This document shows positions 1-23,937 of a stretch of DNA of 23,937 nt, piece by piece. Source of the DNA: a virus; the IMG/VR virus record IMGVR_UViG_3300006738_000082, positions 1-23,937 of that record; one strand, written 5' to 3'. Position numbers and translations under genes: made by a program. A model generated the notes under the pieces. The model saw only the letters and a list, made by a program, of their open reading frames with translations, had not been told where the DNA came from and did no database searches. How positions within the stretch are numbered: position 1 is the first letter of the stretch; each line of letters starts with the position of its first letter.

Positions 1-309
1 CGCACAGGCCACATCCATCGCGGTGATGACAAACCGGTCAATACCATCTTCCATCGCGTCGTGAATGCCCTTGTTCCACGCTCCGGCGACAGAGCGTTCC
101 TTGTCGGCCACCAGTTCAAATGGATAATCGGTATGGTCGGATATCTCGTCGGGCGGGTCGCCATTCCATCTGTTGGCGATGATGCGAATCCTGTTAATGC
201 GATCAGACGTGATCGTTTCAAGGTTCGACAGGAACATATCGTACAGCGCCCGTTCCTGAACCACGATAGGGATGATGACATCAATTAGCGAGGTATCGTT
301 CGATGGCAT
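1..309 (-). CDS. Glycosyltransferase family 2-like protein (N-terminal part)
   Basis: The reading frame is open from an ATG at 309 and runs off the left edge, giving 103 residues of a longer protein. It begins MPSNDTSLIDVIIPIVVQER, followed about 65 residues later by VADKERSVAGAWNKGI and then DRFVITAMDV. This order (a hydrophobic VIIPIV first strand, a basic/Asn-containing middle motif that sits near the nucleotide-sugar in GT-A folds, and a second hydrophobic strand ending in Asp) is typical of family 2 GT-A glycosyltransferases, which move a sugar from a nucleotide-sugar to an acceptor in the cytoplasm. The start overlaps the end of the upstream GT9-like gene by 29 bases. An in-frame start is absent nearer the stop; the ATG that overlaps the stop (281) is in another frame. 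The acceptor is unknown; the neighbouring Ser-rich virion protein is a candidate. The family call is by eye; the missing C-terminus prevents a finer one. Confidence 0.65.
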   Translation of the reverse strand, partial: MPSNDTSLIDVIIPIVVQERALYDMFLSNLETITSDRINRIRIIANRWNGDPPDEISDHTDYPFELVADKERSVAGAWNKGIHDAMEDGIDRFVITAMDVACA

Positions 310-1573
310 CAATCACCGTCCCTGGTGTAATAAGTTCCATGCAAAATGCCGTCGCCCATTCGTCGTCGCCATGATAAACCGGACGCTCGCATGTGTCATT
401 GTCCTTCTCGTCGCCGTCGCCCATCTCCTGACACCGACTCTTCCAGCATCCACCTGTCGCACAACAAGGGAGCGCCCCAATCGTGTGAAGGAACTGATGG
501 CCGGGATACTGTTCCCAATGAGCGGGTTCGCGGCCACCCGCTACAACGACACACGGACGCAACGATCCGTCTTTCGTAGGTACTGCTGCCGCCAGGTGCA
601 TTGCGAATGTAACAGGACATAAAACGCCTGCTGAATGATACACCAAACGAATGAACTCACGAAGGTTTGTTTTGCCGACCAGATCGAGAACACCGTTCAG
701 CGGTGGATGATGATGATCCTCCTCGCCGCACTGGACGAACTGGATTCTGTTCTTGAAGTGATCAACCACCTCCTGAGAGTATCGCCAGTATTTCGCGGTG
801 AAGTCCTGCTTGCTGCCAGCGTTGATGATCCAGAACGGGCCTTTCCATCCGAACACCTGTTCGACCTGATTAACCCAACCCTTCTCCTCGTCGCTGATGT
901 GAATGTCACCCTTGAACGGGCCGGGCGGGATAGTGATGCCCATCTGTCTTTCCATGTCTTCACGATATCCGTCAATGAAGTGGCACGGTCGCTGGTTGCT
1001 TTGATTGATCAGCGGATAGTGGATGTCGTACCGGGTGAACTTGTCATCCTCATTGTTTTCCAGATCGGCAACGTGAGTCACATACGGATTGTTGTCCCAA
1101 ATCTCCTTACAGCTTGTAGCGACATGAATTTTGTATTCACCTGGATGCGCCTTGGCCAGATCGCGCACCGCTGCGGTCATCACGGTGATATCACCGGGTG
1201 AAAGATGGGATGCCAGAACAATCGGATTGAGCGATGATCGCTCCGTCGTCTTTCTGCCGCAACCGTTACAGCACGCTGGAATACCCGGAACCATCTCCGA
1301 AAGCGTACATTCGCCAAAAACCTTGCATCCCCACACCTCGGCCTGTTCGTTGCCGCAGCATCCACCGACGATTTCTGTGTTACGGATGAACTTCTCAAGT
1401 GACAGGCAACGGGCCTGCCCGTTGCCTTTGGCGCGCGGGGGCTTGGGTTTATTGACGGGAGGCGACCACTGACCTGTCACCTCGCCTGTTTCCGTGACTA
1501 TTTCGTACCGATACGCGCCGGTCGCGTCATCGCCATCAACAATGTGCCTGCCTTTTGTCAATCTGGCGTTCAT
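281..1573 (-). CDS. Heptosyltransferase-like glycosyltransferase (GT9-type) with N-terminal Cys-rich domain
   Basis: A protein of 430 residues. The C-terminal half has the features of family 9 (ADP-heptose:LPS heptosyltransferase-like, GT-B fold) enzymes: FWIINAGS followed by a basic KYW, then DLVGKTNLREFIRLVYHS, then VTFAMHLAAAVP, the equivalent of the usual TGxMHxAAA nucleotide-sugar motif, and VVVAGGREPAHWE. The N-terminal 120 residues hold many cysteines (CC, CxxxxxC, CCNGCG), suggesting a small zinc-binding domain; similar Cys-rich modules occur, as I recall, in glycosyltransferase proteins of Planctomycetota. The C-terminus has further cysteines (PCC, GGCWKSRC). The ATG at 1573 forms an ATGA overlap with the preceding gene; a TTG six bases further upstream is less likely. 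Family GT9 enzymes normally build LPS core, but here the gene sits in a phage tail operon, so modification of the virion or of the host surface is possible. Fold call fairly sure, substrate unknown. Confidence 0.72.
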   Translation of the reverse strand: MNARLTKGRHIVDGDDATGAYRYEIVTETGEVTGQWSPPVNKPKPPRAKGNGQARCLSLEKFIRNTEIVGGCCGNEQAEVWGCKVFGECTLSEMVPGIPACCNGCGRKTTERSSLNPIVLASHLSPGDITVMTAAVRDLAKAHPGEYKIHVATSCKEIWDNNPYVTHVADLENNEDDKFTRYDIHYPLINQSNQRPCHFIDGYREDMERQMGITIPPGPFKGDIHISDEEKGWVNQVEQVFGWKGPFWIINAGSKQDFTAKYWRYSQEVVDHFKNRIQFVQCGEEDHHHPPLNGVLDLVGKTNLREFIRLVYHSAGVLCPVTFAMHLAAAVPTKDGSLRPCVVVAGGREPAHWEQYPGHQFLHTIGALPCCATGGCWKSRCQEMGDGDEKDNDTCERPVYHGDDEWATAFCMELITPGTVIDAIERYLAN

Positions 1574-3468
1574 GGGCAATCATCTATCTCAAGGACCATT
1601 GTTCCACCGTGACCGGCAAACGAACTATGCCCACCAGATGGGCTACAGTCACCTAGCGCCAAACCGTTTGTAATCACAACCGTATCACCAGCTGCAGGGG
1701 CGGGGAAATACGCATCAAACACAAATCCACCGTCACAGGATGCACCACCCGTCACCAGTGCCGTTGCTCTCCAAAGCCCGTCCCCGCAGGACACCACATA
1801 ATTCATGTGGAACTGGAACCCGCCAAACGGAACATCAGAACAATTGGCGTTCCGAATATTCTGTGATCGGAGGGCAGGGTTTGATGTATTCCATTCATAC
1901 GGTTGAACCAGAGACAGCAAAGGGAGCGAGTTGTTGTTGATCTCGTTGACATAAAGCGTGTAGTTGCCGCCCTGACAGGCATAGCAACACGGGGTCACAT
2001 TCTCAAGGTGGATTGTCATTCCCACCGTTTGGGGATCGCAATCCCACTCGCACACCAGCGCACCTGATGACGCACTGCTAACACCAGACGATACCCCGGC
2101 GCTTGACACGCCGGAACTTGATGAGGCGCATTTCGACAGATCGGTCGTGACCTGCGGAACGGGCAAAGCGCCAACACCAATACCCACCTCGTAGGGCGAT
2201 ACCGTGTCCGGGCATGGGCAGGCAAGACTATCAAACGTGCCTGTTGATTCGTAGTAGGTGCTGCCCCCCGCCACATCGTAAATCTCGTACTTCCAGGTCG
2301 CACCATCCTGAATCTTGCGGACTTCGTAGTTCTCGTCACCACGCTTCCACCATCGGCACGAAGCGGGGCCTGGATCGTAGATGCCGTTCACCACACTGCT
2401 GCCCGCGCCGTACACGCAAATGACGCACGTTGAGGGTGAGGGGGAACTAGCGGCAGAACTGCTTACCGCCGATGACGAAGAAAGCGACGACGCGCTGGAA
2501 CTCTGGCACAAAGACAGATCGCGGGTAACGGTGATCTCACCAGCCGGTGTCGGGTTGTCCCTTATGAAAAAATACTCCACGTTGTCGTAGGCATCAGGTG
2601 GGCAATCAGGCAGTTCGCCAAGAGGGTGCAGTCCCGTAATGTAGTAATGCTTCGCGGGGTCTGGTGGGCCGTCTGGCGTATCGGTGATTCGATAGGTACT
2701 CCCGTTTTCGTCATCGAGTAGCGTGTCATGGGCGTAGCAGTAAGCCTGGCCGTTGTCGTTTGTCCAATAGTCCTTGCCGCTGCTGTTCGTGCCGCTGTAG
2801 CGATAGATGCCGTTGGCCAGCGTCCAACCAGCGCCGGTCACGCAGAACACGCAGCGCGTGGTACTGCTTGAGGATGTGCTTATGGACGATGCGGATATGG
2901 ACGAACTGATGGCAGAACTGCTCACCTCGCTGCTGAACGGCGATGAACTGCTGATCGACACAGAGGAACTACTGATCGAGGAACTGCTGATCGATGAAGA
3001 TGACACGCTGCCCTTACAGCAATACTCGAAACGCAGAATGGGATCGTGCTTCTCGGTGTACTTCACCAGCGCGATCTGATACGACGGCACCGGAACCTGG
3101 GCGTTCAGGTTGAACTCATAGAGCGTCCCCGACCGGTAGTTCTTCTTCGCACCACTCACCGGATAAGCCGCGCCTATCGACTTGTTCTCGTAACTGTTTG
3201 ATATGTCTTCCGGTTGCTGCTCGATGAAGGTGTACTTCCCACCACCGTGATTGGCGGTGAGTTTGATCGGCACCATTTCTTTGGTGGAGACTGGATCAGG
3301 AGCAGCGCCGAGGATCAGGCCGGTAGGAAGGTTTTCGCCAAGGATGCCAGGGCCGAAGATATCGCGGTTCAGTTTGGATAACTGCGCGGCCACCTCATCC
3401 ATCCGTTCCCAGAGTTCCGGGCCAAACAGATTGAGTCCATCAAAGTTACTTCCCTGTTCAAGCGACAC
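1570..3468 (-). CDS. Putative virion protein with three serine-rich linkers
   Basis: A modular protein of 632 residues. Residues 1-153 form a domain shared with the preceding gene product (common motifs EMVPIKL, GKYTF, NAQVPV, ILRFEYCCKGS). A 50-residue linker that is mostly serine with some Ile/Val (about 154-203) leads to a domain opening RCVFCVTGAG and NGIYRYSG. A second Ser-rich linker (about 322-346) leads to a related domain opening CVICVYGAG and NGIYDPG. A third linker (about 448-469) leads to a Cys-containing C-terminal domain. I chose the GTG at 3468 because it has AGGA about eight bases upstream, starts four bases after the previous stop, and makes the N-terminus (VSLEQGSNFDGLNL) line up with the paralogue (MDLKPSGNFAGLNL). 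An ATG at 3507 would add 13 residues and overlap the previous gene by 35 bases. No signal peptide is seen. The position in the tail operon suggests a virion appendage. The function is not known. Confidence 0.8.
   Translation of the reverse strand: MSLEQGSNFDGLNLFGPELWERMDEVAAQLSKLNRDIFGPGILGENLPTGLILGAAPDPVSTKEMVPIKLTANHGGGKYTFIEQQPEDISNSYENKSIGAAYPVSGAKKNYRSGTLYEFNLNAQVPVPSYQIALVKYTEKHDPILRFEYCCKGSVSSSSISSSSISSSSVSISSSSPFSSEVSSSAISSSISASSISTSSSSTTRCVFCVTGAGWTLANGIYRYSGTNSSGKDYWTNDNGQAYCYAHDTLLDDENGSTYRITDTPDGPPDPAKHYYITGLHPLGELPDCPPDAYDNVEYFFIRDNPTPAGEITVTRDLSLCQSSSASSLSSSSAVSSSAASSPSPSTCVICVYGAGSSVVNGIYDPGPASCRWWKRGDENYEVRKIQDGATWKYEIYDVAGGSTYYESTGTFDSLACPCPDTVSPYEVGIGVGALPVPQVTTDLSKCASSSSGVSSAGVSSGVSSASSGALVCEWDCDPQTVGMTIHLENVTPCCYACQGGNYTLYVNEINNNSLPLLSLVQPYEWNTSNPALRSQNIRNANCSDVPFGGFQFHMNYVVSCGDGLWRATALVTGGASCDGGFVFDAYFPAPAAGDTVVITNGLALGDCSPSGGHSSFAGHGGTMVLEIDDCP
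2945..2994. repeat. Short DNA repeats encoding part of the first serine-rich linker
   Basis: The plus-strand 14-mer gaactgctgatcga occurs at 2945-2958 and 2981-2994 and with one change at 2966-2979. On the coding (minus) strand this gives repeated Ser/Ile codons. The linker therefore seems to have grown at least in part by slippage or unequal exchange at the DNA level, and its length may vary between relatives. Confidence 0.75.
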
Positions 3469-3472
3469 ATTG

Positions 3473-3976
3473 TTATCCTGACGAACTGCCCTTGCAGCAA
3501 TATTCAAACCTCAAGATCGGTTCGTGTTCCTCGGTGTACTTTACAAAGGCCATCTGGTACGACCCGACCGGAACCTGGGCGTTCTTGTTGCTTTCCCAAC
3601 ACTCGCCTTCTCGGTAATACTGAATCTCGTTATCCACCTCGTACTGAGCGCCAATACTCTTGTCTTCCCATCCACCGTCATCATCGCCCTGATCATCAGC
3701 AGTCGGTTGCTGTTCGCGGAAGGTGTACTTGCCGCTGCCTTCGTTGGTCAGCAGTTTGATCGGCACCATCTCGCGCGTGTCCGGGACAATGGGATCGACG
3801 GCAAAGACAATCCCCGCATCAGTGTTCTGACTACCCCCCATGCGCGGGCCGAACTGCGCGTGCTTTAGCTTGTACGCCTGCATCGCGCACTCTTCAAGGA
3901 CACCGATAATCAACTCCTGATCCTCTTCGACCAGGAGATTCAAACCGGCAAAGTTTCCACTGGGTTTCAAATCCAT
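3473..3976 (-). CDS. Putative virion protein, paralogue of the Ser-rich protein's N-terminal domain
   Basis: A protein of 167 residues. It matches the N-terminal domain of the next gene along most of its length: NFAGLNL against NFDGLNL, TREMVPIKL against TKEMVPIKL, GKYTFREQQP against GKYTFIEQQP, KSIGAQY against KSIGAAY, NAQVPVGSYQMAFVKYTEEHEPILRFEYCC against the same string with a few changes. It stops at CCKGSSSG, just where the downstream copy runs into its serine linker. The middle is acidic (DDQGDDDGG). It shares a TAATG start/stop overlap with the gene before it. The two genes look like a tandem duplication; this one is the short, linker-free form. The place in the operon suggests a structural role. 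No known family is recognised. Confidence 0.8.
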   Translation of the reverse strand: MDLKPSGNFAGLNLLVEEDQELIIGVLEECAMQAYKLKHAQFGPRMGGSQNTDAGIVFAVDPIVPDTREMVPIKLLTNEGSGKYTFREQQPTADDQGDDDGGWEDKSIGAQYEVDNEIQYYREGECWESNKNAQVPVGSYQMAFVKYTEEHEPILRFEYCCKGSSSG

Positions 3977-4761
3977 TACGGCGCAACAATGAATCCGGGG
4001 TTTGTGAAGTTACCTTCCAGATAGGTGTAGTCGTTTACCGAAGTAATCTCGCCCGTCACCTCGTTTTGAACCTTGCGGGAGACCAGCCAGGCGCTGTTGC
4101 GAATGGTGAAGTGGTAGACGGTGTAGTAGAACTTGTCGCCACGGTACTCCACATCAGCGCCGTCAAAGCGACAGGCATTCTTCTTGATCGGGAACCCGTC
4201 CCATGTGATCGCGTTGTCGTTGACCCGCTGACTGGTGTACCGACCAATGTTGGCGTAAGGCGGGAAGGTCAGGACGGTGCTGACGGTCAGGTGCCAGACG
4301 GGGATCGTTCGTGTCCCGGCAACCTGGATCGCACCACCGTCAGCGAGTTCAAACACGATTGGATCGCCTTGGGGGTTGCCGTCTTCGTTGTGGCCGTCAG
4401 GGTCTTCCGCTGCGGTGTTAGCAGTCAGCGGCTCTGGGGCGGCGATATAGCCCATCCTCGCGCTGATGTGCGTAAACGCGGTGTTCGGGTTGGTGCTGCG
4501 GGAACTGTAGCGAACGCGGACGTTGACCTTGTTATCCGAGTGATGGGTGGCGTGGAACTTCTTGGCCAGTATCCCAAGGTCAGGATGCTGAACAATGGTG
4601 CCATCAGCCAGACATTCTTCAATACCCGACTGAAGGTCGTCACGATCACCACCAGCGGCCTCGACAAAAAAGGAGCGAGTGGCGCTGGAACGCCCGAACC
4701 CGGCCCTGTCCAGAGTGAGGCTTGTTCCTTTGCGTGTGTCGCGTTCGGTAATGCTTGCCAT
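3976..4761 (-). CDS. Putative phage structural protein, unknown
   Basis: A protein of 261 residues starting one base after the previous stop. The sequence is soluble and beta-rich in composition (VNVRVRYSSRS, VWHLTVSTVLTF, KFYYTVYHFTIRN) with alternating hydrophobic residues and no membrane segment. The second half (residues about 150-250) resembles in style the beta-sandwich proteins of phage necks and baseplates. It ends with the TAATG overlap to the next gene. I do not recognise a family. Given its place among adaptor-like, fibre and paralogous tail genes, a virion component is the likely role. Confidence 0.75.
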   Translation of the reverse strand: MASITERDTRKGTSLTLDRAGFGRSSATRSFFVEAAGGDRDDLQSGIEECLADGTIVQHPDLGILAKKFHATHHSDNKVNVRVRYSSRSTNPNTAFTHISARMGYIAAPEPLTANTAAEDPDGHNEDGNPQGDPIVFELADGGAIQVAGTRTIPVWHLTVSTVLTFPPYANIGRYTSQRVNDNAITWDGFPIKKNACRFDGADVEYRGDKFYYTVYHFTIRNSAWLVSRKVQNEVTGEITSVNDYTYLEGNFTNPGFIVAP

Positions 4762-4762
4762 A

Positions 4763-4921
4763 TCAGTTGCCTATCTGACCAAGTTCGATGATGGCCTCTG
4801 CAATGGTCTCCGCAGCGCGGCGTAGATGCTCCTCCCGGTACTCGTCCGTGAGCATCTGTTCAAGTTTCGCGTCGATGGCCGCTAACAGATCATTGGTCTT
4901 CTTGAGTTCTTCTTCGCTCAT
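4763..4921 (-). CDS. Small helical protein
   Basis: A 52-residue protein, MSEEELKKTNDLLAAI onward, rich in Glu, Leu, Ala and Arg with heptad-like hydrophobic spacing, so probably one or two amphipathic helices. The ATG at 4921 forms an ATGA overlap with the preceding stop and has AAGGA about eight bases upstream; an in-frame start at 4945 would add eight residues without a better site. Unknown function; it may be a small chaperone or connector of the tail operon, but nothing in the sequence decides this. Confidence 0.65.
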   Translation of the reverse strand: MSEEELKKTNDLLAAIDAKLEQMLTDEYREEHLRRAAETIAEAIIELGQIGN

Positions 4922-5718
4922 ACGATTGTCCTTACCAGCCGACACGCCATCTGCGTACTCGCGTGCGGTTGAGGCGTATTCAACAGGGCATGAGTGATTA
5001 TCGACACATCATACATCACCATGTTTGCCGCAACGCTCTCTCCCGGCACCAGACCGACCGTGGCCGTACCCTCTATCGGATCATCAGCCTGATCGGTGGC
5101 AACATCAGGAAGCAACCAGGTGAAGTCGTGGCTTGCCGTCGCGGGGTCTTCAAAGGTGGTGTAGGTCGGTACACCGGTAAACCGGCCAGACACATCAACG
5201 ATGGGCCATTCGGGCCTGGTGTAGTTCACGCGGGTTGCAAAACGCTCCACGATGAAGTTGGCGCTGAACGTCCCGAACAGGTCGTTTGTGAACGACAGAG
5301 GTTCAACATCCTTTGTCGCCATGACCGGGCCGGTGGCGCTCTCGACCACCCCCGTGAACGACAGGTAGTGCGTGGGAACCCCGAACTTCCATGACTTGAT
5401 ATCACCGTCTTCCGGTGAGGATTCATCTGTCTTCGGCCAGACCTTGCGGAACGTCCACCGGTACGCCCGGACCAGCATCGGAGAGAGTGTGATCGAACTC
5501 TGCGAGGCCAGTGACATGATGTTCAGAGTGTTGTCGTAAACAGAACCACGGCACGAAAAATGCAGATCGGAAGTCAGTCGCTTGTATGAGTTGTAAGCCT
5601 GATACCCTGGCGTCTCGTCAGTTGCGCCGCGAGAGTAGATGGGCTGGCTTGAGTCGTACCGGAACCCCACCGAGCCGCTGATTGGTGTAAATGTGGAGAG
5701 GTGAGACCGTGCATACAT
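4918..5718 (-). CDS. Putative phage structural protein, unknown
   Basis: A protein of 266 residues, beta-rich with many Thr, Ser, Val and aromatic residues (VRAYRWTFRKVW, KFGVPTHYLSF, FTWLLP) and no membrane segment or signal peptide. The ATG at 5718 gives a TGATG overlap with the previous stop and lies seven bases after AGGAG; the GTG at 5721 directly before it is possible but closer to that site. It lies between an adaptor-like gene and a small helical protein in one translationally coupled chain. No family is recognised; a neck or tail component is the contextual guess. Confidence 0.75.
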   Translation of the reverse strand: MYARSHLSTFTPISGSVGFRYDSSQPIYSRGATDETPGYQAYNSYKRLTSDLHFSCRGSVYDNTLNIMSLASQSSITLSPMLVRAYRWTFRKVWPKTDESSPEDGDIKSWKFGVPTHYLSFTGVVESATGPVMATKDVEPLSFTNDLFGTFSANFIVERFATRVNYTRPEWPIVDVSGRFTGVPTYTTFEDPATASHDFTWLLPDVATDQADDPIEGTATVGLVPGESVAANMVMYDVSIITHALLNTPQPHASTQMACRLVRTIV

Positions 5719-6368
5719 CACCTTACTCCTGGATGCGTCTGACGGTCGCGTACACCGGGTGTGAGTGGCGCGAAGTGCATCTTGGCCTGCTCGATCAGTG
5801 CCGCAAATCTCTGCTCCGCTACCGTGGCGTCGGGAAAGCCCGGAGCGCCGCGAAGAAGGTATGCCTTAGCGCCCATCCAGATGACCTGCTTAACCCATTC
5901 ATCGGGTAAATTCAGTGTCGTCACATCAGCAGTGCCGATTGTCCACTCAGTCATCGGCTCTCGATGCGTCAGTTTCATCGTGTACGCCTGCAATGCCTTC
6001 TTGTTGAACAGCATGAAATCATCAGTCAGAAAGGCGCAAAGCGTGGGTCGACCCTTGACGGCGTTATCACCCTCGTTGGCCTGCCGCAACGCTTCATAGT
6101 CGGTCAGCCCAACATTGTAGAAGTCGATCTCCGCACGATTGAATCGGTCGCGCGTGAAATCAGTGATGGTCGCAGTCACGTCCACACTGTTTGTGTTGAT
6201 CGCGACGGTGATGTTGGTTGAATCAGTAAGACATTGAGTCTCGCGCACGAACTCCGAACCCGCAGCGTAAAGCGCCTCGTCCTTCTGCTCATCCGTAATG
6301 GACGCAGACCCGACATGCAGGATCGAGTCAGTCAGCAATGTTCTGGCATCAGAGAGCAGGATTGGCAT
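5718..6368 (-). CDS. Adaptor-like head-tail connector protein (second copy)
   Basis: A protein of 216 residues. It opens with a helical segment (LSDARTLLTDSI) and a helix around DEALYAAGSEFVRETQC, continues through beta segments (TNITVAINTNSVDVTATI), and ends with helices (EWVKQVIWMGAKAYLL, TVAEQRFAALIEQAKMHF). This helix-beta-helix order with an N-terminal AL..A..EF.R.T pattern is what I associate with phage adaptor or tail-completion proteins (P22 gp4 and gp6-like groups). The gene at 11583-12308 has a similar plan. The start shares a TAATG overlap with the upstream small ORF. The assignment rests on pattern and context, not on a clear signature. Confidence 0.5.
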   Translation of the reverse strand: MPILLSDARTLLTDSILHVGSASITDEQKDEALYAAGSEFVRETQCLTDSTNITVAINTNSVDVTATITDFTRDRFNRAEIDFYNVGLTDYEALRQANEGDNAVKGRPTLCAFLTDDFMLFNKKALQAYTMKLTHREPMTEWTIGTADVTTLNLPDEWVKQVIWMGAKAYLLRGAPGFPDATVAEQRFAALIEQAKMHFAPLTPGVRDRQTHPGVR

Positions 6369-6559
6369 TAGGGGCCACCTCCAGAAATACCTGAGATACC
6401 CGGTGGTTTGGCGGGATGGAAACCGGGAGTCGGCATCAGGACAAAGACATCTGCGCCCGCGCCTTCGTCAGGCCCACCGGGATCAGGATCGCCGCCACCC
6501 GCTTCCTCGAAAGGTGCGTTGATTCCAACTGCCGCAATTCCACCGTCTGCTATTGGCAT
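6368..6559 (-). CDS. Small Gly/Pro-rich protein
   Basis: A 63-residue low-complexity protein dominated by Gly, Pro, Ala and Asp (GGGDPDPGGPDEGAGAD, GISGISGGGP). The ATG has a good ribosome site (GAGGAAAG, about three to four bases clear of the start) and lies inside the end of the 31-residue ORF before it; its stop overlaps the next start as TAATG. It could be a flexible virion peptide or linker protein. No family is recognised. The tight coupling on both sides argues for a real gene despite the odd composition. Confidence 0.6.
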   Translation of the reverse strand: MPIADGGIAAVGINAPFEEAGGGDPDPGGPDEGAGADVFVLMPTPGFHPAKPPGISGISGGGP

Positions 6560-6645
6560 GATCTTTCCTCAAAGAACGGCGCTACCTCTATCACGTCCAG
6601 TATTGGAACATAGGTCAACTCGTTGCCCAATTTGCTGATAGGCAT
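6550..6645 (-). CDS. Tiny ORF (31 residues) in the tail operon
   Basis: From the ATG at 6645 the frame reads MPISKLGNELTYVPILDV and continues to a TAG at 6550-6552, 31 residues in all. It starts two bases after the upstream stop, has GAGG about six bases ahead of the ATG, and overlaps the next start by ten bases. Without it there would be an 88-base gap in an otherwise gapless stretch. It is too short to classify; it could instead be a leader ORF that delivers ribosomes to the next gene. Confidence 0.5.
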   Translation of the reverse strand: MPISKLGNELTYVPILDVIEVAPFFEERSCQ

Positions 6646-6647
6646 TT

Positions 6648-7223
6648 TCAAACCTCGACGTTGATACTTTCAAATAATTCAGTGAGCGCAGCGTGATCAG
6701 CGGCAGCAACAATTTGCAATTCCAATGCGTCTGCCTGTTCACGCGGTATCTTCGCTTGCGCCCAAAGCCCTTTGAGTTGTTGCCGCTCGCCTTCTTCTTC
6801 TGGTGTCAACGGTGTGCCTTCGATTGCAACCTTGTCGGTCAATTCAAGTGCGCGAGCAATGTAGTTCAGTTTCTTTGTGTCCGACACCATTGCATCAACA
6901 ACATCCGTTGCGCGTTGTTGCACGATTGCAATCGCCTTGATTTTGCGCTGATCCATGTCGCCTTCAGGATCGTTGGTCAATTCATCGTGCGTCCGTTCGA
7001 CCACCGCGCCGCCGACAACCTTGAACCATTGCGGCGAATCGTATTGGTTGTCTGACAGCACACCGGAATACAGACTGTGATATTGCTCGGGCGGTTTTGC
7101 AACAACCGCATCAGACCACATCGCGTCTGAATCGCCGCTGTAAGTTTCGCCTGCCGTGTATCCACGGTCGCGCCCAAACCCAACCACAGTGCCGCTCTGT
7201 TTATTTACGATGGCTCTGAACAT
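6648..7223 (-). CDS. Putative tail-associated protein, unknown
   Basis: A protein of 191 residues. The N-terminal half looks beta-rich (MFRAIVNKQSGTVVGFG, WFKVVGGAVVERT) and the C-terminal half is helical and charged (DQRKIKAIAIVQQRATDVVDAMV, EEEGERQQLKGLWAQAKI). The two-part form, a small beta domain followed by a helical region with many Gln/Glu, resembles tail-fibre assembly or chaperone proteins that often follow fibre genes, but no diagnostic motif is present. The start overlaps the previous gene by 19 bases, with AAGGA further upstream of the ATG. Confidence 0.65.
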   Translation of the reverse strand: MFRAIVNKQSGTVVGFGRDRGYTAGETYSGDSDAMWSDAVVAKPPEQYHSLYSGVLSDNQYDSPQWFKVVGGAVVERTHDELTNDPEGDMDQRKIKAIAIVQQRATDVVDAMVSDTKKLNYIARALELTDKVAIEGTPLTPEEEGERQQLKGLWAQAKIPREQADALELQIVAAADHAALTELFESINVEV

Positions 7224-8062
7224 GATGTTTCGTCATCCTTCTTCGTTAGCAATGCGGTGTGCGACCACGTTCCAGTCATGCCTCGACGTTCGCATTCTTT
7301 TGAAATCGCGCCCTTGTATCGTTCCTTCATCCCGTTCAGGAACACATGGACAACTTCCATCGAAGGCAATTTACCTTCCGACATAACTTCCTTCTCTGCC
7401 GCCAGCAGACGGTTGATTTCGTGCTGAACCGCGCCGCCATTGATTCCCAACTGTCGCAGGTAAATATGATCGCCCTGATCGATCAGATTCATCGGTGATG
7501 CCCGTGCTGCATCAAGCGCCTGAGCGCAGGCAGTCATAATGTGATGTTCTTCTTCATGCTTCTCGAAATCTTCCTCAGTGATTTCATCAACGCCAAGAAA
7601 TTCTTTGATCGAATCATACTGCTCGATCAGGCCAGCGACACGACGAATCGCGCCGCTTAGATTCTCCTCGATCTGCATGATCCCGCCGCGAAGTTCGTCA
7701 GCTTCGGCCTCAAGCAAGTCAGCTTCCAGACATTCATCGCTGGTTTCGGCAGACCGCTTGATTGCCGCATCACGTTCCTTAATAGCGATCTCGATCTCAT
7801 GCTTTCTGATGTTGACCGTACTTTCGCGGATACCACCTTTGGCCGATTCAATCTCGCTGCAAATCTGCCGCAGATTTCGGAACGGTGACGGGTGCGCAAT
7901 GGTCAGCGCGTTCGTCATCGTTTGCGACTGCCGCTTGCGAAACTGCTGCGTGTCCTTCTCAACAAGCGGCATGTATTCACGAATCACATCGAGCATCGCA
8001 CCGTGCGTTTGCTCAAGGCGAACAGGCAGGGCGTTTATTGTTGTGGCTAGTTCTGTGGTCAC
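7205..8062 (-). CDS. Coiled-coil phage protein downstream of the fibre gene
   Basis: A 285-residue, mostly helical protein. Residues about 65-165 are rich in Glu, Lys, Arg, Ile and Leu with heptad-like spacing (EIESAKGGIRESTVNIRKHEI, then ADLLEAEADELRGGI), suggesting a long coiled coil. A second helical region follows (DEITEEDFEKHEEEHH, RLLAAEKEVMSEG). The GTG start shares the TAGTG overlap with the fibre stop codon, so its translation is probably coupled to the fibre. No membrane segment, no known domain. It might be a fibre-associated or internal virion protein. Confidence 0.7.
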   Translation of the reverse strand: MTTELATTINALPVRLEQTHGAMLDVIREYMPLVEKDTQQFRKRQSQTMTNALTIAHPSPFRNLRQICSEIESAKGGIRESTVNIRKHEIEIAIKERDAAIKRSAETSDECLEADLLEAEADELRGGIMQIEENLSGAIRRVAGLIEQYDSIKEFLGVDEITEEDFEKHEEEHHIMTACAQALDAARASPMNLIDQGDHIYLRQLGINGGAVQHEINRLLAAEKEVMSEGKLPSMEVVHVFLNGMKERYKGAISKECERRGMTGTWSHTALLTKKDDETSCSEPS

Positions 8063-10608
8063 TACTGCAACCCTCCATTTGAACCGGACAGACCTGCGGC
8101 CATGCCTATGGCTTCGGTTAAATCGCCAAAGTCAGTTGCGTTGCCAGTGCTTTGAATGACAACAGTTTCGATGATATTGGACGTGAACGACCCGCCACCC
8201 GCACGACATGCTTTTGTCAGGTCACTTTCACCACTGGCATAAGCAGCAGCAGCAGAACAATCACCGAAGTCAGTAGCGTTTGCTGCGGACGCTATGGTGA
8301 GGTAATCAATGTAGTTCCGGTATGCACCAGAGTCAGCACCAAACGAAATCCCCCTGGTCGCACTGCCGCAACCCGCGTCAGAACCCGCTCCCCAGGTTTG
8401 CGATGTGTCGCCAAAATCAGTCGCGTTTCCCAAACTGGCAATCGTTACATAATCAATCGTGATATGACTTCCAGATCCAGCAAAAGCAATCGCACGGGTC
8501 GAACTTGATATGCCGGAAGCGCTGTTCCTCGCAAGGGTCAAATCACCGAAGTCAGAAGCGTTGCCAAGACTGTCAATCGTAATGTAGTCAATCGTTCCGG
8601 TGGCGGTGCATCGGCCCAAACTAATACCGCGAGTTGCACTTCCACAACCATTGCGACCGCCAGCGGCAGCAACCGCATCGCCAAAGTCAGCAGCATCCCC
8701 AACTGATGACAACGTGACGTAATCGATTGTGTTCACGTTGGAATAACAGGCACTTGCGTTTGTATTGCCTGCGAAGATCACACCCCGAGTTGAATTGGCG
8801 ATACCGCCTGCGGTTTGCCTTGCTTGCGTCGAGTCACCAAAGTCGGTTGCGTTGCCCAAACTGGCAATCGTCCAATAATCAAGAACGTCACTGATCCCTC
8901 TGCCACCAGCACGAATAGCCCGATCATAGACTCCTGATTCCTCTGTCACTGATCCTTCAATAACTGTGGTTTCCCAAACGGTCGGTCCTGATGCTGCTGT
9001 GCAGAACAGGCGAACCACATCGTAAAGCCCATCAGCATTCAACAACACCTTGACATTGCTGCTCGATGTTTGCGAGTCGTTGGTTTGATGCGTGATCTTC
9101 TGTCCCGCGGCGCTGGCGTTCGATGAAACATTCCAGTCGTTGTTACCGTTAATCTCGATCCAGTCATCAACACTTGCTGTTTCCGGGAGAGTCAGGGTGC
9201 AGGCGGTCGCGGAATCAATGAAGTACCGTGTCCCGGCAACCATTGTCTTTGATGTCGCTGTGACTACTTCAGCGCTGACCCCCGCGCCGCCAACCTGATC
9301 ATCGACGTAAGCCTTAACGCTTTGCTGCGTCGGCACCTTGGTAGCCGAGTCAGATGTCATGTCATCTTCGTCAATCGAGCCAAGAAGTGAAGCATCAGCA
9401 ACGATGGCATCCAGTTCGGTCAACGCATCGATATCACTGGTTTGAACGTAACTGCTAAGGTCAAGGTCAAGGATGTCAGCAGTAACATGTGTGTGCGGCG
9501 AAACCTCACCCTCGGTGCCTTCGTGCATCTTCAGGTCGTCAATGAAACCGCTGATGGTCGCGCCGCCACCGCGAACCTCGATCTTCAATTTCTGAATCGT
9601 GTTCGTGGATGGATTGAAAGCGCTCTTGGGAATCGAGACCGGTTGCCAGTCCGTCGTGTTGCTGCTGTCAAAGCCATACGTCCCGTTCTTCACGATCACG
9701 TTGTTGCTCTTGACCACATCGCTGGCGTTGAGCAATTGCAGGCGCAACTTCTTTCGTCCTGGCCATACGCCGCCTGACTTGATGAAGAACTCAAACGTGT
9801 CAATGTCGCTGATGTCCTGACCGCTCCCAGCGTCCAACACCATTTGATCACTACTTGCCGCGCTGGCGAACTCCATCGATTTCGTGCCGTTGTGAGCGTC
9901 GTTCGTTGAAGCGTCTGTCCACGTTCCGTCCGATGTGGTTGTCCAGTCGTCGTCTTCGTCGTAGATGACCGTGGTGGTCAACTGCGGTTCTGTCGCCAGA
10001 GCGGCAACCGTCACCTGTCGAAGTTTGACCTGGCCATCAGGTACGTCGGGCGCAACCGGAGTCGCCGCTGCGGTGCCGGTCACCTTCGTGATCGTGCCGC
10101 TGTCGGTGGCGACGATGAGATCGATGCGTGGATTGCTGGCATCGGCGGCATCAAGCGTGACCGTGGTGATCGGAGCAGAGAACTTGAACCCGTCAATGCA
10201 GTACAGGTTGGCCACCGCGATGAAATCGAGGTCTTCATCCCACACCACCGACGCATTGGTGACGAACGTACCCTGGAAGTTCAGATGATTGAGCGTGTCA
10301 ACGATCCACTGGATTCTGTCACCGGGTAACGCAATCCACACATCAGCAGACGCACCGGACAGGCTGATCTTCGTCGTGCCACTTGAACCGTCGTAAACCG
10401 TGTCGCGGCTCAACGTGGTGCCAGACGCGGTATAGGTGCCGAGTCCGGTTTCCCAATTGTCACCGTCGATGATGAGGTATTCACCCTCTTCGCCGTCATT
10501 CAGCTTGTCGCCAACCGCCTGATAACCGGACACAACCCCGACAAGGGTGACTGTACCCTGGCCGCTCGTCGTAGTTGTTTCGCGCACTCTCGATGGAAAT
10601 TGGGGCAT
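8062..10608 (-). CDS. Tail fibre with N-terminal virion-binding region and six C-terminal repeats
   Basis: A protein of 848 residues, the longest in the window. The N-terminus (RVRETTTTSGQGTVTLVGVV, then WETGLGTYTASGTTLSRDTV) matches a widespread phage fibre N-terminal module. Around residues 215-370 there is a beta-sandwich-like region ending GFIDDLKMHEG that resembles carbohydrate-binding modules. SATKVPTQQSVKAYVD near residue 430 is a common fibre motif. From about residue 556 to the end there are six tandem repeats built on IDYVTIASLGNATDFGD. No protease or lyase motif is seen, and no intramolecular chaperone domain. The ATG follows AAGGA by about eight bases. Role: host recognition, probably through surface glycans; the specificity cannot be told. 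The family-level call is strong, the domain limits are approximate. Confidence 0.85.
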   Translation of the reverse strand: MPQFPSRVRETTTTSGQGTVTLVGVVSGYQAVGDKLNDGEEGEYLIIDGDNWETGLGTYTASGTTLSRDTVYDGSSGTTKISLSGASADVWIALPGDRIQWIVDTLNHLNFQGTFVTNASVVWDEDLDFIAVANLYCIDGFKFSAPITTVTLDAADASNPRIDLIVATDSGTITKVTGTAAATPVAPDVPDGQVKLRQVTVAALATEPQLTTTVIYDEDDDWTTTSDGTWTDASTNDAHNGTKSMEFASAASSDQMVLDAGSGQDISDIDTFEFFIKSGGVWPGRKKLRLQLLNASDVVKSNNVIVKNGTYGFDSSNTTDWQPVSIPKSAFNPSTNTIQKLKIEVRGGGATISGFIDDLKMHEGTEGEVSPHTHVTADILDLDLSSYVQTSDIDALTELDAIVADASLLGSIDEDDMTSDSATKVPTQQSVKAYVDDQVGGAGVSAEVVTATSKTMVAGTRYFIDSATACTLTLPETASVDDWIEINGNNDWNVSSNASAAGQKITHQTNDSQTSSSNVKVLLNADGLYDVVRLFCTAASGPTVWETTVIEGSVTEESGVYDRAIRAGGRGISDVLDYWTIASLGNATDFGDSTQARQTAGGIANSTRGVIFAGNTNASACYSNVNTIDYVTLSSVGDAADFGDAVAAAGGRNGCGSATRGISLGRCTATGTIDYITIDSLGNASDFGDLTLARNSASGISSSTRAIAFAGSGSHITIDYVTIASLGNATDFGDTSQTWGAGSDAGCGSATRGISFGADSGAYRNYIDYLTIASAANATDFGDCSAAAAYASGESDLTKACRAGGGSFTSNIIETVVIQSTGNATDFGDLTEAIGMAAGLSGSNGGLQ
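8085..8940. repeat. Six tandem repeats in the fibre C-terminus
   Basis: Each unit contains a version of IDYxTIxSLGNATDFGD followed by a small-residue stretch such as SSTRGIxFAG. The codons for the DFGD core appear on the plus strand near 8123, 8261, 8408, 8543, 8678 and 8834, giving steps of 138, 147, 135, 135 and 156 bases (46, 49, 45, 45 and 52 residues). All steps are multiples of three. The last unit (IIETVVIQSTGNATDFGD) is truncated at the C-terminus. Six units of this length would suit a closed six-bladed beta-propeller (kelch-like), which is inference. Confidence 0.85.
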
Positions 10609-10618
10609 GGTCTATTCC

Positions 10619-11143
10619 TTAAATCACACCGGCAAGCACATTGCAACTTGCGGTAGAAACGTCGAAAACGTCAAACTCGATGTACTCCGTCCCAATCGTG
10701 GGAAGGAGGATCATCGCCGTGGTGTTGTCGGCAGGACTGAGCAGGCCGATCCAGTTGTCACCGCCAAACGTCGGTTGGAACGCACCGGCCACAACCGTGT
10801 CGGCAATCAGTTCTGTGTCGAGGATGTCCGCACCGGCCGCACCGGTTTGCGTACCGAGCGTGAACGTCGCGGTCATCAATCGTGTCGGAATCCAGATCGG
10901 GGTGGCGCTTGGGGTTCTGCTCCATCCCCAGATATTGCAACTGAACGTCTCGTTGGCCGCATCTGTACCGAAACCGATCACCTTGAGCATGGAACCGCCA
11001 CCCGTAATCACACCGGTGGTGGTGCTGGGCGTGGGCGCTGTCGAAGTCGCAACAGGGTTGGATGCCGCGTCTACGGTCTGGTTAGTGGCAAAGATGGCCT
11101 TTAAGGGGCTTTTGGGAATCTCTGAATAGGTGGGCGTACTCAT
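10619..11143 (-). CDS. Putative virion structural protein, unknown
   Basis: A protein of 174 residues, rich in Thr, Ala, Gly and Ile with alternating hydrophobic residues (LKVIGFGTDAANETFSCNIWGW, PTRLMTATFTLG, EYIEFDVFDV), so a beta-sandwich is likely. There are very few charges and no membrane helix. The ATG has a strong site (AGGAAGG) about four bases upstream and begins two bases after the previous stop; the fibre gene starts ten bases after its own stop. Its place between a small beta protein and the fibre suggests a decoration, neck or fibre-attachment protein. No family recognised. Confidence 0.7.
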   Translation of the reverse strand: MSTPTYSEIPKSPLKAIFATNQTVDAASNPVATSTAPTPSTTTGVITGGGSMLKVIGFGTDAANETFSCNIWGWSRTPSATPIWIPTRLMTATFTLGTQTGAAGADILDTELIADTVVAGAFQPTFGGDNWIGLLSPADNTTAMILLPTIGTEYIEFDVFDVSTASCNVLAGVI

Positions 11144-11145
11144 GG

Positions 11146-11586
11146 TTACCTTCCTGCGACAATTCTGACGGTCGCCGTGTCTGCACTGGTGTTCTTGAAG
11201 TAGACGGCCTCGATGTCGTCTGAGGTGTCGTCAAAAGCGCCAACCGATCCATCACCCTGCTCACCGGCATCAGAGGCCAGGGTAAACGGGATGTTGGCGA
11301 CCATCCCCATAGTGAACCATCGGGCAGCAGTGTTGTTGACCAGTTGAATGCTGCCTGCCTTGTCGCTGATCACGAACAACCACTCGAAACTGGCCAGGTC
11401 GTCCGCGACATCGAACAGCTTGATGATGGCCGTTGTCGCAACCGAGTGCGTCTGGTCATGCTTCTCGTTGTTGGCCAGCGCATGGCGAACCGGTTGCTCA
11501 TGCAACTGGAGACCGCCACTCGTCAGCGGATCGCCAAGAGCGTCGTACATTTCAAACCGGTTCCATAAACGTGTGTCAAAACTCAC
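11146..11586 (-). CDS. Putative virion structural protein, unknown
   Basis: A protein of 146 residues with mostly beta-type segments (SFEWLFVISDKAGSIQLV, ARWFTMGMVANIPFTLA, AVYFKNTSADTATVRIVAG). The closing stretch, with residues such as VYFKNTSADTATVRI, resembles beta-sandwich virion proteins with a 'KNxSxxxATVRI' ending. It starts with GTG in a GTGA overlap with the adaptor-like gene before it, which supports translational coupling. No enzyme motif. Its small size and position between an adaptor-like protein and another beta protein suggest a neck or decoration protein. Confidence 0.7.
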   Translation of the reverse strand: MSFDTRLWNRFEMYDALGDPLTSGGLQLHEQPVRHALANNEKHDQTHSVATTAIIKLFDVADDLASFEWLFVISDKAGSIQLVNNTAARWFTMGMVANIPFTLASDAGEQGDGSVGAFDDTSDDIEAVYFKNTSADTATVRIVAGR

Positions 11587-12308
11587 GATGGCAGTCCTGT
11601 CGTTGTGAAGTTCCAGTTGTAGTCACGTCCACCCGGCGCGAGGATTCCACCACGAATAGGGCCGAGGTTGGCCATCGCTGCGCCGTCCGCACGCGCCATC
11701 CGATCAAAGGTGGATGACTGCGGGATCATTTCCAGTTCGCGTGGATCGTCATTCACATAACTCTTGGCATACGCGCCCACGATCTGCTTCAACAGGAAGT
11801 CGAAACTGGTCGGGACATTCGCCACCTCGTTGCCCTGGGTCAGATCACGCCAACTTGCCCGGTATGTCAGGGTCGCTGCGTTCTCTTCATCTGACGTGGG
11901 CGTGGGATAGATTTCCAGGCGAGGAACATCAGGGGCCGAGGTGCTGGTGAACTGGCCGGGGAAGACCAGTGCGTAGCGGTAGGAGTAAGTGGTGTCGCCC
12001 CGCGCAAGTTCACGCAACTGGGCGATCTCACTGATGTCCACTGGGTTGGCCCGGTACGACAGGGTCTCACTCATGTCCAGAGACAACACCTCTCCCGTGG
12101 AACCAAAATCCCTCGGGAGAAGTACGAACCCCTGGCCATCGTGAAAATCGACGCCAACCGGTGGGCGCAGACGCCAGTTCCACGAATGCAGGTCGAAGAG
12201 ATACCGACCCGCCTCGTTGCAGATGGCGTCAACATCCAGTCGGGGATCAATCGTCCCACCGACCGTGTATTGGGCCTGATTCCGCATGTCGTTGAGCGTA
12301 ACGCTCAT
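11583..12308 (-). CDS. Adaptor-like head-tail connector protein
   Basis: A protein of 241 residues. An N-terminal helix (LNDMRNQAQYTV) and a second (DVDAICNEAGRYLFDLHSWNW) carry the W-x-W type ending seen in adaptor/neck proteins that dock beneath the portal. A beta-rich middle follows (GQGFVLLPRDFGSTGEVLSL, PRLEIYPTPTSDEENAATLTY), then a C-terminal helix (FDFLLKQIVGAYAKSYV) before a flexible tail. The pattern (helix, beta sheet, PRLEIYPTP, helix) fits P22 gp4-like or 'phage adaptor' groups. The ATG lies about five bases after GGAGGTG. The call is based on arrangement and position after the head genes, with moderate certainty. Confidence 0.6.
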   Translation of the reverse strand: MSVTLNDMRNQAQYTVGGTIDPRLDVDAICNEAGRYLFDLHSWNWRLRPPVGVDFHDGQGFVLLPRDFGSTGEVLSLDMSETLSYRANPVDISEIAQLRELARGDTTYSYRYALVFPGQFTSTSAPDVPRLEIYPTPTSDEENAATLTYRASWRDLTQGNEVANVPTSFDFLLKQIVGAYAKSYVNDDPRELEMIPQSSTFDRMARADGAAMANLGPIRGGILAPGGRDYNWNFTTTGLPS

Positions 12309-12323
12309 CGGCCACCTCCATCA

Positions 12324-12677
12324 TCAAACAGTGATGACAGGAGGTGCGGCCACGCCCGAACCGCCGAGAATTACCCATCCCACGGTGCTGTTGATGAACT
12401 GCAAGGTCATCTGGTCACCGGCATCGGCAAAGACGATGGTTGCGAATCCTGTCGTTGTGGTCGGGGTGAGCGTTCCGTCACCGCCACCATCCGTTCCCAG
12501 TTGGATCGTGAGCGTCTGACCGGGAACACCGTCCACCAACGTCAGTGCCTCGGCGTCACCGCCTGTGGTCTTCACCACCACCTTGTGGGTGATCGGGATC
12601 GCCAGCACGTCGGCCGCGACTGTTGTTGAGTTTAGATTTCCATGGATCAATCGAAGAGTTTCGGTAGGCGAAGGCAT
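12324..12677 (-). CDS. Small beta-rich virion protein, unknown
   Basis: A protein of 117 residues (MPSPTETLRLIHGNLNSTT onward) with beta-type sequence: HKVVVKTTGGDAEALTLVDG, QTLTIQLG, GFATIVFADAGDQMTLQFI, GWVILGGSGV. This arrangement recalls small phage head-decoration or trimeric beta-helix/'GWVILGG'-ending proteins that many phages carry next to the capsid gene. The ATG at 12677 has GAAGGAAAGGA upstream, an excellent site, so the longer frame that begins at 12821 is not used. Probable virion component. Confidence 0.7.
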   Translation of the reverse strand: MPSPTETLRLIHGNLNSTTVAADVLAIPITHKVVVKTTGGDAEALTLVDGVPGQTLTIQLGTDGGGDGTLTPTTTTGFATIVFADAGDQMTLQFINSTVGWVILGGSGVAAPPVITV

Positions 12678-12723
12678 GTTTATCCTTTCCTTCTGTGGGT
12701 GTGTACCGACCCACTCGCGTGAG

Positions 12724-12918
12724 TCATTTGCGTTTTCTGAACCATCGCCCGTATATGGTGGGGTCTGGCTTGTGCTGCTCCACGGTCTCTGCCGGTTCTT
12801 CGGTTGATTCAGCGCCACCAAGCATGGCGGCGTGTCTCAGGGCTTTGAAGACCTGCCCACCCCCCGTAAACGGAGCGTGGATTTTGTAGACCGTGGTTGC
12901 GATTTCTTCAGCAGTCAT
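12724..12918 (-). CDS. Small hypothetical protein
   Basis: A 64-residue protein (MTAEEIATTVYKIHAP onward) ending in the basic FRKRK. The first 35 residues look helical and the rest hydrophilic. A longer frame begins with GTG at 12942, but that start lies inside a GC-rich hairpin, so ATG 12918 is preferred even though its ribosome site (GGCGGGAC) is weak. The gene lies between two virion genes; no function can be assigned. Confidence 0.55.
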   Translation of the reverse strand: MTAEEIATTVYKIHAPFTGGGQVFKALRHAAMLGGAESTEEPAETVEQHKPDPTIYGRWFRKRK

Positions 12919-12937
12919 ACTGTCCCGCCAATACCCG

Positions 12938-12957
12938 CCCACCCCCGGAGGGGTGGG
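12938..12957 (-). terminator. GC-rich hairpin, possible RNA end or attenuator
   Basis: The stem cccacccc / ggggtggg is eight base pairs around a four-base loop (12946-12949). It sits between the beta-rich virion gene and the small gene that follows. There is no T-tract on the minus strand after it, so a standard intrinsic terminator is doubtful. It may instead slow transcription, protect a 3' end after processing, or hide the start of the next gene. Confidence 0.5.
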
Positions 12958-12967
12958 GCAGGCGGCG

Positions 12968-12985
12968 CTTCTTCCGAGGAAGAAG
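12968..12985 (-). other. Perfect 18-base palindrome after a virion gene stop
   Basis: cttcttccgaggaagaag is an exact palindrome beginning nine bases after the stop of the gene at 12994-13734. As RNA it gives a seven-pair stem with a four-base CUCG loop. It is followed eleven bases on by the GC-rich hairpin at 12938-12957, so two stem-loops lie in series. Confidence 0.6.
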
Positions 12986-12993
12986 AATCGGGG

Positions 12994-13734
12994 TCAGGCT
13001 CGGTTTTCCTGACGGACGTAAATCCAGTCAACATCAATCGACTGGGCTACGGCACCGTCATTGCGAACCTCGATAACCGGGCTGAGATCGTCGGTGTCGG
13101 GGATGTTCGTGCTGACAGCGGCCTTGAAGACGCCATCAACGAAGAACTTCACGCGACTGTTGCCGATCACCTCGAATGCCAGTTCAACAAACGTGGCATC
13201 GGCCAGATCGGAACCGGTGTCACCGGTCGTCTCGGTCGATGCGTTTTCAACGACATAGTCAATGTCGCCGGTTGAATCCGGGCAGCGGAAACCGATGGAC
13301 TCGGTCACGCCACTGAGGATCGCCGTATCCGGTGCAGCCAGGCCGACAAACCAGTCGGTCTCGCTGATGTCAACGACAGCAACGCGAATGGCGAACAACA
13401 TCCGACTGCCGTCAGCAACCTTGAAGGCCGAACCATTCAACTGGATGCTGATGCCATCGTTGTCTGCGTCGTTCGCGGTGAGGCGCAAAACGCCACCGGC
13501 CACGTTGTCGCGGATGGCGATCACTTCGCCAGCATCGCCGCCACCGTCGATCAGCGTGACCAGCCACTCGCCGCGATCTGCGACGGGACTGAACTTGCCA
13601 CCAGGATCGGACTCGTTGGCCAGCGCTGCATCCTGGGCGTAACCGCCAGTGATGAAGTCATCGAAGAACACCACGGCAGGATCGATCTGGTTTCCTTCCA
13701 GGCCCTGGTAGTGTGAGTAAGGATCAAAAGTCAT
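12994..13734 (-). CDS. Beta-sandwich (lectin-like) virion protein next to the capsid gene
   Basis: A protein of 246 residues (MTFDPYSHYQGLEGN onward). It opens with FFDDFITGG and continues with ConA/LamG-like elements: GEVIAIRDNVAGGVLRLTAND, SRMLFAIRVAVVDISETDWFVGLA, FVELAFEVIGNSRVKFFVDG, SIDVDWIYV. The series 'mlFairv ... dWFvGLa ... vkFfvDGv' is typical of lectin-like jelly-roll proteins, a type that phages often place right after the capsid gene. The ATG at 13734 has AGAAGGA upstream; the 47 codons before it up to 13875 run through two strong hairpins and are rejected. Probable head decoration or vertex protein; glycan binding is possible but unproven. Confidence 0.75.
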   Translation of the reverse strand: MTFDPYSHYQGLEGNQIDPAVVFFDDFITGGYAQDAALANESDPGGKFSPVADRGEWLVTLIDGGGDAGEVIAIRDNVAGGVLRLTANDADNDGISIQLNGSAFKVADGSRMLFAIRVAVVDISETDWFVGLAAPDTAILSGVTESIGFRCPDSTGDIDYVVENASTETTGDTGSDLADATFVELAFEVIGNSRVKFFVDGVFKAAVSTNIPDTDDLSPVIEVRNDGAVAQSIDVDWIYVRQENRA

Positions 13735-13787
13735 GTTTTCCTTCTTTCGTGAAACGGGGTTAAACAAACAATTGCGGGTTATCCGTT

Positions 13788-13806
13788 GCCTGGTCGCAAA
13801 CCAGGC
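13788..13806 (-). other. Hairpin in the leader of the beta-sandwich virion gene
   Basis: gcctggt / accaggc form a seven-pair stem around a five-base loop; gttg and caac outside it extend the stem across a one-base bulge. It lies between the 11-pair stem-loop after the capsid gene and the next start codon at 13734. Minus-strand sequence after it is T-rich (TTGTTTGTTT) but begins about ten bases downstream, so it is not a clear terminator. Confidence 0.6.
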
Positions 13807-13823
13807 CAACACAATGGGTGATA

Positions 13824-13865
13824 GGGGACTGCGCTGGACGCTGCGTGAACAGTTGCGCAGTCCCC
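13824..13865 (-). terminator. Long stem-loop after the capsid gene
   Basis: ggggactgcgc (13824-13834) and gcgcagtcccc (13855-13865) pair perfectly over 11 bases, with a 20-base loop. The structure begins 17 bases after the capsid stop. No T-run follows, so it may act as a partial terminator, an RNase-processing site or a 3' stabiliser that raises capsid mRNA level relative to downstream genes. The stem is directly visible; the role is inferred. Confidence 0.6.
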
Positions 13866-13881
13866 CGGTTACCACTCATAA

Positions 13882-14961
13882 TCAGGACGCGGCGAGGTAT
13901 CCGTTGCGCTGGCGGCTGCACTGGAACAGGTTCCACCAGATGTCGCACCAGAACACGACCGTGTCAGGCTTGTCGCCGTCCTTGAACGGGCCAGCCATGT
14001 CGAACCATTTCTTCCTGTGGAACACGATCTTCATGAAGTTCATGTTCAGGAACAGGAAGTCGGGGCTACCCGACGAGAACGAACTCTGATCGTCCAGGCC
14101 TTCGACGTTCCGCACGGGAATGTTGTTGAAGACAGGATCGCCGTATGACGGGTCTTGTGGCCCGGCACGGGTGATGTCGTTGTTCGCACGCAGCGCCTTC
14201 ATGTAGTCGCGACGACCTTCGCGGTTGGTGGCGACAACCATCGCCTTCCATTCGCTTTCGGTGAAGTACGACTTGTAATTCGGCGGTCGTTTGAAGTGGA
14301 CGAGTTGCGAGATCGTGTCGAACCCGGCAACGATGCCGTTGTCCGTGTCGTAGGGCGTTGCCGCCGTGTACGACCCGGTCTGGTTACGCCACTTCGTTTC
14401 TGTGGTCGGGTTGACGCCCTGCACGGTGGTGAAACCGCTTGGGGCCAGACCGTCCGAGGTGACACTGGCGAAGACCGAGTAGGGCTTCTTGCCGGTCGAG
14501 GCTTCCATCGTCGCGTTGGACGCGGTACGAACCATGTCACGTTCGATCAGGTTCAGCAATGACGTATACGTCATGCGGTACTTGTGATCGCGTACGCGCT
14601 TGTATTCGTGGAACTGGCCAACCGAACCGCCGCCACCTGTGTCGTTGAGCAGGATTTCAGCTTCCGTCCAGTTCATGGGCGCACGGGTGTGCCGCCATGG
14701 AACCGTGATGGTGGTGCTTTCCTGCACGTTGGTGACGGTCGCGTCATCGCCGGGCTGGTAGTTGTCGGCAATCTCGGGATCGTTCAGGAAGATCACGTCC
14801 TTGATGGACGAACCACCCTGGACTGACTTTCGGGCGCGGCCGAGAACGTCGAACAGTTCGTAGTTGCGCAGTTGCGCATCATTGATCATTTCGTCGGGGC
14901 TGGTCAGGATTGCCGGACCAGTCATCGTGACGAAGTCAGTAAACATGTCTATGGCAGGCAT
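13882..14961 (-). CDS. Major capsid protein
   Basis: A protein of 359 residues beginning MPAIDMFTDFVTMTGPAI. It contains elements common to HK97-fold capsid proteins of short-tailed phages: an N-terminal helix with basic GRARKSVQGG, IKDVIFLND, a VPWRHTRAPMNWTEAEIL segment, a long-helix region with KYRMTYTSLLNLIERDMV, and a C-terminal beta segment (LFLNMNFMKIVFHRKKWF, DTVVFWCDIWWNLFQCSRQRNGYLA). The preceding gene has the features of a scaffold, the next encodes a beta-sandwich virion protein, and a strong ribosome site (AAAGGA) stands seven bases ahead of the ATG, all expected of the most abundant virion protein. I am fairly sure of the role; the exact family is not pinned down. Confidence 0.78.
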   Translation of the reverse strand: MPAIDMFTDFVTMTGPAILTSPDEMINDAQLRNYELFDVLGRARKSVQGGSSIKDVIFLNDPEIADNYQPGDDATVTNVQESTTITVPWRHTRAPMNWTEAEILLNDTGGGGSVGQFHEYKRVRDHKYRMTYTSLLNLIERDMVRTASNATMEASTGKKPYSVFASVTSDGLAPSGFTTVQGVNPTTETKWRNQTGSYTAATPYDTDNGIVAGFDTISQLVHFKRPPNYKSYFTESEWKAMVVATNREGRRDYMKALRANNDITRAGPQDPSYGDPVFNNIPVRNVEGLDDQSSFSSGSPDFLFLNMNFMKIVFHRKKWFDMAGPFKDGDKPDTVVFWCDIWWNLFQCSRQRNGYLAAS

Positions 14962-14982
14962 GTTGTTCCTTTCATTTGGTTA

Positions 14983-16035
14983 TCAACCCATCTCGCCATG
15001 TTTCCGCGCGACTTCAAGGAACGTCTTGTAGTCCTTGTCTTCACGCGACATGGCCTTGTTGGGCGAGGAGGGACTCGACGCCCTGGGCTGACCCTTCCGA
15101 CGACCCTTGTTGGTCTTCAGAAGGCGCTCTTTAAGTTCGGTCGTGGATTGCTCACCGAGTTCCTGTTTCACTGCCGCATCAAAACAGTTCTCAACCGTCT
15201 CGTATGCGCCGGATTCGGCAAGCACGCTAAAGGTTCTCATGACTTTCTCATACGTCTCGTTCTCGTTCAATGACTCGTACTTCTGCGCGTGACGCATACG
15301 ACTCATCGCGATGGCCTGTTCAACCTGACCCTGCTGCAATGCCTGGTTCTGCTGGTCTTTTTCTTCCAGCAGGGCTTTCAACTGATCAGTGTTTTCCCTG
15401 GTCATCGCCGAGACAAGCGACTTGATGTCATTGGCAACCTCTTCGCCAATCAGGTCATCACCTGCAATACGGGCAAGGATCGCATCAGCCTCTTCGGAGA
15501 TACTGGTCTGCTCGGTCTCTTCGGATGCCTCACCCTTGGGTGCGTCACCTGATTCAACCTTCGCTTTCAGTTGACCGAACTCGCTTGAGAACCGATCCTG
15601 ATCCTTCTGCCGTTTGGCGAGTTTCTGACCCTTATCAATAAAAATCGAGGGGTCATCGCGATAGAGTTTTTCAATTTCTTCCTCATTGAAAACCCCATCA
15701 CGTTTCCACGCAGAGAGCGCCTCATCCAGACCCTCGGGTTCAGTCCCTTCCGCCTTTTCTTTGCTGTCCGATTTCTCGGGTTCAGCAGGCTCGGGAATGT
15801 CCGGTTCCGGTTCAGCTTCCGCGTCTTCTTCGGTGGGCGTGATGTCTGTCTGCTCGAAATGAAGCGGCTCATCCGTATCCTGACCGTGTTCCTTGGCAAG
15901 TTTCTGGAACTGCTCGAACTCGGCCTGGTCATCGACATCGGCAACGATGTCTTTGGTGGAGGTTTCCGTCACTTCCGAGACAGGTTCATCGGTCTCGACC
16001 ACTGCTGTTGAAGTTGTTTCTGTGTTTTCTTCCAT
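14983..16035 (-). CDS. Probable capsid scaffolding protein
   Basis: A 350-residue, very acidic protein. The first 130 residues are almost all Glu, Asp, Thr, Pro and Ser (SEVTETSTKDIVADVDD, DAEAEPEPDIPEPAEPEKSD), probably disordered. A helical middle includes DQLKALLEEKDQQNQALQQGQVEQAIA (about 225-250), a likely coiled coil, and the C-terminus is basic (KTNKGRRKGQPR and a Ser/Pro segment), which in scaffolds usually docks to the capsid protein. Place directly upstream of the capsid gene and the acidic-coiled-coil-basic order are the classic scaffold signature. No protease motif is seen. The ATG has GAAAGG about ten bases upstream. Confidence 0.72.
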   Translation of the reverse strand: MEENTETTSTAVVETDEPVSEVTETSTKDIVADVDDQAEFEQFQKLAKEHGQDTDEPLHFEQTDITPTEEDAEAEPEPDIPEPAEPEKSDSKEKAEGTEPEGLDEALSAWKRDGVFNEEEIEKLYRDDPSIFIDKGQKLAKRQKDQDRFSSEFGQLKAKVESGDAPKGEASEETEQTSISEEADAILARIAGDDLIGEEVANDIKSLVSAMTRENTDQLKALLEEKDQQNQALQQGQVEQAIAMSRMRHAQKYESLNENETYEKVMRTFSVLAESGAYETVENCFDAAVKQELGEQSTTELKERLLKTNKGRRKGQPRASSPSSPNKAMSREDKDYKTFLEVARKHGEMG

Positions 16036-16048
16036 AGTGAAGCGCCTT

Positions 16049-16546
16049 TCACCTGTTACCCATGATTTGGTTAATCGCGTTCTGCTCCTTCTGAATCAGC
16101 GCGTCAACCTCTGCCTGCTTGTCGCGGTCGCGATACGGCATGTCTTTATGGTGGTATTCACGAGTGAAACCGTGCATGTCGCACAATTCACTTTCATGAC
16201 GATCAGATTCAATGATGGCCTCACCAAGATCGGTGTGATCGGCACCGGCACACCACTGAGGGAGTGTTTTGCTTACCTTGGGGTACTGATTGAAACCCGC
16301 CCGCGCATAACGCGGAATTGATCCCGCGGCGCGACGGAAAATGATGCCATCGATTTCAAGTTTGTTCGGTGCGGTGGAGATGGGGAAGTTCTTGACTACG
16401 AAGTCGCCAGCATCGTTGACGTAGCGGATCGCCGGTAGCGACTCGCCATCAGTGATGCGCTGCTCTTTCGTGTCCAGATCGCCCTTGTCCGCAAAGGGGT
16501 TCAGTGCGGCGAGGACGGCCTCCGAGTTTTCTTCGCGTGACGCCAT
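16049..16546 (-). CDS. Hypothetical protein with a His/Cys-rich C-terminal segment
   Basis: A 165-residue protein. The middle has beta-type stretches (ESLPAIRYVNDAGDFVVKNFPI, NKLEIDGIIFRRAAG). The C-terminal part holds WCAGADH, ESELCDMHGF and REYHHKDM, a spacing of Cys and His that might bind a metal, and ends in a helix (VDALIQKEQNAINQIMG). It lies 13 bases before the scaffold gene and about 50 bases after the tRNA, so it may mark the start of the head module. Not recognised; a minor head protein is possible. Confidence 0.65.
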   Translation of the reverse strand: MASREENSEAVLAALNPFADKGDLDTKEQRITDGESLPAIRYVNDAGDFVVKNFPISTAPNKLEIDGIIFRRAAGSIPRYARAGFNQYPKVSKTLPQWCAGADHTDLGEAIIESDRHESELCDMHGFTREYHHKDMPYRDRDKQAEVDALIQKEQNAINQIMGNR

Positions 16547-16583
16547 GTAACAACCTGTGTTGTTTGGCGTCTTGCCGAGGTGA

Positions 16584-16598
16584 TTCGCATCTTGCGAA
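16584..16598 (-). other. Short hairpin immediately 3' of the tRNA
   Basis: ttcgca / tgcgaa pair over six bases around a three-base loop, one base past the tRNA end on the minus strand. No T-run follows. It may help to define the tRNA 3' end for processing. Confidence 0.4.
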
Positions 16599-16599
16599 A

Positions 16600-16671
16600 T
16601 TGCGGTGGCGAGAGTCGAACTCGCTGTTTACCGGTTATGAACCGGTTGCCTTGCCGTTTGGCTCCACCGCT
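16600..16671 (-). tRNA. tRNA with anticodon CAU (Met elongator or Ile2-type)
   Basis: Read on the minus strand, the 72 bases fold as a cloverleaf: acceptor AGCGGTG/CACCGCA (1:72 is an A-A mismatch), D-arm GCC-AAACGGCAA-GGC, anticodon stem ACCGG/CCGGT around TTCATAA, a five-base variable loop, and T-arm GCGAG-TTCGACT-CTCGC. Discriminator is A; CCA is not encoded. The D-arm and weak 1:72 pair recall tRNA-Gln in design, but the anticodon is CAU. The three G-C pairs of an initiator anticodon stem are absent, so it is not an initiator. Whether it carries Met, or Ile after lysidine formation, cannot be decided by eye. Position 8 is G rather than the usual U. Confidence 0.8.
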
Positions 16672-16680
16672 GCCAATAGT

Positions 16681-17187
16681 CTAATCGCCATTAGACCCCG
16701 GATGCAACCCCAAAAAAAGAGGAGAATCTTCGTATTCCTCTTCTTCTTCTTCTTCCACGACCTTCATGGCCATGCTGGTCAAATCAAACTGGTGCCTTGT
16801 ATAGATCGGGTTAAAGACGTTTGCTGACCCTTTGATTTTCCGAAAGTCACGCTTGTCCCTTCCCAAAAGTCCCACAGGCACAACCCAGATGGTTCTCAAT
16901 GGAATCATGACCATGGCCACCGCATCGATGTCATCTACGTTGTAAAGAGTGTATCCGTTCTTTTTGAGACGATTGCTGCTTGAGATACCGACAGAACCGT
17001 GGCCCGGCCCCTTTTTTGACTGCGCGGTTTTCACCTGAACAGATAACCAAACTTCCTCGGGTTTGTAGAGGAAGTCAATAGTCTCACCCTTGTCACCAAC
17101 CAAAGCGAACGGCCACCCCTGCATAATGCACAATTGCTCAAACAGGCACTCGGATAACTTACCGATAGGATTGGAGACTTTTGACAT
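16681..17187 (-). CDS. PD-(D/E)XK superfamily endonuclease-like protein
   Basis: A 168-residue protein starting MSKVSNPIGKLSECLFEQL. Catalytic pattern as seen: E13 in the first helix, D38 in GDKGETIDFL, and Q51-V-K53 in LSVQVKTAQ, then GYTLYNVDDIDAVAMVMI and WVVPVGLL. This is the layout of the small 'PD(D/E)XK endonuclease' group (IQVK-type) that includes homing-type and phage nucleases. The C-terminus has a run of nine acidic residues with one Tyr (near residue 145) encoded by a GAA/GAG-rich tract. The frame is open upstream to a TTG at 17223, but ATG 17187 gives the expected N-terminus; its ribosome site is weak. The neighbours are a tRNA and a plus-strand ORF. A role in phage DNA processing or exclusion of competitors is possible. 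Confidence 0.7.
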   Translation of the reverse strand: MSKVSNPIGKLSECLFEQLCIMQGWPFALVGDKGETIDFLYKPEEVWLSVQVKTAQSKKGPGHGSVGISSSNRLKKNGYTLYNVDDIDAVAMVMIPLRTIWVVPVGLLGRDKRDFRKIKGSANVFNPIYTRHQFDLTSMAMKVVEEEEEEEYEDSPLFLGLHPGSNGD

Positions 17188-17418
17188 GTGGATATCATAC
17201 AACCCGTGCCGAATGCGCAGCAAATCCGGTCAACGCCCACGGAGGGTCTTCTGAGGATCATGACCACGGGACTACCGCTGCGACTTGAAGCGGCCTTTGC
17301 CGAAGAAGACAACGAAGAACTCGACAACATCATGGAAGTCTGGAACACCGTGGCGAAGGAATTGAAAAGGCGGGACTGGAGTCAGCCAAGGTTCAGGCGC
17401 TATCACTCACCCGCATAG
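17188..17418 (+). CDS. Small plus-strand ORF, uncertain
   Basis: A 76-residue frame starting with GTG: MDIIQPVPNAQQIRSTP, then an acidic amphipathic helix (AAFAEEDNEELDNIMEVW) and a basic end (KRRDWSQPRFRRY). It fills the only sizeable gap (17188-17402) in the minus-strand block, and its residue composition and codon use look like a real protein. GGAG lies 11 bases ahead of the GTG, which is somewhat far; an ATG at 17260 has GAGG only three bases ahead. The GTG directly abuts the divergent start of the nuclease gene, so at least one of the two starts may be wrong. It overlaps the convergent hydrolase gene by 16 bases. Real gene more likely than not, function unknown. Confidence 0.45.
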   Translation: MDIIQPVPNAQQIRSTPTEGLLRIMTTGLPLRLEAAFAEEDNEELDNIMEVWNTVAKELKRRDWSQPRFRRYHSPA

Positions 17419-17873
17419 GTGCGGTGCTGACGTTCAGCAAGCAATACCGGTGAAATGCCAATGTCGCGTGGGCTGACCAGATGCGACTCGATCCTTCGCG
17501 TCAGGTGAGCGCCAGCCTGAGTGCAGGCCGCGTCGATCAACTCTGAGCAAAACCACTTACCATTGATGGTCGCGGGACTAAGGGACATGAAGCGCCACAC
17601 GCTCCTGTAGTCGTAGGGCATTCCCAGATGCTTGCCAAGGAACCCCTCGATCTCGCCAATCTGCTCGGGGGTGATCCCGTCAATAGAAAAGATGTCCACA
17701 ATCGTGCCAGGCGTGTGATCCGCTGACAGGTTCTTTGTCTTTCTCACCCCATTCGTCCACGCTTCAATCACAGAGCCGTCATCACACAACCAGGCGGCAT
17801 GAGAATACACCGAACGGGTTCGCCATCGGATGATCTTCGATATGGTTGAGATACCGCGATAAAGTGCAATCAT
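17403..17873 (-). CDS. Permuted NlpC/P60 (YiiX-type) papain-fold hydrolase
   Basis: A 156-residue protein with the permuted papain-fold arrangement: His first (H25 in YSHAAWL, after a stretch for a first strand), then Cys (C109 in KWFCSELI, with E111). VIEAWTNGV follows the His, and GMPYDYRSVWRF stands before the Cys. This order (H...C) is that of YiiX/YaeF-like enzymes, a permuted branch of NlpC/P60, whose members cleave amide or thioester bonds; phages often use family members to break cell-wall peptides. No signal peptide is seen. It starts immediately at the TAA of the preceding membrane-protein gene (TAAATG). With that neighbour, a lysis-related or entry-related role is plausible. Alternative: an enzyme acting on lipids or on a small-molecule amide. 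Confidence 0.72.
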   Translation of the reverse strand: MIALYRGISTISKIIRWRTRSVYSHAAWLCDDGSVIEAWTNGVRKTKNLSADHTPGTIVDIFSIDGITPEQIGEIEGFLGKHLGMPYDYRSVWRFMSLSPATINGKWFCSELIDAACTQAGAHLTRRIESHLVSPRDIGISPVLLAERQHRTYAGE

Positions 17874-18308
17874 TTAATCTTGCCTTGCTTTTGCCGCTGC
17901 TGCTTCCTTGGCCTGCTCGAGACGCCACTCCTCCTGGTAACTGCGCAGACCCTCGACGGCCTTTTCGGTCTTCTCCATGACAAGACATTGCCGGTCGCTG
18001 TTCCGCGTCATGTTCGCTGCGTTCGCTGCGGTTTGATCCGCAAGTTTCGTCACCGCCCCGGCCAGCGCCTGAACCGATCCGGCCAGCGCCTGTGAGGTGG
18101 ACTTGATTTCCTTGATCGTTGACTCGGAAGTCTGCTGAATCTGTTGAACGGTGTCTTTGATCACGCCGACCTCGCTTTCTATACGCTGCAACGCAGGCTG
18201 CACAACAAACTTGTGCATGACCCAAATCGACGCCGTAAGACCGGCGACCATCGATCCCGCATTCGTGGCGAGGTCAGCTACGTCAACCGCCAGGGTTGTC
18301 ATCATCAT
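17874..18308 (-). CDS. Single-helix membrane protein with coiled coil (holin- or spanin-like role possible)
   Basis: A protein of 144 residues with one probable membrane segment near the N-terminus (about residues 10-35, LATNAGSMVAGLTASIWVMH) followed by a long helical region rich in Gln, Ala, Ser and Thr (about 38-105, for example VIKDTVQQIQQTSESTIKEI and ALAGSVQALAGAVTKLADQ), then a charged end. Such a membrane anchor plus coiled coil suits phage holin-like or membrane-tethered proteins. ATG 18308 is chosen because GAGG stands nine bases upstream; an ATG at 18323 would add five residues. It overlaps the end of the receiver gene by 26 bases and is directly joined to the hydrolase gene. Function inferred from context only. 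Confidence 0.6.
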   Translation of the reverse strand: MMMTTLAVDVADLATNAGSMVAGLTASIWVMHKFVVQPALQRIESEVGVIKDTVQQIQQTSESTIKEIKSTSQALAGSVQALAGAVTKLADQTAANAANMTRNSDRQCLVMEKTEKAVEGLRSYQEEWRLEQAKEAAAAKARQD

Positions 18309-18735
18309 GTCCGCAAACCTCATTTGTTCGCTTCAGGGATGAATAAATTTGACGAACCAGTTCGCGGTTGATCGGTGCCTTTGCCAGCATCTGAACGCGG
18401 ATCATCTCCGGCAGCATCGTGGCCATGTCCCCACCCTTCACGACGACCGGGATATCGGTGTTCGGAGGGACGCCTATGCCAGTCACCGCGATGACCGGCA
18501 TCAGCATCGGCAGACTGTCCAGGGACTTGATGGTGTCGTGGGCATCGTGTCCGGGTGTGTGCAGGTCAAGCAGGATGCAATCGACGGATTCCGTGCCGAT
18601 GAACTTGTTCATTTCGACAGGGTTCTCGACGCGAGTCACCTTGCATTTAGGCCACACTTTCGCCAGGAGGCGGCTGATGATGACAAAGTCCGACTCAGAG
18701 TCTTCGACAACCAGAATGCAATATGGGTCAATCAT
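18283..18735 (-). CDS. Stand-alone CheY-like receiver (response regulator) protein
   Basis: A protein of 150 residues that is one receiver domain plus a short tail. All key residues of the phosphorylation site are present: acidic pair E11-D12 in ILVVEDSESD, phospho-acceptor D57 in CILLDLHTPG, T85 in VIAVTGIG, and K100 in PVVVKGGD. Receiver domains act as phosphorylation-controlled switches driven by histidine kinases. There is no DNA-binding or enzymatic output domain; the tail (after about residue 125, INRELVRQIYSSL) is short and ends in CGHDDDNPGG. No kinase is seen in the window, so the partner would be a host kinase. The ATG forms an ATGA overlap with the csrA-like gene and has AGGA five bases upstream. 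Confidence 0.87.
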   Translation of the reverse strand: MIDPYCILVVEDSESDFVIISRLLAKVWPKCKVTRVENPVEMNKFIGTESVDCILLDLHTPGHDAHDTIKSLDSLPMLMPVIAVTGIGVPPNTDIPVVVKGGDMATMLPEMIRVQMLAKAPINRELVRQIYSSLKRTNEVCGHDDDNPGG

Positions 18736-18914
18736 TTGAATCCTGCTCGATCCGCTTGTTTCTCCACCTCTTCATGACGATCCAAAGGAGAGAGTGAAAC
18801 ATCACGCGGTGCTTCAACACCCAATCGGCACTTGCCATTGTCAATCGAAATAACACGAACGACCGTGTCGCCGATCTTCACGCTGTCACCGCTTTTTCGC
18901 CAGATCATCCACAT
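18732..18914 (-). CDS. csrA: CsrA-like RNA-binding regulator
   Basis: A 60-residue protein that aligns with CsrA from its first residue: MWMIWRKSGDSVKIGD matches MLILTRRVGETLMIGD; GKCRLGVEAPRDVSL matches NQVRIGVNAPKEVSV; the end is helical as in CsrA. CsrA is a dimer that binds GGA-containing stem-loops, usually near ribosome sites, and represses or stabilises mRNAs. R6 is kept. The second binding residue (R44 of Escherichia coli CsrA, in VHREEI) is not at its usual place; here the sequence reads VSLSPLDRHEEV, with Arg three positions further on. Trp replaces Leu/Thr in the first strand. It starts within the portal stop codon (TGATG) and overlaps the receiver gene (ATGA), so it should be made with both. 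The family is clear; RNA binding may be altered. Confidence 0.87.
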   Translation of the reverse strand: MWMIWRKSGDSVKIGDTVVRVISIDNGKCRLGVEAPRDVSLSPLDRHEEVEKQADRAGFK

Positions 18915-20821
18915 CAGAACAAATTCCCCTGTCTTCCGCTTAACGATCCCATGGAATGGCCCAGTTCCACACCATCAAGGTTGTAGGAACCACTGCTGCC
19001 TTTGGGCTTTGGCATCGAGGGCTTGCCGTTCGACTTCTGAGGCATACCCTGGCTTGCTGCCCCCTCGGCAACGCCAAGGATACCGCCAACCTGACGGATT
19101 GCTTTTTCGTACTGATCGTCCTCGCGCTGTTCGCCCTGCATCTCGGCCAGCATCTGATCGTCAATCCAGTCATCAGCATGGGTGATGTCAAGAGTCTCAA
19201 ACAGACGCTTGAGCGGTTCCTGATACTTGATGAATGGTGCGGAGATCATGGCCTGCGGTGCGGCAAACAGTTGTTGGAGCGCGACCTGGAGATTCCTCTG
19301 CTTGATCAGATTATCCGAATGCTCGTAGCTTGTCGGATCAACCTTGATCGCCATCTCGAAAAACGGGAAGTCGCGGCCGATGGTGCCACCCCAGAACTCG
19401 GACAGGCCGAAACGCTTACCGGCCTCGTCACCAAGATTGAAGTGAATGTCTTCGCCGTGGAAGTTAAACCATGTGACCGCTTTCCAGACCTGAGTCACCC
19501 CATGACGGAAGCGACGACGGATGCCGTCCTTCCTGACGTTCGTACCGGCATTGGCAATGGCGTTCTCGGTGGCCGTGCCTGTTCCCTGTACCTCGCCGCG
19601 AAGTGCGTCGGTCATCCCTGACGTTCTGTTCAGATGCGCTTCGCCACGGTCGATGGTGTCATTCTGGTGAGGATCAACACCACCTATCGTCAGTTCCATG
19701 AAGGACTTCCTGATGTCGTCGGAGTCAACCAGCGTTGTATGACCGTGGGCGGTCTGGTTGATCTTCTGCGCGTCGGCAGCGTTCTTCGTGCTACCAACAC
19801 CAATGCGCTTGAAATTCGCCGCGTCGTTGGCCGCTTTCACCTTGTGCATGTTCAGTGCGTCGGCCTGCTCCCATGTCGCCACAAGAGGTGAGAACGGGTA
19901 AGGGGAACCGGGGACGCGAAGGAATCCCATGACCGTATACGGTCCCCACGGGCCGCAATAGGCCGGTCGGGGCTTGCGAATCATGCGGGCGCGTTTGGAG
20001 GTGCCTTCTGCACGGCTGCTGAATCCAATGGTGTAGATCGTGCCGTTGACGGCAGGGTCATCGACTTCAACATCACCGTCGTACTCGTCTTCGTACCTGA
20101 TGTCGATCTCTGGAATCCATACGTCATAGGCCAGAATCTCGTCCCGGTCGGGGATGTCCAGCTTGGCGTCTTTACGGATGGGGTCGTAAGTGTCCAGATC
20201 GTCGTCAAGGATCAGATTGGCTATTTCATCCTCATCGTAATCCGGGTCACCGATCAGGTCTTCCTTGTCCGCTTTCCAGAGATGCCACTGGAGTCTTGGG
20301 CCATTGAGGCGCTGGGGGTTCCAGTGCTTGGCGCAGGCATCCATGGCCATGTGATGAGGCTCAAGCGACATCAAGTAAGGTTGTCGCGGTATCAGTTCCC
20401 GGCCGTTGTATCCCGGTTGATCACCGGTCACGGTCAGCATGACCGCCCATGAGAAAAAGAAGTTGATCGCAGCATCGAACATCGGATCGTACATGTCCGA
20501 GTTCACCGCCCATCGATTGTTGCCTTCCTGGAGCATGTCCACGAACGTCTGGTAGTTCATGCTCTGATCGGCCGCAAGTATCCCGCCCGAAGTCGTACTC
20601 AACTCGCATTGCGGGTTGTCGTACATGAGCGCGGGCAGAAGGATACTCAACACCTCATAGGCGTGATTCTGGACGGTGGGAACCTTGGGCTGCTGGTCAG
20701 ATCGAAAGAAGCGTGTCTGGTATTGCAGGCGTATTTCGTCCGCAAACTCCAGGTGCTTCGCCCTTAGTTCGTTACCGGCCTGAATCTCGTCATACAGTTT
20801 TTCCGCGTCTGTGTTGATCAT
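18914..20821 (-). CDS. Portal protein
   Basis: A protein of 635 residues. It begins with a helical region (AKHLEFADEIRLQYQ), contains VQNHAYEVLSILLPALMYDNP, a feature of many short-tailed phage portals, then KADKEDLIGDPDYDEDEIA, a beta-rich part (GPWGPYTVMGFLRVPGSPYPF) and, near residues 395-430, RTSGMTDALRGEVQGTGTAT then ENAIANAGTNVRKDGIRRRF, the helix typical of portals with TATE motifs. The final third is helical and basic/Gln-rich. It follows the terminase by one small gene and precedes the scaffold and capsid genes, as usual. Portals form the dodecameric ring through which DNA enters the head. The ATG is one base after the previous stop. Family confident, subgroup not. Confidence 0.8.
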   Translation of the reverse strand: MINTDAEKLYDEIQAGNELRAKHLEFADEIRLQYQTRFFRSDQQPKVPTVQNHAYEVLSILLPALMYDNPQCELSTTSGGILAADQSMNYQTFVDMLQEGNNRWAVNSDMYDPMFDAAINFFFSWAVMLTVTGDQPGYNGRELIPRQPYLMSLEPHHMAMDACAKHWNPQRLNGPRLQWHLWKADKEDLIGDPDYDEDEIANLILDDDLDTYDPIRKDAKLDIPDRDEILAYDVWIPEIDIRYEDEYDGDVEVDDPAVNGTIYTIGFSSRAEGTSKRARMIRKPRPAYCGPWGPYTVMGFLRVPGSPYPFSPLVATWEQADALNMHKVKAANDAANFKRIGVGSTKNAADAQKINQTAHGHTTLVDSDDIRKSFMELTIGGVDPHQNDTIDRGEAHLNRTSGMTDALRGEVQGTGTATENAIANAGTNVRKDGIRRRFRHGVTQVWKAVTWFNFHGEDIHFNLGDEAGKRFGLSEFWGGTIGRDFPFFEMAIKVDPTSYEHSDNLIKQRNLQVALQQLFAAPQAMISAPFIKYQEPLKRLFETLDITHADDWIDDQMLAEMQGEQREDDQYEKAIRQVGGILGVAEGAASQGMPQKSNGKPSMPKPKGSSGSYNLDGVELGHSMGSLSGRQGNLF

Positions 20822-20822
20822 T

Positions 20823-21434
20823 TCAGGTCACCATTGATGGCGTTTCTGCAACCGTAGGAACGTGAAACTCGAATCTCACCCCTTCAAGATTGCGTTTGGA
20901 GAATCGTTCTTCGTCAACAAGGATGTCGCATTCGTCGCCCCATGACCTCACGTTGGGGAACAGATCACGCCAGGCGCGGCTGACGTAAAGCCTGTCGGGC
21001 ATGTACGCCTGGCCAGCGGCCATCATCTCCTTCGTGGGGAGCGCGGCCGTGTAAGCCTGATCGACCTGATCGAGTACCTTGCGCCGCTTTTCGGGATCAA
21101 ATCCCTCGGGCGGGAGCGGCCACAACTGCATCGTGCCGTTGTCGAGAGCAATGATCTGCCAGTCGGAGGGAGGCATCGTTCCAGGTGGAACAGTCATGCC
21201 CGGTTTGAGCGTGGAGGTATCGGGGGCCGGGAGTTGGAGACTGTTGTTGGCCGACATCGCGTCGTCAACGCGCTTCTGGATGATCGCGTCAAGATCGGAC
21301 AGCGATACAGTGATCGTCTCTTCCTGCTTTTTCGCTTTCTTCTTCGATTTCTTCTTTGCTGACTTCTTCTTGAGAACCAGCGGTGTTTCTTCCGGTACTT
21401 CCAGGGTTGTCTGTTCTTCTTCGTGCGCCGTCAT
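20823..21434 (-). CDS. Lys-rich hypothetical protein between terminase and portal
   Basis: A protein of 203 residues. Residues 22-36 are a dense Lys/Ser stretch (KKKSAKKKSKKKAKK) after an acidic start, then a coiled segment (LSDLDAIIQKRVDDAM), and a folded region from about residue 90 (SDWQIIALDNGTMQLWPLPPEG, RLYVSRAWRDLFPNV). The start overlaps the terminase stop as ATGA. The basic tract could bind DNA or be a disordered linker. Gene order would fit a small terminase partner or head-closure protein, but no small-terminase fold (helix-turn-helix) is seen, so I leave it unassigned. Confidence 0.7.
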   Translation of the reverse strand: MTAHEEEQTTLEVPEETPLVLKKKSAKKKSKKKAKKQEETITVSLSDLDAIIQKRVDDAMSANNSLQLPAPDTSTLKPGMTVPPGTMPPSDWQIIALDNGTMQLWPLPPEGFDPEKRRKVLDQVDQAYTAALPTKEMMAAGQAYMPDRLYVSRAWRDLFPNVRSWGDECDILVDEERFSKRNLEGVRFEFHVPTVAETPSMVT

Positions 21435-23116
21435 CGAGTTGTCCTTTCCTTGATTGCGTCCACGCTAAACGTGATGCGTGTCGCTTTGGGTTGGGGATTG
21501 AGAAGTTCGTTGTAGCCGAGTCTTTCTTCCAGACTGCCCTTCTTCCATTTCGTCTGCTGGCTGCCACGCCAAAGATCGCGGTCGTTACCGATACCCACCG
21601 CGTAACTGGTCGCGTCAACCTGGTCGTCCCAGGTGCCTTGAGGGAACTGGAGGAGTTCGTTTTCGTATTCGCCGAGCCACGGTGCGGCCTGGGGTAACCA
21701 GACCTTCTCGGCCTCAAACCAGACCTGGGCGATCCTTGATCGAGTCACCTTGTCGCGATCCGCTTTCAGCTTCTTGACGTTCAGGCCGTCACGCTGGAAT
21801 CGCTGAATCACCGCAGAACCGTAGTGCTTGTCTTCAATGCAGAACCAGACCGGATCAAACCGTGTCCACATCGCCAGCATCGCGGCCTCGACCGTCGGCG
21901 CTTCAACCTGCTCACGCCACTGATCGACAAGGAAAAGAGTCGTGCTTTGCTCGAAACCCGGCATCTTCGCGCGCTCGCCGTCCCAGACCTGAATCACCGT
22001 GTGACTCGCCATCTCCTTCTCGCTCAAAGCAAGGTCACAGGTAATAAATCGCCAGCAATCGGCCTTGAGAACCCGTCGCACCTTATTACCCGGGTAATGG
22101 CATTCGTAGTAATCGCCTGAGTCCTTGTAGTAGCGGAACCACTGACGCTTGAACAAACCACCGGATGCTTCAAGAGGTGTCTGCTGGTACTGCGCCATGT
22201 AGTGCATAGCGCTCTCGGGCGTGGCCTTGATCTTGTCGATCACCGCCTGGGGGAACTTGGCCGGAAAAAGTAACTCACCCTTTTCCGTGCGGGGGTCGTT
22301 CGGATGCTTGTCAGGATGATCAGGGTCGAACTCCATGGGCAGAACGACGTGACGTACATTGCGACGGATCAGATGACCGGCAAGGTCATTGTGGTGAATC
22401 CGCTGCATGATCAACACGCGCGGGTTACTGGCCATGTCGTTCATACGAGAAGCAAGAACGTGGTCATAGACGTGCAGACACTCTTCCATGCGAATCTGAA
22501 TCTGCTCACTTGAACCCACAACCGCCTTTTTGGCGTCAAGCGGGTCGTCAATGACCTGAGCATCACCGCGCTTGCCCGTGACGCTCGCGCCCATGGACAT
22601 GCACTGGTGAAAGCCGCGCTTCGTGTTTTCGTAGTAGTGCTTCTCTCTCTGGTCTGCTGACAGTCCCCACATCGGGATCGAGGCGTCTTCGCGGTTCTTC
22701 ATCTCCACGGCGATCTGATAGCACTCATCCTGAACGATCTCTTTACGCCGACGCGAGTCACGCTTGACCAGATCGTCATCGTTGGAAAGGTACAGGGCGC
22801 GGAGGTGGGGGCGCTGCAACCACTCCCATGTCGGCCAGAAGACCGAAACCAACAGACTCTTCATGCAGCCGGGAGGGATGCAGATAACAAGTTCGGTGCA
22901 TTCACCGCGCGTCACCGCCTCAAGTTCATCGCAAATGAGGGAGATATGCCAGTTCCACACCAGGTCGGTGCCGGGTTCAACAATCTCCCAGGCCGCTTTA
23001 ACGAAATCCTCAAGCGACCCAAGCATCTTGTCGGCCCGACGCAGCATGACATGGTGGTCAATGGCATCGCGCAGTATTTGCCGCTCGTCAAGTGATAACT
23101 CGACAGACGGATTCAT
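21431..23116 (-). CDS. Terminase large subunit
   Basis: A protein of 561 residues with both domains. ATPase: Walker A-type PPGCMKS at 81-87 (the usual form is PPxxGKS, so Cys-Met replace the usual pair), VIDDPL at 188-193 as Walker B, and VLIMQRIHHNDL around 234-245 as the coupling motif. Nuclease (RNase H fold): D361 in FITCDLAL, E428 in CIEDK and D497/D498 with D501 in WDDQVDA, the three metal sites. This is the large terminase that pumps DNA into the head and cuts it. It is the first gene of the minus-strand block, after the promoter region. The ATG lies after AGGCTG or GGAG. Very confident; the non-canonical Walker A is notable but permitted. Confidence 0.95.
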   Translation of the reverse strand: MNPSVELSLDERQILRDAIDHHVMLRRADKMLGSLEDFVKAAWEIVEPGTDLVWNWHISLICDELEAVTRGECTELVICIPPGCMKSLLVSVFWPTWEWLQRPHLRALYLSNDDDLVKRDSRRRKEIVQDECYQIAVEMKNREDASIPMWGLSADQREKHYYENTKRGFHQCMSMGASVTGKRGDAQVIDDPLDAKKAVVGSSEQIQIRMEECLHVYDHVLASRMNDMASNPRVLIMQRIHHNDLAGHLIRRNVRHVVLPMEFDPDHPDKHPNDPRTEKGELLFPAKFPQAVIDKIKATPESAMHYMAQYQQTPLEASGGLFKRQWFRYYKDSGDYYECHYPGNKVRRVLKADCWRFITCDLALSEKEMASHTVIQVWDGERAKMPGFEQSTTLFLVDQWREQVEAPTVEAAMLAMWTRFDPVWFCIEDKHYGSAVIQRFQRDGLNVKKLKADRDKVTRSRIAQVWFEAEKVWLPQAAPWLGEYENELLQFPQGTWDDQVDATSYAVGIGNDRDLWRGSQQTKWKKGSLEERLGYNELLNPQPKATRITFSVDAIKERTTR

Positions 23117-23125
23117 TTTTCAGCC

Positions 23126-23144
23126 TACTCCGCTTTGCGGGGTA
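23126..23144 (-). other. Hairpin in the terminase leader
   Basis: tactccgc and gcggggta pair over eight bases (one G-T) around a three-base ttt loop. It ends ten bases before the terminase start and about ten bases after the expected transcript start. It could modulate ribosome access to the first gene of the late block or stabilise the mRNA 5' end. Confidence 0.55.
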
Positions 23145-23160
23145 AGCAGCGTCCGTTAGC

Positions 23161-23190
23161 AGAATATCGACAAAACTACAGATGTGTCAA
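23161..23190 (-). promoter_or_regulatory. Promoter driving the terminase-first minus-strand operon
   Basis: On the minus strand TTGACA (23190-23185) is a perfect sigma-70 -35 box, followed after 18 bases by TATTCT (23166-23161, four of six to TATAAT). The expected start is near 23154, leaving a short leader to the ATG at 23116. No other comparable promoter was found upstream of this block. The read is by consensus only and the host's sigma factor may differ. Confidence 0.55.
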
Positions 23191-23201
23191 TGAATTGCAC
23201 C

Positions 23202-23230
23202 TTGACGCAACCGATGCAACATGAGACAAT
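23202..23230 (+). promoter_or_regulatory. Candidate promoter for the plus-strand nuclease gene
   Basis: TTGACG (23202-23207, five of six to the consensus) and GACAAT (23225-23230, four of six) are 17 bases apart. The expected start, six to eight bases on, falls at 23236-23238, that is on the ATG at 23237. No ribosome site is visible before the ATG, so the mRNA would be leaderless if this promoter is used. Confidence 0.4.
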
Positions 23231-23236
23231 TGGCGA

Positions 23237-23806
23237 ATGAACACGCTCTGGGATGACGTAGCGGAAAAGGACTTCCAGCAGTTCCTGAAAAAGAACGACA
23301 ATAGTCACCTTGATCGCCCCGTCTTCAACATCGATGATGACCATGAGTGGATACTGAAAGAGGCCACAAGGCGGCATGAAGACAAAAAGAACCGGAACAG
23401 TTCCAGGCAACTCACAGATGTCGCAAGAGCGATCAACACCCATTACATGGGCCTGGTCGGTGAATACGCCTTTTCCCGGTTGACCGGATTACCCATCGAC
23501 ACCTCTGAACGCCCCTTCGGCGACAACGGAGTTGATTTCACCCTCAAGACAAAGCACGGCAGTTTCACGGTGGATGTCAAAACCAGCAGTCGCGGCGAGT
23601 GGTTGTTTGTCAACCACATCCGGGCCGACATCTACGTTCTTGCGTGGCATCGGGACAAGAATACGGTGTCACTGACCGGGTGGGAATGGGCGAAAACCGT
23701 CAGAGCAATGGAACCGGCCATCTACCACAAGAAGGGCATCCCCACCCACTGCTTGAAGAAATTGAGACCGATTCAGGAACTCGTTTCACAGATGGAGAAG
23801 TCATGA
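23237..23806 (+). CDS. PD-(D/E)XK superfamily nuclease-like protein
   Basis: A 189-residue protein. The catalytic pattern is E76 in LVGEYAFSRLTG, D100 in DNGVDFTL and D113-V-K115 in FTVDVKTSS, the E/D...D-x-K of the PD-(D/E)XK fold, followed by DIYVLAWH and a helical end. The N-terminal 65 residues are charged and helical. It differs from the other nuclease in the window (16681-17187) in all but the core. It is divergent from the terminase operon and coupled to the next gene by ATGA. There is no ribosome site before the ATG, fitting leaderless translation. Possible roles: recombination, replication or host-DNA processing. Fold call good, specificity unknown. Confidence 0.7.
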   Translation: MNTLWDDVAEKDFQQFLKKNDNSHLDRPVFNIDDDHEWILKEATRRHEDKKNRNSSRQLTDVARAINTHYMGLVGEYAFSRLTGLPIDTSERPFGDNGVDFTLKTKHGSFTVDVKTSSRGEWLFVNHIRADIYVLAWHRDKNTVSLTGWEWAKTVRAMEPAIYHKKGIPTHCLKKLRPIQELVSQMEKS

Positions 23807-23937
23807 GTCTCTCATCAGGTGCATTTGCGGATTCAATCGGAACGGCGCGAACGGAAGACGGTTACGGCGCTGTTCTGGTCTACATGGGCCTCATCCTCGG
23901 CCTTGAGCCGTGCGGTTGCGACGGGTGGTCGGTCGAG
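23803..23937 (+). CDS. Hypothetical protein (N-terminal part)
   Basis: The frame opens with ATG in an ATGA overlap with the nuclease gene and continues for 45 residues to the window edge (MSLSSGAFADSIGTARTE, then VYMGLILGLEPCGCDGW). GGAG stands six bases before the ATG. A possible hydrophobic helix (VLVYMGLILGL) is present, and two Cys (CGC) follow. Too little to classify. Confidence 0.6.
   Translation, partial: MSLSSGAFADSIGTARTEDGYGAVLVYMGLILGLEPCGCDGWSVE

Follow-up and report, generated by a model that had tools for sequence, protein, structure and literature searches.

Gene content at the left end of the window

The window analyzed here is a 23,937-base virus record that is probably a fragment, and its host is an uncultured bacterium, perhaps of the planctomycetes. 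The structural genes lie on the minus strand, in a run that starts with the terminase gene (21431-23116, minus). The GT9-type glycosyltransferase gene is on the same strand as, and comes after, this run, which places it within the structural operon. A terminase relatives search recovered one 18-kb contig (L130) with a terminase identical to that of the window; judging by synteny, this contig seems to end before the Ser-rich genes would be reached. At the left end, the leftward gene order is 3473-3976, the Ser-rich gene, the GT9-type gene, and an ORF cut by the contig end, all on the minus strand, with the following features:

3473..3976, minus: paralogue of the N-terminal domain of the Ser-rich protein, 167 aa, C-terminus CCKGSSSG, without a long linker (alignment)
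1570..3468, minus: Ser-rich protein of 632 aa, starting at GTG; its N-terminal domain is followed by three Ser linkers with small Cys-containing domains between them (ORF, composition)
3010..3468, minus: the Ser-rich protein's N-terminal domain; the upstream gene is its paralogue (54% identity by alignment)
2863..3009, minus: Ser linker 1, residues 154-202, 34/49 Ser, SSSSI/V-type repeats (composition)
2431..2514, minus: Ser linker 2, residues 319-346, 17/28 Ser (composition)
2065..2124, minus: Ser linker 3, residues 449-468, 12/20 Ser (composition)
1570..1573, minus: ATGA stop/start overlap of the Ser-rich and GT9-type genes (sequence)
281..1573, minus: GT9-type glycosyltransferase, 430 aa from the ATG (PF01075 match below cut-off, predicted fold)
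1232..1573, minus: N-terminal extension of the enzyme (residues 1-115), a short stretch predicted as beta plus a zinc-ribbon-like, Cys-rich part that is unstructured (AlphaFold2, inspection)
284..1231, minus: GT-B catalytic core (fold model, 58-member alignment)
341..466, minus: four-Cys element C372, C378, C397, C413, reminiscent of the TibC iron finger (all four invariant in the 58-member alignment)
1..309, minus: truncated ORF, called GT2-like in a preliminary description of this DNA; identity unsupported by searches

The preliminary description reported three Ser linkers, one of about 50 residues, and we confirm linkers of 49, 28, and 20 residues. Overall, the protein is 15.2% Ser over 632 aa. 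Its densest 25 residues contain 19 Ser, and at least 16 was reached in 0 of 2000 shuffles of the protein; every other ORF stays at or below 7 per 25 residues (26 window ORFs examined). All six Ser codons (AGY and TCN) are used in linkers 1 and 3, and a mix of five in linker 2. Since the codons are mixed within linkers, selection likely acts on the protein rather than on a DNA repeat. The Ser-rich protein gave no significant match in the databases searched, phage records included, and no relative of it was found outside the window, so the pairing cannot be traced for exactly this protein. AlphaFold2 gave no confident fold for its N-terminal domain (pLDDT 32), and a search of viral_contigs returned no relatives of the paralogue at 3473-3976. 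Based on its position at the end of the leftward structural operon, the Ser-rich protein is probably a virion protein.

Two glycosyltransferases had been described as coupled to the Ser-rich gene by ATGA. This applies to the GT9-type gene (1570-1573) but not to the GT2-like ORF, which overlaps the GT9-type gene by 29 nt (ATG at 309). The truncated ORF also yielded no significant relative in Pfam, NCBIfam, PHROGs, PDB sequences, 50,697 phage records, or a viral_contigs scan. Second glycosyltransferase-like genes do recur beside GT9 at related loci: relatives of the L003 gene at 9201-9998 occur in four phage loci and relatives of the L004 gene at 8915-9712 in six loci (each count includes the query's own locus).

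The GT9-type enzyme

We assign the enzyme to an as yet unnamed subfamily of GT9. Its Pfam match to GT9 (PF01075) falls below the curated cut-off (19.9 bits vs 22, E 5e-4), while an AlphaFold2 model combined with a structure search predicts a GT-B heptosyltransferase fold. The earlier GT9-like assignment is upheld by the predicted fold rather than by the profile score. The closest structures to the model are the Veillonella parvula GT9 protein 3tov (Z 24.1), WaaF 1psw (Z 21.6), and TibC 4rb4 (Z 20.2), over 258-271 residues. The model is confident from about residue 115, mostly >90 (here and below, enzyme residue numbers count from a TTG at 1579, which gives 432 aa, and not from the ATG). A Cys pattern akin to that of the N-terminal extension is also seen at two other loci, L060 and L251.

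Four residues, D130, K257, D259, and K263, are invariant in 58/58 aligned members; Asp130 (GD motif) and Lys263 (AK-W motif) align with WaaF positions. No aligned subfamily member reaches an NCBIfam heptosyltransferase cut-off in the tests run here (best E ~1e-6), and searches of 50,697 phage and 72,556 plasmid records returned no relatives of the window enzyme. A clear membrane segment is absent, and the expected site of action is the cytosol, in which virion proteins are synthesized. We dropped a DNA glycosylation reading; to our knowledge, GT9 is not a DNA-modifying family.

Serine-rich neighbors of the enzyme subfamily

To describe gene neighborhoods, we used 129 loci with the GT9 subfamily, 49 viral (48 of them from the relatives search) and the best 80 of 100 cellular. 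An ORF was scored as Ser-rich if it had at least 150 aa and at least 14 Ser in 25 residues, with flanks of at most 10 kb. Neighborhoods were scored by base distance; a greedy gene caller lost many GT9 genes in GC-rich loci. Cellular loci were counted together, along with any prophages among them.

A Ser-rich ORF lies on the GT9 strand in 47/129 loci and on the opposite strand in 6, with the cellular part again the best 80 of 100; by origin, same-strand ORFs are found at 15/49 viral and 32/80 cellular loci. In the first 500 bp downstream of GT9, their density is 0.225 per kb, and past 6 kb it has dropped to ~0.01 per kb or lower. When GT9 sequences are collapsed at 90% identity, a Ser-rich partner is retained in 13/36 viral and 22/63 cellular clusters (the latter from the best 80 of 100 loci). 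When the length limit is lowered to 110 aa, the counts are 57 on the same strand vs 7 on the opposite one. At this limit, the cellular loci (best 80 of 100) have 45 ORFs in 1255 kb, whereas the 379 kb surrounding ordinary GT9 genes has none (P 7e-6). This control comprised 20 loci from the same cellular genomes, and since these genomes were mostly picked for showing the association, it is conservative. No Ser-rich ORFs were found in the phage control of ten terminase loci (133 kb) either. The separation depends on a stringent definition: at 11 or 10 Ser per 25 residues, test and control are no longer distinguished (6/20 and 13/20 control loci positive).

These data bear on the possibility that Ser-rich proteins and the GT9 subfamily are both simply common in the same taxa or habitats and co-occur without a functional link. 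Planctomycetota and Verrucomicrobiota are indeed frequent in the locus set, which spans several bacterial phyla plus phages, and the phage controls are thin. We nonetheless regard this explanation as very unlikely given the strand bias, the decay of Ser-rich density with distance, and the empty control loci in the same genomes. In several phages, Ser-rich ORFs are also present at a distance from GT9 (7 in 333 kb of distal sequence); part of the link is therefore at the whole-genome level. We also scanned viral_contigs in reverse, for runs of ten TCN codons, which gave at least 120 stretches. Among the matches listed, few are convincing Ser-rich genes, many look like acidic proteins on the opposite strand, and none of the loci includes GT9. 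As most matches are unconvincing, the scan does not fairly gauge how many Ser-rich proteins lack GT9.

On the enzyme tree, the Ser-rich label changes at least 26 times by parsimony, so the pairing is not one inherited locus. The rows nearest to the window enzyme by tree path are viral loci L005-L007, each with an adjoining Ser-rich gene. The preliminary description had proposed checking whether relatives always keep Ser linkers and enzymes together and had named enzymes lacking such a partner as evidence against its proposal. Such enzymes are in fact the majority: 79/129 loci lack a Ser-rich ORF in the flanks that could be scored (up to 10 kb; cellular loci the best 80 of 100). A clade of 18 viral GT9 rows has no Ser-rich neighbor at all, nor has a clade of 17 cellular, mostly verrucomicrobial rows. 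This suggests that part of the subfamily likely has other substrates.

An alternative for the window enzyme is that it modifies a host envelope sugar (LPS-like core or capsule) against superinfection, with the Ser-rich adjacency incidental. In addition to the many members without a Ser-rich neighbor, the nearest curated models are LPS heptosyltransferases, and WaaF and WaaC are close by fold. We consider envelope modification unlikely here: the gene closes the structural operon and overlaps a structural-type gene, and in the same bacterial genomes ordinary GT9 genes lack Ser-rich neighbors, whereas the subfamily has many. The four invariant Cys also argue against it, as we know of no such feature in WaaF or WaaC.

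Related loci and the candidate substrate

Several related loci give structural or enzymatic context. At L004, genes for terminase, portal, and major head protein are present, and at L019 the order is a tape-measure gene, then the Ser-rich gene two genes on, then GT9. L003 encodes a Ser-rich protein of its own and has two genes that look like glycosyltransferases; it also has a probable tail fibre gene (weak PHROG match) followed by TIGR04415 repeats (138 bits, cut-off 30) and a TIGR04414 gene (562 bits, cut-off 200) at 138-1442. The TibC N-terminal domain PF21129 is present in L003 as well. The same record has a second TIGR04414 gene and eight TIGR04415 matches in all. On the 547-kb contig L201, TIGR04414 (8412-10283, 293 bits) is near Ser-rich ORFs, one of which, in a region other than its Ser part, matches a virion structural PHROG. 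By these profile matches, L003 and L201 use a known protein O-heptosylation enzyme, and L003 also has its known substrate type.

The Ser-rich partners themselves are varied. Cellular ones include RHS-like (sub-threshold) and laminin-G-like proteins, those at L057 and L129 are small Ser-tailed proteins that by inspection resemble Tat-signal or lipoprotein precursors, and no general NGxY domain was found to be common to the Ser-rich proteins. With the Ser stretch on unrelated domains, the common element is the stretch and not one protein family. This weighs against another option, in which GT9 glycosylates a different virion part (the Cys-rich inter-linker domains, the paralogue at 3473-3976, or a tail fibre) and the Ser linkers serve simply as flexible spacers: the statistical partner is the Ser stretch itself, whether on RHS-like, laminin-G-like, Tat/lipoprotein-like, or phage structural proteins. 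Members without Ser-rich neighbors do need a different substrate, and mycobacteriophages are described as modifying proteins of the capsid and tail tube (Freeman 2023, cited in PMC12363180), but for the window we think that a different virion target is improbable.

Proposed function and known systems

The locus combines a gene pair with an ATGA overlap, a predicted GT9 fold, conserved residues, and a pairing that recurs in phages and bacteria. Our preferred explanation, which we hold to be reasonably probable, is that GT9 is a soluble cytosolic enzyme that adds O-linked sugar to the Ser linkers of a structural protein, either ahead of virion assembly or while it proceeds. The Ser-rich structural protein and GT9 would be made from the same late message. 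Given the GT9 fold and family, the sugar would most likely come from nucleotide-activated heptose or from some related donor of the host, and the acceptors would be Ser hydroxyls of the three disordered linkers. Such transfer would result in a virion appendage with sugar-coated linkers between its domains, stiffened and resistant to proteases; possible benefits are protection of the disordered linkers, spacing, and masking. The original idea that the neighboring enzyme adds sugar to the Ser linkers thus receives strong, independent backing from the recurrent same-strand pairing and from the O-heptosyltransferase/substrate pair of L003, but is tempered by the many subfamily loci without a Ser-rich ORF.

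More broadly, the occurrence of this family beside Ser-rich proteins in many unrelated phages and bacteria suggests an undescribed sugar-coating of Ser linkers, virions included. We give roughly even chances to a general version, in which the four-Cys GT9 subfamily is cytosolic Ser-linker glycosylation machinery across phages and many bacterial phyla, phages coat their own virions, and the subfamily is an additional lineage of heptosyltransferase-like enzymes that modify proteins, beside TibC. If so, a four-Cys GT9 with a Ser linker would be a rule for predicting protein O-glycosylation from DNA, covering Planctomycetota, Verrucomicrobiota, Acidobacteriota, Gemmatimonadota, and their phages, where protein glycosylation is little known, and virion glycosylation would extend beyond mycobacteriophages. 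Our literature search, with subscription journals mostly outside its reach, found no description of a GT9 subfamily with Ser-rich partners.

Gram-positive Ser-rich repeat adhesins have dedicated glycosyltransferases encoded nearby, an accessory Sec system, and a wall anchor. The preliminary description drew its analogy from them, and it fits in function, with a Ser-rich segment and an adjacent enzyme gene. However, the adhesin enzymes are of other families, none of which is found beside the Ser-rich gene of this fragmentary record; the window instead has a GT9-type neighbor and short linkers, and its closest enzymes are the cytosolic heptosyltransferases TibC and WaaF. WaaF/WaaC (GT9) share the fold and the positions of the GD-motif Asp and AK-W Lys, but the window enzyme differs in scoring below the cut-off of all curated models, in its four invariant Cys, and in its Ser-rich genomic partner.

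Phage-encoded glycosyltransferases that modify virion proteins, as the genes suggest for the window, have been described in mycobacteriophages Che8, Corndog, and Myrna (PMC12363180, citing Freeman 2023). Those of Corndog are in the structural region, and virion glycosylation was suggested there earlier (PMC4351075). Compared by description, the mycobacteriophage enzymes act on capsid and tail tube, and the portions of these sources available to us mention no Ser-linker partner.

TibC/Aah (BAHT, TIGR04414) is the system with which the window shares the predicted GT-B heptosyltransferase fold, a four-Cys element late in the C-lobe, a gene adjoining a repetitive hydroxyl-rich candidate substrate and, putatively, cytosolic protein O-glycosylation. 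Protein O-heptosylation by TibC-type enzymes is known, and TibC binds iron via Cys-339/342/358/370, spacing 2-15-11 (PMC4358343). The L003 BAHT has the same spacing by inspection, whereas that of the window enzyme is ~5-18-15. The window enzyme also lacks a TIGR04414 match and the TibC_1st domain PF21129 (Pfam), and its partner is a Ser linker rather than strand-loop-strand repeats (TIGR04415), which are absent from the fragmentary window record. Altogether, virion glycosylation as such is already known, and it is the pairing of a GT9 enzyme with a putative Ser-linker substrate that appears to be new.

Other features of the window

Three further features were noted:
8062-10608, protein that matches a virion structural PHROG and has NATDFGD-type motifs repeated in its C-terminal half
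16601-16670, tRNA-Met gene within the structural region
23237-23806 (+), a plus-strand ORF at the right end

Inspected by eye, the NATDFGD-type repeats appear propeller-like and the plus-strand ORF has a nuclease-like look.

GT9 fusions and neighbors

A Cys-rich, zinc-ribbon-like pattern is fused to the window GT9-type glycosyltransferase (1232-1573), and similar patterns occur in separate proteins of two compared loci (L060 14357-14761 and L251 8345-9037). Three other loci (L062, L071, and L085) carry an island common to Nitrospira, Pseudomonas, and Caballeronia, which includes a GT9 and also encodes proteins that combine PPYPPFPPYPP repeats with Ser runs, as well as large proteins with an N-terminal MA-QSL-WTALPNG. 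The tested proteins of this island had no Pfam match.

TIGR04414 O-heptosyltransferases in viral contigs

In Microcystis phage Mel-JY01 (PP395634.1), the protein at L310 4577-8257, annotated as methyltransferase FkbM, has a GT4-like domain at its N-terminal end and a TIGR04414 O-heptosyltransferase domain at its C-terminal end. Close by lies a gene whose annotation reads structural protein. On a 547 kb viral contig (L201 2162-10283, -), a TIGR04414 enzyme is encoded close to Ser-rich ORFs, one of which matches a virion structural PHROG. The phage contig L003 (138-5537, -) consecutively encodes a probable tail fibre, a TIGR04415 strand-loop-strand repeat protein (the known substrate type), and a TIGR04414 O-heptosyltransferase, and its record includes a second TIGR04414 gene.
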